DNA from: an uncultured Clostridia bacterium | GTDB lineage: Bacteria > Bacillota > Clostridia > UBA1381 | Reading direction: 5' to 3' | DNA: 64,000 nt | Assembly (NCBI GenBank): GCA_947626135.1 | Contig: CANQQZ010000003.1 | Span: 80,359 to 144,358, forward strand | Shown here: positions 1 to 64,000 of the stretch, in pieces | Layout: every line of letters starts with the position of its first letter | Numbering within the stretch: the stretch's first letter is position 1 | Translations under genes and position numbers: made by a program | The notes under the pieces: model-generated | Told to the model about the DNA's origin: nothing | Database searches by the model: none | What the model saw: only the letters and a program-made list of their open reading frames with translations

Positions 1-561
1 GCTTCTCGATGCTTCCGGCTCTATCAAATACGCCGCCATATCCCCCAAAAGCTCTTTAAGCCGCTGCTCGGTGCTCCGCATATTCCCGACGATCGCGCGC
101 TCTGAACCCTTGTTGCCGTGAAAAAGATTCAGCACCACCGCTATTACTATGCCTATAGCTACAAGCATGATCTCGTTCACAATGAAATCCGCGCCGAACT
201 CCATAGCCGTCAGCATATGCGCCGCGATAACCGCGTTTACGGATATGGTCGCGCCCCAGCCGAGGAAATCGCTTATTGTGACAAGCAAAAAGATAAAAAC
301 CCCGTAAGCGACCCATTCGTTCGGCACATGCGCAAACACCAGCCACGAAATACACAGCGTCAAGGCAAGCGTAATAACGCGGAAAAGCGAAAGCTTAAGC
401 GTATCCCATTTCGTGGACACGATTGTAAGCAGCGTTATCGTTCCGGCTGAAACCTCGTAATTAAGATTTAATCTCGCCGCTATATATATGGCGGCGGAGC
501 TGCCCACGGCAATTTTCAGCGCGCGCAGGATTACTTTTTTTCGTCCTTTTATACTCTGCAT
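1..561 (-). CDS. Aromatic acid exporter family (FUSC/ArAE-like) membrane protein, C-terminus runs off the window
   Basis: Open frame on minus strand from ATG at 561 (RBS GGAGGTG) translating MQSIKGRKKVILRALKIAVGSSAAIYIAARLNLNYEVSAGTITLLTIVSTKWDTLK...; not in ORF track because it is truncated by the window edge. Confidence 0.75.
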   Translation of the reverse strand, partial: MQSIKGRKKVILRALKIAVGSSAAIYIAARLNLNYEVSAGTITLLTIVSTKWDTLKLSLFRVITLALTLCISWLVFAHVPNEWVAYGVFIFLLVTISDFLGWGATISVNAVIAAHMLTAMEFGADFIVNEIMLVAIGIVIAVVLNLFHGNKGSERAIVGNMRSTEQRLKELLGDMAAYLIEPEASRS

Positions 562-629
562 GGCAGCCACCTCCGTCATTATATGTATTTTATAACATAT
601 CGTCTGCCGTGTCAAGCTTTGAAACCGGT

Positions 630-658
630 TTGACATTGCCCCGGCAATATGTTAAAAT
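630..658 (+). promoter_or_regulatory. SigA-type promoter (TTGACA-N17-TAAAAT) for the DUF445 gene
   Basis: TTGACA 630-635, TAAAAT 653-658. Confidence 0.65.
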
Positions 659-685
659 ATTATAAACAAACCGGAGGCTGGTTAT

Positions 686-1582
686 ATGACTTTCACAATT
701 CTAATACCGCCGCTTATCGGCGGAGTAATAGGATATATCACAAACGCGCTCGCCATAAAAATGCTGTTTCGTCCGCGGCGCGCCGTATTCGTTTTCGGCA
801 AACGCCTGCCGTTTACGCCCGGGCTTATCCCGAAGGAGCAGGCGCGTGTGGCGCGGTCGGTCGGAAATGTTATCAGCACGCAGCTTTTGAATGCGGAAAC
901 TCTGACGGAGGTCCTCACCTCCGAAAATATGACGGAAAAAATACGCTCCGGAATAGAAAGCCTTATTGAAAAAAATAAAAGCAGCTCCGCCTCCGTCGGC
1001 AGCGCCGTGCTTTGGTTCGCGCCGCGCGAGGACGCCGAGCGCGCCGCCGTGGGCATTCGCGGCGAGGCGGCGCGCATGATTTATGAGAGGATCACATCGG
1101 ACACGGCAAAAGCAGCCGTAACCGAAGCCGTTTCCTCGCGTATCCGCGGCAGACTCAGCTCGGTCGGATTCGGTATCTTCGATAAAATTGCCGAGCCTGT
1201 GGCGCGCGGCGTAAGCGACTCGATTAACGGCGCCATAGCGGATAACGGTATGGAATTTATAGAAAAGCTTCTTGACGGCGAAATGGATAAGCTCAAAAAC
1301 ACGAAAATATGCGATTTGATTGATCGCTTCAGCGATAAAACCGACGCAGTCACGGATTTTGTCATGAATATTTATCTGCGCGTGGTGCGCGAACACCTCG
1401 GCAAGATCCTCGCGGATATCAACATCGCAGAAATCGTAGAGAACCGCGTCGCGTCCTTCGATGTTTCCCAGCTTGAGTCAATGATTTTCGGACTTATGAA
1501 AAAAGAGCTTAACGCCATAGTCTATCTGGGCGCTCTGCTCGGTTTTCTCATGGGCTGGATCAACCTTTTGTTTAGGTTTTAA
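686..1582 (+). CDS. DUF445 family membrane protein
   Basis: IPPLIGGVIGYITNALAIKMLFRPRRAVFVFGKRLPFTPGLIPKEQARVARSVG is the DUF445 N-terminal signature. Confidence 0.85.
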   Translation: MTFTILIPPLIGGVIGYITNALAIKMLFRPRRAVFVFGKRLPFTPGLIPKEQARVARSVGNVISTQLLNAETLTEVLTSENMTEKIRSGIESLIEKNKSSSASVGSAVLWFAPREDAERAAVGIRGEAARMIYERITSDTAKAAVTEAVSSRIRGRLSSVGFGIFDKIAEPVARGVSDSINGAIADNGMEFIEKLLDGEMDKLKNTKICDLIDRFSDKTDAVTDFVMNIYLRVVREHLGKILADINIAEIVENRVASFDVSQLESMIFGLMKKELNAIVYLGALLGFLMGWINLLFRF

Positions 1583-1612
1583 GCTTGTGCCCCGATATTT
1601 TCCGGTTTTAAA

Positions 1613-1640
1613 AGAAAAGGCGCCGCGCGGCGCCTTTCTC
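1613..1640. terminator. Perfect palindromic hairpin GGCGCCGCGCGGCGCC between convergent genes
   Basis: 1619-1634 palindrome flanked by A-run and T-rich tail. Confidence 0.6.
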
Positions 1641-1688
1641 ATATTTAACGCGCGGCAAAATCCGCCGCTTCCGGATTTGAAAATGCGA

Positions 1689-2387
1689 TTATTTTTTCCC
1701 TTTGAGAAAGTCCGCGTAATCCTCCACTCCGCAGACGGTAAGAACGCCGTCCTTTACGCGGAATTTTATATTTTTTCCCGCGAACGCCGTGCCGTACACG
1801 CGGCTGGGATCGTTCTGATACGGCGGGCGCGGGTCCTGCTCCAGAATGCTTATCGCCGCCGCGCGTTTTTTCTCCGGAAGCGCGTCTAAAAGCTTCCCCG
1901 GAAATTCGACGCTTAATCTGTAATCTCTCACTTCCCCCGCGAACCCGCTCTCCGCCTCCGGAATACTGTCCGCATACGGCAGATACGGCTTTATATCATA
2001 AACCGGAGTGCCGTCCATAATGTCCGCTCCGCTTATAAGCAGCAGCGGTCCAAGCTTTTCATCGCGCACGATCCCGTCAAGCCTTACGGCTGAAAGCCCT
2101 ATCGGATTCGGGCGGTACGGAGAACGCGTCGCGAACACACCCATACGCTTTTTCCCGCCAAGCCGCGGCGGATGGACCATAGGCGTCCACGTCCCGCGCG
2201 CCGCCTCGGAAAATTCCCATAAAACCCATATATGAGAATACCCGTCAAGTCCGCGCAGAGCGTCCGGACTGCGATATTCCGGCTCAAACACTATAATCTC
2301 GCTCGTGTCCGCAAGACCGCTTTGACGCGGTATGCCGAATTTCTCCGGATAATCGCTTCGCACGCGTGCGATTATTTTTAGCTCCAT
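1689..2387 (-). CDS. trmO: tRNA (N6-threonylcarbamoyladenosine(37)-N6)-methyltransferase TrmO family
   Basis: GLDGYSHIWVLWEFSEA...PRLGGKKRMGVFATRSPYRPNPIGLSAVRLDGI. Confidence 0.9.
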   Translation of the reverse strand: MELKIIARVRSDYPEKFGIPRQSGLADTSEIIVFEPEYRSPDALRGLDGYSHIWVLWEFSEAARGTWTPMVHPPRLGGKKRMGVFATRSPYRPNPIGLSAVRLDGIVRDEKLGPLLLISGADIMDGTPVYDIKPYLPYADSIPEAESGFAGEVRDYRLSVEFPGKLLDALPEKKRAAAISILEQDPRPPYQNDPSRVYGTAFAGKNIKFRVKDGVLTVCGVEDYADFLKGKK

Positions 2388-2393
2388 AGCATT

Positions 2394-4589
2394 TTACTCC
2401 TTAACCTTTGTAAGCTTCGCGAATTTTGCCATAAGCTGCTTTGTTCCTATAGAATCGAAATCGATCTGCACGATCGCGTCCGAACCGAATTGCTGAACCG
2501 ACAAAACGCGCCCGCGTCCGAATTTTCTGTGTTCCACGATATCTCCGGCTTTAAAATTCACGCCGCTTTTCTCATTTTTGCTCTGCGGTGCGCGCATAGG
2601 CTGTTTTGCCGAATAGAAAATGCCGAGCTTGGACGCGCTTTTTGCAAGCTCCGAGCGAACATCTCCCGTTTCAGACATATATTCCGCGGGAATTTCGCCG
2701 AAAAACCGTGACGGCGCCGACGGCGATGTTCTGCCGAATATCGTGCGGCTCAGAGTCTTTGTCAGATACAGTCTCTCCTTAGCCCGCGTTATCGCCACAT
2801 AGCAAAGCCGCCGTTCCTCCTCTATGCTTTCCTCGTCGCCCGACGACCGCATCCCCGGGAATAATCCCTCCTCTATACCGGCGAGGAACACCACGGGGAA
2901 CTCCAGTCCCTTTGCGCTGTGAATGGTCATCAGCACCACTGCGTCCGTGTCCTCGTCATAGGCGTCGATATCCGACACAAGCGAAATTCCCTCCAAAAAT
3001 TCCGCGAGCGTACCATTGTAATCGGGATTGCCCTCAAATTCGCGGACAACGCTCATAAATTCCTCGAGGTTATCCATCCTCGTCCGCGCCTCTATGGAAT
3101 TTTCCGCTTCAAGACTCGCCATATACCCGGTGTCCGTCATGACCCGCTCGACAAATTCCGAAATCGCAGCCTTGTCCTTGAGCTCCGCAAGCGCGCTTAT
3201 CATATCGGCGAACGCCTTGAGCCTCGGTGCCGCCGCGCCAAGCTCCGTCCATTCCTCCGCGGCGGACACCGCCTCGAACAGCGTCATATTGTTCGCGTCC
3301 GCTATACGCTTCGCCTTCTCCAGCGTTGCCGCTCCGATTTTACGCTTCGGCTCATTTATTATCCGGCGCAGACTTATCTCGTCCGACGGATTGTGTATAA
3401 CGCGCAGATACGCCGTAATATCCTTGATTTCCTTGCGGTCGTAGAAACGAAGTCCGGCAAGCACCCTGTACGGTACTCCCTCCCTCATAAGCATTTCCTC
3501 GATTACGCGCGACTGCGCGTTCATACGGTAAAGCACGGCGCAGTCGGAGTATTTCCCCGTTTTACCGCAGCGTTTTTTTATTTCGCGGGCAATAAAGCGT
3601 CCCTCGTCGTATTCGTTCGGAGCCGTATATGTAAAAATCTTTTCGCCCTCGCCGTTATCCGTCCACAAATCCTTTCCCATACGTCCGGCATTATGCGCTA
3701 TGACGGCGTTTGCCGCGTTTAAAATATTCTGCGTTGAACGATAGTTCTGCTCAAGACGTATAACCTTCGCGTCGGGATAATCCTTTGTGAAGTTTAAAAT
3801 ATTCCCCACGTTTGCGCCGCGGAACTTATATATGCTCTGATCGTCGTCGCCGACCACGCAAAGATTATTGTAGCCCTTTGACAGCAGGCTTACAAGCATA
3901 TACTGCGTGTTGTTCGTATCCTGATATTCATCGACAAGGATGTACTCGAAGCGGCTTTGATATTTCATCAGCACATCCGGATTTTTGCTTAAAATTTTCA
4001 CCGTGAACAGAATTATATCGTCAAAATCAAGCGCGTTGGCAGCCTTCAGGCGCGACTGATAGCTTTTATACAGCTCCGCGATTATGCTCATTCGGTAATC
4101 GCCCGCATAATGCTTTTCAAATGCTGCCGCCTCCATCATGTCGTTCTTCGCGCTGCTTATAATCGAAAGCGCGTTCCTGACGGGAAAATTCTTTTCGTCA
4201 AGGTTCATTTCCTTAATGCATTCCTTCATAAGCGTGCGCGAATCCGAGCTGTCGTATATGACGAAATCACGTCCGTAGCCTGTCAAATCTATGCTTGAAC
4301 GCAGTATCCTCACGCATATCGAGTGAAATGTGCCGACCCACATTCCGCCCGCCATATTTCCGAGCAGCGCGTTTATGCGCTCCTTCATCTCATTCGCGGC
4401 TTTGTTTGTAAATGTTATCGCAAGGATATTATACGGCGCTGTATGCTTTTTATCTATTATATACGCTATTCTGTTCACGAGCACCGTCGTTTTTCCGCTT
4501 CCCGCGCCGGCGAGCACCAGAAGCGGTCCCTCCGTCGAACGCACAGCCTCAATTTGCCGCTCATTTAAATTTGAAAGTATTTTATCCAT
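2394..4589 (-). CDS. pcrA: UvrD/PcrA-type ATP-dependent DNA helicase (start probably MDKILSNLNERQ at 4589)
   Basis: LAGAGSGKTTVLVNRIAY, DEYQDTN, GDDDQSIYKFRGA, LEQNYRSTQNIL, TIHSAKGLEFPVVF. Confidence 0.93.
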   Translation of the reverse strand: MDKILSNLNERQIEAVRSTEGPLLVLAGAGSGKTTVLVNRIAYIIDKKHTAPYNILAITFTNKAANEMKERINALLGNMAGGMWVGTFHSICVRILRSSIDLTGYGRDFVIYDSSDSRTLMKECIKEMNLDEKNFPVRNALSIISSAKNDMMEAAAFEKHYAGDYRMSIIAELYKSYQSRLKAANALDFDDIILFTVKILSKNPDVLMKYQSRFEYILVDEYQDTNNTQYMLVSLLSKGYNNLCVVGDDDQSIYKFRGANVGNILNFTKDYPDAKVIRLEQNYRSTQNILNAANAVIAHNAGRMGKDLWTDNGEGEKIFTYTAPNEYDEGRFIAREIKKRCGKTGKYSDCAVLYRMNAQSRVIEEMLMREGVPYRVLAGLRFYDRKEIKDITAYLRVIHNPSDEISLRRIINEPKRKIGAATLEKAKRIADANNMTLFEAVSAAEEWTELGAAAPRLKAFADMISALAELKDKAAISEFVERVMTDTGYMASLEAENSIEARTRMDNLEEFMSVVREFEGNPDYNGTLAEFLEGISLVSDIDAYDEDTDAVVLMTIHSAKGLEFPVVFLAGIEEGLFPGMRSSGDEESIEEERRLCYVAITRAKERLYLTKTLSRTIFGRTSPSAPSRFFGEIPAEYMSETGDVRSELAKSASKLGIFYSAKQPMRAPQSKNEKSGVNFKAGDIVEHRKFGRGRVLSVQQFGSDAIVQIDFDSIGTKQLMAKFAKLTKVKE

Positions 4590-4758
4590 TATTTCCTCTC
4601 CGCCGCCGCGCTCATTTTCATTAAAAGCACGGTAATTATCATAAGTATACCACATAAACAAAAAAAAAGCTATGTTTTTTTTAGTCATGCTTCATTAACT
4701 TTTCAGTATATAAAAATCCGCAAACGCAAAATTTAAAATGGCGGGAGGTGATACGTTT

Positions 4759-5730
4759 ATGAAAAAATTTTACAAAAACATTTTCGCCGTATTTATTATA
4801 TCGCTGTGCGCGTCGTTTTATACGCCGGTTTCGGCGGCGGATTACGTTATTCCGTCCGGGCGGATGGTCGGAATAAAAATATACGCCGATGGCGTTATAG
4901 CCGCCGGAACGGCGGAGTTTACCGACGAAAGCGGAAAAAAGGTTTGTCCGGCGCGCGACGCCGGAATACAGACCGGAGATATAATAATTAAAGCGAACGG
5001 AGAAAAGGTCGCGTCATGCGCCGACCTCGCGGAATTTGAGACGGAAAATCCGGTTGAAATCGAGTTCGTGCGCGGCAGCGAAACGAAAACGGCGTCCGTT
5101 ACACCTAAGCTGTCGAATGACGGACGGTACAGAATAGGCTTATGGGCGCGCGACAGCGCGGCGGGCGTCGGCACGCTCACATATATAAATCCCGATAACA
5201 TGCGCTACTGCGCGCTGGGTCACGCCATAACCGACGCCGATTCCCAAAGCGTGCTGACGGTGCGCGAGGGAAGCATTAACGAATGCAGCATAATCGGAAT
5301 AAACATGGGGCATATAGGACTTCCCGGCGCCGTAACGGCTGAATTTGACGGAGAGGTCCTGGGAACGGTCGACAACAACGCGGACAACGGGATCTCGGGC
5401 GTTATGACCGCCTCGGCGGATGATGCGACGGTGCCCGTCGCGCAGCCGTCACAGGTCCACGGCGGCGAGGCAAGCGTTCTGAGCGATATAGAGGGCGGCG
5501 CCGTAACCGCGTATTCCGCGCGCATAGACGTCATATCGGATAAGGGACTCAGAAACATGACCGTCGAGATTACCGACGAAAGACTTATAAACGCCAGCGG
5601 CGGGATCGTGCAGGGCATGAGCGGCGCGCCGATAATGCAGGACGGACAGCTTGTCGGCGCAGTCACGCATGTATTCGTGAATAATCCGAAAAAGGGCTAC
5701 GGCATTTTTGCAAAAAATATGGCTGAATAA
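4759..5730 (+). CDS. SpoIVB-like (S55) serine peptidase with PDZ domain
   Basis: PDZ-like region plus GVGTLTYINPDNMRYCALGHAITD and VQGMSGAPIMQDGQLVGAVTHVFVNNPKKGYGIFAKNM typical of SpoIVB. Confidence 0.85.
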   Translation: MKKFYKNIFAVFIISLCASFYTPVSAADYVIPSGRMVGIKIYADGVIAAGTAEFTDESGKKVCPARDAGIQTGDIIIKANGEKVASCADLAEFETENPVEIEFVRGSETKTASVTPKLSNDGRYRIGLWARDSAAGVGTLTYINPDNMRYCALGHAITDADSQSVLTVREGSINECSIIGINMGHIGLPGAVTAEFDGEVLGTVDNNADNGISGVMTASADDATVPVAQPSQVHGGEASVLSDIEGGAVTAYSARIDVISDKGLRNMTVEITDERLINASGGIVQGMSGAPIMQDGQLVGAVTHVFVNNPKKGYGIFAKNMAE

Positions 5731-5835
5731 AAATACCGGCGCAAAGCCGCGCTTGGATAAAGCTTCTCAAGCCGGACGGATTCATTTCGCGCCGCGCCGC
5801 AGGGACAGCCGTCTCCGACGGCGTAACGGATAATA

Positions 5836-6933
5836 TCAATTCGCTTCCGGCTTTGCCGGCTTATTGCGTATCCGATACGCAGCCGAAAAGATGACGCATA
5901 AGCCGACCGTAACAGCGGCGGCTGCCGTCTCCGCGGCTGAGGACGCGGCGGCGGCTTTTGATATCGACGGCGCGAACACGGCGGTGGTTATCGGATTTTT
6001 CCAGAAATACGCCGCCGTAAGTGCGCCCGCGATAAGCCCATGCAGGATTTTTCCGATAAAATACGGTTTGAGCGACAGCTCATATTTCGCGATTACCGCT
6101 ATCACCTGTATATGAACGCTTAATCCGGCGAAGCCCACGATTACGGCGGTCATTATGAGCCTTTTCATCACGGGCAGCGTCAGATTTGAAATCTTGACCG
6201 CTCCCGTCACGAATTCAAGTATACCCGACAAAAACGCGTCCGATTCGGGCGGAAGCGCGAAAAGATCAAGCGCCAGACGGCTCGCCATGCTGAAAAGTAT
6301 CACAGCGCCGCATACCGTCAGAATATTTTGTATCGCGGACTGAAGAGCGATATTGAACACCTCGCCCGCGCTCCTGTCGGGCGTTGTCATAACGGTTTTC
6401 GGCGCCGTATAATCACGGTAACGGTAAAAACGAAAAATAACGCCCACTATAAGGGCGGCTGCGATATGCGACACATATAAAACCACCCCGTACATAATAT
6501 TCGAATACATCGCCGCGCCTATCGCGCCCAGAATAAAGAGCGGGCCGCTGTTATTGCAAAATGCCAGAAGTCTCTCGGCTTCGGTTTTTGTTATATAGCT
6601 GTTTTTATAAAGCTCTCCCGCCGTGACCGCGCCGAGAGGATATCCGCTTATAATACCGAGAACAAACGCTCCGGCTCCCATAGGCGACACGTTAAAAAGC
6701 GGCTTCATGCAAAATCTGAAGGCGTGCGAAAGCCATTCGCAAAATCCCGAATAAATCAAAATTCCCGAGCATATAAAAAACGGAAACAGCGTCGGCACGA
6801 TCATTTCGCAGCACAAATACATGGCGTCGCGCACATAAGCAGCCGCGCTTTGGGCATCGTTTAAAATAAGCGCAATAACAGCCGCCGCGGCAGCGGATAA
6901 TAATATCTTCTTCATAATCTCCGACCTCCGCAT
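5836..6933 (-). CDS. ylbJ: YlbJ-like sporulation integral membrane protein (nucleoside recognition/gate domain)
   Basis: PTLFPFFICSGILI...GIISGYPLGAVTAGELYKNSYITKTEAERLLAFCNNSGPLFILG. Confidence 0.8.
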   Translation of the reverse strand: MRRSEIMKKILLSAAAAAVIALILNDAQSAAAYVRDAMYLCCEMIVPTLFPFFICSGILIYSGFCEWLSHAFRFCMKPLFNVSPMGAGAFVLGIISGYPLGAVTAGELYKNSYITKTEAERLLAFCNNSGPLFILGAIGAAMYSNIMYGVVLYVSHIAAALIVGVIFRFYRYRDYTAPKTVMTTPDRSAGEVFNIALQSAIQNILTVCGAVILFSMASRLALDLFALPPESDAFLSGILEFVTGAVKISNLTLPVMKRLIMTAVIVGFAGLSVHIQVIAVIAKYELSLKPYFIGKILHGLIAGALTAAYFWKNPITTAVFAPSISKAAAASSAAETAAAAVTVGLCVIFSAAYRIRNKPAKPEAN

Positions 6934-7007
6934 TATCTATATGCCGAAGTTGCTGTACTTAAAACCCCCCGATTTACATAAATTTAAACCAGAAGGGAAG
7001 TATCATA

Positions 7008-7259
7008 ATGAAAAAAGAAGATTTTAAAGCGGCGGGAAGAGAGATAATGATGAGCGTTCCGCGTATAACCGTAACCGGGAACAGCGGGCTTTACATAGAA
7101 AACCACAAGGGTATAGAGGTTTATACGCGGGAGCTTATACGGCTCTCGACATCGGAGGGAAGCGTTTCCATAGAGGGACATGACCTGAATATAGACGCTG
7201 TTCGCGTAAGCGATATCTTCATTTCCGGAATTATCGGCAAAATAGAGTTTGAATTTTAG
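7008..7259 (+). CDS. yqfC: YabP/YqfC family sporulation protein
   Basis: PRITVTGNSGLYIENHKGIEVYT; immediately upstream of yqfD. Confidence 0.85.
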   Translation: MKKEDFKAAGREIMMSVPRITVTGNSGLYIENHKGIEVYTRELIRLSTSEGSVSIEGHDLNIDAVRVSDIFISGIIGKIEFEF

Positions 7260-7275
7260 CGGAGACGGCAAAAAA

Positions 7276-8475
7276 ATGTTAAATAAGTTCTTTAATTTTC
7301 TTAAAGGGTATGTTATAATAGAAATAAGCGGACAAAATCCGGAACGTTTTATAAACATCTGCCTCAGGCGCGGCATACGTCTAAGCTCGGTAGAGCGAAG
7401 AGGAGGCGCCATGATCACGCGCATATACATACGCGATCTCAGGCACGCTGCCGATGTACGCCGCAAAACAAAGGTACGAATACATATTCTGAAAAAACGC
7501 GGCGTGAAAAACTTTATCAAAAGATACAAAAAGCGCGTACTGTTCGCCGTGTGCGCCGCGCTCGCCGCCGCCGCCGTTTATCAGTCCTCACGCCACATAT
7601 GGACCGTGGAAATAAACGGCGTAAAGGACGCCGATATAACGCGCATCGCGCAGCTCCTTGAGGAAAACGGAATATACACCGGAGCGTCAAAAAGCAAGCT
7701 CCTCCCCATCGGGGATATAAAAAACAATATCCTCGCCGACTATCCGGAAATTTCATGGCTGTGGGTATATATGGAGGGGACGAAGGCGCGTGTGGAGGTA
7801 TTTGAACGCCGCGCGCATCACGAAATAGTTGATAAGCACATACCATGCGATATTGTATCCTCCGGAGAGGGCGTGATAAAAAAGCTTACCGTTAAAGCGG
7901 GGCGTCCGGCTGTCGCCGCGGGCGACGCGGTGACCTATGGCGACACCCTTATATCCGGACAAATTGACGCAAACGGCGCGGAAGGAACAAACAAGCGGCT
8001 GCTTGTCCACGCTTTGGGAGAGGTCAGCGCATACACCATGCATTCAGCCGAAAAAGACGAGCCTCTTTACGATGAGATACGGACGCCGACAGGCGCTGTA
8101 AAGCGGTATATAACCCTTGAGATATTCGGCAAAAAATATGACCTTTTCCGCGGCATGGCGGAGGATTACGCCGATTATGACATAAAGACCGACTGCTATG
8201 AGCTGACCTTGCCCATGTTCGGATATACCGGGCTGTCGGTTACGTCTCAAAAGCACATAGAGGTGCAGCCGGAGCGCGAGCCCGTAAGCGAAGAGCTCGC
8301 CGCGGCGCGCGCGAGGGACGCGCTCGAGGAGGAGATCGCAAAAACGCTTACTCCTCTTGCCCGGCGCACGGACGAGCGCCTTGAATATAAAAAGGTCAGC
8401 GATGACATTATAAGGGTAAAATGCACTATGAGCTTTATTGAAAATATAGGCACGGAAGAAATAATTAAGGAGTGA
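7276..8475 (+). CDS. yqfD: Sporulation protein YqfD
   Basis: IEISGQNPERFINICLRRGIRLSSVERRGGAMITRIYIRDLRHAADVRRKTKVRIHILKKRGV; synteny yqfC-yqfD-phoH. Confidence 0.9.
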   Translation: MLNKFFNFLKGYVIIEISGQNPERFINICLRRGIRLSSVERRGGAMITRIYIRDLRHAADVRRKTKVRIHILKKRGVKNFIKRYKKRVLFAVCAALAAAAVYQSSRHIWTVEINGVKDADITRIAQLLEENGIYTGASKSKLLPIGDIKNNILADYPEISWLWVYMEGTKARVEVFERRAHHEIVDKHIPCDIVSSGEGVIKKLTVKAGRPAVAAGDAVTYGDTLISGQIDANGAEGTNKRLLVHALGEVSAYTMHSAEKDEPLYDEIRTPTGAVKRYITLEIFGKKYDLFRGMAEDYADYDIKTDCYELTLPMFGYTGLSVTSQKHIEVQPEREPVSEELAAARARDALEEEIAKTLTPLARRTDERLEYKKVSDDIIRVKCTMSFIENIGTEEIIKE

Positions 8476-9476
8476 AAAATTTGACCAACAGACAAATCGA
8501 TTTGCCGCACGGCACGGACATGGCTGCGCTGTTCGGAAGCTTCGACGAGAATATAAAGCTTATCGAGCAGTCGATGCATGTCACCGTATTCGCGCGGGAA
8601 AACGCGCTGCGCATTTCCGGAGAGGAGGAGGACGCGGCGCAGGCGGCTCAGGTAATTCATCTGCTTATACAGGTGCTCGAAAACGGCGAGATCATTGATA
8701 AGCAAAAGGTCATCTACGCCATGACAATGGTTCGCGAGGACGGCGGCTTCGACATGAAGCTGCTGGGCGACAACTGTATCGCGATAAACGCCAAGGGCAG
8801 TCCCATAAAGACCAAAACTCTCGGTCAGAAACGGTATGTGGACGCGATAACCGAAAATACTATAGTGTTCGGCATAGGTCCCGCCGGCACGGGAAAAACA
8901 TATCTCGCGGTCGCAAAAGCCGTAACGGCTCTGAGAGCGAAGGAGGTGAGCCGCATAATTCTGACGCGTCCGGCGGTCGAGGCCGGCGAAAAGCTCGGCT
9001 TTTTGCCGGGCGATTTACAGAATAAAGTGGATCCGTATTTAAGACCCTTATACGATGGGATGTATGAAATGCTGGGCGGCGAAGGATTCCTGAAAAATCA
9101 GGAAAAGGGGGTCATAGAGGTCGCGCCGCTGGCATATATGCGCGGGCGCACGCTCGACAATGCGTTTATAATACTGGACGAGGCTCAAAACACCACCCCG
9201 GAGCAGATGAAAATGTTCCTTACGCGTATCGGCTACGGCTCTAAGGCGATCGTAACGGGCGACGTCACACAAATCGATCTTCCCGGCGATAAGCGGTCGG
9301 GACTGAAGGAGGCGGAAAAGGTGCTCAAAAACATCGAGGGCATAAAATTCTGCTATCTGACGGAAAAGGACGTGGTGCGCCACCCGCTTGTTCAGGAGAT
9401 AATAAAGGCATACGCAAAATACGACGAGGAAAGAGAAAAGAGAAGAACTCATGGCAGAACTGATAATAGAAAATGA
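8472..9476 (+). CDS. phoH: PhoH family ATPase
   Basis: FGIGPAGTGKTYLAVAKAV, LTRPAVEAGEKLGFLPGDLQNKVDPYLRPLYD. Confidence 0.93.
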   Translation: MKNLTNRQIDLPHGTDMAALFGSFDENIKLIEQSMHVTVFARENALRISGEEEDAAQAAQVIHLLIQVLENGEIIDKQKVIYAMTMVREDGGFDMKLLGDNCIAINAKGSPIKTKTLGQKRYVDAITENTIVFGIGPAGTGKTYLAVAKAVTALRAKEVSRIILTRPAVEAGEKLGFLPGDLQNKVDPYLRPLYDGMYEMLGGEGFLKNQEKGVIEVAPLAYMRGRTLDNAFIILDEAQNTTPEQMKMFLTRIGYGSKAIVTGDVTQIDLPGDKRSGLKEAEKVLKNIEGIKFCYLTEKDVVRHPLVQEIIKAYAKYDEEREKRRTHGRTDNRK

Positions 9477-9951
9477 ACAAAACAAAATTGACGTAACAAA
9501 AGCGCTTACAGACCTGATAAAGGCTGTATGCGAGGAGGTGATGGCGGAGGAGGAATGCGGCTTTGACGCTCAGATAAGCGTAACGCTGACGGATGATGAG
9601 CGCATACGCAATCTTAACCGCGAACACCGCGGCATTGACCGCGCCACCGACGTGCTTTCCTTCCCCATGCTCAGCTTCGACGGCGATGAAGCCGATGCGC
9701 GTTACGATTACGACGGCGACGCGGTTTTGCTCGGGGATATCGTCATATCTCTTGAGCGCGCCGCGGCTCAGGCGGAGGAATATAATCACTCCATGCGGCG
9801 GGAAACGGCGTTTTTGACCGCCCACTCCATGCTTCATCTGCTTGGCTACGACCATATTGACAGCGAGGGCGACAGGATTATGCGCAAGAAGCAGGATAAG
9901 GTTTTGACGGCGCTCAATATCACAAGGAAACGACTGACGGGAGAAACATGA
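9451..9951 (+). CDS. ybeY: rRNA maturation RNase YbeY
   Basis: ATDVLSFPM...TAHSMLHLLGYDH (HxxxHxxxxxH metal motif). Confidence 0.93.
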   Translation: MAELIIENEQNKIDVTKALTDLIKAVCEEVMAEEECGFDAQISVTLTDDERIRNLNREHRGIDRATDVLSFPMLSFDGDEADARYDYDGDAVLLGDIVISLERAAAQAEEYNHSMRRETAFLTAHSMLHLLGYDHIDSEGDRIMRKKQDKVLTALNITRKRLTGET

Positions 9952-10847
9952 ATATGAAAAAAGAATTCAAATCCGGCTTCGCCGCTATAATAGGTATGCC
10001 CAACGTGGGAAAATCAACGCTCCTGAACACAATAGCGGGGCAGAAAATCGCGATTATTTCCGATAAGCCGCAGACTACCAGAAACAAAATACTCGCTGTC
10101 TGCACCACCGACAGCGAGCAAATAATTTTCACCGACACGCCCGGAATACACAATCCGCGCAACAAGCTCGGGCAATTCATGGTCAAAGCCGCGAACGACG
10201 CCATAAACGACACGGACGTTCTTGTGTTTATGACGGACGCCTCCCGTCCCGTCCGGGACGCGGAACGCTCGATTTTAAATTCAATAGAAAATCGAGGCGT
10301 TCCGTGTATCCTTGCGCTTAATAAGATCGACCTCATAAAAAAGGAGGAGCTGCTTCCGCTCATAGCCGATTATTCGAGCATGTATAATTTCGCGGCAATC
10401 GTGCCGATGAGCGCGGAAAACGGAGACGGCACGGAAGAGCTTTTAAATGAAATACGCGAGCATCTCGACTTCGGTCCCGCATATTTTGACGAGGATACCG
10501 TGACCGACCAGCCGGAGCGTCAGATAGCGGCGGAAATAATACGCGAAAAAATGCTGTGGCTTCTGGATAAAGAGGTCCCTCACGGCGCGGCGATTGAAAT
10601 AACAAAGGTTGAGGAAAAAGCGAAAATAACCAATATTCACGCCGTAATATACTGCGAAAAAAACACGCATAAGGGCATAATAATCGGAAAAAACGGTGAA
10701 ATGCTAAAAAAAATCGGCTCTATGGCGCGCGCGGATATTGAAAAAATGCTCGGCAAAAAGGCGTATCTTGAGCTGTGGGTCAAGGTTAAACCGGACTGGC
10801 GCAACAGCGATTTTATGATACGCAATTTCGGATTCTCAAATGAGTAA
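9948..10847 (+). CDS. era: GTPase Era
   Basis: GMPNVGKSTLLNTIAGQKIAIISDKPQTTRNKI, DTPGIH, NKID, KH domain at C-terminus. Confidence 0.95.
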   Translation: MNMKKEFKSGFAAIIGMPNVGKSTLLNTIAGQKIAIISDKPQTTRNKILAVCTTDSEQIIFTDTPGIHNPRNKLGQFMVKAANDAINDTDVLVFMTDASRPVRDAERSILNSIENRGVPCILALNKIDLIKKEELLPLIADYSSMYNFAAIVPMSAENGDGTEELLNEIREHLDFGPAYFDEDTVTDQPERQIAAEIIREKMLWLLDKEVPHGAAIEITKVEEKAKITNIHAVIYCEKNTHKGIIIGKNGEMLKKIGSMARADIEKMLGKKAYLELWVKVKPDWRNSDFMIRNFGFSNE

Positions 10848-10925
10848 GAAATAAGTGTCAGGTATAACCGCCGGAAAATGAAATAAACTAAATCCGAAAA
10901 CAAGTCTGTTTTTCGGAGGTACGGT

Positions 10926-11069
10926 ATGGAAAATAATTCGTTTTTATGGAATGCGTTTATTAACACGGGCTGCATAAAGGCGTATCTGGTATACAAGAAC
11001 GCCGAAAAGCGCGCCGGAATGAGGAGTGAGGAGGCAAGATGGCAACCGTCAGCGCCAAAGGTATCATAA
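10926..11069 (+). CDS. yqzL: YqzL-family small protein (47 aa), overlapping recO
   Basis: ATG with strong RBS (TCGGAGGTACGGT ATG): MENNSFLWNAFINTGCIKAYLVYKNAEKRAGMRSEEARWQPSAPKVS; era-yqzL-recO position. Confidence 0.7.
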   Translation: MENNSFLWNAFINTGCIKAYLVYKNAEKRAGMRSEEARWQPSAPKVS

Positions 11070-11779
11070 TCAGGCAGACCTCTTACGGAGAAGGGCACCG
11101 GATATTGAGCATTTTTGCCGAGAATATGGGCATTATCAAAGCCGTGGCATACGGTGCGGGCAAATCCAGAAGCTCCTCCGCCGCCTCAAGCCAGTTTCTG
11201 TGCTACGGCAGCTTTGAGCTTTATCAGGGCTCCGGACGGCTTATGAGCGTCAACCGTATAAATACGATAGACGGCTTCTATCCGGTATGCGAGGACATTT
11301 ACAAGCTGTCGCTCGCCTCATATCTGGCGGATATCACATACGAAACTCTCGGGGAAAACAACTGTGATGACAGGATTTTACGGCTGTACCTGAACGCCGT
11401 ATACGCTCTCGCGTACCGAAACGAGTCCGTAAAGAAGGTCAAAACAGCCTACGAGCTTAAGCTTATGGCTGCGGGCGGATATTGTCCGTCTCTGGGCGAA
11501 TGCGTTGGCTGCGGCAGCGAAAACGCCGTAAAATTCGATTTTGAAAAGGGCGGCGTGCTGTGCGCCGAATGCGGCGAACGCAGAGCTGTCAGAATAAACG
11601 GCGCCGTCTTAAACGCCATGAGATACATAACCGGCTGCGATGACAAAAAAATGCTTGCTTTTTCCGCAAATGACGAGCTTATAGATTATCTCAACGCCGT
11701 AACCGAAACCTATGTCGGCGTACAGCTCGACAAGCATTTTAAAAGTCTGGATTATTACAAAACTATGCTCTTATCATAG
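11039..11779 (+). CDS. recO: DNA repair protein RecO
   Basis: KGIIIRQTSYGEGHRILSIFAENMGIIKAVAYGAGKSRS; Cys-rich zinc site CPSLGECVGCG...LCAECG. Confidence 0.92.
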   Translation: MATVSAKGIIIRQTSYGEGHRILSIFAENMGIIKAVAYGAGKSRSSSAASSQFLCYGSFELYQGSGRLMSVNRINTIDGFYPVCEDIYKLSLASYLADITYETLGENNCDDRILRLYLNAVYALAYRNESVKKVKTAYELKLMAAGGYCPSLGECVGCGSENAVKFDFEKGGVLCAECGERRAVRINGAVLNAMRYITGCDDKKMLAFSANDELIDYLNAVTETYVGVQLDKHFKSLDYYKTMLLS

Positions 11780-11849
11780 CATAAATAATCCATAAACAGG
11801 AATTATTTGGTTATTTTACATAAAATAAAAAATTTATAGCAAAAAACAC

Positions 11850-11878
11850 TTGCAATTCTCTGAGGCTTGTTGTATAAT
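11850..11878 (+). promoter_or_regulatory. Promoter of rpsT (TTGCAA-N17-TATAAT)
   Basis: TTGCAA 11850-11855, TATAAT 11873-11878. Confidence 0.7.
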
Positions 11879-11919
11879 ACTGCCGTGTTATATATTAAGT
11901 TTGTGGAGGTGTAACGTAA

Positions 11920-12183
11920 ATGCCTAATATCAAGTCGGCTAAAAAGCGCGTCAAGGTAATCGCGAAAAAGACTGCGGTTAACGTATCCCATAAGACGGCT
12001 TTGAAGACCGCGATTAAAAAGTTCGAGGCGGCAGTTGAAAACGGCGACAAGGAAAACGCTAAGGTATTGTTTAACGAAGCGTCCAAGAAGCTCGACCAGG
12101 GCGTCAGCCAGGGTATTCTTCATAAGAATAACGCCGCAAGAAAGAAATCTCAGCTTGCTTTAAAACTTGCAAAGCTTGCGTAA
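11920..12183 (+). CDS. rpsT: 30S ribosomal protein S20
   Basis: [42 protein letters not shown]...[22 protein letters not shown]. Confidence 0.97.
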
Positions 12184-12197
12184 GGGCAGTTAAAACC

Positions 12198-12231
12198 GAA
12201 AAAAACGCGGTGAAAACCGCGTTTTTTTACG
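12198..12231 (+). terminator. Rho-independent terminator of rpsT
   Basis: AAAACGCGGTGAAAACCGCGTTTTTTT. Confidence 0.85.
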
Positions 12232-12269
12232 CCCGCAATTTAAAAACCCGCAATTAAACAAAAAAAGTG

Positions 12270-12298
12270 TTGACAAACTCGAAGTTTTACATTATAAT
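12270..12298 (+). promoter_or_regulatory. Promoter of tRNA gene (TTGACA-N17-TATAAT)
   Basis: TTGACA 12270-12275, TATAAT 12293-12298: perfect consensus and spacing. Confidence 0.85.
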
Positions 12299-12317
12299 AT
12301 CTTTTGTTGTGAGAAAC

Positions 12318-12394
12318 GGCGGTATAGCTCAGCTGGCTAGAGCACACGGTTCATACCCGTGGTGTCAGTGGTTCAAGTCCACTTACCGCTACCA
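12318..12394 (+). tRNA. tRNA-Met (CAT anticodon)
   Basis: 77-nt cloverleaf GGCGGTATAGCTCAGCTGGCTAGAGC...CACGGTTCATACCCGTG...GTTCAAGTC...TACCGCTACCA; anticodon loop TTCATAC; CCA encoded. Confidence 0.93.
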
Positions 12395-12474
12395 AAAACG
12401 GCTTGAAGCTTCAGCTCCGGGTCGTTTTTTTATTCCGGCATTGATTTTTCCCGTCCGATATTATATAATCATAT

Positions 12475-13452
12475 GTGAAGGGATTGATTTGCTTGAAACA
12501 AAATATACTGGAAATACTAAAAGCCGGCGGCGGGTACGTTTCCGGCGAAAAAATATCGCAGAAGCTCGGAATATCGCGCGCGGCGGTATGGAAACACATC
12601 AAGGCGCTCCGCGCCGAGGGCTATGAGATAGAGTCCGCGACAAACCGGGGCTACCGTCTTTCCTCCGAGCCGGATCTGATAACCGCCGGACAAATAACCG
12701 CCGGGCTTAAAACCACGCGCATGGGGCAAAACGTAATATATGTATATTCGACCGATTCCACAAACGAGGAGGCGAAGCGCCGCTGTGACGAGCCCGACGG
12801 CACTCTGTTCACCGCCGATATCCAGACCGGCGGCAAGGGGCGGCTCGGCAGGGCATGGACCTCTCCCGGGGGCGGCGGCATATGGATGTCGCTGCTTCTA
12901 AAGCCCGATATCCCGCCCTCCCGCTCATCCGGGCTGACGCTCGCCGCGGGACTTGCTGTTTACCGCGCGCTGAAGGATTTCGGCGTTATGATAAAATGGC
13001 CCAACGATATCGTGGCTGACGGCAAAAAAATCTGCGGAATACTGACCGAGATGTCCGCCGAAATGGAACGCGTAAACTACATCGTATGCGGAATAGGAAT
13101 CAACGTAAATGCCGCCGGATTTCCGCCCGAAATCGGCGGCAAGGCTGTCTCGCTGCGTATGATGACCGGGAAAAATTATGAACGCGCGCCTGTTATACGG
13201 CGCGTAATGGAGGAATTCGAGCCCCTTTACGGCGAATTTCTCAAAAACGGACTTAAAAACATAATTCCCGAATATGAAGCCGCGTGCGTGAACATATCCC
13301 GCGGCGTTAACGCGGTCCTCGACGGGAAAACCGTCTCCGGCACAGCGGCGGGTATCGGACAGGACGGCTCGCTTTTGATTGATACGCCGAACGGACGCGT
13401 GACGGTATCCTCGGGCGAGATATCGGTTCGCGGCATTTACGGATACGTATAA
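12475..13452 (+). CDS. birA: Biotin--[acetyl-CoA-carboxylase] ligase / biotin operon repressor BirA
   Basis: N-terminal HTH (SGEKISQKLGISRAAVWKHIKALRAEGYEIES) plus GKGRLGRAWTSPGGGGIWMSLLLKP and KWPNDI. Confidence 0.95.
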   Translation: MKGLICLKQNILEILKAGGGYVSGEKISQKLGISRAAVWKHIKALRAEGYEIESATNRGYRLSSEPDLITAGQITAGLKTTRMGQNVIYVYSTDSTNEEAKRRCDEPDGTLFTADIQTGGKGRLGRAWTSPGGGGIWMSLLLKPDIPPSRSSGLTLAAGLAVYRALKDFGVMIKWPNDIVADGKKICGILTEMSAEMERVNYIVCGIGINVNAAGFPPEIGGKAVSLRMMTGKNYERAPVIRRVMEEFEPLYGEFLKNGLKNIIPEYEAACVNISRGVNAVLDGKTVSGTAAGIGQDGSLLIDTPNGRVTVSSGEISVRGIYGYV

Positions 13453-13539
13453 CGCAGCAGGGGAAAATTTAATAAAATATATTGAAATTTCTGGCGGATT
13501 ATGTTAAAATAATGTATCTATATACACACAGGAGGCAGA

Positions 13540-14958
13540 ATGATGTCTATACTGGAAAAAATCAAACCGAATGCAAAACAAAATAAAGGAAAAATCCTTA
13601 AAATCATTATTGTCGGCACAGGCAAGGTAGGCTCAACGCTCGCGGGAAAGCTCACCGACGAGGGATGCGACGTAACAATAATAGATAAGAACAGGGAGGT
13701 TGTCGATCATCTTGCCGAAACATATGATATTATGGGCATTGTCGGCAACGGCTCAAGCTATAAAACTCTTATCGAGGCGGGCGTTGAATCCGCGGACCTT
13801 ATTATCGCCGTTACAGACAGCGATGAGTTAAACCTGCTTTGCTGCGCCCTGGCGAACATGGTCGGCAAATGCACCTGCATCGCCCGCGTAAGGAGCCCGG
13901 AATATACGGACGAGCTGAATTATCTGTGCGATAAGCTTGGCATAGCGATGATCATTAATCCCGACCTTGAGGCTGCCAAGGAAATTTCAAGAATACTTCA
14001 TTTCCCGTCCGCGATATCCGTAAATCCGTTTGCGAAGGGAACGGCGGAGCTTATCAAATTCAAAATTCCCGAAGGCAGCACTCTGAACGGAATACAGCTT
14101 TCAAGCTTCCAGCGCAGCAAGGATTTCAATATTCTCGTATGCGCCGTTGAGCGCAAGGGTGAGATCACCATTCCGAACGGCTCCTTCCGCCTCTATTCCG
14201 GCGATATAATTTCGTTTGTCGCCACCCCGAAGGATGCTTTGACCTTCTTTAAGAAAATTAATATAGAAACCCACAAGGTCGGCTCCGTTATGATTATAGG
14301 CGGCGGACGAACCTCGTATTATCTGGCGCGGAGACTCGTAAAATCCGGAGTTGAGGTGAAAATAATAGAAATCAGCGCGGAGCGCTGCGCCCAGCTAAGC
14401 GAACTGCTGCCCGACGAGGTTGTAATAGTCAACGGAAACGGCACGGACGAAACTCTTTTAAACGAAGAGGATTTGCTGCGCACCGGCGCTATTATCCCGC
14501 TCACGGGCATTGACGAGGAAAACGTGATACTTTCGCTCTACGGCATGAAAGCGGCGCCCGGAATAAAGGCAATAACAAAGGTAAACCATATAAACTTCTC
14601 GAACGTCATAAACGAGCTGGAGCTGGGAAGCGTCGTATATCCCCGTCTTATAACGGCTGAAATGATAATAAAATATGTGCGCGCGAAAAAGAACACAATA
14701 GGCAGTGAAATAGAAACGCTTTATCATATGTACGGCGGACGGGCTGAAGCGATAGAATTTATCGTGCATCCCGAATTCTCACAGGTTAACGTGCCGCTGA
14801 AGAATATGCGCCTGAAGAGCAATCTGCTTATAACATGCGTATACCGCGGCGGAAGAACGTTTATTCCCGCCGGCGACGATGTTCTGCGCGGCGGTGATTC
14901 GGTAACTGTAGTCACGTCTCACACGGGGCTCAGCAGTATAGAGGAAATTATTGACTAA
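13540..14958 (+). CDS. trkA: Trk-type potassium uptake regulatory NAD-binding protein TrkA (two RCK units)
   Basis: KIIIVGTGKVGSTLAGKLTDEGCDVTIIDKNREVVDHLAETYDIMGIVGNGSS; second Rossmann repeat. Confidence 0.93.
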   Translation: MMSILEKIKPNAKQNKGKILKIIIVGTGKVGSTLAGKLTDEGCDVTIIDKNREVVDHLAETYDIMGIVGNGSSYKTLIEAGVESADLIIAVTDSDELNLLCCALANMVGKCTCIARVRSPEYTDELNYLCDKLGIAMIINPDLEAAKEISRILHFPSAISVNPFAKGTAELIKFKIPEGSTLNGIQLSSFQRSKDFNILVCAVERKGEITIPNGSFRLYSGDIISFVATPKDALTFFKKINIETHKVGSVMIIGGGRTSYYLARRLVKSGVEVKIIEISAERCAQLSELLPDEVVIVNGNGTDETLLNEEDLLRTGAIIPLTGIDEENVILSLYGMKAAPGIKAITKVNHINFSNVINELELGSVVYPRLITAEMIIKYVRAKKNTIGSEIETLYHMYGGRAEAIEFIVHPEFSQVNVPLKNMRLKSNLLITCVYRGGRTFIPAGDDVLRGGDSVTVVTSHTGLSSIEEIID

Positions 14959-15028
14959 TCATCCGGCATGTCCGGCGCGGCGGCGGTCATTTGCTTTTCG
15001 CCGCGCGTCCGGCGCTGCCGATTAAAGA

Positions 15029-16513
15029 GTGAAACGGGGGATAATATTGAATTACAAGGCGGTCGTTTACATACTCGGCTGGATACTTGTTATCGAAGGC
15101 GCGCTCATGCTCACGCCGTTCGCTGTATCGCTGATATACGGGGAAGAGCACGGAGCCGCGTTTGCCATAATAGCCGCGGTGTGTATCATAACGGGAGTGT
15201 TGATAGTATTCAGGCGCCCGAAGCGCATGACCTTTTACTCGCGCGAGGGCTTTGTGGTAACGGCGTTCGCGTGGATACTGATGAGCGTTTTCGGCTGTCT
15301 GCCGTTTGTCATGAACGGAGACATACCGTCGTTTACGGACGCGCTGTTTGAAACGGTATCCGGATTTACGACGACCGGAACGAGTATTCTGGATGACGTG
15401 GAGGCTCTCTCCCACGCGTCCCTTTTCTGGCGCTCGCTGACACACTGGATAGGCGGCATGGGCGTGCTTGTGTTTCTGCTCGCGCTTATACCCATGACCG
15501 GCGGCGGCTCGCATATGAATATAATGCGCGCCGAAAGCCCGGGACCCACGGTCAGCAAGCTTTTGCCGAAGGTCCGCCAGACAGCGTTCGCACTTTACAC
15601 GATTTACGTCGCGCTTACATTGGCGGAATTTATAATGCTGCTGCTCGGACGTATGCCGGCATTTGAAGCGATAACAACCGCCGTCGGCACGGCGGGCACC
15701 GGAGGCTTCGGCGTAAAGGCGGACAGCATGGCAGGCTATTCGCCGTATATTCAATGGGTCGTAACGGTGTTTATGACGCTGTTCGGAATAAATTTCGGCG
15801 TGTATTTCCTGTTAGCCACAAGGAAATTCAAGGCGGCTGCGATACATGAGGAGGCGCGGTACTATCTTCTCATCATTCTCGGCGCAGCGGCGGTTATAAC
15901 GATATCCTTCCTTATGAACGGCACGCTGCCGGATATGAGCTGGAGCGACAAGATACGCCACATATGCTTCCAATGCGCCTCGCTCGTCACGACCACCGGC
16001 TTTACCACGGTTGATTACGATACCTGGCCCCAGCTTGCTCTTATGGTATTGCTCACGCTTATGTTTATCGGCGCGTGCGCCGGCAGCACGGGCGGCGGCA
16101 TAAAGGTGTCCAGAATACTCATAATGTGCCGCTCGGTAAAGAACGCGCTGACGCGGTTCTTTCATCCCAAACGCGTGGTAAACCTGCGCAGTGAAGGAAA
16201 AACCGTGCCCGCGGAAATCGTGCAGTCGGTAAGCGTGTATATGATTGCGTATATAATCGTTTATGTCGTGTCTATATTTATAGTTTCGCTCGACAATTAT
16301 GATTTCACGACCAACTTCACCGCTATTGCCGCCACGATCAACAATATCGGTCCGGGTCTCGGAAAGGCAGGTCCCACCGAAAGCTTTTCAATGTTCTCGC
16401 CGCTGTCGAAATACGTGATGATTTTCGATATGCTTGCCGGCAGGCTGGAGCTCTATCCCATGCTTATCCTATTCTCGCCCGAGTTCTGGAAAAGCTTAAA
16501 ACCGCAGCATTAA
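15029..16513 (+). CDS. trkH: TrkH family potassium uptake protein (start may be TTG at 15047)
   Basis: TVSGFTTTGTSIL, HWIGGMGVLVFLLALIPM, GTAGTGGFG, ASLVTTTGFTT, GSTGGGIKVSR selectivity-filter repeats. Confidence 0.93.
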   Translation: MKRGIILNYKAVVYILGWILVIEGALMLTPFAVSLIYGEEHGAAFAIIAAVCIITGVLIVFRRPKRMTFYSREGFVVTAFAWILMSVFGCLPFVMNGDIPSFTDALFETVSGFTTTGTSILDDVEALSHASLFWRSLTHWIGGMGVLVFLLALIPMTGGGSHMNIMRAESPGPTVSKLLPKVRQTAFALYTIYVALTLAEFIMLLLGRMPAFEAITTAVGTAGTGGFGVKADSMAGYSPYIQWVVTVFMTLFGINFGVYFLLATRKFKAAAIHEEARYYLLIILGAAAVITISFLMNGTLPDMSWSDKIRHICFQCASLVTTTGFTTVDYDTWPQLALMVLLTLMFIGACAGSTGGGIKVSRILIMCRSVKNALTRFFHPKRVVNLRSEGKTVPAEIVQSVSVYMIAYIIVYVVSIFIVSLDNYDFTTNFTAIAATINNIGPGLGKAGPTESFSMFSPLSKYVMIFDMLAGRLELYPMLILFSPEFWKSLKPQH

Positions 16514-16530
16514 CGAAAGGATAATAAAAA

Positions 16531-16833
16531 ATGAACGATAAGATCCTGGCGATGATGCGCAAGCCGTATCATCTGCTTGTATGGGCGCTCATATGCGGAC
16601 TCGGCTACCTGGCTCTGACGGCCCGGTTCATTCTCGCGTTTACCGAACGCGGCGGCGGTATCCTCATATGGCTCTTCTTCCCCGCGATAGTATGCGGAGC
16701 GGCGCTCATTATTATAAAGGGCATAAAAAAAGCCGATGAAAACGGCAACGAACGTGCCATGCTCGCCGCATTCTGGGCGCATGTGCTCGTCATTGTCATG
16801 GGCGCCGTATTTTTCGCGTCAATGCTCGTATGA
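16531..16833 (+). CDS. Small membrane protein of unknown function
   Basis: Three hydrophobic segments; tightly spaced after trkH. Confidence 0.6.
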   Translation: MNDKILAMMRKPYHLLVWALICGLGYLALTARFILAFTERGGGILIWLFFPAIVCGAALIIIKGIKKADENGNERAMLAAFWAHVLVIVMGAVFFASMLV

Positions 16834-17297
16834 AGGCTGTACACAATATTGAGCCGGTGTTCGATAATAATTCCCGAATACTGATTTTGGGCAGCTTCCC
16901 ATCAGTAAAATCACGCGAAACCGAATTTTTTTACGGTCATCCCCAAAACCGGTTTTGGCGCGTTACGGCTGCCGTATGCGGCTGCGGCGTTCCCGGGACG
17001 GTAGAAGAAAAAAAGCGTATGCTCCTCGGCAATCATATTGCGCTGTGGGACGTAATAGAAAGCTGCGATATAGAGGGGTCGTCCGACAGCTCTATACGCA
17101 ATGTCAGGATAAATGATTTCACGCGTATTTTCAAAACCGCGGATATACGGCGCGTTTTCGCCAACGGCTCCGCGGCGTATGAGCTGTACAGGCGGCATGT
17201 CGGAAACAGCATAACCCGGCTTCCGTCTACCAGTCCAGCAAACGCCGCGTGGAGCACCCGGAGGCTTATTGACGCATGGCGCGTTATTTTAGAATAG
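16830..17297 (+). CDS. DNA-deoxyinosine/uracil glycosylase (MUG/TDG-like UDG superfamily)
   Basis: ILILGSFPSVKSRETEFFYGHPQNRFWRVTA ... LPSTSPANAAWS. Confidence 0.88.
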   Translation: MKAVHNIEPVFDNNSRILILGSFPSVKSRETEFFYGHPQNRFWRVTAAVCGCGVPGTVEEKKRMLLGNHIALWDVIESCDIEGSSDSSIRNVRINDFTRIFKTADIRRVFANGSAAYELYRRHVGNSITRLPSTSPANAAWSTRRLIDAWRVILE

Positions 17298-17351
17298 AAA
17301 ATACCTCCGCCACGCGCAAACTCTTTTTCACCATAAATCATATTTTAATAA

Positions 17352-17395
17352 CAAAAAGGAAGGACATCGGATAATTCGCGATGTCCTTCTTTTTA
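17352..17395. terminator. Bidirectional terminator
   Basis: AAAAAGGAAGGACATC...GATGTCCTTCTTTTTAA between convergent genes. Confidence 0.75.
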
Positions 17396-17414
17396 ATTCA
17401 ATGAATATTTTATA

Positions 17415-18410
17415 TTATTCTCCCACGTATTCAACTTCCATATCCGCCGGAACGGTTACTCCCAGCGAATCAGCCGTAGCCTTGTTAACAGTGGTAATAG
17501 TCGCCTCGACTGCCTGAGCGGGAACCTCGGATACAGGCTTTCCGTTAAGGATTTCCACAGCCATATCCGCGGATGCCGCGCCTATCTCGGTATCGGATAT
17601 AGCGATCGAAGCAAGCGCGCCGCTCGCGGGCATTACCGCCGATGAACCGTAAACCGGCTTCTTCGCGGCGGCAGCCGCCTCTACTACAACCGGCATAGCG
17701 TCCTGAATTGTCGCGTCATTGGGAATAAACAGAGCGTCGCATTCCGAAAGCAGCGACTGCGCCGCCTGCTGAACGTCCGCTGACGATGAAACCGTTCTCT
17801 CCACATATTTTATACCCGCTCCGTCAAGATACGCCTTTGCCTGCTCGCATGTCGAGACCGAATTCGGCTGCGCCTCGGTATAAAGCATACCGTATGTCTG
17901 GATTCCCGGCGTCAGCGCCTCGGCGGTTGTGAATATCTTCTCTACGGGAATGGGATTTTGCGTACCCGTCGAATTTTTATCCGGCGCATCCATTGACGTA
18001 AGTACCTGCGCGCTTACGGGGTCGGAAACGGCGATAAACACATTCGGTATATCCGTGCCCGCCGATACAACGGCCTGCGTCGCCGGAGTCGCGATCGTGG
18101 CAATAAGATCCACGCCCTCGTCAACGGCATTCTGAACATACGACTGCAAGGTAGCGGCATCGCCCTGAGCATTCATTTCTTTAAATTCAACGTTTAAGCC
18201 GCTCTCAAGCATTCTTGCCTTGAAGCCCTCCCGCATATCGGTAAACGCGCCGTTGTCTATCTGCTGAATAATCGCAATCGTCTTTACCTCTCCGTCTGAC
18301 GAGCCGGTGCTTTCCGTCTGCTCCGCGGGCTGCGAGCAGCCGGCAAATCCGGCAGCGAGCGCAAACACCGCAGCGCCTGTGATGATTTTCCTGATCATGT
18401 CTTTTCTCAT
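17415..18410 (-). CDS. ABC transporter substrate-binding lipoprotein (ABC_sub_bind/TrpX-like)
   Basis: Signal peptide with lipobox AAGFAGCSQ; ATPATQAVVSAGTDIPNVFIAVSDPVSA; no permease or ATPase gene adjacent. Confidence 0.85.
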   Translation of the reverse strand: MRKDMIRKIITGAAVFALAAGFAGCSQPAEQTESTGSSDGEVKTIAIIQQIDNGAFTDMREGFKARMLESGLNVEFKEMNAQGDAATLQSYVQNAVDEGVDLIATIATPATQAVVSAGTDIPNVFIAVSDPVSAQVLTSMDAPDKNSTGTQNPIPVEKIFTTAEALTPGIQTYGMLYTEAQPNSVSTCEQAKAYLDGAGIKYVERTVSSSADVQQAAQSLLSECDALFIPNDATIQDAMPVVVEAAAAAKKPVYGSSAVMPASGALASIAISDTEIGAASADMAVEILNGKPVSEVPAQAVEATITTVNKATADSLGVTVPADMEVEYVGE

Positions 18411-18425
18411 TTTCTCTTTCTCCTT

Positions 18426-19520
18426 CTATTCTCTTCTTTTCTTATTGTATTCCTCGAGATACGAAAACGCCTCCTCAAGCATCGGCACCGTCACCTCGTA
18501 GGGATAGTGCCGCACGTCGGATAACGTCGTCATTCTCGGAAGTACCGATTTTAACTGCTCCTCTGTTATTTCCACATCGAAAATCGAAATGGGGAGCCCC
18601 GTAACGCGGTTAAAATTATACACGCGCTCAAATTCCTCGTACTGCTTATCCGCGATAAGCAGTATCAGCACGCCGAGCGCTACCACCTCGCCGTGAAGAT
18701 GATTTTCCTCAAGCAAAGGAAATGCCGTCAGCGCGTAAAATACCGCGTGCGCCAGTCCGCTGTTATAATCGGGCGTATGGTCGCGCGTCACAAAAATTGA
18801 GACCATAGCCGTGGAAACGGTAATTGCCAAAACCACCTGCTGCAATTCATATGAATTTTCATGACGGCGGTTATCCTCGAGCGCCTTTTGCCCGTACATA
18901 AAAATCGGGGCGGCGCACATCCCGCTCATTTCGACTCCGAGAGCCGTAAAATGCTCCAGCGTATCGCCGCGCGAGGATATCCTCGCCTCGTAAAACTTCG
19001 CGTAGGTGTCTCCCATGCCTGCCCACATATACTTGACCGGGCTTTCGCTTATGATTTTTGTATTGATAAACGCGTGCACGGGCGGCTTTTCAAAAAAGTG
19101 CGGCTCCACAAACACGCCCTCGGACGTGTACATTATCGACACGCTCGTGCAGCATGAGCAATTCGACGCTATTGTCGGGAACGAAAACACCGGCTTCCCC
19201 GTGATCTCGCCCACGCATTTTGCCGTATCGACCGCTTTGCCTCCGCCGACCGCGAAAATCATATCCGCCTTCGCTATTGTTTTGTCCGCGGCAATGGTAT
19301 TCACGTTGCCGTAGCTGCATTCCCCGCCGAACCATATATAATCAAGGATTTTTATATCCGGTCTGACCGCCGCGTCAAGAGCTTCCCTCGCGGCGTTCAT
19401 CGCGCGGTGACCGCCTATTACAACAGCCGTTTTCCCGTACCGGGGGCAAATCTCCTTCACCGTTTCATAAGCGCCCGGACCTATTGTATAAGACGGCAGA
19501 AACATAGAATAATTATCCAT
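18426..19520 (-). CDS. Iron-containing alcohol dehydrogenase / glycerol dehydrogenase family
   Basis: AVGGGKAVDTAKCVGEITGKPVFSFPTIASNCSCCTSVSIMY; GLAHAVFYALTAFPLLEENHLHGEVVALGVLI. Confidence 0.85.
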   Translation of the reverse strand: MDNYSMFLPSYTIGPGAYETVKEICPRYGKTAVVIGGHRAMNAAREALDAAVRPDIKILDYIWFGGECSYGNVNTIAADKTIAKADMIFAVGGGKAVDTAKCVGEITGKPVFSFPTIASNCSCCTSVSIMYTSEGVFVEPHFFEKPPVHAFINTKIISESPVKYMWAGMGDTYAKFYEARISSRGDTLEHFTALGVEMSGMCAAPIFMYGQKALEDNRRHENSYELQQVVLAITVSTAMVSIFVTRDHTPDYNSGLAHAVFYALTAFPLLEENHLHGEVVALGVLILLIADKQYEEFERVYNFNRVTGLPISIFDVEITEEQLKSVLPRMTTLSDVRHYPYEVTVPMLEEAFSYLEEYNKKRRE

Positions 19521-19639
19521 TTTCCGCTTCTCCTTAATCTGCTTTTCTACTATTATACAATCTGTTTTATAAATTGTCAAGTATGCGGACGCTCATACCC
19601 GCATATGTTAAAAATTTGTCACGCGCTCCATTTTCCCCG

Positions 19640-19668
19640 TTGACTTTTTACAAAATGTAGTGTATATT
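19640..19668 (+). promoter_or_regulatory. Putative promoter of the hydrogenase gene (TTGACT-N17-TATATT)
   Basis: TTGACT 19640-19645, TATATT 19663-19668. Confidence 0.55.
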
Positions 19669-19704
19669 TATATTGTAAAATTGGGGAACGAAGGGGGAAA
19701 TTCT

Positions 19705-21189
19705 ATGGAAAGAGATACAGCCACAAAACAAATCAAATACGAGGTTCTTCGCGAGATTGCGGACAACGCGTTTAATGACACTCTCACGCAGGAAACCATA
19801 ATTAACATTCCGTACAAGCTTATTCCGAACACGACGCCGCGTTACCGCTGCTGCGTGTATAAGGAAAGGGAGATCATCCGCCAGCGGATACGCCTTGCCA
19901 TGAACAGACCTCCGCTCCCTCTTGAAAATGTGGAGCATATTAAAATGCGTTCCGACAAGATGATTCATGTGATTCCGGCAGCATGCGAGGGATGCCCGAT
20001 AAACCGGTTCCACGTTACGGAAAACTGTCAGAACTGCATGGAAAAGAGCTGTAAAAAGGCTTGCGCGTTCGGAGCTATCACCATCAGCCCGCACGGCGCG
20101 CATATTGACCAGACAAAGTGCCGCGAATGCGGACGCTGCGCCGACGCATGTCCGTATCACGCCATAGCGGATCTTGTGCGTCCGTGCAAGAGAAGCTGCG
20201 ACGTGGGCGCAATTTCCATGAACGAGGAAAAGCTTGCCGTTATAGACGATTCAAAGTGCATATGCTGCGGTCACTGCGCGCAGGCTTGCCCGTTCGGAGC
20301 TATTTCGGACATGTCGCAGATTTTGAAGGTTATAGAATACATAAAATCGGATAAAAAAACAATTGCCGTTCCCGCTCCGGCGGCGGAGGGGCAGTTCGGA
20401 CCGGAAGCAACGATAGGCAGGCTCTCCACCGCTCTTAAGATTCTCGGATTTGACGAGGTCCACGAGGTCGCCCTCGGCGGCGACGCGGTGGCGTATAACG
20501 AAGCGAAGGAGCTTATCGAACACAAGGAAGCGGGCGAAAAGATGACCACGTCCTGCTGTCCCGCATTTGTGGCTCTCATACGTATGCATTATCCCGCTCT
20601 CGCGGAAAAAATGTCCACGACGCTGTCGCCTATGGGCGCGGTGGTACGCTGGCTGCGCGACCACGAGCCGGACGCGAAGATCGTATTCATAGGACCGTGC
20701 ATTGCCAAAAAGGCTGAGGCAACGTTTGAACCCGAAACGGCGCCGGACGCTGTTATCACCTTCGAGGAGCTCAACGCCCTGTTTGATTCGCGCCGTATCG
20801 ATCCATGCGAATGCGAAGAGGACGAAACCTTCGCAACCTCCTTTGGCAGACGCTTTTCGGGGACCCGCGGCGTAAGCGAGGCGGTTCTCAAAGCGGCAAA
20901 GGAGCTGGGCTACGAGGAGGAGCTCACAGCAAAGCCGTGCAGCGGCGTGGCTGAATGTAAAATCGCGCTGGCTATGCTAAAGGTCGGCAAGCTCAGCGAG
21001 GATATAATCGAGGGCATGGCTTGCGAAGGCGGCTGCATAGCCGGTCCGGGCTCGATAAACACCCTACAGCAGCTTAAAACGGCGAGAATGAAAAAAATCA
21101 AGGGCAAGGATGAGGACAATATAACCGAAATGCTCACAAATCAGGATTTCATGGGCACGGATATGACAAGAGGCAAATTCTCGCAGTAA
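19705..21189 (+). CDS. [FeFe]-hydrogenase-like protein with N-terminal 4Fe-4S ferredoxin domains (group B-like)
   Basis: Ferredoxin motifs CRECGRCADACPYHA and CICCGHCAQACPFGA; H-cluster motifs TTSCCPAFV, GPCIAKKAE, EGMACEGGCIAGPG. Confidence 0.88.
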   Translation: MERDTATKQIKYEVLREIADNAFNDTLTQETIINIPYKLIPNTTPRYRCCVYKEREIIRQRIRLAMNRPPLPLENVEHIKMRSDKMIHVIPAACEGCPINRFHVTENCQNCMEKSCKKACAFGAITISPHGAHIDQTKCRECGRCADACPYHAIADLVRPCKRSCDVGAISMNEEKLAVIDDSKCICCGHCAQACPFGAISDMSQILKVIEYIKSDKKTIAVPAPAAEGQFGPEATIGRLSTALKILGFDEVHEVALGGDAVAYNEAKELIEHKEAGEKMTTSCCPAFVALIRMHYPALAEKMSTTLSPMGAVVRWLRDHEPDAKIVFIGPCIAKKAEATFEPETAPDAVITFEELNALFDSRRIDPCECEEDETFATSFGRRFSGTRGVSEAVLKAAKELGYEEELTAKPCSGVAECKIALAMLKVGKLSEDIIEGMACEGGCIAGPGSINTLQQLKTARMKKIKGKDEDNITEMLTNQDFMGTDMTRGKFSQ

Positions 21190-21203
21190 GAAAACATATG
21201 CCG

Positions 21204-21236
21204 GAACCGGCGCGAAAACCGCGCCGGTTCTTTTTA
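21204..21236 (+). terminator. Rho-independent terminator
   Basis: GAACCGGCGCG-AAAAC-CGCGCCGGTTC-TTTTTAT. Confidence 0.85.
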
Positions 21237-21251
21237 TACAGACCGATAAAA

Positions 21252-23618
21252 TTACTTGAAGGTCTTTACTTTTCTTTTTCCGTTTTTATCGGCTGTAATC
21301 ACGATATCGCCGTTTTTATCGGTCCGGTAAACCTCCGCTTCCGAAAGGCGCCCGAGCACCGCCTCGGACGGCAGTCCGTAGCCGTTATCCATGCCGACGC
21401 TTATAACAGCGGTGTCGGGCTTTACAGCGTCGAGAAACATTTTGCTTGTAGAGCTGTCGCTGCCGTGATGAGCGACCTTTAAAATTTCCGCGGGGCTCAC
21501 ACAGCCCGAAGCGACGAGCCCGAATTCCTCCGCCTTCGGCATATCTCCGGTAAAATAACAGTCCGTTTCGCCGTAGGACGCGCGGACAAGCAGCGATTTA
21601 TCGTTTTCGTCCCCGCTCAGCAGCGCGTTTTCTCCCGGCGGATACATTATTATTCCGAGCCCGGATTTAAAGCTCAGCTTTGTCGGCTCCGTCACGATAT
21701 GAATCTCGGTACCGTATTTCCTAGCCGTAAGCATAAGCTCCCTGTATACCTGATTGTCAATATCCGTTTCCGGCAAATATACATGCCTCACGCGGATATT
21801 TTTTATGGCTGCGATTATTCCCTCGGCATGGTCGCTGTGACAATGACTCACAACGGCGCAGTCGATCTCCGCCAGACCAAGGCTTTTAAGATATGGCAGA
21901 TATTCCCGCTCGCCCTGATTATAGTCGGTGTATTCATTGCCGCCGCCTCCGTCAATCAAAACGGTGGTTCTGTACGGCAGACGCACAAGCGCGCCGTCGC
22001 CCTGACCGACATTAACAAAAGTAAAATCCGCCTGCGACAGCCTCGGCGCCTCCCCCGCGAGCACGACCGCAAAAAACGCCGCGGCAGCGCACAGCGCCAG
22101 AAGACCCTTGTACCGCCTTTCCCTATATATCATATATACTCCGAAAACCGCGGTGTAAAAGGCTATAATTGTAAGCGCGCCCACCTTCGGCAGCGCTATA
22201 TAGTCATACGGAAGCTTGTCTATAAGATACGGCAGCTTCTCATAGATCCATGCCATCGATGTCATAATTTCCCCGACCACGGGCGCGCAGCCAAACAGCG
22301 CGAGCATGGACAGCAGCAGCGGCGCCAGCACAAGTATGATTGCCGTTACCGGCAGAAATATCAGTCCCGCCGCGATATTATATATTGTAATTCCGTTAAA
22401 ATACAGCGCGCTCAGCGGCAGCAGACCAATCGTGCATATAAAACCGATTGCGAGCGTCCTTTTGTAATACCTGTTCCCGTTCTTGATTTTTTCTGTGACC
22501 GGCTCATAAAACAAGCTTATCAGCAGGCTTGCCGTAACGCTCGACACAAAGCCCGCGTTATGGAACAGCAGCGGGTTTGCCGCGCCTATCGCTATCACCG
22601 CGGCTCCAAGCACGTCCGGGAACCATATGTACCCTAATCTTCTCCTGAATATTATAAGAAACACTGCGACAAGGCAGGCTTTAACGAACACCGGACGCGA
22701 GCTCTGCGCCATAGCATAAAGCATAAGCAGCACCGCAAGCGCAATATCGCGGTATCCGCGCCTGACAATTCCGGAAAATAATCCTATCAGCCCGACTATA
22801 AGCATTATATGCAGAAACGCCGGGTAGAAAAACCGCGCGATACCCGTGCGGTTGAGCACCGCCTCAAAATCCTCGGAAAAGCAAGCCCCTTCGCCGACTA
22901 TGACAGCGGTCAGGATCGCTCCCTTGTCGCCATGCGTATATTTATCTAAAATTTGGGAAATACTGTTTTTTAGCATTTGGGCATAGGAATAAACGGTGCG
23001 GCTTTTGATTTTCACATCGGATACTGCGCTGCCGCGTGAAAAACACCGGTAAAATATATCCTTTGATTTATAATAGAGCTTTGAATCAAAGCCGTTCTTG
23101 TTCAGCCTGTCGTCCAGCTCTCTCACAAAGCCGGAAAATTCGACGGTATCTCCGAATTCAAAGCTCTCGGGCGCCGTTATAAGCATCCGCTCGCGCAGAT
23201 TCTCGGATTTGCCGTCCGCGCTCACGCGGCGCACATCCACGATATATCTGTTATTCTCGTATTCCGTATCCGGGATCTCGCATATGCGCCCCGTGAGAGT
23301 GACATACATGCCCTCGTAACGGCTTACCTCGCGGCGGCTCGGAGACCCGTAATACTGCGCCATTACCGCTCCGGCGCAAAACGTGAGCACCACAGCCGTG
23401 CTTAAAGCCCCCGGGCGGCTCCCGCCGGCGCGGCGGATAAGGCGTATGATCAAATATATAACAGCAAACAGAACAGTAAAGTACACGCTGATTTTGGGAG
23501 ATATATAAACTCCGGCGGCATATGCCGCCGCAAGATACGCCATTCCTTCCACAGCCTCGCCTCCCGATATTTTAATTGCTGAGTATATTATATCGGATTT
23601 CGCCGCATTTTTCAACAA
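21252..23618 (-). CDS. comEC: ComEC/Rec2-type DNA internalization protein (start probably near 23543)
   Basis: Membrane competence domain plus C-terminal metallo-beta-lactamase domain FTFVNVGQGDGALVRLPYRTTVLIDGGG...SHCHSDHAEGI...KVAHHGSDSST. Confidence 0.93.
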   Translation of the reverse strand: MLKNAAKSDIIYSAIKISGGEAVEGMAYLAAAYAAGVYISPKISVYFTVLFAVIYLIIRLIRRAGGSRPGALSTAVVLTFCAGAVMAQYYGSPSRREVSRYEGMYVTLTGRICEIPDTEYENNRYIVDVRRVSADGKSENLRERMLITAPESFEFGDTVEFSGFVRELDDRLNKNGFDSKLYYKSKDIFYRCFSRGSAVSDVKIKSRTVYSYAQMLKNSISQILDKYTHGDKGAILTAVIVGEGACFSEDFEAVLNRTGIARFFYPAFLHIMLIVGLIGLFSGIVRRGYRDIALAVLLMLYAMAQSSRPVFVKACLVAVFLIIFRRRLGYIWFPDVLGAAVIAIGAANPLLFHNAGFVSSVTASLLISLFYEPVTEKIKNGNRYYKRTLAIGFICTIGLLPLSALYFNGITIYNIAAGLIFLPVTAIILVLAPLLLSMLALFGCAPVVGEIMTSMAWIYEKLPYLIDKLPYDYIALPKVGALTIIAFYTAVFGVYMIYRERRYKGLLALCAAAAFFAVVLAGEAPRLSQADFTFVNVGQGDGALVRLPYRTTVLIDGGGGNEYTDYNQGEREYLPYLKSLGLAEIDCAVVSHCHSDHAEGIIAAIKNIRVRHVYLPETDIDNQVYRELMLTARKYGTEIHIVTEPTKLSFKSGLGIIMYPPGENALLSGDENDKSLLVRASYGETDCYFTGDMPKAEEFGLVASGCVSPAEILKVAHHGSDSSTSKMFLDAVKPDTAVISVGMDNGYGLPSEAVLGRLSEAEVYRTDKNGDIVITADKNGKRKVKTFK

Positions 23619-23657
23619 AACAATATAATTTTGTCAAATACGGCAAAAAAGGCGAAT

Positions 23658-23739
23658 ATTACAAACAAATTACACCGCCACTCACTCCGCCGGCGGGGTC
23701 GCGCCGCTGTTTGTAATTTAACTGTAATACTTCTGTAAT
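23658..23739. promoter_or_regulatory. Candidate response-regulator binding array: ATTACA-N5-ATTACA then TGTAAT-N5-TGTAAT-N5-TGTAAT
   Basis: Hexamers at 23658-23663, 23669-23674 (minus-oriented) and 23712-23717, 23723-23728, 23734-23739 (plus-oriented). Confidence 0.5.
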
Positions 23740-23897
23740 TTTGAAGAAAAATTAAAAAATAATTTTTTGTGAATATATCACAATATTATTCGGTTATATT
23801 TGGAATATATGTATATAAATTACGATAAAATACCGTTTTTGAAGCATTTTCCATTACAAAATTATTTCAGAACGGTTGCAAAAACAGAAAAAAGGGG

Positions 23898-23926
23898 TTG
23901 ACAAAAGGAAAGTATTGCTGTATAAT
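23898..23926 (+). promoter_or_regulatory. Perfect-consensus SigA promoter (TTGACA-N17-TATAAT)
   Basis: TTGACA 23898-23903, TATAAT 23921-23926. Confidence 0.85.
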
Positions 23927-24024
23927 CTTGTTTGTAACCAAAATGAAACAAAACAGAAAACAAATTGCAAATCTGTAACATTGATGAAATGTCTGGATTT
24001 GCAAAAACAGGAGGTTTTACATTT

Positions 24025-25206
24025 ATGAAGAACTTGAAGCATTCGATTGTGGCAATGATAGCAATCGCAATGATAAGTTCACTCGCGGCGGTACAAGCCG
24101 CAACTATCAACAGTGACAAGCAGACAATGGAGTCTCAGATTAACGCGGCGGCGGCTCTTGAAAGCATAACCATCGCGGAAACGGGAGGAGATGCCAACAA
24201 GGGTGTAGCTATAGCGCAGTCGGTTCAGGCGGAAGCGTCTGACGATGAGAAAAGTTATTTTCAGCTCGGATATGTAATGCTCACGGACGGGGTTCTCGAT
24301 GTTCACGAGATGCCCTCAGGCGAATCCGCCGTGACAAATACCCTCAACGCGTGCGATCAGGTGGAGATCCTTGAGAACACGGAGGGATGGTACAAGGTCC
24401 ACTGCGGCGACGTGCTCGGCTACGTTCCGAATGACAAAATAACCATTCAGCGCGAGGACGCGGATTATGCGGCAATGCATTACGAAAATTATAAGCGCGC
24501 CACGGTGCAGACCGAGGGCTCGGTATATGTAAGGAAGGAGGCCTCCGCGGACAGCGAGGCTGTGGACGAGCTTGAAGCGGGCACCGAGGTGATTGTGCTT
24601 TGGGGCGAAGGCGACTTTATAAGGGTCGCTTACGGCGATGACTACGACGAGGGATATATAATAAACACCGCGTTGGAGCTCACGGGCGAATGGATTGAAA
24701 AATCCTCCGTATCGGAACGCCAGAAGGAGGTTGCGGACCGCAGAGCTGCCGAAGAGGCGGCGGAGGCGGCGGCTCAGGCAGCGGCGGCGCGCTCGTCGGA
24801 TTACAGCACATCGTCTCAGTCGGCTCCGGCATATTCGTCCTCTATGGGACAGGCGCTCGTAGATACGGCCATGCAGTATCTCGGCGTACCGTATGTATGG
24901 GGCGGCACTTCCCCGTCGGGCTTTGACTGCTCCGGACTTATGCAGTACGTATGCAATAAGAACGGGATCAGCATAGCGCGCGTTGCAGCCGACCAAAGGA
25001 ACTGCGGAACATATGTAAGCCGCGACAATTTACAGCCGGGCGATTTGGTATTTTTCGACGGCGGCTCGGGTATACACCACGTAGGCATGTATGTCGGTGA
25101 CGGAAATATGATCCACGCTCCCCAGACCGGAGACGTTGTGAAGATTTCATCAATCAACACCGATTACAGAATATCACAGTACGCGGGCGCGGTTCGCGTA
25201 TATTGA
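24025..25206 (+). CDS. Secreted SH3-domain / NlpC-P60 (C40) cell-wall peptidase
   Basis: Signal peptide, two SH3b-like repeats, C-terminal GVPYVWGGTSPSGFDCSGLMQYV ... GDLVFFDGGSGIHHVGMYVGDGNMIHAPQTGDVV. Confidence 0.93.
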   Translation: MKNLKHSIVAMIAIAMISSLAAVQAATINSDKQTMESQINAAAALESITIAETGGDANKGVAIAQSVQAEASDDEKSYFQLGYVMLTDGVLDVHEMPSGESAVTNTLNACDQVEILENTEGWYKVHCGDVLGYVPNDKITIQREDADYAAMHYENYKRATVQTEGSVYVRKEASADSEAVDELEAGTEVIVLWGEGDFIRVAYGDDYDEGYIINTALELTGEWIEKSSVSERQKEVADRRAAEEAAEAAAQAAAARSSDYSTSSQSAPAYSSSMGQALVDTAMQYLGVPYVWGGTSPSGFDCSGLMQYVCNKNGISIARVAADQRNCGTYVSRDNLQPGDLVFFDGGSGIHHVGMYVGDGNMIHAPQTGDVVKISSINTDYRISQYAGAVRVY

Positions 25207-25260
25207 TAAGACAATTACCTGCTTTAGCTTTACCCTTTAAGCTGTTTGCTTGGCAGACAC

Positions 25261-25304
25261 AAAAAAACCGTTTTCGCGGCAAGCCGCGGAAGCGGTTTTT
25301 TGTT
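25261..25304. terminator. Rho-independent terminator
   Basis: AAAAAAACCGTTTTCGCGGCAAGCCGCGGAAGCGGTTTTTTG. Confidence 0.75.
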
Positions 25305-25416
25305 ACTTGACGAAGCTGTTTTTTGTGATACAATATAATCGGATTGTTTTTTATGTAATAAATAAACAACGGCGGAATATATTTTGAAAAAACGCGTAAT
25401 ATGAGGAGTGAGCATT

Positions 25417-25626
25417 ATGTTTTTCAGAAAAAACACATATGAGGCAGTGCGCGACGACCGCGATGTGGTCATGGAATCAAGCATATGCACGGGCGAGAAA
25501 ACCATCGGCTTTAAAAATCCCGCCACGGGGCGCACGGAGCAAACCGTTGTTGTCCGTACAGCCCGCGACATAGACGATTTTTACCGTAAGCACAAATTAA
25601 TAAAAACAAAGGAATTCAGGATATAA
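25417..25626 (+). CDS. Small conserved-looking protein of unknown function
   Basis: RBS GAGGAGTGAGCATT upstream of ATG; followed by terminator. Confidence 0.6.
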   Translation: MFFRKNTYEAVRDDRDVVMESSICTGEKTIGFKNPATGRTEQTVVVRTARDIDDFYRKHKLIKTKEFRI

Positions 25627-25653
25627 AAAAAGGAGGAGACCTCCTTTTTTTAT
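25625..25653. terminator. Bidirectional terminator between convergent genes
   Basis: AAAAAAAGGAGGAGACCTCCTTTTTTT. Confidence 0.85.
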
Positions 25654-25658
25654 ATCTT

Positions 25659-26297
25659 TCAGCCAGTGATTGTCTTTACGTATTCCTTTATCTTGTCGCA
25701 CTTGGCGTTAGCGAAGAACATGTCCTTAAAATGCTCTCCGGCAACCGCTCCCTTGACAAGCTCGGGGTCAAGCTGAGGAAGAATGTCGAGAAGGTCGCGG
25801 TGCGTGACCTTTTTAACCTCGTTGAGGATTTTCGCGTTTCTCTGCTCGGGAACCGCTCTCTCTTTGGGATATCCGCCGCCCCACTCTTCAACAAAGAGCT
25901 TCTCAAATACATACTGGAGATTGAGCTCGGCGCCCCAGCCCCAGCCCTTGGCAAACGGCATAGCGATACAGTTGCCGTTATTAACCTGGGTAAACTGATA
26001 AGCGTCGGTCGGGTCAACCACATGACCGCAAAGCACACCCGGGAACGCGTTGCATGCCAGGCACGCGCCTTCGCCGGTGCCGCATCCGGTGATTACAAGG
26101 TCAGCAGCTCCGGAATTGAGAAGGATCGCCGCGAGGATCCCTATCTGTACATATGTAAGCTGAGCCTCGTCGTCCGCCGTGTACATTCCGTAGTTATAAA
26201 CCTCATGACCGAGCGGTTCAACCACCTTTTTAAGCGTCGCGGCAATAGTCTCGTTCTTTGCCGCCTGGCTGTTTTCGTTGATTAATGCAATTTTCAT
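25659..26297 (-). CDS. RpiB/LacA/LacB family sugar-phosphate isomerase
   Basis: MKIALINENSQAAKNETIAATLKKVVEPLGHEVYNYGM ... DLVITGCGTGEGACLACNAFPGVLCGHV. Confidence 0.9.
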   Translation of the reverse strand: MKIALINENSQAAKNETIAATLKKVVEPLGHEVYNYGMYTADDEAQLTYVQIGILAAILLNSGAADLVITGCGTGEGACLACNAFPGVLCGHVVDPTDAYQFTQVNNGNCIAMPFAKGWGWGAELNLQYVFEKLFVEEWGGGYPKERAVPEQRNAKILNEVKKVTHRDLLDILPQLDPELVKGAVAGEHFKDMFFANAKCDKIKEYVKTITG

Positions 26298-26476
26298 TTT
26301 GTTTTACTCCTCTCAGAATTTTTCAGATATAATAATTATACCACAATCGGTTAAATTCTGCAATATATATTTTAAATTTTGAGCGCTTTTGCGTTCCGCT
26401 TCTTTGCAATGCCGCGTTATTTAAGGCTCATATGAATTTTTGATAATATGTTTTTCGCGCCCGGATTAAATTTATC

Positions 26477-26505
26477 TTGCATATGTGAGCCTGATTTGAT
26501 ATAAT
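26477..26505 (+). promoter_or_regulatory. Promoter (TTGCAT-N17-TATAAT)
   Basis: TTGCAT 26477-26482, TATAAT 26500-26505. Confidence 0.6.
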
Positions 26506-26543
26506 TTGTTTATATCAACAAATATTTTAAGGGGGCTTCTCTC

Positions 26544-27371
26544 ATGGTAAAATACATTTTGAAAAAATCTCTGTCGGTGCTCTCCCAAAAGCCGATCATG
26601 CTTTGGGGCGTGTCGCTCATGAGTTCGGTTATCATTTTCCTCATCACCGTTACCGGAATACTTGTTCCGATAATCACCATCCCGGTCATACTGACGATTA
26701 CGGCAGGCATGTCTGCGCTCTACCTTGACGGCTATAACGGCAGACCGATAAGCTCAAAACAGCTGTTTAAGGGCTTTTCACGCGGATACGTGCCGCGCGT
26801 CGCTGGCGGAATGTGCTGGTATTATCTGTGGTCGCTGATATGGGCGTTCGTGCCGATTGTAGGCATAGTAAAGTCGTATTCGTACCGCTTTACCCCGTAT
26901 ATACTTATTACACGTCCCGAGATAGACGCCACAGACGCTCTTAAGATATCCATGCTTGAAACAAAGGGTTATAAGCTCATGATGTTTCTCGCCGATTTGC
27001 TGATAGCCGCCGCGGCGATCGTTGCCGTTGCCGTTTTGACCGCGCTTTCGGCGATCCCTCATGTAGGATTTGTATTCGGGATAATCTCGGCGCTGTTTAA
27101 TTTCGCGCTGTGGCTGTTTTTGCCGCTGTTTTACGGGATCGTGGGCGCGGCGTTCTATCAGGAAACGAAAAACGGGACCTTCACGGCTGCCGCTTATAAG
27201 CCCGCGAGCTATAATCCGGCTGCAAACGCTCCCGCGGTCGCTCCCGTAAGCGGCACGGAGAATTTATCCATACAGCCGAACGAGGGCGATTGGTACTGTT
27301 CGGAATGCCGGACGCTGAATGCGGCGGGAACGCTGTACTGCCGGGCGTGCGGAAAAAAACACGAGGAATAA
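26544..27371 (+). CDS. Multi-pass membrane protein with C-terminal RanBP2-type zinc ribbon
   Basis: Several hydrophobic segments; C-terminus GDWYCSECRTLNAAGTLYCRACGKKHEE. Confidence 0.75.
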   Translation: MVKYILKKSLSVLSQKPIMLWGVSLMSSVIIFLITVTGILVPIITIPVILTITAGMSALYLDGYNGRPISSKQLFKGFSRGYVPRVAGGMCWYYLWSLIWAFVPIVGIVKSYSYRFTPYILITRPEIDATDALKISMLETKGYKLMMFLADLLIAAAAIVAVAVLTALSAIPHVGFVFGIISALFNFALWLFLPLFYGIVGAAFYQETKNGTFTAAAYKPASYNPAANAPAVAPVSGTENLSIQPNEGDWYCSECRTLNAAGTLYCRACGKKHEE

Positions 27372-27394
27372 AAAAACGGGCAAAGCCCGTTTTT

Positions 27395-28514
27395 TTATTT
27401 AAGCAATGTTCCCAGCTTTACCGCCTTAAGATAAGCGTTTATAAAGCCGTTCAAATCACCGTCCATAACCGCGCCTATGTTGCCCATTTCAAAGTTTGTA
27501 CGCAAATCCTTCACCATTGTATAGGGTTGGAAAACATACGAACGTATTTGAGAGCCCCAGCCGTTATCCATCTGAGCGCCTTGAATATCGGCGATTTTTT
27601 CCTTCTGCTGCTGCTCGGCAAGCTCAACGAGCTTAGCCTTCAGCATTTTCATTGCATAATCGCGGTTCTGGAACTGCGAGCGCTGCGTCTGGCATGATAC
27701 GACTATCCCTGTCGGCTTATGCGTAAGCCTTACTGCCGACGAGGTCTTGTTTATGTGCTGACCTCCCGCTCCGCTTGCGCGGAACGCCTCCATTTCTATG
27801 TCCTCGGGTCTGATATCCACCTCTACGTCGTCGTCCAGCTCCGGCATTACCTCGACCGACGCGAACGAAGTCATGCGCTTTCCCGCGCTGTTGAACGGCG
27901 ATATGCGCACGAGCCGGTGAACGCCCTTCTCCGCCTTAAGATAACCGTATGCGTTCAGTCCGCGCACCTCCATAGTGCAGCTTTTAAGTCCCGCCTCTTC
28001 ACCGTCGAGGGAATCCATAATTTCCGTTTCATATCCGTTTTTCTGCGCCCACATCTGGTACATTCTCAAAAGCATCTGGCACCAGTCCTGCGCCTCCGTG
28101 CCTCCCGCGCCCGCGTGGAGCGTAATAATGGCGTTTGAGGAATCGTACTGACCGCTCAAAAGGGTTTCGAGCGTCATGGAGTCGATTGTTTCCTCCACCC
28201 TCTTCACGGCGCCGCCTATCTCGTCAAGCATACTGTCATCGTTTTCCTCGTTTGCGAGGTCGATCAATATCATCGTATCCTCCCAGAGGGAATGAAGAGA
28301 ATTGTATTTCTCGATTTTCGCGTTTAGCTGCTTCGCCCTTTGCATGACCTTCTGCGACTGCTTCATATCGCTGTAAAAATCAGGCTCGAGCGATTTGGCT
28401 TCAAGCTCCTTCACCTCTGTCTCCGCGCCCGCGATGTCAAAGTGAATCCCTCAGTTCCTTAATGCCATCCTCCATAGCGGCGAGCTTAAGCTTGTACTCG
28501 TCGTATTGCAGCAC
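27395..28514 (-). CDS. prfB: Peptide chain release factor 2, expressed by programmed +1 frameshift at CTTTGAC
   Basis: Main ORF 27395-28414 has GAGGTEAQDWCQMLLRMY and GAGGQHINKTSSAVRLTH; upstream 25-codon ORF from GTG 28514 ends ...RDSL-TGA at 28437 with CTTTGAC slippery site (28436-28442 on minus). Confidence 0.95.
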
Positions 28515-28550
28515 TTTAATCACATCCTTTTAGAAATTTTATTTTAATTT

Positions 28551-31379
28551 TTATTTTTTGCCCGGGTTATACAGAACGTTTCTCGCCGCATTTTGCTGCG
28601 CCGGCGTATTCATGGGTCTTGCCGGACGCTGCTGCGGATTTGTTCTGTCCGCGCCGTTCCTGCCGCAGCAGTTTTTATATTTCTTGCCGCTTCCGCACGG
28701 ACACGGATCGTTTCTGCCGACCTTACCGGCGGGCGCGGTCTTTTTCGGCTGCTTTTGCAGACTTCCGTCGCCGGCTGTTTCAATAGGCTTTGCAACCTGT
28801 TCGCGTTTTATTTCAACGCGCGGCATAGCCGTCATAAGATAACGCACCGTATCGCGCTTTATTGCATCGAGCATTCCCTCGTATAATTCCGAGCCTACCG
28901 TTCTGTACTCTATAACAGGGTCGTGCTGACCGTAAGCGCGAAGACCTATTTCGCGCTTTACATGCTCCATTTCGTCGATATGGTCCATCCACAGCGTATC
29001 GACTACCCTCAGCATGATTACGCGCTCAAGCTCGCGCATATTTTCGCCGAATATCTCCGACTGATACGCGTATCTTTTGCGCGCGATTTCCATAAGCTCG
29101 TCCTTTATGTCGTTGCGGGTCACGCTCTCCATTTCATCCTCGGGAATATCAAATGACCCCTGAGCGCACAGCACGCTGTTGGCAAACTCGCGTATGGCGC
29201 GTATATTCCATTCCTCCGGAATTTCGGAAATGCCTATATAATCATCGAGCGAGCTGTCAATTACCGACTCGATCATATCCTGAACGGTGCCGCTGATATC
29301 CTCGCCGTCGAGCACCGCCTGACGCTGACGATAAATAATCTTTCTCTGCTCATTCATTACCTCGTCATACTGAAGGACATGCTTACGCGAGTCAAAATTG
29401 CGGCTCTCTATGTTTTTTTGCGCGTTTTCTATGGAATTGGTAAGCATTTTCGCCTCGATCGGGTCTGTTTCCTCCAGTCCCATCGCGGAAACCATTTTCT
29501 TTACCTTATCCGAGCCGAAAATCCGCATCAGATCATCCTCAAGCGAAAGGAAGAACTTCGACGCGCCCGGATCCCCCTGACGTCCGGAGCGTCCGCGCAG
29601 CTGATTATCTATACGCCTTGACTCATGTCTCTCCGTGCCGATTATGAATAAGCCGCCTAAGCGCTTAACCTCCTCCTGCTCCGGCTGGATCTGCTCCTTG
29701 AATTTGCTGTACAGCTCGCCGTATTTCGCGCGGGCGTCCAGTATAGCCTCGTCGTCGGTATCCGCAAAGCCCGTAGCCTCGTTTATAAGCTCCTCGTCAT
29801 AACCGAGCTTCTCCATCTCATGCTTTGCCATGAACTCGGCGTTTCCGCCGAGCATTATATCGGTTCCTCGTCCCGCCATGTTTGTGGCGATTGTCACGGC
29901 GCCCTTTTTACCCGCTTGCGCGACGATCTCCGCCTCCTTTGCGTGGTATTTCGCGTTTAAAACCTCGTGCTTTATGCCCTGACGCTTCAGCATTCCCGAC
30001 AAAAGCTCCGATTTGTCAACGTCGACCGTACCGACAAGCACCGGCTGACCCTTTTCGTGACATTCCTTGATCTGCTCTATGACCGACAGGAATTTGCCGC
30101 GCTCGGTCGAATAAACGACGTCCTGCATATCGTTTCTTATGACCGGCTTATTCGTCGGAACGGCTACCACGTCCAGCTTATATATATGCTGGAACTCCTC
30201 CTCCTCGGTAAGCGCGGTACCGGTCATGCCGGAAAGCTTCCCGTAAAGGCGGAAAAAGTTCTGGAACGTTATCGTCGCCAATGTTCTCGACTCATTCTCT
30301 ACCTTAACGCCCTCCTTTGCCTCAATAGCCTGATGGAGCCCGTCGCTGTAGCGTCTGCCCGGCATAATTCTTCCGGTGAACTCGTCCACGATTAAAACCT
30401 GATCGTCCTTTACTATATACTGCTTGTCGCGGTGCATTACGCCGTTTGCATGAAGCGCCTGGTTTATATGATGCTGAATCTTCATATTTTCCGGATCTGA
30501 TAAGTTTTCTATACCGAACGCTTCCTCGGCTTTTTTGATTCCCCTTTCGGTCAGAGTGGCTGTTTTCGCCTTCTCGTCCACGATATAGTCCGCGTCGACG
30601 TCCTCGTCGAGCTGCTTGTCGTCATGCTCGGTGACAACAAGCTTTTTCAGGCGCTTCACAAACATATCCGCAAGCTTATACAGCTCGTTTGCGCCCTGAC
30701 CCATACCCGAAATGATAAGGGGCGTTCTCGCCTCGTCGATCAGGATCGAGTCCACCTCGTCCACGATGGCGTAAAAATGACCGCGCTGTACCTGCTGCGC
30801 CTTGTTTACGACCATGTTGTCGCGCAGATAGTCAAAGCCGAGCTCATTGTTCGTTCCGTAGGTAATATCCGCCGCATACGCCGCTTTGCGCTGCTCGTTG
30901 TCGAGGTCGTGAACGATAAGACCGACGCTCAGTCCCAGGAACCGGTATACCTTCCCCATCCATTCACTGTCTCGCTTCGCAAGGTAATCATTGACCGTTA
31001 CAATATGTACGCCCTTTCCCACAAGCGCGTTAAGATATGCCGGAAGCGTGGAAACAAGCGTTTTTCCTTCTCCCGTTTTCATCTCGGCGATTCTGCCCTG
31101 ATGAAGTATTACGCCGCCGACCACCTGGACATAGAAATGCTTCATGCCGAGAACTCTCCGGCTCGCCTCACGCATTACCGCAAACGCCTCCGGAAGCAGA
31201 TCGTCCAGCGTCTCGCCGTTGGCAATACGCTCCTTAAACTCCGGCGTTTTAGCCTTGAGCTCCGCGTCGGTAAGCTTTTCAACCTCCGGCTCCAGCGCCA
31301 TGACCTTATCCGCTATCGGATATACCTTCTTTAATTCGCGGTCGGAATATGTGCCGAATATTTTGTCAAAAAGACCCAA
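28551..31379 (-). CDS. secA: Preprotein translocase ATPase SecA
   Basis: [55 protein letters not shown]-terminal SEC-C zinc motif [17 protein letters not shown]. Confidence 0.97.
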
Positions 31380-31761
31380 TTTTTGTCACCTCAATCATTA
31401 TTGTAAATCTCGGGCGGTCCGATACGCCCGTAACAGCATTATTTTATCATAAAGGCGCCGCGTGACGCTTCCGCCGCGGCGTTCCTCCGGGTTCACAAAG
31501 TCTCGCTTTGCGTCATATGGAGTTATTATAACACATCTTTTTAAATATTACTACTGTTTTTTGTGAATTTTTTGTGAAAAGTTTAAAACTGCGGCGCTCA
31601 TATATCTCCTTTAGCACAAATTCGCGGCGTATATGATTTTTTTCGGGCGGCACATACCTCATTCTCCGCCGTCCCTTTTCGGCGGAGGGTGTGCCGCGTC
31701 CTATCTGCCGGGTCCGCCGTTAAAAAGTTGTGCTCCGCGGGAATTTTGTGAGTTTACGCTA

Positions 31762-31790
31762 TTGCAATTTTGCGTGTTTTGTGTTATAAT
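31762..31790 (+). promoter_or_regulatory. Promoter of trp operon (TTGCAA-N17-TATAAT)
   Basis: TTGCAA 31762-31767, TATAAT 31785-31790. Confidence 0.7.
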
Positions 31791-31851
31791 AGAGAATGGT
31801 TTATAACGAGCTGAGATGAGATGAGCTTAAAATAGAGGAGGAAGATGAGAA

Positions 31852-32877
31852 ATGAGAGAGCTTATTCAAAAGGTAGTGGAAAAAAAGGATTTAACGCGCG
31901 AGGAAGCCGCTGAGGCGATGGATTTAATGCTTGAAGGCACCGCGTCGCAGGTGCAGATGGCTGCGTTTTTAACGGCGCTCAGGATGAAGGGCGAAACGAT
32001 CGAAGAGATCGTGGGCTGTACGCAAATGATGAAATCGAAGGCGGGCAAATTAAATCCGCTCACGGACAAAAATTATATAGACTTTGTCGGCACCGGCGGA
32101 GACGGCACAAATTCCTTCAACATATCGACCACGGCATCATTGGTTTGCGCCGCCGGAGGCGTTACGGTAGCAAAGCACGGCAACCGCGCCGCGTCGTCGA
32201 AAAGCGGCTCGGCTGATTTGCTTGAGGCGCTCGGCGTGAATATCATGCTTGAACCCGCGCAGGTTACGGAATGCATAAATAAAATAGGCTTCGGCTTTAT
32301 GAACGCCCAGAAATTTCATAAGGCGATGAAAAACGTCGCTCCGGTAAGAAGCGAGCTTGGCATACGCACGATTTTCAATATGCTCGGACCGCTTTCCAAT
32401 CCGTCCGGCGCCTCGCGTCAGGTTATAGGCGTGTTCAGCGCCGAAATCGCGCGGGTATTCGCGCAGGTAATGATAAACCTCGGCGTCACCGACGCGCTTG
32501 TCGTTCACGGCATGGACGGCATGGACGAGATCACCGCGGCGGATAAAACGCTTGTAAATGAGATAAAGGACGGAAAAATAACCGAGTATTATATAGATCC
32601 CGCCGACTACGGCATACCCTATGCCGATCCCGCCGACTTAAAGGGCGGCTCGGCTGCGGAAAACGCCGAGATAGCGCGCGGCATATTCGCCGGCAAAAAA
32701 GGCGCACAGCGCGACATAGTGGTATTAAACAGCGCCGCAGGGCTCTACATCGGCGGCAAAGCCGCGTCGATCGCCGACGGAATAAAGCTCGCGGAGCAGA
32801 TCATAGACAGCGGCGCGGCGGCGGCTAAGCTTGAAGAGATGATCAAACTGACCAACTCCTTCGGAGGTATGGCATGA
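31852..32877 (+). CDS. trpD: Anthranilate phosphoribosyltransferase
   Basis: DFVGTGGDGTNSFNISTTASLVCAAGGVTVAKHGNRAASSKSGSADLLEALG. Confidence 0.95.
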   Translation: MRELIQKVVEKKDLTREEAAEAMDLMLEGTASQVQMAAFLTALRMKGETIEEIVGCTQMMKSKAGKLNPLTDKNYIDFVGTGGDGTNSFNISTTASLVCAAGGVTVAKHGNRAASSKSGSADLLEALGVNIMLEPAQVTECINKIGFGFMNAQKFHKAMKNVAPVRSELGIRTIFNMLGPLSNPSGASRQVIGVFSAEIARVFAQVMINLGVTDALVVHGMDGMDEITAADKTLVNEIKDGKITEYYIDPADYGIPYADPADLKGGSAAENAEIARGIFAGKKGAQRDIVVLNSAAGLYIGGKAASIADGIKLAEQIIDSGAAAAKLEEMIKLTNSFGGMA

Positions 32878-33653
32878 TTTTAGATAAGCTTACAGCTCTT
32901 TCGCGCGCGCGCGTAAAATCGGCAAAGGAAAAAAAGAGCGCGAAGGATTTGTTAAAGGAGCTTGAAAACACCGGGTTAAAGCCGCCGGAATTTAAGAGCG
33001 CGTTATGCGGTCATGACGGCGTATCAATAATAGCGGAAATAAAAAAAGCGTCCCCGTCAAAGGGCTTGATACGCGCGGACTTCAATCATATGGCAATCGC
33101 GGAGGAATACGTCAAAAGCGGTGTGCAATGCCTGTCGGTGCTGACGGAACCGGAATATTTCAAGGGCAGCCTGCAATTTATCCGCGACATAAAGGCAAAA
33201 TATGATATACCCGTTTTGCGCAAGGATTTCATAGTGGACGAATATCAGATATACGAAGCGAAGCTCGCCGGAGCGGACGCTGTTCTGCTTATTATGGCGG
33301 CGCTCACGGATGAGGAATACGCGCGCTTTTTCAAAACGGCGTCGGACTTAAGGCTCGACGCGCTTGTTGAAACGCACAGCCGCGGCGAAATAGAGCGCGC
33401 CGCAAAATTCGGTTCCATAATAGGCGTAAACAACAGAAATCTGCAAACCTTCGAGGAGGATATAACGCTGTGCGGACGTCTGGCGGAATATATTCCCGAA
33501 AACAGCGTTAAGGTCGCCGAAAGCGCAATCCGCACTCACGAGGACTATGAATATTTGCGGGATGCGGGCTATGACGCGGCATTGATAGGAGAAGCCTTTA
33601 TGAGAGAGCGCGATATCGCCGCGGCGGTAAACGCCATGCGCTCCGGTGAATGA
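32874..33653 (+). CDS. trpC: Indole-3-glycerol phosphate synthase
   Basis: IIAEIKKASPSKGLIRADF, VLRKDFIVDEYQIYEAKLAGADAVLLI, GVNNRNLQTFEEDI. Confidence 0.95.
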   Translation: MILDKLTALSRARVKSAKEKKSAKDLLKELENTGLKPPEFKSALCGHDGVSIIAEIKKASPSKGLIRADFNHMAIAEEYVKSGVQCLSVLTEPEYFKGSLQFIRDIKAKYDIPVLRKDFIVDEYQIYEAKLAGADAVLLIMAALTDEEYARFFKTASDLRLDALVETHSRGEIERAAKFGSIIGVNNRNLQTFEEDITLCGRLAEYIPENSVKVAESAIRTHEDYEYLRDAGYDAALIGEAFMRERDIAAAVNAMRSGE

Positions 33654-33654
33654 T

Positions 33655-34257
33655 ATGGATATAAAAATATGCGGCATACGCCGCGAAGCGGATATAAATA
33701 TTGTCAATAAATATAAGCCGGAATACATAGGCTTTATATTCGCCCCGACAAGGCGGTATGTTTCGCCGGAATATGCGGCAACGCTGAAATCCGGTCTGGC
33801 AAACGGTATAAGGACCGTGGGCGTATTTGTGAACGAGCCGGTAAAAACGGTGCTCAGCACCGCCCGTACCGCCGGACTGGACGTTATACAGCTTCACGGA
33901 GACGAGGACGTGGAATATATAAAATCACTCGGAACAGATTATGAAATCTGGAAGGCGGTCCGCATTTCGGGCGGGGAAAAAATCCCAGAAATCGCCGGAG
34001 CAAGCCGCGTGCTGCTCGACAAATATGACGAGCGGGAGCCCGGCGGCACCGGCAAGACCTTCGATTGGTCGGCAAAGCCGCACGTATCATCCGTTCCGAT
34101 CATGCTAGCGGGCGGCTTGAACACGGAAAACGTGCTGCGCGGAATAGAAATTTTTAACCCTGCGGGCGTAGATGTATCCTCGGGTGTGGAAACCGACGGA
34201 GCAAAGGACGAAAATAAGGTGAGAAAATTTATAGAAACAGTGAGAGGTAAGATATGA
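33655..34257 (+). CDS. trpF: Phosphoribosylanthranilate isomerase
   Basis: KICGIRREADINIVNKYKPEYIGFIFAPTRRYVSPEYA ... IQLHGDED ... LDKYDEREPGGTGKTFDW. Confidence 0.94.
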   Translation: MDIKICGIRREADINIVNKYKPEYIGFIFAPTRRYVSPEYAATLKSGLANGIRTVGVFVNEPVKTVLSTARTAGLDVIQLHGDEDVEYIKSLGTDYEIWKAVRISGGEKIPEIAGASRVLLDKYDEREPGGTGKTFDWSAKPHVSSVPIMLAGGLNTENVLRGIEIFNPAGVDVSSGVETDGAKDENKVRKFIETVRGKI

Positions 34258-35042
34258 ACAGAATAGACGAGAGGCTCGGCGCGAAAAAGGCAAGAGGCGA
34301 AAAGGCGCTCATAACCTTTTTGACAGCAGGGGACCCGAATATAGAGTTTACAAAAAAGGCTTTAAAAATCATGGAGGATGAGGGTGTGGATCTAATCGAA
34401 ATCGGCGTCCCGTTCTCCGATCCGTCAGCCGACGGACCCACAATACAGGAGGCGGATATGCGCGCCCTGGAGCAGGGAGCGGATATATTCAAAATTTTCG
34501 ATATGGTCGGCGAAATACGCGGCAGCATAACGGTGCCGCTGGTATTTTTGCTCTATTATAACGTAATAGTGCAATACGGCGCCGACGCGTTTTTTAAAAA
34601 ATGCGCCGAGGTCGGCGTGGACGGTCTTATAATACCTGATCTTCCGTTTGAGGAAAGCGGCGAGGTCAGGGAATACGTCGATAAATACGGCGTGTACCAG
34701 ATAAATCTTGTATCGCCCACGTCAAGAGACAGGATAGAAAAAATAGCAAAAGGCTCAAAGGGCTTTTTATACTGCGTGTCGTCACTGGGAGTCACGGGAG
34801 AAAAGTCATCGTTTGACACGGATTTCAGCGGGTTCTTTTCTCTGATAAACAAATACGCGTCCGTGCCGGCATGCGTGGGCTTCGGCATATCGAACGGAGC
34901 CCAGGTCAGGGAGCTTTGCTCATACTGCGACGGAGCAATTGTCGGCAGCGCAGTCGTTAAGGCGATAGCCTCCGGTGAAAACGACGCTCAGCGCGAAACG
35001 GCGCTTCGGGAGAAGCTGCGCGACTTAAAATCCGGCATATAA
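34254..35042 (+). CDS. trpA: Tryptophan synthase alpha subunit
   Basis: ALITFLTAGDPNIEFTKKALKIMEDEGVDLIEIGVPFSDPSADGPTIQEADMRAL. Confidence 0.95.
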   Translation: MNRIDERLGAKKARGEKALITFLTAGDPNIEFTKKALKIMEDEGVDLIEIGVPFSDPSADGPTIQEADMRALEQGADIFKIFDMVGEIRGSITVPLVFLLYYNVIVQYGADAFFKKCAEVGVDGLIIPDLPFEESGEVREYVDKYGVYQINLVSPTSRDRIEKIAKGSKGFLYCVSSLGVTGEKSSFDTDFSGFFSLINKYASVPACVGFGISNGAQVRELCSYCDGAIVGSAVVKAIASGENDAQRETALREKLRDLKSGI

Positions 35043-35070
35043 TTTTTAAGATAAAGGAAGGTAAAAGGAT

Positions 35071-36558
35071 ATGGCTTTTATAAAAAAAGCCGCCGCATTC
35101 GCGGCAGCGTGTACAATGATTTTCGGGACCGCCGCTATGGCGAACGATTATACATACGAATATCAGAATTTTATGGCAAATGTGGTGGTTCCGCAGTCCG
35201 GGCTATGCGATTTCGCGAAATCCTACGCCGGTCATGAAAACGAGATAACGGCAAGCGAATATTTCTCGGGTATTATCTCCGCTTTCCGCATGGATATAGA
35301 CGCCGACGGGAACCTTGAGCTTGTGCTTGTAGGGGATAATCTCATACGCGTTTACAGAATAAGCGAGGGGGCGCCGGTGCAGATAGGCACGGCATACGAG
35401 CTCGACCTTGTATGTGACGAGGGCGAATCGTTCGCGAATGTTTTTGTAAAGAACTATGGCGGCAGAGATTATCTGTGCGCCGAATCGTTTATAGACACCG
35501 GTTCGGAAAAATCGTACAAGCTTAAAATGATGTATGTAAACAACGGCGGGATAAAGCTTGCAAACCGCGTAAGCATAGAAAAGACGTATAAGGACGATTA
35601 TGCATACGAGAGCGCGTCCATGATAACTCCCGAAAAAAGCACGTCATACTCGCAGAGCACAAACAAGGGGATAACCACGACAGCCAATACCGACGGCTAT
35701 AAAGATTTATACGACGCCGCATGGCAGATGCTCTACAATTCCGGATTTGAAAATCCGAGCTTTATAAACTCGGTAAACCGTCTTATCCTGGACAAGAACG
35801 ATACGGGAATGTATTTCAGGATAAGCGATATTGTTTCGGATGTGACGCTTAAAACATATGTGCGGGCGTCGGGTATACGAACCAATTCCAGACCTATGGT
35901 TTATTTTGAGGATCACAGCGAACTGTCAGCTCTTAATGTTCAGCCCTCCGCAACGCCGGTCCCCCAGCCGGAGGTCACCTCCGAGCCCTCCGCTCAGACA
36001 AGTCCGGAGCCGACCGATGAGGCTCCCTCTCCGGAACCGACCGCCGAGGCTCCCACTCCGGAGCCGGAAATAATAAATGTAACCATAGACGGAACGCCGC
36101 TTATATTTGCCGATCAGCCCGCGTGCATAATTAACGACAGAACGCTTGTTCCGGTGCGCGGAGTGCTTGAGGCGATAGGCTGCAAGGTGGATTGGCTGCA
36201 CGAATACAGAATGGTCACCGCCGCCAATGACACCACATCGCTCAACATGAAGATCGACGACAGGATATATTACGTAAACGGCGAGCCGCGCGAGCTTGAC
36301 GTGCCCGCGCAGATCATAAACGACAGAACGATGGTACCCGCCCGGGCATGTGCGGAGGCATTCGGCTGCAAGGTAGACTGGGATCAGGAAACAAAAACGG
36401 TGCTGATAACAACGCCCGGCTATGTTCCCCCGGTCGAAGCGACACCGGAGCCGTCGCCGGAAGCCGCGCAGGCGCCGACCGAACCGGAAGCGCAGCAGGC
36501 GCCCGAGCCGTCGCCGTCGGCTCCCGAGGTATCGGACACTGCGCCCGCCGCGGAATAA
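35071..36558 (+). CDS. Secreted protein with copper-amine-oxidase-N-like stalk domain and Pro/Glu-rich linkers
   Basis: Signal peptide; INVTIDGTPLIFADQPACIINDRTLVPVRGVLEAIGCKVDW...DRTMVPARACAEAFGCKVDWDQETKTVLI. Confidence 0.82.
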   Translation: MAFIKKAAAFAAACTMIFGTAAMANDYTYEYQNFMANVVVPQSGLCDFAKSYAGHENEITASEYFSGIISAFRMDIDADGNLELVLVGDNLIRVYRISEGAPVQIGTAYELDLVCDEGESFANVFVKNYGGRDYLCAESFIDTGSEKSYKLKMMYVNNGGIKLANRVSIEKTYKDDYAYESASMITPEKSTSYSQSTNKGITTTANTDGYKDLYDAAWQMLYNSGFENPSFINSVNRLILDKNDTGMYFRISDIVSDVTLKTYVRASGIRTNSRPMVYFEDHSELSALNVQPSATPVPQPEVTSEPSAQTSPEPTDEAPSPEPTAEAPTPEPEIINVTIDGTPLIFADQPACIINDRTLVPVRGVLEAIGCKVDWLHEYRMVTAANDTTSLNMKIDDRIYYVNGEPRELDVPAQIINDRTMVPARACAEAFGCKVDWDQETKTVLITTPGYVPPVEATPEPSPEAAQAPTEPEAQQAPEPSPSAPEVSDTAPAAE

Positions 36559-36614
36559 AATTTTTGCCGTGATGAAAAAAGCTCTTGCTTTTTTCGCGCG
36601 CATGTGTTATTATA

Positions 36615-36887
36615 CACATAATTGAATAGCAAAGGCGATGAAGGAACAAAGTAACACGCGTTTCGCCACAGAGAGAGCGTAGATTATTGAGCTGGAAGTT
36701 TACGCGGTAAGAGCGCGATGCGAAATTTCATTCCGGAGCTGCACGGGTTAAAGCGCAGGCGAGTAGTCCGTGACGGGTAATGCCGTTATACATAACAGAG
36801 TGCCGGCGAATCGCCGGAAGTCGGGTGGTACCGCGGAGCATGAAACACATTTGCGCTTCGTCCCTTTAAGGGACGAAGCGTGTTTTA
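36615..36887 (+). ncRNA. T-box leader, predicted tRNA-Phe responsive, with terminator 36854-36887
   Basis: T-box GGGTGGTACCGCGG 36823-36836 containing TGGT (pairs with ACCA end); candidate specifier TTC at 36728-36730; perfect terminator CGCTTCGTCCCTTTAAGGGACGAAGCG; precedes pheS. Confidence 0.88.
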
Positions 36888-36914
36888 TTATACATGAGGG
36901 AAAGGAATGTTTAC

Positions 36915-37934
36915 ATGAAGGAAAAACTGGAGGAAATCAGGAAATCCGCGCTTGAGATACTGGAAAAAGCGACGGATATGAACGCCCTGGAGGAGGCGCG
37001 CATCAAATTCCTCGGCAAAAAGGGCGAAATGACCGCCGCGATGAAGGAAATGCGCAATTTATCCGCCGAGGAGCGCCCCGCAATCGGCGCGCTCGCAAAC
37101 GAGATACGCACGAGCATCGAAAGCCATATCGAGGGCAAAAAGGCGGAGCTTGCCGAAAAGCTTGAGGAGATGAAGCTTAAAGCCGAGGTAATAGACGTTA
37201 CCATGCCCGGGCGCGCGCGGCAAACGGGCAAGCTGCACCCGCTTACAAAGGTTATGAACAATATTAAGGATACATTCATCGGCATGGGATTTGAAATAGC
37301 CGACGGACCCGAGGTTGAGCTCGATTACTATAATTTTGAGGCTCTTAACATCCCGAAGAACCACCCCGCCCGCGACACGCAGGACACATTTTATATATCG
37401 GATAATATCGTGCTTCGCACTCAGACGTCCGGAATACAGGTGCGTGTAATGGAGAAGAAAAAACCGCCGATAAGGATCATTGCTCCCGGCAAGGTTTATC
37501 GTTCCGACGCGGTCGACGCAACGCATTCACCGATATTTCATCAAATCGAGGGTCTTGTCGTTGACAAGGGCGTTACGATGGCGGATCTAAAGGGTACGCT
37601 CGAAATGTTTATTCACCGCTTATACGGCAATGAAACAAGGGTCCGCTTCCGTCCGCATCATTTCCCGTTCACGGAGCCGTCAGCCGAGCTCGATATATCG
37701 TGCTTCCGATGCGGCGGCAAGGGCTGCCCGATGTGTAAGGGCGAGGGCTGGATAGAGATTTTAGGCTGCGGCATGGTCCATCCGAAGGTGCTCGCCAACT
37801 GCGGTATCGACCCGGAGGTATATTCCGGCTTCGCGTTCGGCGTGGGTCTGGAAAGAATCGCGATGGGTCGTTATGACATAAACGATTTAAGACTGTTTTT
37901 CGAGAACGATTTAAGGTTCCTTGATCAGTTTTAA
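36915..37934 (+). CDS. pheS: Phenylalanine--tRNA ligase alpha subunit
   Basis: [53 protein letters not shown] ... [17 protein letters not shown]. Confidence 0.96.
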
Positions 37935-37936
37935 TC

Positions 37937-38458
37937 GTGGATAAGGTCGTTATAATCGGCTTTTCCGGCTGCGGGAAATCCACACTGGCGCGGCGCATGG
38001 GCGAAATACTCGGCATCGAGCCGCTGCATTTTGACACGATCCACTGGCTGCCCGGCTGGGTGGAAAGCAGCGACGAGTATAAAATCAAGCGCGTTGCGAA
38101 GGAGCTTGAAAAGGACAGATGGATCATAGAGGGCAGCTATCGCCGGATATTGTGGAGGGAGCGGCTTGACGCGGCGGATATAATCATATTTCTTGATTTT
38201 AACAGATTTCTGTGTTTGTACCGCGTGATAAAGCGGCGAATCATGTACGGCGGCAAAACCCGTCCCGATATGGGCGAGGGCTGTGAGGAAAAGCTTGATT
38301 GGGAGTTCCTGCTCTGGGTTGTGTACGGCGGCAGGAGGAAGCGGAAAAATAATTTAGAGCTTATGGCTTATTTGAAAAATATGGGTAAAAAAGTGTATGT
38401 TTTTACCCGCCCGAGGGATTTGGAAAAATTTGTGCGGGAATTGGAAATGAAACGGTAA
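37937..38458 (+). CDS. P-loop nucleotide kinase-like protein (FlaR/topology-modulation family)
   Basis: VIIGFSGCGKSTLARRMGEILGIEPLHFDTIHWLPGWVES...WIIEGSYRRILWRERLDAADIIIFLD. Confidence 0.8.
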   Translation: MDKVVIIGFSGCGKSTLARRMGEILGIEPLHFDTIHWLPGWVESSDEYKIKRVAKELEKDRWIIEGSYRRILWRERLDAADIIIFLDFNRFLCLYRVIKRRIMYGGKTRPDMGEGCEEKLDWEFLLWVVYGGRRKRKNNLELMAYLKNMGKKVYVFTRPRDLEKFVRELEMKR

Positions 38459-38502
38459 ATTTTAGTTTATCACACTTTTGCATATGGCGGCGCTCAACTA
38501 AG

Positions 38503-38642
38503 GCCCCCTTGTCAAAGGGGGCTGTCAGCGTAGCTGACTGGGGGATTCCATAATTACAACAAATCGCTCAAATGTGTGGTTTTCTGTAAAAATGAATCCC
38601 TCCACCGCCTGCGGCGGTCCCCCTCCCTTTGACAAGGGAGGC
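38503..38642. repeat. MITE-like palindromic repeat, copy 1
   Basis: Terminal inverted segments GCCCCCTTGTCAAAGGGGGC ... CCCTCCCTTTGACAAGGGAGGC; same element repeated at 38690. Confidence 0.75.
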
Positions 38643-38689
38643 TTTCGTCCGCCATACGTGATTTCTGCTCACGTGAATGCTCTGCTTGC

Positions 38690-38832
38690 GCCCCTTGTCA
38701 AAGGGGAGAGGGCAAACGAAGTTGGCGAGGGGATTCCGTAATTACAGCCAATCGTTTAAAATATGCGGTTTTCTGTAAAAAATGAATCCCTCCACCGCCT
38801 GCGGCGGTCCCCCTCCCTTTGACAAGGGAGGC
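38690..38832. repeat. MITE-like palindromic repeat, copy 2
   Basis: GCCCCTTGTCAAAGGGG ... GAATCCCTCCACCGCCTGCGGCGGTCCCCCTCCCTTTGACAAGGGAGGC; right half near-identical to copy 1. Confidence 0.75.
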
Positions 38833-38903
38833 TAATACGCGCCGTAAGCAAATACCCCGATAAATATAAATTTGCCACAAATAATCGAAAGGATTGAAAT
38901 ATT

Positions 38904-41288
38904 ATGAATTTACCTATGAGCTGGCTTAACGATTATATGGACATAGACGTTACGCCAAAGGAATACGCGGACAGACTGACAATGACCGGATCAAAGGTCG
39001 AGTCGTTTACATCCGCCGGAGATGAAATAGAAAACGTGGTCGCGGGAAAGGTTCTGACCTGCGCGCCGCATCCCGACAGCGATCATTTATCGGTATGCAC
39101 GGTCGACGCCGGTACCGGTGAGGAATTGCAAATCGTCTGCGGCGCACCGAACGTCAGGTCCGGAATAATCGTCCCGACCGCGCTGAACGGCGCAAAGCTG
39201 CCCGGAGGAATCAAAATCAAAAAGACAAAAATGCGCGGCGTGGAATCAAACGGTATGCTGTGCTCCCACGACGAGCTCGGAATAACCGAGGAGACCCTCG
39301 GCTATACGCCCGAATACGGTATATTGATACTGCCGGACGATACGCCTGTGGGCAAGGATATAAAGGATATTTTCGGGCTTAACGAAACGGTCGTTGAGTT
39401 TGAAATCACATCGAACCGCCCCGATTGCTTTTCCATTATAGGGCTCGCGCGCGAAACGGCGGCAAGCTTTGACAAGAAGTTCACTATTCCGGAGATAAAA
39501 TTCAGCGAGAATAATGAAAATATCGCCGATACGATATCCGTCGAGGTGCTTGACAAGGATAAATGCAAGCGCTACTGCGCGAGAATGGTCAAAAACGTGA
39601 AGATAGCGCCGTCGCCGATGTGGATGCAGGAGAGACTGCGCGCATGCGGTGTACGTCCGATAAACAATATCGTTGATATAACAAATTACGTGCTGCTCGA
39701 ATACGGTCAGCCCATGCACGCGTTTGATCTGCGCGATTTGCAGGACAATAAAATAATCGTTCGCCGCGCCGAAAACGGCGAGGTTATACAGACGCTCGAC
39801 GGTCAGAACAGAACTCTTACGTCCGAGGACCTTGTAATAGCGGACGGCGGCAGAGCTGTAGCCGTCGCGGGAGTGATGGGCGGCTTCAACTCGGAGGTAA
39901 AGGACGATACGACCACTGTTATTTTTGAGTCGGCGACGTTTGACGCGTCATCCGTAAGGCTGACGGCGCAAAGAATAGGCTTAAGAACGGAATCGTCATC
40001 GCGCTATGAAAAGGGACTTGACTACCACAACACCGTTCCGGCAGTGGAGCGCGCATGCCAGCTGGCGGAAAGCCTGGGCTGCGGCGAAAATGTCGGCGGT
40101 ATGATAGATATTATGGGCAATGTTACGGATATGAAGGCGCTGCCGTTCAGACCCGATAAAATCAATGCCTTTCTGGGCACGGATATCCCGACGGAAACCA
40201 TGATCAAATACTTCGATGCGCTCGGAATAATTACCGATACCGGGAAAATGACCGTTACACCGCCGTCATGGAGACCGGATCTCGTGGGCGAGGCGGATAT
40301 CGCGGAGGAAGCCGCGCGCTTTTACGGCTATGACAAAATTCCCGTGACGCTTCTTTCGGGCGAGGCGACATGCGGCGGGAAAACCGACAGACAGCGGTTC
40401 TCCGACGCAATCGGCGCTGAGCTTACCTCGCAGGGATTGTACGAGATATACACGTACACATTTACGAGCCCGTCTCTGTTTGACAAGCTCAACATCCCAT
40501 CGGACAGCGAACTGAGAAATACGGTGAAAATCTCCAACCCGCTCGGCGAGGACACGTCCGTTATGCGGACAACGATAACAGCGAGTATGCTTGACACTCT
40601 CGCGCGCAATTATAACCACCGCAACCCGTCCGCGCGGCTGTTTGAGATAGGCAGGGTATACGCTCCCAACGGCGAAGGCGAGTTGCCGAATGAACCGCAG
40701 AAAATCGCTATCGGAATTTACGGTGGAAAAACCGACTTTTACGACATAAAGGGCGTATGCGAGGCATTGCTCGCCGGGCTGAACGTGAAGAGAACGCGTT
40801 TCGAGGCGGTCACGGATAATCCTACCTTCCACCCGGGACGCTGCGCGAAAATTACGGCGGGCGGGAAAACCCTCGGCGTGATAGGTGAGATCCATCCGTC
40901 GGTAAGCCGGCGCTTCGGCATTGACACACCGGTTTATATAGGCGAGCTTGATTTCGAGACAATGTTTAAAAACGCTGCTCCCGACATCAAATTTAAGGAG
41001 CTGCCAAAATATCCGGCGGTGACGCGGGATATAGCTATGCTCGTAGATAAATCCGTGCCTGTGGCGGACATTGAGGATGTAATCAAAAAGGCGGGCGGCG
41101 CGACGCTTGAGGGCGTTAAGCTGTTCGACGTATACGAGGGCGAACAGATCGCCGACGGCAAGAAGAGCGTCGCGTATTCGGCGACCTTCCGCGCAGCCGA
41201 CCGCTCGCTTAAGGGCGAAGAGGTCCAGGCAGTATTCGATAAGATTTTGAAAAAGCTTGAAGGCAAATTGGGCGCACAGCTCAGATAA
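38904..41288 (+). CDS. pheT: Phenylalanine--tRNA ligase beta subunit
   Basis: MSWLNDYMDIDVTPKEYADRLTMTGSKVES, EFEITSNRPDCFSIIGLARETAA, PAVTRDIAMLVDKSVPV. Confidence 0.96.
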   Translation: MNLPMSWLNDYMDIDVTPKEYADRLTMTGSKVESFTSAGDEIENVVAGKVLTCAPHPDSDHLSVCTVDAGTGEELQIVCGAPNVRSGIIVPTALNGAKLPGGIKIKKTKMRGVESNGMLCSHDELGITEETLGYTPEYGILILPDDTPVGKDIKDIFGLNETVVEFEITSNRPDCFSIIGLARETAASFDKKFTIPEIKFSENNENIADTISVEVLDKDKCKRYCARMVKNVKIAPSPMWMQERLRACGVRPINNIVDITNYVLLEYGQPMHAFDLRDLQDNKIIVRRAENGEVIQTLDGQNRTLTSEDLVIADGGRAVAVAGVMGGFNSEVKDDTTTVIFESATFDASSVRLTAQRIGLRTESSSRYEKGLDYHNTVPAVERACQLAESLGCGENVGGMIDIMGNVTDMKALPFRPDKINAFLGTDIPTETMIKYFDALGIITDTGKMTVTPPSWRPDLVGEADIAEEAARFYGYDKIPVTLLSGEATCGGKTDRQRFSDAIGAELTSQGLYEIYTYTFTSPSLFDKLNIPSDSELRNTVKISNPLGEDTSVMRTTITASMLDTLARNYNHRNPSARLFEIGRVYAPNGEGELPNEPQKIAIGIYGGKTDFYDIKGVCEALLAGLNVKRTRFEAVTDNPTFHPGRCAKITAGGKTLGVIGEIHPSVSRRFGIDTPVYIGELDFETMFKNAAPDIKFKELPKYPAVTRDIAMLVDKSVPVADIEDVIKKAGGATLEGVKLFDVYEGEQIADGKKSVAYSATFRAADRSLKGEEVQAVFDKILKKLEGKLGAQLR

Positions 41289-41300
41289 ACGAAAACGCAA

Positions 41301-41341
41301 AAGGAGCCGCCGTTGATTTTCCGGCGGCTCCTTTTTTCGTT
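41301..41341. terminator. Bidirectional terminator
   Basis: AAAAGGAGCCGCCGTTGATTTTCCGGCGGCTCCTTTTTT. Confidence 0.85.
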
Positions 41342-41343
41342 GT

Positions 41344-41493
41344 TCAGCAATCGTTCTGGTTATTGTTATATTCGTCGCTGAGCTTATTATTCTTTTTATT
41401 GGTTTTGCTGTTGGTCTTATTCGTCTTGCTGCTCTGATTGTTGTTTTGGTTGTCCCAGTTCTGGCTGTTGCTGTTGCTGTTGTTGTTAGGCAT
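41344..41493 (-). CDS. 49-aa Asn/Ser/Lys-rich low-complexity protein
   Basis: MPNNNSNSNSQNWDNQNNNQSSKTNKTNSKTNKKNNKLSDEYNNNQNDC; preceded by strong RBS AAAGGAGGAGTTCTACA-ATG; bounded by terminator. Confidence 0.65.
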   Translation of the reverse strand: MPNNNSNSNSQNWDNQNNNQSSKTNKTNSKTNKKNNKLSDEYNNNQNDC

Positions 41494-41680
41494 TGTAGAA
41501 CTCCTCCTTTCTATATGGTTATTTTTCCACAATATCGCCGTATTATTCAGCGAGGCAGGAATCAGAAAAAAATTTTAAAAAAATTTTTTGTTTTTAAGGT
41601 TATTTTAATTCTTGCGCCGTATATTTATCAGCGTTAAAGAAAATAAATATTCCAAAAACCGAAAGGAAGAGCGGCGTATG

Positions 41681-43432
41681 AAAAAATTCATAAAAAGGGC
41701 GGCTGCAATTGCTGCCGCAGCGGGAATGCTGCCGATATTCGGCTGTGCGCAAGCAGCCGATTACAGTGAAAACACCGGCGGGATCGATTTGAGCTTAATG
41801 AGCGTTACGGGAAGCGGGATTTCCGTTGACGGGAAAACAATAACCATAACGGAGGGCGGCGATTTTAATGTTACCGGCGAGGCTGCCGACGCTATAATTT
41901 ACGTGAACGCCGCGGATAAGGTAAAGCTTCGCCTTTCGGGCATGAAGCTTAAAAATACGGACGGACCGGCGATTTTTTTTGACAATGCCGAAAAGGCTCT
42001 TGTCACAATAACGCAGGACACGGAAAATTATCTTGAGGACGGAACGGATTACAGCGCGGATTACGAAGGGAACGCAAAGGCGGCGCTGTTTTCGAACGAC
42101 GACCTTGAAATAAAGGGCGGCGGCTCGCTTACCGTAGTCGGCAATCACGCTCACGCAATCGCGTCGGACGATGATATAAGTATCGAAAACGGAACTATCA
42201 ATATAACCTCCGGCGCGAAGGACGGTATACACGCAAACAACGATATAGATATTTCCGGCGGAAGCATTACCGTAGCGTCCGAAAAGCAGGGCTTTCAGGC
42301 GGAGGAGAATTTTATACAAAGCGGCGGAAGCATTATCGTCTCAAAATGCACCGAAGGCATTGAGAGCGGAGCGAGTATAACGATAAGCGGAGGCGAAACG
42401 GACATTACCTCCTCCGATGACGGCTTGAACAGCGGCGGCGGTTCAGGCGGCGGAAACGATATCGGCGGCGGACAGTCTCCCATGATGCGCCGGAACGGAC
42501 GGCAGCCGGACGGCGATTTTAATCCCGACTCGACGCAGCCGCCTATGCATGAGGGTGATCGGACACAGCCGGGCGGCGATTTTAACCCCGACTCGACGCA
42601 GCCGCCTATGCATGAGGGCGATCGGACACAGCCGGGCGGCGATTTTAACCCCGATTCGGCGCAGCCGCCTATGCATGGGGACAATCAGGCGCAGCCGGGG
42701 GAACAGTCCGGAGACCGAGGAAGATTCAAACAGCAGTCCGAAATGCCGGACGGCGGGTTCGGAGGTCCGCACGGCGAAAACGCGTCAACGGCTGACAGCG
42801 GCGTTGACTCAAATATATATATCAGCGGCGGCACTATACGTATAAACGCGGAAGGCGACGGCGTTGACTCAAATTCCGGCATCATAATGACCGGCGGCGA
42901 GCTGTATATCGACGGACCTGAAAATTCCGGCAACGGCGCCATAGACTGCCTTGATTTTAACGTATCCGGCGGAACCGTCACGGCGCTGGGAGCCGCCGGA
43001 ATGGCAATGGGCGTAACGGAGGGCTCGGAGCAATGCGGCATTCTGATAAATACCGATACCATCAAAGCCGGCTCTGTAATAGAGCTTAAAGACGGTGATA
43101 CGGTAATTATGTCGTGTACGCCGAAAAAGGATATTTCCTCCGTCACGTATTCCTCCGACAAATTGAAGGAGGGCGCGCAGTACACGCTTTACGCAAACGG
43201 CGAAGCAATCGAAACGGTTTCCATGACGGAAAAGCAGACGACGGCAGGAGAGCAGAGCTTCGGAGGCTTTCACCGCGGCGGAGCCGCCGCGGATAAGGCA
43301 AATATCAACTCCGTTGACCCGACAAATCCGCTAAATCTGATATTGAAACGGTTTGGCATATCGATCGAGCGAAGCGACAGCAGCCCGCTCGGATTTGAAA
43401 TAAAGCTTGGAGATAAACAATTATGGCAATAG
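41681..43432 (+). CDS. Secreted carbohydrate-binding-domain (Cthe_2159-like) protein
   Basis: Lipobox-like IFGCAQA; beta-helix-like repeats (FNVTGEAADAIIYVNAADKVKLRLSGMKLKNTDGPAIFFDNAEKALVTI...; NGTINITSGAKDGIHANNDIDISGGSITV). Confidence 0.8.
   Translation, partial: KKFIKRAAAIAAAAGMLPIFGCAQAADYSENTGGIDLSLMSVTGSGISVDGKTITITEGGDFNVTGEAADAIIYVNAADKVKLRLSGMKLKNTDGPAIFFDNAEKALVTITQDTENYLEDGTDYSADYEGNAKAALFSNDDLEIKGGGSLTVVGNHAHAIASDDDISIENGTINITSGAKDGIHANNDIDISGGSITVASEKQGFQAEENFIQSGGSIIVSKCTEGIESGASITISGGETDITSSDDGLNSGGGSGGGNDIGGGQSPMMRRNGRQPDGDFNPDSTQPPMHEGDRTQPGGDFNPDSTQPPMHEGDRTQPGGDFNPDSAQPPMHGDNQAQPGEQSGDRGRFKQQSEMPDGGFGGPHGENASTADSGVDSNIYISGGTIRINAEGDGVDSNSGIIMTGGELYIDGPENSGNGAIDCLDFNVSGGTVTALGAAGMAMGVTEGSEQCGILINTDTIKAGSVIELKDGDTVIMSCTPKKDISSVTYSSDKLKEGAQYTLYANGEAIETVSMTEKQTTAGEQSFGGFHRGGAAADKANINSVDPTNPLNLILKRFGISIERSDSSPLGFEIKLGDKQLWQ
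42512..42700. repeat. Three tandem 63-bp in-frame repeats (GDFNPDSTQPPMHEGDRTQPG)
   Basis: Units start at 42512, 42575 and 42638; first two nearly identical, third diverged at its 3' end. Confidence 0.9.
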
Positions 43433-44148
43433 AGGTTTTTAACAGATACGAGGAAAAGTACATTCTGTCGGAAAGCGATTTTATCTTTCTTACCGAATGT
43501 ATAGAGCGTCATATGGATAAGGACCCGCATAACAGGGACGGCGAATTTTATCCAATCTCAAACATCTATTACGACACTCCCGATTTCAGCCTCATACGCA
43601 CATCGCTTATGCGTCCGGCATACAAGGAAAAGCTCCGGCTTCGCTCTTACGGGAAAACAGATGAAAACGATATGGCGTTTCTGGAAATAAAGAAAAAATA
43701 TCGCGGACTCGTGAACAAGCGCCGCACTAAGCTAATACGCGCGGAGGCGGAAAGATTTATAAAAACCGGAGCGGCGCCGGAGTATAAAGAATATATGAAC
43801 GGTCAGGTCCTGAGCGAGCTTTGCTGGTTTATCAATCATCACCGGCTTCGTCCTGCCGCGTTCGTAGGCTATGACAGACTCGCGTTTTTCGGACGCGGCG
43901 GAAGCGATTTGCGTATTTCCTTTGATAAAAATATACGGGGACGCTCATATAATCTGACGCTGTCAAGCACAGACGGCACACCTATTCTGGAGGACGGATA
44001 TTATCTTATGGAAATAAAAACGCGGTTTTCGAAGCCGCTGTGGCTGGCGCATCTTTTAACGGAACGCAATATACGCCGCGCACATTTTTCCAAATACGGC
44101 ACGTATTACACTATGCTCCTGAACGAAAAAAAGCAGGAAGCGATTTGA
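43423..44148 (+). CDS. Polyphosphate polymerase-like VTC domain protein
   Basis: FNRYEEKYILSESDFIFLTECIERHMDKD...PISNIYYDTPDFSLIRTSLMRPAYKEKLRLRSYG...FLEIKKKYRGLVNKRR. Confidence 0.9.
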   Translation: MAIEVFNRYEEKYILSESDFIFLTECIERHMDKDPHNRDGEFYPISNIYYDTPDFSLIRTSLMRPAYKEKLRLRSYGKTDENDMAFLEIKKKYRGLVNKRRTKLIRAEAERFIKTGAAPEYKEYMNGQVLSELCWFINHHRLRPAAFVGYDRLAFFGRGGSDLRISFDKNIRGRSYNLTLSSTDGTPILEDGYYLMEIKTRFSKPLWLAHLLTERNIRRAHFSKYGTYYTMLLNEKKQEAI

Positions 44149-44171
44149 TAAAATTTGAAAGGAACACTGCA

Positions 44172-44846
44172 ATGACTGATTTTATAACCGAAATAACGCA
44201 GAGCGGCGGCGCGGAGCTGACTATGACCGCGATGCTTACAACCATACTGTGCGCATTTGTTTCCGGCGTCATGATAGCCGGGACATATTACATATCAAAC
44301 AAAAATAAAGGCGCCGTCCGGAGCTTTACCATTACATTGTTCATGCTTCCGGCTATAATGAGCATTATAATATTGTTCGTGGGAAGCAATGTCGCGCGGG
44401 CATTTTCTCTCGCCGGCGCGCTTACCCTCATACGCTTCCGCAGCACTGGAGAGCCGAAGGATATAGGATATATATTTTTCGCGGCGGGCGCGGGGCTCGC
44501 GGTGGGAATAGGGCTGTATCTGTACGGAACGGCATTCGTATTGATTTTATGCGCGGCTATGCTCGCCGCCGAGCGGCTCGCGTCAAACGAGAACCCTATG
44601 CGGCTGCTGAAAATCACCATACCTGAGGATCTGAATTATCACGACGCGTTTTCCGATATATTTGAGAGCTATACGTCGCGCCGGTCGCTGCACGCCATAA
44701 AAACGGCTGATTTGGGCTCGGTATTTGTGCTGTCGTATTACGTGAAAATGAAAAGCGGAGCGGATGAAAAGGCGATGCTCGACGCGCTGCGCTGCCGCAA
44801 CGCTAATCTCGACATCACCTATTCCGAAATTCCCAAAGAATATTAA
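44172..44846 (+). CDS. DUF4956 family membrane protein
   Basis: NVARAFSLAGALTLIRFRSTGEPKDIGYIFFAAGAGLAVGIGLYLYG; directly downstream of VTC gene. Confidence 0.88.
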   Translation: MTDFITEITQSGGAELTMTAMLTTILCAFVSGVMIAGTYYISNKNKGAVRSFTITLFMLPAIMSIIILFVGSNVARAFSLAGALTLIRFRSTGEPKDIGYIFFAAGAGLAVGIGLYLYGTAFVLILCAAMLAAERLASNENPMRLLKITIPEDLNYHDAFSDIFESYTSRRSLHAIKTADLGSVFVLSYYVKMKSGADEKAMLDALRCRNANLDITYSEIPKEY

Positions 44847-44862
44847 ATCCATGCCGCGGGGC

Positions 44863-47172
44863 TCAAAGGCTGATTTTATCGCTTTTAAGCCCCTCGGCTG
44901 CCGCCCGCACCGAAGCGCCGCCGGCGTTTTCAAACACCGCCTGCGCAAGACCGTTAAATGCCTTGCGTCTGTTGCTGTGCGCCGGGGTATGGTCGGACGG
45001 GTCGCCGTTCGACGAACCGAGAAGCCTGCCGTTATCAATTGTAAATTCAATTTCATTATCCGCCGTCGGCACAATAAGTCCGTTTTTATCGACTATTTCC
45101 GCGCGGATCACCGACGTGCCGTTTTCGGAGAAATCCTTTACAAGTCTTACCGCCGCCGGTTTGTCCGCCGTTTTTACGATATGCTCCGATTCCGCCCTCC
45201 CGTTCCTGTATCCGACCGCCTTAAGCTCGCCCGGCTCATATTCTATATCCGTCCAAATCTGATACCAGTTCTTTTCCATCGGCTGCCTGCCGATGCTTTT
45301 TTCATTTACAAATATCTCTACCTCGTCGGCGTTTGAAAATACGCATATCCTGCGTCTTTCCCCCGCCGAGAAGCTCCAGTGTGAGCAGATATGCACCGTA
45401 GGCTCGTCAGTCCACCAGGATTTATAATAATAATAGAAATCCTTCGGGTAACCGCATATGTCCATAATACCGAACTGCGAGCTTACAGCGGGCCACGCGT
45501 AAGGGGTCGGCTCGCCGTAGTAATCAAAGCCCGTCCAAAGGAACAAGCCGCTTACATAATCCGTTTCATCGGTTATCTGCCATCGCTGGGCCCCGACAAG
45601 GTGCCCGACGTCGTCATACTGGTCGAGCATATTAAGATGGCATTTGTCCTTATCCGTATCATAGCAGCCGCGCGTTGATTTGAACGTGCCCATTTCCGTG
45701 GAAATCATGGGCTGACCCGGGTACATTTCGTGAAATTCCGCCCACCGCTCGGGATGATAATTGAAGCCGGCAACGTCGACCTTTTCGGATATTCCCGAAA
45801 GACATTCCGGCGAGTCCATTATGGTTTTATCGCGCAGGTTCCACATCAGCATCGCCTCGGTCACAAACCGCGTCGGGTCAAGCTTTTTTATCGTTCTGAC
45901 CATTGTTCCCGCGATACGTCCGCCCTGCGGCGTAGTCTGCGATTGCGCCTCCTCGTTGCCTATCGAATACAGGATTACCGAAGGATGGTTCCGGGCGGTC
46001 CGTACCATATATTCAAGCTGCTCCAGATCCTCCTTCGCGCTTGACAGCAGACGATTTTCATCCATCACAAGAATACCCTGAGCGTCGCATTCGTCAAGCA
46101 GCGCCTTCGCCGCGGGATAGTGCGAGCATCGGTAGGCGTTCGCGCCCATTTCCTTTATTTTGCCTATGCGGTAACGATACATCTCATCGTTTAACGCCGT
46201 GCCCAGACCGCCGTGATTATGGTGGCAGCATACGCCCAGAAGCTTAATGCTGCGTCCGTTCAGGAAAAATCCCTTGTCCGGGTCAAAGCCGATTTCGCGT
46301 ATGCCGAGCGTTTCAGTATATTCGTCTGCCGCTTCACCGTTCACCGACAGAGTAATCCTGACCGAATATAAATACGGGTCATCAATGTCCCAAAGCGTGA
46401 CGTTCTCCATTTTCCCCGTCAGCACATCCGTATCTGACGGAGGAATAACCAGCTCCTCCCCGCCGTCCGCGCCGTAAACCACGGCTGAAACGGATATCGG
46501 CATATTATCCGGATTGTCAATTTCCGTCTGTATTTTTAAATCCGCCGTCTTATTTTTGATATCCGCGTCATAGCTTATAAAGACGTCCTCTATATGCGTT
46601 TGGGCGGTTTTTAAAATATACGCGCCGCGGTATATGCCGCCGCCCTCGTAAAACCAGCCCTCCGCCAGGCGCGCGTCACATTTTACGCAAAGCAGATTCT
46701 CGCCGCCGTAGTTAACGAAATCGGTAATATCATACTTCACGCCGGTATATCCGCTGCGGTGACAGCCTATAAAAAACTCGTTTAAATACACATAACTGTC
46801 GCGGTATATGCCGTCGAATATGAGATAAATTCGCCTTCCTTCATCGGAAGAGGGAATGTTAAATCTCTTTCTGTACCAGCCGACATCCTTTTTAAATGAT
46901 CCGGCGGTGGTATGGATATTGCCCACATCCTCCATAAGCGGAATGACATTATCGGCTGTATCAAACTCGCGCGCCGAATATTCATACGGCTCCGTCTCAA
47001 TCACAAAATCGTGCGGCACATCAACCGTCCGCCAGTCGGAATCGTCAAAATTACGGCTTTCCGGTCCTTGGTTCCACGAGCCTGATTTGCCCCACGCCCA
47101 ACGATTGCGGACGCTTAAAATGTCCCCGAAATGAAATTTCCAGTTTTTGTTGATTGAAATTTTTTCACGCAT
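44863..47172 (-). CDS. Glycoside hydrolase family 2 protein (beta-galactosidase-like)
   Basis: DSDWRTVDVPHDFVIE, GVCCHHNHGGLGTALNDEMYRYRIGKIKEMGANAYRCSHYP, ILYSIGNEE, ISTEMG. Confidence 0.92.
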   Translation of the reverse strand: MREKISINKNWKFHFGDILSVRNRWAWGKSGSWNQGPESRNFDDSDWRTVDVPHDFVIETEPYEYSAREFDTADNVIPLMEDVGNIHTTAGSFKKDVGWYRKRFNIPSSDEGRRIYLIFDGIYRDSYVYLNEFFIGCHRSGYTGVKYDITDFVNYGGENLLCVKCDARLAEGWFYEGGGIYRGAYILKTAQTHIEDVFISYDADIKNKTADLKIQTEIDNPDNMPISVSAVVYGADGGEELVIPPSDTDVLTGKMENVTLWDIDDPYLYSVRITLSVNGEAADEYTETLGIREIGFDPDKGFFLNGRSIKLLGVCCHHNHGGLGTALNDEMYRYRIGKIKEMGANAYRCSHYPAAKALLDECDAQGILVMDENRLLSSAKEDLEQLEYMVRTARNHPSVILYSIGNEEAQSQTTPQGGRIAGTMVRTIKKLDPTRFVTEAMLMWNLRDKTIMDSPECLSGISEKVDVAGFNYHPERWAEFHEMYPGQPMISTEMGTFKSTRGCYDTDKDKCHLNMLDQYDDVGHLVGAQRWQITDETDYVSGLFLWTGFDYYGEPTPYAWPAVSSQFGIMDICGYPKDFYYYYKSWWTDEPTVHICSHWSFSAGERRRICVFSNADEVEIFVNEKSIGRQPMEKNWYQIWTDIEYEPGELKAVGYRNGRAESEHIVKTADKPAAVRLVKDFSENGTSVIRAEIVDKNGLIVPTADNEIEFTIDNGRLLGSSNGDPSDHTPAHSNRRKAFNGLAQAVFENAGGASVRAAAEGLKSDKISL

Positions 47173-47186
47173 AAGAAAAATCTCCT

Positions 47187-48128
47187 TTAATAGAACATCG
47201 CGACCTCTTCGTCGGGGCGCGTAGTCACGGCGATACTCCTGAGCTTCAAAACCGGTCCCTCACCCTCATAAAGCGGATGATACTCAAAATCTATCCGCGC
47301 CGTAATCATCCGCCAGTCGCGGCTTTTAAGCGAAATTTTATCCTCGGTCACGCACACAAACGGCATATACTGTATATCCTCGACACAGCATGTCATGACG
47401 TGGCGCCCGGCAAGAAATGTGTTTTCCGGCATATCCTTTTCCTTAGCGCATATGCCCTTGAATTTGACGGTTTTTCCGATATATTTTTTTATTTCCTCGT
47501 TTACGTCACGGTAAAACACCGCGTAGTCGTCGTCCTTAATCTCAATCACATCCGCGTCGATATCATACGGAAGCGGGTCCTCTATATCATCGTAGGCAAC
47601 GCGTCCGTCCGCGAACTCATACGCTATCTGGGCGCGCTTTGACGCGCCGCGCACGATTTTGTGTATCTCCTGCGTGTCAAGGTTATCGTTCGCGCGGTTT
47701 AAAACGACAAGCTCCGCGCCCTTTAATTTATCGAACATCAGCTGCCGCATATTCGCGTTATACGGCAGAAAGGTCGCCGCGTCGGCAAAAAACATTTCCT
47801 GATATACAGGCCAGTTCCCCGGCAGCGAGCGGTAAAGATCATCCACGAGCCACATGCCGTTATACTCGATAACGGCTTTCTCGGGACGATAAAGCTTTTC
47901 CCATCGCTTAAACGCGCGCGGATTGAGCTCGTCAATGCTTTTTATGTTTATAATCTCAACATTGCCGAAGGCGAATTTGTCCTCGTCATATTCCTCCTCG
48001 CCGCGTTCGCATATGAGCATAAGCGTTTTTTCGCCGGAATTGAAGCGCTCATCCTCCATAGTTTCCTGGATAAATTTCGTTTTGCCGCTCTCTAAAAATC
48101 CCGTAAACAAATAAACTGGTATATCCAT
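47187..48128 (-). CDS. COG0523-like P-loop GTPase with C-terminal DUF1980/TIGR03943-like domain
   Basis: Walker A FTGFLESGKTKFIQ; C-terminus GKTVKFKGICAKEKDMPENTFLAGRHVMTCCVEDIQYMPFVCV. Confidence 0.72.
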   Translation of the reverse strand: MDIPVYLFTGFLESGKTKFIQETMEDERFNSGEKTLMLICERGEEEYDEDKFAFGNVEIINIKSIDELNPRAFKRWEKLYRPEKAVIEYNGMWLVDDLYRSLPGNWPVYQEMFFADAATFLPYNANMRQLMFDKLKGAELVVLNRANDNLDTQEIHKIVRGASKRAQIAYEFADGRVAYDDIEDPLPYDIDADVIEIKDDDYAVFYRDVNEEIKKYIGKTVKFKGICAKEKDMPENTFLAGRHVMTCCVEDIQYMPFVCVTEDKISLKSRDWRMITARIDFEYHPLYEGEGPVLKLRSIAVTTRPDEEVAMFY

Positions 48129-48200
48129 AAATATTCCTCCCGGATAAATTAACGGCGGCGGGACAATAACGTCCCGCCCCCGAGGCTGATTACGCGGTTA

Positions 48201-49256
48201 TTAAATATTAAAAGCCTTCGCAACAGCCGATTCGTTTAATTTTGAGCCTATAACGCAGATCCTGCCTATGACGCCCGCTCTGCCGCTTCTGACGTCAATT
48301 TCGCCCGGCACATAGTCAAAATGGAGCCATTCGCCGCCAACGCCCTCAACAATTCCCTTCGCTCTGAGAACCATACCGTATTCGTCCGCGTCATTCAGAC
48401 CGCCGAGTATAGATTCAAGCTCATCGGCGCTGTATTTGTTAGTGGTTTCCGCTCCCCAGCTCGTGAATACATCATCCGCGTGATGATGGTGGTGATGCTC
48501 ATGCTCATGCTCATGCTCATGCTCATGGTCATGCTCATGGTCATGCTCGTGGTGATGCTCGTGCTCATGCTCATGGTCATGCTCGTGGTGATGGTGATGA
48601 CCGCATACCGGACAAACATCCTCCTCCTTGAGCCGCTTCAGCTCCGCCTCAAGCGTATCGGTTTTTTCCATAGCCTCGAGCATTTGTTTTCCGTCAAGCT
48701 TTTCCCACGGCGTAACAATAATTGCCGCTTCGCCGTTCATTTCCCGAAGCAGCGCCACGCAGTCCCGTATTTTCTTTTCCGAAGCGTTTGTAGTATGGCT
48801 CAGAACCACGCAGTTCGCGTGTTCAATCTGATCCTTATAAAACTCCCCGAAATTTTCAATATACATTTTACATTTGTTAACATCCGCAACGGTCGTAAAG
48901 CTGTTGAGCTCAAGCTCCCCGCCAACGCCGCGGACCGCTCGTATAACGTCGCTCAGCTTGCCGACGCCGGACGGCTCAATCAAAATTCTGTCGGGAGCGA
49001 ATTTTTCAACCACCTGCGAAAGCGCCTTGCTGAAATCGCCCACAAGCGAGCAGCATATACAGCCGGAATTCATTTCGGTTATTTCTATTCCCGCGTCCTG
49101 CAAAAAACCGCCGTCAATGCCTATCTCGCCGAATTCGTTCTCGATAAGCACCAGCTTTTCTCCGGAATATGCCTCGGATATCAGCTTTTTTATAAGCGTC
49201 GTCTTACCCGCGCCCAAAAATCCGGAAAAAATATCAATTTTCGTCATGTAAATCAC
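48201..49256 (-). CDS. CobW/COG0523 family GTPase (putative metallochaperone) with His-rich insert
   Basis: FSGFLGAGKTTLIKKL, SGCICCSLVGD, IEPSGVGKLSDVI; HHHHEHDHEHEHEHHHEHDHEHDHEHEHEHEHEHHHHHH. Confidence 0.9.
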   Translation of the reverse strand: MIYMTKIDIFSGFLGAGKTTLIKKLISEAYSGEKLVLIENEFGEIGIDGGFLQDAGIEITEMNSGCICCSLVGDFSKALSQVVEKFAPDRILIEPSGVGKLSDVIRAVRGVGGELELNSFTTVADVNKCKMYIENFGEFYKDQIEHANCVVLSHTTNASEKKIRDCVALLREMNGEAAIIVTPWEKLDGKQMLEAMEKTDTLEAELKRLKEEDVCPVCGHHHHHEHDHEHEHEHHHEHDHEHDHEHEHEHEHEHHHHHHADDVFTSWGAETTNKYSADELESILGGLNDADEYGMVLRAKGIVEGVGGEWLHFDYVPGEIDVRSGRAGVIGRICVIGSKLNESAVAKAFNI

Positions 49257-49284
49257 TTTCCTTAAAAAAATTTCTTCTTATAAC

Positions 49285-49312
49285 ATTATAGTTCGTTTTC
49301 AAAAAAAGTCAA
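49285..49312 (-). promoter_or_regulatory. Promoter of cobW-like operon (TTGACT-N16-TATAAT on minus)
   Basis: ATTATA 49285-49290 and AGTCAA 49307-49312 on plus. Confidence 0.5.
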
Positions 49313-49334
49313 GCAAAATCCCGAATTAGTAAAT

Positions 49335-49361
49335 AAAAAACGGGCGTTCGCCCGATTTTTG
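49335..49361. terminator. Rho-independent terminator-like hairpin
   Basis: AAAAAACGGGCGTTCGCCCGATTTTT. Confidence 0.65.
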
Positions 49362-49582
49362 ACTATTGCCCAAGAAACCCATGTATGCTTTGACGCATTC
49401 GGGATAGACAATGTTTTTTCATGCTTGTTCCGTTAGTCCTGTTCCTTCGCCGCTGTCGATATGATGCCGGCAACGCTCGCGCGACCGGTGAAAATGTTTG
49501 GGTCTCCGAGAATAATAATGCCATAACAGATCCCATTCTCTGCTGCTATGATATAGCTTAGACATTCCGATCCAACTTTTCT

Positions 49583-50419
49583 TCAAATGACAGACAATCG
49601 GTATTCGTCACTCAGTTTTTGCTCAAGCGCTGCTATCAATGCTTCAAGCTCAACCTTTGTCTGAGCCTGAAGACCTAAGCTCTTTGCTATTCCGTCCGAA
49701 TCGGTGCTTATCCTTGCGGAAAGCGAAAGCTTTAAACGATTAGACATTTCATTGAAATCATATGCATGTATATGTACCGAATCGCCGGTCCTTACACCTT
49801 GAATGTGAGAAAATTGAAATTCCCGGTTTATATATTCAAAAAACGGTTTTTGAATAATCAAAACCAAATGTTTGTTAAGATATTCAAAGGTTTCAGACTT
49901 ATGATGCATTTGAACCAGTATGGTTTTTGCTGTCATTTTCCAATTCATCCAAAAAGACTTTCCGTTTTCTATATCAGCCCTTTCTACGGGAAAACCATGT
50001 TCATGCAAAAGCCGCTGACGTTCCGGCCAGACTGTCCCGGTTGTATCCATAGTCTGCAATTCTATTCCTATGAAATCTTTTACCTTTCCGTCTTTGGCAG
50101 AAATAAGAAAATAATCTACATTTCCGCCCGGGATAGAAACCTCAGGAACCACATATAATTCATTTCCCGGTTCGTGCAAAGTAAGCAAGTGCAGGCAATC
50201 AAAAAAAATCTGATTGTTTTCTAAAAGTCTGTTAGGGCAAATAATAATATTGTTTGCCTGATACTGAACAGTGCAGGTCCCTATTGCTGTTCCGGGATCG
50301 CTTTTCCGTGTTTTATAGCATTTTTTACCCGAATACGGGCATCGCTGCTGTGACACAGCCTGTTTCAAGTCGGCACTGTCATCGCAGTATACGCCAAACA
50401 GTTCTTTTACTTTACTCAT
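49583..50419 (-). CDS. NotI-family-like restriction endonuclease
   Basis: Cys-rich N-terminus RCPYSGKKC...GTCTVQYQANNIIICPNRLL and IGIELQTMDTTGTVWPERQR resemble NotI; adjacent to DNA methyltransferase. Confidence 0.78.
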   Translation of the reverse strand: MSKVKELFGVYCDDSADLKQAVSQQRCPYSGKKCYKTRKSDPGTAIGTCTVQYQANNIIICPNRLLENNQIFFDCLHLLTLHEPGNELYVVPEVSIPGGNVDYFLISAKDGKVKDFIGIELQTMDTTGTVWPERQRLLHEHGFPVERADIENGKSFWMNWKMTAKTILVQMHHKSETFEYLNKHLVLIIQKPFFEYINREFQFSHIQGVRTGDSVHIHAYDFNEMSNRLKLSLSARISTDSDGIAKSLGLQAQTKVELEALIAALEQKLSDEYRLSVI

Positions 50420-50431
50420 AGCGCTATCCTC

Positions 50432-51502
50432 CTATACTGACAATGAAAACTGTTCATTTCCCGGCTGCCCGCAGCGTTCCCGCGCAATGAAAATGTATTC
50501 ATCGGAAATATCAATACCAATAGACTTTCTTTTATATTCCATTGCCACAAGGCAGGACGTACCTGTTCCGACGAACGGGTCTAACACGATCCCATTTTCG
50601 GGACATGTCAATATTATAGGCGTTCGGCATAAATCAGCGGGATATGGTGCGAAATGCGAGGTTCGCCCTTGTGTATCTTCCGGTATAATGTCCCATATAT
50701 CGCCCGGTTTACTTCCTTTGGGATTGTATTTCAGGAAGTAGAAACCTTTTTCGTGTAATTCCCTTGCCCTTCCCGAAATCCGTTCTGAATCTGAATGCGT
50801 AGTTCTCTGAGCTCCTTTTATTACCATCCTGAAATCAGATACTTCACCGTTTTGAACTTGCTTCAACATTTCATCCAGCGCAGCCAAAGCATTCTGTTTT
50901 TGCTCGTCTGTCAATTCTGTGGAAAGTTCGATTTTTCTTTTATACCTGACACCTGTAACGCCCGTTGCCGATACAACAGCGCCGTTGACAACTTTTGTAC
51001 TTTTAGGCGTGTTTCTTATGCTGTCCACATCATAGTAATACTGCTTTTCCTGCTTCACAAAATGAAACATAGGCTCATACACGTTGCGCAACCTGTCGTT
51101 TGTATTATCCAAACCGCCTTTTACCTTATTCCATATAATTGTATTTCTGAGGATCCATCCCTTTTCTGTCAATGCAATCGCCACACGCCAGGGAATATTT
51201 AACAAGGATTTTTGATAGTAGGTGTCTCCAATGTTAAGCCAGAAAGAACCGGTCGGCTTTAATACGCGATAAACCTGCATAAATACATGCACAAGGTTTT
51301 TAATGTATTTATTGTAATCGGCTTCAAGCCCTATTCCGCCGTTCGCATATTGCCTTTTGTTCCAATATGGCGGAGAGGTGATACAACAATCAATACAATC
51401 ATCCGGAAACTGCTGTAATAATTCCAGTGCATCGCCAACGTAAAATTGCGGCATTATTGTCTGCGTATCTATATAATTGGTAATAGCTTGATTAACGTTC
51501 AA
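50432..51502 (-). CDS. Site-specific DNA methyltransferase (probably N4-cytosine or N6-adenine, type II)
   Basis: TSPPYWNKRQY catalytic motif and DPFVGTGTSCLVAMEYKRKSIGIDIS AdoMet-binding motif in beta-class order. Confidence 0.93.
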   Translation of the reverse strand: MNVNQAITNYIDTQTIMPQFYVGDALELLQQFPDDCIDCCITSPPYWNKRQYANGGIGLEADYNKYIKNLVHVFMQVYRVLKPTGSFWLNIGDTYYQKSLLNIPWRVAIALTEKGWILRNTIIWNKVKGGLDNTNDRLRNVYEPMFHFVKQEKQYYYDVDSIRNTPKSTKVVNGAVVSATGVTGVRYKRKIELSTELTDEQKQNALAALDEMLKQVQNGEVSDFRMVIKGAQRTTHSDSERISGRARELHEKGFYFLKYNPKGSKPGDIWDIIPEDTQGRTSHFAPYPADLCRTPIILTCPENGIVLDPFVGTGTSCLVAMEYKRKSIGIDISDEYIFIARERCGQPGNEQFSLSV

Positions 51503-51864
51503 ATCATCATCCCCCTTTTTTTGAGGAATTTACCGGACATAAAACCCCATGATTTATAGTATCAAAATATTACATGTTTGTCAACAACGCATCTGTAAGT
51601 ATTTTCAGGGTATACTTTTGATTTATCTTTGCGGATTTGGGCGACAAGCAAGCGGCAAATAAGCATAACAGAACGGTCAAATCCCTTGATTTGCATGGCT
51701 TTTAACCGATTTTGACATATTTTTGCAAATGTATCTATTCCCATATACATCAATAAAAGTGAATTGCTGTCTTATCTCACATCGACCCGCGCGGTATGCC
51801 TTTTATTTGATTTTGCTGTATATAGGCTTAACCGCGCGGAGCTCAGGATGGATCTTACTTAAAA

Positions 51865-53316
51865 TCATGAGTTGTTTTTCCCGTAGGTGCTCAGCATGAA
51901 CCGGCAAAATTCCTCGTTGTCGCGGGTGTTTCCGAGTGTTTTCAGAATCATGGCTATTGATTCGGCAAAAGCGCTGTGCGAAAGCTCGCGGCGAATAACG
52001 CGGCTCGCTTCAAGCTCGGTTTCGGTAAGCAGATCCTCCTCCCTGCGCGTGCTTGTTTTTAAAATATCCACCGCGGGGAAAATACGGCGCTCCTGGAGAT
52101 TCCTGTCAAGCTTCAGCTCCATATTGCCGGTGCCCTTAAATTCCTCAAAAATCACGTCATCCATGCGGCTGCCCGTTTCAACGAGCGCTGTCGCAAGAAT
52201 TGTAAGACTTCCGCCTTCTTCAATATTTCTCGCCGCGCCGAAAAACTTTTTCGGCTTGAACAGCGCTTCGGGGTCGAGACCGCCGGAAAGGGTCCGTCCC
52301 GTAGGAGTGACGGTTTGATTATAAGCGCGCGCGAGCCTTGTTATTGAGTCGAGCAGCACTACGACGTCCTTTTTCTGCTCCACAAGTCTCATTGCGCGCT
52401 CCAAAACCATTTCGGCGGTTTTGCAGTGATCGATCGCCTGGCGGTCAAAGGTGGAATGAATAACCTCCGCGTCAACGGAGCGCTTCATATCCGTAACCTC
52501 CTCCGGTCGCTCGTCAATAAGAAGTATGATAAGCTTAACATCGGGGTGGTTTTTCGCTATTGCGCGCGCAATTTCCTTTATAATAGTGGTTTTTCCGGCT
52601 TTGGGCGGCGCCACAATCATTCCGCGCTGTCCCTTGCCGATAGGCGATATTAAATCTATAAGCCTTGCCGACAGATTATGCCTGTCGCCTGTATCAAGAT
52701 GCAGCTTTTCAGTCGGATATATCGGCGTGAGACGCTCGAACGAGCGCCGCCTTAACGCGATTTCCAGCGGGTCGCCGTTAATTTTTTTGACAAACAAAAG
52801 CGGAGCGTATTTATCATCACCTTGCCCGGGGCGGGAATCTCCAAGAATTTCATCGCCGGTTTTCAGATTAAAACGCCGTATCTGCGTAGGCGAAACGTAT
52901 ACGTCGTTTGAACCGGCACGGTAATTTTCAAATCTGAGAAAACCGAATCCGTCAGCCATGACCTCCAGCACACCGCATACCTCTATGGCGTCCGCCGGTC
53001 GCTCGCGTTTCTTTCTTTCCGGAGGCTGCTCGTCCCGACGTTCCCGCTCGGGCGCTGTATGCTTAAGCCGCCGCGCGCTGTTTTCCGCAGGTTCCGCGGT
53101 TCTGCCGCTCCTCAATCCGTCGTCCGCCGCGCTCCTTTCGGGATAATCCGATGAGTGCCGCAGGGTCCTGCCGGAATTTTCCGCAATAAGCATACGCTGC
53201 TGCTCTATCCTTGCAACCAAATCAACCTTTTTCAGAGTCGAGACCCCTTTTAACCCCAAGCCCTTGGCAAGCTGCAATAGCTCGCTGCGCTTTTTCTTAT
53301 CAAGCTCTTCCTGCAT
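51865..53316 (-). CDS. rho: Transcription termination factor Rho
   Basis: ELLQLAKGLGLKGVSTLKKVDLVARI, GFGFLRFENYRAGSNDVYVSPTQIRRFNLKTGDEI, GKGQRGMIVAPPKAGKTTIIKEIA, LIDERPEEVTDMKRSVDAEVI. Confidence 0.96.
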   Translation of the reverse strand: MQEELDKKKRSELLQLAKGLGLKGVSTLKKVDLVARIEQQRMLIAENSGRTLRHSSDYPERSAADDGLRSGRTAEPAENSARRLKHTAPERERRDEQPPERKKRERPADAIEVCGVLEVMADGFGFLRFENYRAGSNDVYVSPTQIRRFNLKTGDEILGDSRPGQGDDKYAPLLFVKKINGDPLEIALRRRSFERLTPIYPTEKLHLDTGDRHNLSARLIDLISPIGKGQRGMIVAPPKAGKTTIIKEIARAIAKNHPDVKLIILLIDERPEEVTDMKRSVDAEVIHSTFDRQAIDHCKTAEMVLERAMRLVEQKKDVVVLLDSITRLARAYNQTVTPTGRTLSGGLDPEALFKPKKFFGAARNIEEGGSLTILATALVETGSRMDDVIFEEFKGTGNMELKLDRNLQERRIFPAVDILKTSTRREEDLLTETELEASRVIRRELSHSAFAESIAMILKTLGNTRDNEEFCRFMLSTYGKNNS

Positions 53317-53683
53317 ATAAAAACTCCTTTTTTTAATTTAATGCCTCTTAATATAAATTTATCAGATTTAGTTTTTTGAATGTCACGAGTCAATAAATGT
53401 GAATACAGTTTAAAAACATGAAGTATTTAACTTTAATGATATGTTAAAAGCCCTTTCAGGTAAAAACTTTATATTCATCGCTATTTTAACATATCCGTTT
53501 GCAAAAATCAAGTACGTTTTTTATTATTCCGGTCGGTTAGGTTTACGATTGATGTGTTACAAATCGACAAAACGCGCAGGAACACATATCAGCGGAAACG
53601 TATAGGATTAAATATTCTGTTATAGTACACTTTTGTTGTTTCAATACCAATTTCATAATACAATCTATAAAACTGAGCCAATA

Positions 53684-53756
53684 AAAACCACTAGTGAACT
53701 AGTGGTTTTCACAGCCCCTATAAGGGGCAGCACTTGCTAGCCGCCTCTAAGGCGGC
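53684..53756 (-). mobile_element. Probable IS200/IS605-type terminal hairpins
   Basis: AAAACCACTAGT/ACTAGTGGTTTT (53684-53709), GCCCCTATAAGGGGC (53714-53728), GCCGCCTCTAAGGCGGC (53740-53756), downstream of tnpA fragment. Confidence 0.55.
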
Positions 53757-53814
53757 ATCGAAGATTTGTCATCGCATCATCATCATAGGCAGCCACCTTC
53801 CGATGGCTGTCTTT

Positions 53815-54021
53815 TTAGCCTCTCCTCGGCTTTCCCGTGAACGAATCCATATATTCCTCTATCGATATTTGATCCGTGGCATAATCGTCCTCCAACCGGT
53901 TCCGTATGTATTCCCTGATTATTTTCTCATTCTTCCCTACCGTGTCCGCAAAATATCCTCTTGCCCGGGAATTCCGCCGTCCATATTTGTATTTCAGATT
54001 TGCATATCGGTCAAATATCAT
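53815..54021 (-). pseudogene. IS200/IS605 TnpA transposase remnant (C-terminal ~68 aa only)
   Basis: MIFDRYANLKYKYGRRNSRARGYFADTVGKNEKIIREYIRNRLEDDYATDQISIEEYMDSFTG matches TnpA C-terminus including the GYFxxTVG...YI segment; N-terminal HUH half absent. Confidence 0.78.
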
Positions 54022-54231
54022 CAGCGCGCTTTTTATTGAAAAAAATAATAAAATCCGCGGGGATTTGTCCGACCCGAAGGATACGCTTTTCGGATTTTAC
54101 GGCGGATGCCGTCGTCCGCAATCAATCCCGCCGAAGCGGGTTTTGCAAAAAGGGTATTGTAAAGATTGGATTTTAGATGTATAATAGACTAACGATATAT
54201 ACAAATCCTATTTTACAAAAGGAGAACAAAA

Positions 54232-55764
54232 ATGTTTTCACAGATAAGCACATGCGGATTAATGGGCATAGACGGTTTTGAGGTGTCGGTGCAGACGGAT
54301 GTTTCAAACGGAATGCCCGCGTTTGAGATAGTCGGATTGCCGGACGCGGCTGTAAAGGAAGCGAAGGAGCGCGTTAAAGCGGCGATAAAAAACACGGGGC
54401 TGCGGTTCCCGGCAAAACGCGTAATAATCAATCTTGCGCCGGCATCCCAGAAAAAAGGCGGAGCCGGCTATGACCTTCCGATAACGGTATCGATTCTTGC
54501 CGCGACGGATCAGATGACTGTAGATGACGCCGATGAAACGATGTTCATAGGCGAGCTGTCCCTGGACGGAAGCATAAACAGCGTTGACGGCATACTGCCG
54601 ATGGTGATTTACGCATACAAAAACGGTTACAGGAACATATTCGTTCCAAAGGATAACGCAAATGAAGCAGCCGTTATTGACGGTGTGCGCATTTATCCTG
54701 CCGCATCGCTGCGCGAGGTATGCGACCATTTTACCGGAGCCGCCCGCATCGCGGAGCATACTGTGAATTTAAAGGAGTATTTTTCGCGAAGCGCCGAAAG
54801 CCTGCTTGATTTCCGTGACGTTAAGGGACATGAAAACGTGAAGCGCGCGCTTGAAATAGCGGCTGCGGGAAATCATAACGTATTGCTTATCGGCTCGCCG
54901 GGAACGGGAAAAACGATGCTTGCGCAGCGGATGCCGGGGATTCTTCCGGATTTGACGTTCGACGAGTCGCTCGAGGTGACAAAAATCCATTCCATAGCCG
55001 GAGTGCTGCCCAAAAATATGCCGCTTATTTTAAATCGCCCGTTTCGCTCGCCGCATCATACCATTTCATCAGCCGGACTTTCAGGCGGCGGTTCTTCGCC
55101 GAAGCCGGGCGAATTATCGCTCGCGCATAACGGCGTGCTGTTCCTGGATGAGCTTCCGGAATTCCACCGCGATGTGCTTGAGGTATTGAGGCAGCCGCTT
55201 GAGGACGGCGAGGTGACAATATCGCGGGTCAACTCCACTCTTACATATCCATGCAATATTATGCTCATAGCGAGCATGAATCCGTGCCGCTGCGGTTATC
55301 TGGGCGACAGACGCAGGCAATGCACCTGCACTCCGAAGCAGATAAACAACTATCGGCGCAGAATATCCGGTCCTCTGCTTGACCGTATCGATATACAGGT
55401 TGAGGTCCCGAACGTAGATTACGACGATCTCACGTCCCGCGCAAAAACAGAGTCGAGCGCCGAGATAAAAAAACGCGTCAACCGCACGCGGCAGGTTCAG
55501 CTGGAGCGCTATAAGGGAATGAACATATACTCCAATTCGCAGCTTACGGCGGGTATGCTGCAAAAATACTGCGCTCTGAGCGATGAGGATAACGAAATGC
55601 TCAAGGTTGCTTTTGATACGCTCGGATTAAGCGCCCGGGCGCACAGCCGTATATTAAAGGTGGCGCGTACAATCGCGGATCTTGACGGCGACGAGAATAT
55701 TAACGCGTCGCATATTGCCGAGGCGATACAGTATCGCAGTCTGGACAGAAAATATTTTGAATAA
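54232..55764 (+). CDS. YifB/ComM family Mg-chelatase-like AAA ATPase
   Basis: EVSVQTDVSNGMPAFEIVGLPDAAVKEAKERVKAAIKNTG, LLIGSPGTGKTMLAQRMPGILP, FRSPHHTISSAGLSGGGSSPKPGELSLAHNGVLFLDELPEF. Confidence 0.95.
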   Translation: MFSQISTCGLMGIDGFEVSVQTDVSNGMPAFEIVGLPDAAVKEAKERVKAAIKNTGLRFPAKRVIINLAPASQKKGGAGYDLPITVSILAATDQMTVDDADETMFIGELSLDGSINSVDGILPMVIYAYKNGYRNIFVPKDNANEAAVIDGVRIYPAASLREVCDHFTGAARIAEHTVNLKEYFSRSAESLLDFRDVKGHENVKRALEIAAAGNHNVLLIGSPGTGKTMLAQRMPGILPDLTFDESLEVTKIHSIAGVLPKNMPLILNRPFRSPHHTISSAGLSGGGSSPKPGELSLAHNGVLFLDELPEFHRDVLEVLRQPLEDGEVTISRVNSTLTYPCNIMLIASMNPCRCGYLGDRRRQCTCTPKQINNYRRRISGPLLDRIDIQVEVPNVDYDDLTSRAKTESSAEIKKRVNRTRQVQLERYKGMNIYSNSQLTAGMLQKYCALSDEDNEMLKVAFDTLGLSARAHSRILKVARTIADLDGDENINASHIAEAIQYRSLDRKYFE

Positions 55765-55777
55765 CGGGGAGAAGAAC

Positions 55778-57112
55778 ATGATACCGGTCAGCGTGGGCGA
55801 GGAATATGTGATTTGTATAGAAAGCGTTGCGGCTTTGGGGTCCGGCGTGGGGCGCGTGAACGGATTCACGGTGTTTGTGCCGCTGACAGCCGGAGGCGAC
55901 GTTGTAAAGGTCCGGATAATCAGAGTCCGCCGAAGCTTTGCCGAAGCGGAGCTTATAGAGGTTATAGAGCCGTCGCCGGACAGAACGGAGCAGGAGTGCC
56001 CCTATTTTCCGCGCTGCGGCGGATGTCGGCTCCGTCACATGAATTACGGCGCCCAGGTTGAATGCAAACGGATGATGGTCGAAGATACGATGAAGCGCAT
56101 AGGCGGCTTTAAGGATTTCGTTCTTGATAAATTTATTCCGGCTCCGAATACGGATCATTATCGCAACAAAGCGGTTTTTCGAGCGTCCGAGAGGAATGGG
56201 CGCGTGATTTTCGGATTCAGTTCCGCTAAAAGCCGTGATATTATTCCGATCGGGCATTGTCTTATCTGCGACGCGGATTTTGCGGAAATTGCCGCCGCGG
56301 CGGCGGATCATGCGAATAAGCACGGAATCAGGGCTTATGACGGAAGGAAAGGAACGCTGAAAAGCGTTTTTGTGCGGTCGAGCCGCGCGTCGGGTAAAAT
56401 CGCCGCGGTGATCTCCGCTGCTGGCAAGCTGCCGGAGGAGCGCGGACTTGCGGACGCTTTAATTGCGGCGTCCGGAAAAATATCCGGCGTAATGCTTGAA
56501 AATAACGGAAAATTGCATACCGTTTACGGGTCGGAAACGCTTACGGAAAACATACTCGGTATACGATTTGACATATCACCGGAATCATTTTTGCAGGTAA
56601 ATCCCGGGCAGACGGAGCAGCTTTACAAAACGGCGCTCGATTTTGCCGATATAGGCGGCAATGACACGGTTATGGATTTGTACTGCGGCATAGGAACGAT
56701 ATCTCTTGCGGCGGCAAAGAACGCCGGGCGGGTTATCGGCGTGGAGAAAAATGAGCGCGCGGTGCGTGACGCGCGAAGGAACGCGGAGCTTAACGGCATA
56801 CGCAATGCCGAGTTCTTTGCCGCGGGAGCGGAGGATATAGTTCCGGAGCTGATAAAAAGCGGCGCGACGCCCGATGTTGTAATACTTGACCCGCCGCGCT
56901 CGGGAAGCAGTGAAAAAACAATTGACGCCATATGCTCCGCGCAGCCCGGGAGAATAGTATACGTGTCCTGCGACAGCGCTTCGCTCGCGCGGGATGTAAA
57001 GCGCATTGCCTGCCGCGGTTATCGTATCTCCCGCGCCGCCGCGGTGGATATGTTCCCGCATACGTCACACGTGGAGACGGTGGTGCGGCTGTCAAAGTGC
57101 AAGCGGGAATAA
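55778..57112 (+). CDS. 23S rRNA (uracil-C5)-methyltransferase, TrmA/RlmD family
   Basis: TRAM-like start, CPYFPRCGGCRLRHMNYGAQVECKR Fe-S motif, DLYCGIGTISLAAAKNAGRVIGVEKNERAV, DPPRSG, VYVSCDSASLARD. Confidence 0.94.
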   Translation: MIPVSVGEEYVICIESVAALGSGVGRVNGFTVFVPLTAGGDVVKVRIIRVRRSFAEAELIEVIEPSPDRTEQECPYFPRCGGCRLRHMNYGAQVECKRMMVEDTMKRIGGFKDFVLDKFIPAPNTDHYRNKAVFRASERNGRVIFGFSSAKSRDIIPIGHCLICDADFAEIAAAAADHANKHGIRAYDGRKGTLKSVFVRSSRASGKIAAVISAAGKLPEERGLADALIAASGKISGVMLENNGKLHTVYGSETLTENILGIRFDISPESFLQVNPGQTEQLYKTALDFADIGGNDTVMDLYCGIGTISLAAAKNAGRVIGVEKNERAVRDARRNAELNGIRNAEFFAAGAEDIVPELIKSGATPDVVILDPPRSGSSEKTIDAICSAQPGRIVYVSCDSASLARDVKRIACRGYRISRAAAVDMFPHTSHVETVVRLSKCKRE

Positions 57113-57175
57113 TCTGAAAGTTTATTGCGGGAAATAAAGGGGCGTATCGTAACGATACGCCCCTTAAAATTCCGC
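57085..57175. repeat. Direct repeat copy 1: rlmD 3' end plus terminator
   Basis: GCGGCTGTCAAAGTGCAAGCGGGAATAATCTGAAAGTTTATTGCGGGAAATAA...GGGGCGTATCGTAACGATACGCCCCTTAAAATTCCGC. Confidence 0.9.
57137..57170 (+). terminator. Terminator of rlmD-like gene
   Basis: AAGGGGCGTATCGTAACGATACGCCCCTTAAAAT. Confidence 0.75.
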
Positions 57176-57315
57176 GTCCAAAAAGCTTGCATAAATTTCT
57201 TATGGTTTTGGTGATAGAATAAACCGCCTGAGACGGATAAAAATTTTTTTCAATGAGAATTTCCCGAAAACCTCCGTCCCCTTAAAGGTTTTGATTAACC
57301 GCCTCGGAATAGGAT

Positions 57316-57750
57316 TTATAAGTCTAATAGCTGCTTTTTCTTTTCGTCAAACTCCTCCTGAGTAACGACACCTTGATCAAGCAATTCTTTGTAGCTTTTT
57401 AATTTATTTAAATTGTTTAATTCTGTCACAGATGTATTATCTTGTTCAATTTTTTCTATTTTTAAGCGCGCATTTTTCTCTCGAGTGTTTCCGCAAGAAC
57501 AAGTGCCAACATACATGGAATTTTTTGCGCCACATGCAACACATTCCCAGCTTCTATCATTAGTATCGGATATTATTTTTGTTTTTGGAGCTTCAGGCTT
57601 CGTTAGAGCCACAATAAGAGCGAATATCCCAAAAAAGAATCCCCACCAAAACCAATTGGATGAATAGCCTTTGTTTTCTATAACTTTATCTACAACCACT
57701 CCCCAAATTACACCTGCTACGAGTGCAGAAATTATAATGATAGCCGTCAT
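57316..57750 (-). CDS. Membrane protein with zinc-ribbon and C-terminal SHOCT domain
   Basis: TM segment ISALVAGVIWGVVVDKVI..., CVACGAKNSMYVGTCSCG, SHOCT LKSYKELLDQGVVTQEEFDEKKKQLL; RBS AAGGAAG before ATG 57750. Confidence 0.75.
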   Translation of the reverse strand: MTAIIIISALVAGVIWGVVVDKVIENKGYSSNWFWWGFFFGIFALIVALTKPEAPKTKIISDTNDRSWECVACGAKNSMYVGTCSCGNTREKNARLKIEKIEQDNTSVTELNNLNKLKSYKELLDQGVVTQEEFDEKKKQLLDL

Positions 57751-57886
57751 AACCAAAACTTCCTTTCTTAAACCAATATAATTACGGCTCGTATTTGCCG
57801 TTTTAATCAAACATTTTCTTCTATTTCCATAAACCGCCGCAATTACGGCACACGGCAAGCCGCCCCTTATGAATAAGATTTTATGT

Positions 57887-58435
57887 TTAATATGTATTGC
57901 GTAGTTCATTCATTGATTTGGTAGTATTATGAATTTGAGTAAAATAGTCTAAATTATTAGAAATTTTATCTACATCTAAACTTTCTTCATTTTCTATTCT
58001 TTCATAATCTCTTTTCGCCTCTGTTTGCGCAGAGTTTTGGCTGTTACCCGAATTGTTTTGTAATGAATTTAATGCATTATTAACATCATCAAGTCTGACT
58101 GATATGTTAAATCCATCCTCAAAGCCACAAGACCAAACATCTTCTTCTTGATCATAGTTGGGTTTTGTTAAGACTGTATAATAGTCATTTTCAACGCTTC
58201 CCCCAAGACTGTTTTCTGCACTATATTCGATCTTTACAAGAATGTTTCCGCGACTGTCCTCTTTCTTTGTAACAGAAAACAACTTAAGACTGTGAGGGTT
58301 CTTTAATGTTTCCTGCAGTGTTCCGACAGCAAATATTCCTGCAATATCATTTTCATTAATTGTAGCATCCTCTCCACAAGCAGATAAGGCAATGCACATA
58401 ATTAATATTAATAATAAAGATGTTATTTTTTTCAT
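57887..58435 (-). CDS. Predicted lipoprotein of unknown function
   Basis: MKKITSLLLILIMCIALSACGED lipobox. Confidence 0.72.
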   Translation of the reverse strand: MKKITSLLLILIMCIALSACGEDATINENDIAGIFAVGTLQETLKNPHSLKLFSVTKKEDSRGNILVKIEYSAENSLGGSVENDYYTVLTKPNYDQEEDVWSCGFEDGFNISVRLDDVNNALNSLQNNSGNSQNSAQTEAKRDYERIENEESLDVDKISNNLDYFTQIHNTTKSMNELRNTY

Positions 58436-58464
58436 ATAATTCATCCTTTCAATCAATAAAGTTG

Positions 58465-59061
58465 TTATTTTAATAGCTGCTTTTTCTTTTCGTCAAACTC
58501 CTCCTGAGTAACGACACCTTGATCAAACAACTCCTTGTATTTTTTTAATTCGTCTGCATTACTTATGAGTTGAATCTTTGCGGTTACTTTTTCTTGCTGT
58601 CTTTCTATAAGTAATTTATTCAATATAGAATGTATTTCATCTTTGTTTTTTATGAACTTAAAATGTATTCTGCCTGATGACGTACCTATATTTATACCCC
58701 ATAATATACTTGTTCCAACTGCTGAAATTGAATCAATAGGTAAATCAACACGTTTACCGAATGTAATGCCATAAATGCGTTTATTTGTTATGGCTAATTC
58801 AACCTTTGCCCAATAAATGCAAAAAATTATACCACATACAAAGAGTACTCCTGCAAGTACATAAAAAATAATAGACAGGATGAGGCAAAATTCCTGCTCC
58901 GTATCGTAATAATATGATGGTGAAAAAATGGTTATTGCCAACCCCATAAAAATCAATCCGATAATCAGTGATATAATGCTTCCGGCAATAGAAATTAGGA
59001 AAATGTTTTTTGTGGGGATTAATGTTCCTATACCTAAACTTTTTTCTTCCATAATAATCAT
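58465..59061 (-). CDS. Membrane-anchored bacterial PH-like domain protein with C-terminal SHOCT domain
   Basis: Two TM segments; ELAITNKRIYGITFGKRVDLPIDSISAVGTSILWGINIGTSSGRIHFKFI; SHOCT ELKKYKELFDQGVVTQEEFDEKKKQLLK. Confidence 0.75.
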   Translation of the reverse strand: MIIMEEKSLGIGTLIPTKNIFLISIAGSIISLIIGLIFMGLAITIFSPSYYYDTEQEFCLILSIIFYVLAGVLFVCGIIFCIYWAKVELAITNKRIYGITFGKRVDLPIDSISAVGTSILWGINIGTSSGRIHFKFIKNKDEIHSILNKLLIERQQEKVTAKIQLISNADELKKYKELFDQGVVTQEEFDEKKKQLLK

Positions 59062-59072
59062 CCTCTCTGTTT

Positions 59073-59252
59073 TTATCTATTCTTAAAACAAATCTTGCAG
59101 TGTTTTATATAATTTTGATGTTTTGAAATTGCGTCATCTTCTGTTTTAAATAATTCAAAAGTTATCGACGGTTTCTTTATGTTCTTTGAATGACAACAAC
59201 CGTCAATAAGATGTAATGTTTTTGTATTTTTATTTAGCGCGTATTTTTCCAT
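59073..59252 (-). CDS. 59-aa small protein with Cys motifs, not in ORF track
   Basis: RBS AAAGGAATTGAATT-ATG; MEKYALNKNTKTLHLIDGCCHSKNIKKPSITFELFKTEDDAISKHQNYIKHCKICFKNR. Confidence 0.55.
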   Translation of the reverse strand: MEKYALNKNTKTLHLIDGCCHSKNIKKPSITFELFKTEDDAISKHQNYIKHCKICFKNR

Positions 59253-59398
59253 AATTCAATTCCTTTCTGCTGTTATTGATAATAATGGTTTTGCCTATAA
59301 TTGCTATAATCCATTTTCAGAACCAATAGAAAACAATACGATTACTGAAAACATAATACCACCACCTTGTTATGTAAGATATTTTCACGCAATTAAAA

Positions 59399-59429
59399 AT
59401 GCGTGGTACATAAATCCAATACCACGCAT
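59399..59429 (-). terminator. Terminator-like hairpin on minus strand
   Basis: ATGCGTGGTA-N11-TACCACGCAT with T-run on minus side. Confidence 0.45.
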
Positions 59430-59901
59430 AAAAAACGCGGCTTGGATTTAATGTTACCACACATTTTTATTACTATATCAGAATCCTATAAAGTATTATC
59501 TATCATAGCCAAAGTATTCCAATATATAAAGCCTGCATTTTTACAAAGCATAACCTTGGTATGATAAAAATATGCAAAATACGAATATTCAAAAAATGAA
59601 TATTCAAAGTTAAATATTAAAAAAATAATACTATATATGTAATACAGTAATAAAAATAATGTGGTACTTTTATTATACCACAACTTCATACTTTTTCAAT
59701 ACAAATTTAAAAAAAAGTATAAAACGCCACACCATACGACAAAATATGCACTGCCTATTGTAATCCGCCTTGGAAAATTGTATTATAAAATATATTCCAA
59801 TTCAAAAGAAGTGTTCCAAATGCCTGAAAAATCAACATTTGAAAATACTCTACACCGCAAAATACTTGCTTGAAAATTCAGACGAAAACAATGGTGTCGG
59901 C

Positions 59902-59998
59902 GCGGCTGTCGAAGTGCAAGCGGGAATAATCTGAGAGTTTATTGCGGGGAATAACAGTAAAGGAGCGTATCGTTACGATACGCTCCTTAAAATTCCGC
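59902..59998. repeat. Direct repeat copy 2: duplicated rlmD 3' end (ARLSKCKRE*) plus terminator
   Basis: GCGGCTGTCGAAGTGCAAGCGGGAATAATCTGAGAGTTTATTGCGGGGAATAACAGTAAAGGAGCGTATCGTTACGATACGCTCCTTAAAATTCCGC. Confidence 0.9.
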
Positions 59999-60057
59999 CG
60001 CAAGCTATTTATTATGCTGTCCCATGCCGTCGGAAGCGATGGCTTTGCGGGATTTTC

Positions 60058-61431
60058 TTATCTTTCGTTCAAATCCGTATACTTACGGCGCGGCTGCACC
60101 GCTTTGTATGCGGGGCGTATAATTTTGTTGCCGTTTATAAGCTCCTCGAGTCTGTGCGCGCTCCAGCCGGATATTCTCGCGATTGCGAATATCGGCGTGA
60201 AGAGCTCCTCCGGTATTCCGAGCATTTGATACACGAATCCGCTGTAGAAATCGACATTTGCGCTGACGCCCTTGTACATTGTGCGTTTTTTGCCGATAAT
60301 TTCAGGCGCGAGGCGTTCCACGGCGGCATAAAGCCGATATTCGTCCTCGCGGTTCTTTTCTACGGCGAGCTTTTCGACGAACGCCTTGAAAATCTGCGCG
60401 CGGGGGTCGGAAACGGAATAAATCGCGTGACCGATACCGTAGATAAGCCCGCTTCTGTCATATGCGTCCTTTTCAACTATGCGGTTTAAATATGCGCTGA
60501 TTTCATCATCATCGTTCCAGTCTCTTACTTCCTTTTTTATGCTGCGGAACATATCGCATACCTTTAAATTTGCGCCGCCGTGCTTGGGACCCTTCAGCGA
60601 GCCCAACGCCGCGGCTATTGCCGAGTATGTGTCCGTGCCGGACGATGTTACCACATGCGTGGTGAATGCCGAATTGTTTCCGCCGCCGTGTTCGGCGTGA
60701 ATAATGAGCGCCATATCGAGTATACGGGCTTCAAGAGGCGAATATTTCATATTCGGACGCAGCATATACAGTATATTTTCCGCTGTGGACAGCTTGGGAT
60801 CCGGATTATGGAAAAAGAAGCTGTTTGAGTCTTTGATGTAGTAATCATATGCCTGATAGCCGTAAATTGCGAGCTGCGGAAACAGAGCGATAAGCTGTAT
60901 GCATTGCCGTAAAACATTGGGCAGGCTTATGTCGTTGGCGTTGTTATCATAGGAGTAAAGCGTCAAAACGGAACGCGCGAGCGAGTTCATAATATCATCG
61001 CTCGGCGCCTTCATTATTATATCCCTGACAAAGGAGTTCGGCAGACTTCTGTAGCTGGATAGCAGCTCTTCAAAGGCTTCAAGCTCGCCTGCCGAGGGGA
61101 GAGAACCGAACAGAAGCAAATACGTTATTTCCTCGAATCCCTGACGCTGATTGCGTATTACTCCCTTGATAAGCTCGTTTATGTCATAGCCGCGGTAGTA
61201 AAGCTCCCCCGCGCAGGGCATATCTCCGTTTTCGGTTTTTTCCTTCGCGTGTATCTCCGAAATTTCCGTAAGTCCCGTGAGGACGCCGTTGCCCGACAAA
61301 TCTCTTAATCCGCGGTTGACCTTGTATTTTGTATAAAGCTCCCTGTCAATCTGACCGTAATTTTCGCACAGCTCCGCCAGTGAATAAATCTGCGGCGTTA
61401 TTTCCGAATAGTCCCTTTTCAATGCAGTCAT
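60058..61431 (-). CDS. Citrate/2-methylcitrate synthase family
   Basis: YRGYDINELIKGVIRNQRQGFEEITYLLLFGSLPSAGELEAF ... HAEHGGGNNSAFTTHVVTSSGTDTYSAIAAALGSLKGPKHGGAN ... GIGHAIYSVSDPRA. Confidence 0.93.
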   Translation of the reverse strand: MTALKRDYSEITPQIYSLAELCENYGQIDRELYTKYKVNRGLRDLSGNGVLTGLTEISEIHAKEKTENGDMPCAGELYYRGYDINELIKGVIRNQRQGFEEITYLLLFGSLPSAGELEAFEELLSSYRSLPNSFVRDIIMKAPSDDIMNSLARSVLTLYSYDNNANDISLPNVLRQCIQLIALFPQLAIYGYQAYDYYIKDSNSFFFHNPDPKLSTAENILYMLRPNMKYSPLEARILDMALIIHAEHGGGNNSAFTTHVVTSSGTDTYSAIAAALGSLKGPKHGGANLKVCDMFRSIKKEVRDWNDDDEISAYLNRIVEKDAYDRSGLIYGIGHAIYSVSDPRAQIFKAFVEKLAVEKNREDEYRLYAAVERLAPEIIGKKRTMYKGVSANVDFYSGFVYQMLGIPEELFTPIFAIARISGWSAHRLEELINGNKIIRPAYKAVQPRRKYTDLNER

Positions 61432-61500
61432 CTCCTTTTCTTTCTTCTCATGCCTTCCGTATATTAATTTTATCATACGTTAACTCTATTGTCAAATGAA

Positions 61501-63058
61501 CTAACTGTTAACAATTTTTGCGGCACGGAGCAATGGAGAATATAACATTTGTTGATAATATTTATGAAAAAATATCCACCCGCGTGGTTGTGAGACTTTT
61601 TCTGGTGAATCGTGTTGCACCAAATCCGAATTTTTCAGTTCATCAAGCGTAATCGTCCTCGTTCCGTCCTTGATATTGTATGTGATAACAAGTTTATCAT
61701 CATAAAGATAGACCGAATTTACAAACGTATCAATCAAATACTGTCGATTTTTCTCAACGTCCCTGTCCAGATATTTAAACTTGCTGATCCAAAACACAAT
61801 ATTTTCTTTCGTTAATGTCGGGTGCTCGATTTCCTCGTTCAGTATAGAAACCTCAATATCCGATTTGCGCTGTTCCAATTCCTCCAAGCGTTGTTTTGTC
61901 GAGGAAGTCACAACTCCCATTTGAATTGCGTCGAGCATATTATTTATTCCGGTTTCGACGTCGCTCAAACTTTTCTTCAATGCTTTCAAAATTGTGTTTT
62001 CTTTGAATTGCAAATTGTATATAGTTTCCGCGATTCGCTCAATAACGTCGTCGTTCAGCACAAACTCCTTCGTCAAATTGATTACCAAATCCTCGATCCA
62101 ATCTTTCCTGACCGCCTTTTTATCGCAAATTTTACGACGTTTGGTATTGGCGCATTTGTAATAGTGGTACATATTGTTCTTGTAGCCGTAACCGCTCTCG
62201 CCGAGCATCAGCGCGCCACACTTGCCGCAGAACAGCTTTGTACTGAGCAAATAATTTATTTTCGCCTTCTCCTTCGCCGGAGCGTGTCTGTTGCGTTGCA
62301 TTCGCTGCTGAACCTTTTTGAAAAAGTCCTCCGAAACAATCGGCGGTATGCCGCCCGGAATTACAATATCTTTGTACTTGTACTCGCCTATGTATTTGCG
62401 GTTTTTCAGCATCATATGCAGACTGCTTTTATTGAAGTTTGCTCCCGTCGTGGACTTAAAGCCTCGGCTGTTCAGCGAATTTACAATATCAATAATCAAA
62501 TCACCGTTTGCGTAGCGAGTGAAAATTTCCTCAACTATCGGCGCGGTATCGGGATTTATCGCATAACGCCTGTCGCTTCCCGACCATGTAACCGAGCGGC
62601 ATAGTGCCGCCGTTATATCTCGCCTTTAACGCATTCTCGGTCATACCGCGTGTGACCTTCTGCGCCAGCTCCGCCGAGTAATATTCTGCATAGCCTTCGA
62701 GCATTGATTCAAGAATAATTCCCTCCGGTCCGTCCGAAATACTCTCTTTAGCTGAAACTACCTTAACGCCGCTCTTGCGCAAAATTGATTTGTAATACGC
62801 CGAATCGTATCTGTTTCGAGCGAATCTATCCAGCTTCCAAACGAGCACCATGTCGAACAAACCTTTTTGACTGTCTTTAATCATATGCTGAAATTCCGGT
62901 CGGTTGTCCGTTTTGGCAGATAGAGCGCGGTCTATGTAGTTTTTTACGATTACTATATCGTTGCGGTTGGCATACTCCTTGCACTCGCGGAGCTGACCTT
63001 CGATTGACTCTTCTTTCTGATTGTCAGAACTATAGCGAGCATATATCACTGCTTTCAT
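61501..63058 (-). pseudogene. Large serine recombinase, split by a single-base frameshift near 62578-62582
   Basis: N-terminal resolvase ORF 62531-63058 (AVIYARYSSDNQKEESIEGQLRECKEYA...) and C-terminal recombinase/zinc-ribbon ORF 61501-62499; removing one G from GGGAAG restores VGSDRRYAINPDTAPIVEEIFTRYANGDLIIDIVNSL. Confidence 0.88.
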
Positions 63059-63076
63059 TTTTCATCCTCCTGTTTT

Positions 63077-63370
63077 TTAATCATTACCTGTTGTGATTTT
63101 TTCGATATTCATTGATGAACAATCCATTATCATGCGAACGCCTAACGCAAAACCAACTTGAAACTCAGCCGCCCCTGTTTCTCCGATAACGTCATTGTTA
63201 GCTTCGATTAAACGCTCCAACAAAGTGCGTTCCGGCTCGGAAAGCGTTTCACGCAACTGCGCCGTTATCCGTGAAATAATCGCTGTCGCCTGCTTGTACG
63301 TTTCCGTTGAGATGTGTTCCTGCGTGCTTGGTCGGATATTTCCATAGTATAATTCTTCGATAAAGTTCAT
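63077..63370 (-). CDS. DUF6809-like small protein of clostridial mobile elements
   Basis: MNFIEELYYGNIRPSTQEHISTETYKQATAIISRITAQLRETLSEPERTLLERLIEANNDVIGETGAAEFQVGFALGVRMIMD; immediately upstream of recombinase. Confidence 0.6.
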   Translation of the reverse strand: MNFIEELYYGNIRPSTQEHISTETYKQATAIISRITAQLRETLSEPERTLLERLIEANNDVIGETGAAEFQVGFALGVRMIMDCSSMNIEKITTGND

Positions 63371-63727
63371 GGTAAAAACCTCCGTAAAAATTTTCTTTAA
63401 GAAGATTATACTACGAATTAGACATCGCGCCCAGCGGCAGAATTACAGAAATTTATTTCGACGGTCTGTATAATGCGCCTAAATGAATTTATTTGCGAAA
63501 CGGGTTATGCTCTTTTGCATATTCTTTAAACTGTTTTCAAGTTTTTCCTCCTGCTTTAAATTTCACCTTGTTTTCGCTCTCCGTCAAAAGCTATGGGTAT
63601 TTTCGCCTTTTTTCTCGGCTCTTGACCTGTAAAATTCGGCGACTTTAAAATAGAAAATGCTCTGATGAACCGTGAAACATTTCTATCGTCAAATTTTCAA
63701 TTTTTACGGCTCTTGACCGTATTTTGC

Positions 63728-64000
63728 CTATTCAATCTCCTGCTCCCGATTACGCCGTTTCGGGACATCGAGAATTGTATCAACATTCGCCTTAATAACG
63801 TCCATTTCCGAAAGAGCTTTTTTCGATTTCCGATACTCCGCATAAAGCTGTTGCTTACGCTCCGTTAATTCCGCAAGCTCTGTATTCAGACTTTCTACAC
63901 TCGGCAGCTTATTACCATCGCTGACGGACGATAAATATTTCCGCGCAGCCTCGAATAAAATTATCTCGCGTCTATGCTCACGTTCAAAATCATCTTTATT
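63728..64000 (-). CDS. Probable C-terminus of relaxase/mobilization protein, truncated by window end
   Basis: ...NKDDFEREHRREIILFEAARKYLSSVSDGNKLPSVESLNTELAELTERKQQLYAEYRKSKKALSEMDVIKANVDTILDVPKRRNREQEIE*. Confidence 0.55.
   Translation of the reverse strand, partial: NKDDFEREHRREIILFEAARKYLSSVSDGNKLPSVESLNTELAELTERKQQLYAEYRKSKKALSEMDVIKANVDTILDVPKRRNREQEIE

Follow-up and report, generated by a model that had tools for sequence, protein, structure and literature searches.

The window analyzed here (64,000 nucleotides of a contig from an uncultured member of the Clostridia, referred to as the host in the following) harbors on its minus strand two adjacent genes of a restriction-modification (R-M) pair. 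The upstream gene (50432-51502) encodes a predicted beta-class DNA methyltransferase (MTase) of 356 amino acids; it begins with a TTG codon, seven bases ahead of which AAAGGGGG is found. It is followed by the gene of a NotI-family type II restriction endonuclease (REase) of 278 amino acids (49583-50419), whose ATG lies 12 bases past the MTase stop codon and has AGGAGG eight bases ahead. Both frames are open and their ribosome-binding sites are good. The pair is located between rho (51865-53316), its upstream neighbor, and the gene of a CobW-type GTPase downstream of it (48201-49256, minus strand; PF02492, E = 7e-37), and its GC contents of 0.400 and 0.418 compare with 0.49-0.53 for the neighboring genes and 0.491 for the whole window. 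Both this position and the lower GC content had been pointed out in an earlier note on this DNA, as had the coordinates, the strand and several residues of the open reading frame 49583-50419, namely C27, C34, C49, C61 as part of a C-P-N-R segment, and I-E-L-Q-T-M-D (119-125), and all of these were recovered.

A consensus scan revealed possible expression signals that flank the pair on either side. A putative promoter of the R-M unit (51556-51584, minus strand) consists of TTGACA and TACTAT separated by 17 nt, with a TG before the second hexamer and 10 of 12 consensus matches. Promoter-like sites in this region show no excess over shuffled sequence, and this upstream site is suggestive only. 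The stretch that separates cobW from the REase gene contains a putative intrinsic terminator (49341-49354, minus strand), which is composed of the hairpin CGGGCGAACGCCCG and a T run and fits both strands. The neighboring CobW-family GTPase contains a long His/Glu/Asp-rich run, probably a metal-handling stretch, and the gene next to it (47187-48128) combines a weak cobW match with a strong match to DUF1980_C.

The REase had been described as NotI-like in the earlier note. In a search against Pfam, NotI (PF12183) was the sole match of any weight, with 22.2 bits at a cut-off of 22, so that the score of the window REase is marginal when taken by itself. However, each of 11 close relatives (54-76% identity) matches PF12183 as well, and within a family set of 23 proteins, to which homologs from plasmids, viral contigs and Pseudomonas down to about 20% identity were added, the window REase and all 22 aligned relatives match this family with E ≤ 0.01. 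Seventeen positions are invariant in all 23 proteins (C27, K36, C34, C49, C61, P62, R64, E93, D102, F116, E120, Q122, G128, K165, Q170, K174, and Y220). Of the six cysteines of the window REase (positions 12, 27, 34, 49, 61, and 75), C12 and C75 vary within the set. As judged from this conservation, C27, C34, C49, and C61 would form an N-terminal Cys4 element, i.e., a predicted metal site of the NotI type, and D102, E120, and Q122 a putative active site of the PD-(D/E)xK type with glutamine in place of lysine. In NotI, a glutamine likewise replaces the catalytic lysine and the Cys4 motif holds iron (PMC4081073); iron is accordingly the metal that might be expected at the Cys4 site of the window REase.

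A phmmer search of the PDB with the single REase sequence yielded nothing meaningful, and AlphaFold2 on the 12 close relatives reached a pLDDT of only 39. It was the addition of distant NotI-family members that gave a usable PDB profile match and a usable model. The profile of the 23 REases matched a single PDB entry, NotI (3bvq, E = 4.6e-8), with D102, E120, and Q122 placed opposite D160, E182, and Q184 of NotI (positions counted along the printed alignment). With a 17-sequence alignment, AlphaFold2 returned a model with a pLDDT of 87.2 and a pTM of 0.86, for which chains A and B of NotI entry 3c25 were the sole Foldseek matches in the PDB below an E-value of 0.001 (E = 1.5e-8, query TM 0.60). 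The rmsd of 7.3 over 333 columns, at 15% identity in the structural alignment, is large, which suggests domain shifts and size differences, as NotI comprises 383 amino acids and the window REase 278. In this model, the REase has the NotI fold. The two enzymes are further alike in the Cys4 N-terminal element, the D...E-x-Q site and the E-[LI]-Q-T-M-D segment, and differ in the spacing of the four cysteines. There is thus hardly any doubt that the REase belongs to the NotI family, and the earlier claim withstood the two findings named beforehand as speaking against it, namely that NotI would be matched neither by HMM nor by structure, or that the Cys4 and E-x-Q residues would prove lost in an alignment. 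The implication that the family had not been described before did not hold: NCBIfam contains no model for the REase, but the family is already described, since RefSeq annotates close plasmid-borne homologs as "NotI family restriction endonuclease".

The partner gene matches PF01555 (N6_N4_Mtase, E = 6.4e-49) and the PADLOC model MTase_II (E = 3.5e-70). Its product carries TSPPYW at positions 42-47, followed by a central region and, near the C-terminus, by DPFVGTGTS (motif I; DPFxGTG at 308-315); T42-S43-P44-P45-Y46-W47 and D308-P309-F310 are invariant in a 12-member alignment. This order of motif IV (TSPPY), target recognition domain and motif I (DPFxGTG) is that expected of a beta-class enzyme, in agreement with the earlier assignment. 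The TSPPY motif favors m4C as product, with m6A being possible. The MTase gene lies directly upstream of the REase gene in all 12 loci examined, which come from Bacillota, Cyanobacteriota, Pseudomonadota, and Bacteroidota, and for five of six plasmids with close REase homologs an MTase is annotated at the match. The Pfam matches, the invariant catalytic residues and the adjacency of the same two genes in all 12 loci confirm that the two-gene R-M pair is real and far beyond chance.

More distant NotI-family REases share the invariant residues C27, C34, C49, and C61 as well as D102, E120, and Q122 at 21-28% identity, but not the type of partner. In contrast to the beta-class TSPPY MTase of the window, C5 MTases are found next to them in Sphingobium, Sedimenticola, and a Pseudomonas (G160), and a Dam-like adenine MTase on a Thermus plasmid. 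The REase fold has therefore been combined with at least three kinds of MTase. Where these distant REases are plasmid-borne, genes of recombinases or integrases are found beside them or close by.

Of 150 relatives of the host, a single one, a genome from the same class, contains the REase. Copies with 55-59% identity are found on plasmids of Acinetobacter, Klebsiella, Enterobacter, and Serratia. These plasmid pairs, among them those on pBspH9 of Acinetobacter sp. NEB 394 and on pRHBSTW-00515_4 of Klebsiella pneumoniae, belong to the same family and likewise have the MTase upstream; they are plasmid-borne, whereas the window pair resides on a contig beside rho. No phage record with the REase was found. 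A comparison with the same-genus genome G004 yielded no empty site, as rho is followed by a gene other than cobW there and the rho neighborhood differs within the genus, and the flanks of the pair contain no direct repeat resembling a target-site duplication. The patchy distribution, the plasmid-borne homologs and the low GC content support horizontal acquisition of the pair, as the earlier note had proposed.

Hexamer counts were compared with maximal-order Markov expectations in sampled DNA of the host (464 kb), of the carrier Pseudomonas marginalis (416 kb) and of a Duganella carrier (113 kb). In the host, CGTACG was not seen at all at an expectation of 68.3, the lowest ratio among 2043 hexamers. 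The same palindrome ranked lowest among 2075 hexamers in P. marginalis (3 seen, 56.9 expected) and among 1986 hexamers in Duganella (1 seen, 12.1 expected), the latter having been examined after CGTACG had already been picked from the other two. The hexamers CGTACA and CGTACC were not depleted in any of the three, and two non-carriers from the host genus contained CGTACG at expectation (13/16.7 and 50/53.3). Whole-genome counts are in line with this. The host has 8 CGTACG sites in 2.33 Mb vs. 101, 70, 109, and 655 in four same-genus genomes, P. marginalis has 79 in 6.4 Mb vs. 325-1140 in 38 of 39 sampled congeners, and the Duganella carrier has 47 in 6.6 Mb, the lowest count of 41 genomes, with the next one at 226. 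In the present analysis, the R-M pair is the sole known trait common to these three organisms. This depletion is indirect evidence for site-specific cleavage by the predicted REase, and the near-absence of CGTACG from the host and two unrelated carriers makes this palindrome its likely target.

The target is called likely, and not certain, because other carriers are weakly depleted or not depleted and because one Pseudomonas without the gene is depleted. In sampled stretches of three carrier MAGs, observed and expected counts of CGTACG were 21/36 (G152), 4/5.0 (G234), and 14/17 (G238); a recently acquired pair, misbinning, or specificity drift to a different target would each explain these values. 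The plasmids of Acinetobacter sp. NEB 394 contain 4 CGTACG sites in 73 kb and show no obvious depletion. In the 1.8 Mb of carrier G232, CGTACG occurs 19 times, which is low yet not the lowest count in its genus, and its observed/expected ratio is biased upward as the sampled stretches were taken from contigs known to hold CGTACG. Carrier G235 is uninformative, since nearly all genomes of its gammaproteobacterial genus are without CGTACG: most of the 16 genomes have a handful of sites and also few of the control hexamer GCATGC, so palindrome avoidance is genus-wide there. Similarly, the carriers from the Oscillatoriales contain few CGTACG and few of the control hexamer. The depleted Pseudomonas without an REase homolog (G189) has 50 sites in 5.5 Mb, more than 10-fold below most congeners. 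Other causes of CGTACG depletion therefore exist, and it is possible that G189 holds another CGTACG-specific system. Its match to the MTase is a prophage-type gene that is also present in P. marginalis. This shared prophage-borne MTase was rejected as an explanation of the depletion, as it adjoins a phage-type integrase and has no recognizable nuclease beside it.

Other targets have to be weighed against CGTACG. The earlier note had guessed at a GGCC-containing site, which would correspond to a genuine NotI-family R-M system with GGCC in its target, as is the case for NotI, and with the CGTACG depletion having some other cause. NotI itself recognizes a GGCC-centered site, GCGGCCGC, which with its 8 bp occurs too rarely to be counted, and the host shows a strong depletion of GGCC (92 sites in 464 kb at an expectation of 1798). 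However, G003, a non-carrier from the host genus, shows GGCC depletion as well (90 seen, 561 expected), the depleted 4-mers of the carrier P. marginalis do not include GGCC, and in Duganella the count of CGGCCG comes close to expectation (123/134, two-strand counts halved). What the unrelated carriers have in common is the depletion of CGTACG, not of GGCC. The rarity of GGCC in the host more likely reflects another system, a GGCC-containing target is improbable, and avoidance points away from the guess and to CGTACG. Somewhat less improbable, though still unlikely, is a NotI-family system that cuts a different palindrome, with specificity varying among relatives, for instance CCATGG or CTGCAG in the host and TCATGA, the BspHI site, in Acinetobacter sp. 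NEB 394. The host is indeed depleted in CCATGG (2/60) and CTGCAG (7/78), some carriers show no CGTACG depletion, and NEB 394, which carries a homolog on pBspH9, is the source strain of BspHI (PMC8259958). Against this, the lowest-ranking hexamers of P. marginalis and Duganella include neither CCATGG nor CTGCAG, and the counts of TCATGA equal or come close to expectation in the NEB 394 plasmids as well as in the host and P. marginalis. NEB 394 also possesses at least one further type II system, which belongs to the BsuBI/PstI family and is encoded on pBspH5. TCATGA, which had been considered as target for the location of the homolog on pBspH9 of the BspHI strain, was rejected, since none of the sets examined showed a notable depletion. 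Least probable of all, and very much so, is that the cassette has decayed or is inactive, with the MTase alone still working. Loss of the nuclease is possible in a mobile cassette, but both frames with their good ribosome-binding sites are intact, the REase keeps all invariant residues of its family, and the host is nearly devoid of the predicted site, as expected under continuing restriction pressure.

Apart from the R-M pair, the near-absence of GGCC, CCATGG, and CTGCAG from the host suggests further restriction systems elsewhere in the genome or lineage. In 240 kb of the same-genus genome G003, ACGT was seen 2 times at an expectation of 547 and ATTAAT 2 times at an expectation of 53, and different genomes of the host genus seem to avoid different palindromes.

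Considering all these observations, the pair probably constitutes a stand-alone, horizontally spread type IIP R-M system of a NotI-fold REase and a beta-class MTase, with CGTACG as the likely target. The MTase would shield the host by methylating a base inside this target, preferentially to m4C and possibly to m6A. The REase, as a PD-(D/E)xQ enzyme of the NotI fold with a Cys4 metal-binding N-terminal element, would introduce double-strand cuts into unmethylated incoming DNA. By analogy with NotI, which cuts GC^GGCCGC, cleavage would probably occur as C^GTACG and leave a 4-base 5' overhang.

The predicted target differs from that of NotI in length (6 vs. 8 bp) and in its core (GTAC vs. GGCC). 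BsiWI, SplI, and Pfl23II are known to cut C^GTACG, the sources being a filamentous cyanobacterium for SplI and a pseudomonad for Pfl23II. Compared by specificity, these enzymes share the recognition sequence predicted for the window REase, and cyanobacteria and pseudomonads also hold homologs of the window pair. In the literature examined, CGTACG was nowhere connected with a NotI-family enzyme, and no specificity was given for plasmid pairs of the NEB 394 and Klebsiella type. NEB 394, described as "Acinetobacter species H, formerly Bacillus species H", is the source of the BspHI series (PMC8259958) and its methylome has been determined (PMC9122589); REBASE may for this reason already hold a motif assigned to the pBspH9 pair.

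What this analysis adds to a known family is the prediction of CGTACG as target. The NotI family comprises few enzymes, whose specificities are difficult to deduce from sequence. By comparing site avoidance between carriers and related non-carriers, an uncharacterized R-M pair can be assigned a target, and in practical terms CGTACG would be a site to avoid when transforming such hosts. It is further conceivable, though tentative, that a NotI-fold subfamily cutting CGTACG has spread together with its MTase between four phyla and has had its target core changed from GGCC to GTAC. If true, such re-targeting would identify the structure and the genes behind the BsiWI/SplI specificity. For a subfamily found in four phyla, the predicted change of specificity is open to comparison with the solved NotI-DNA complex, and it would show how the Cys4/PD-ExQ scaffold of NotI changes recognition.
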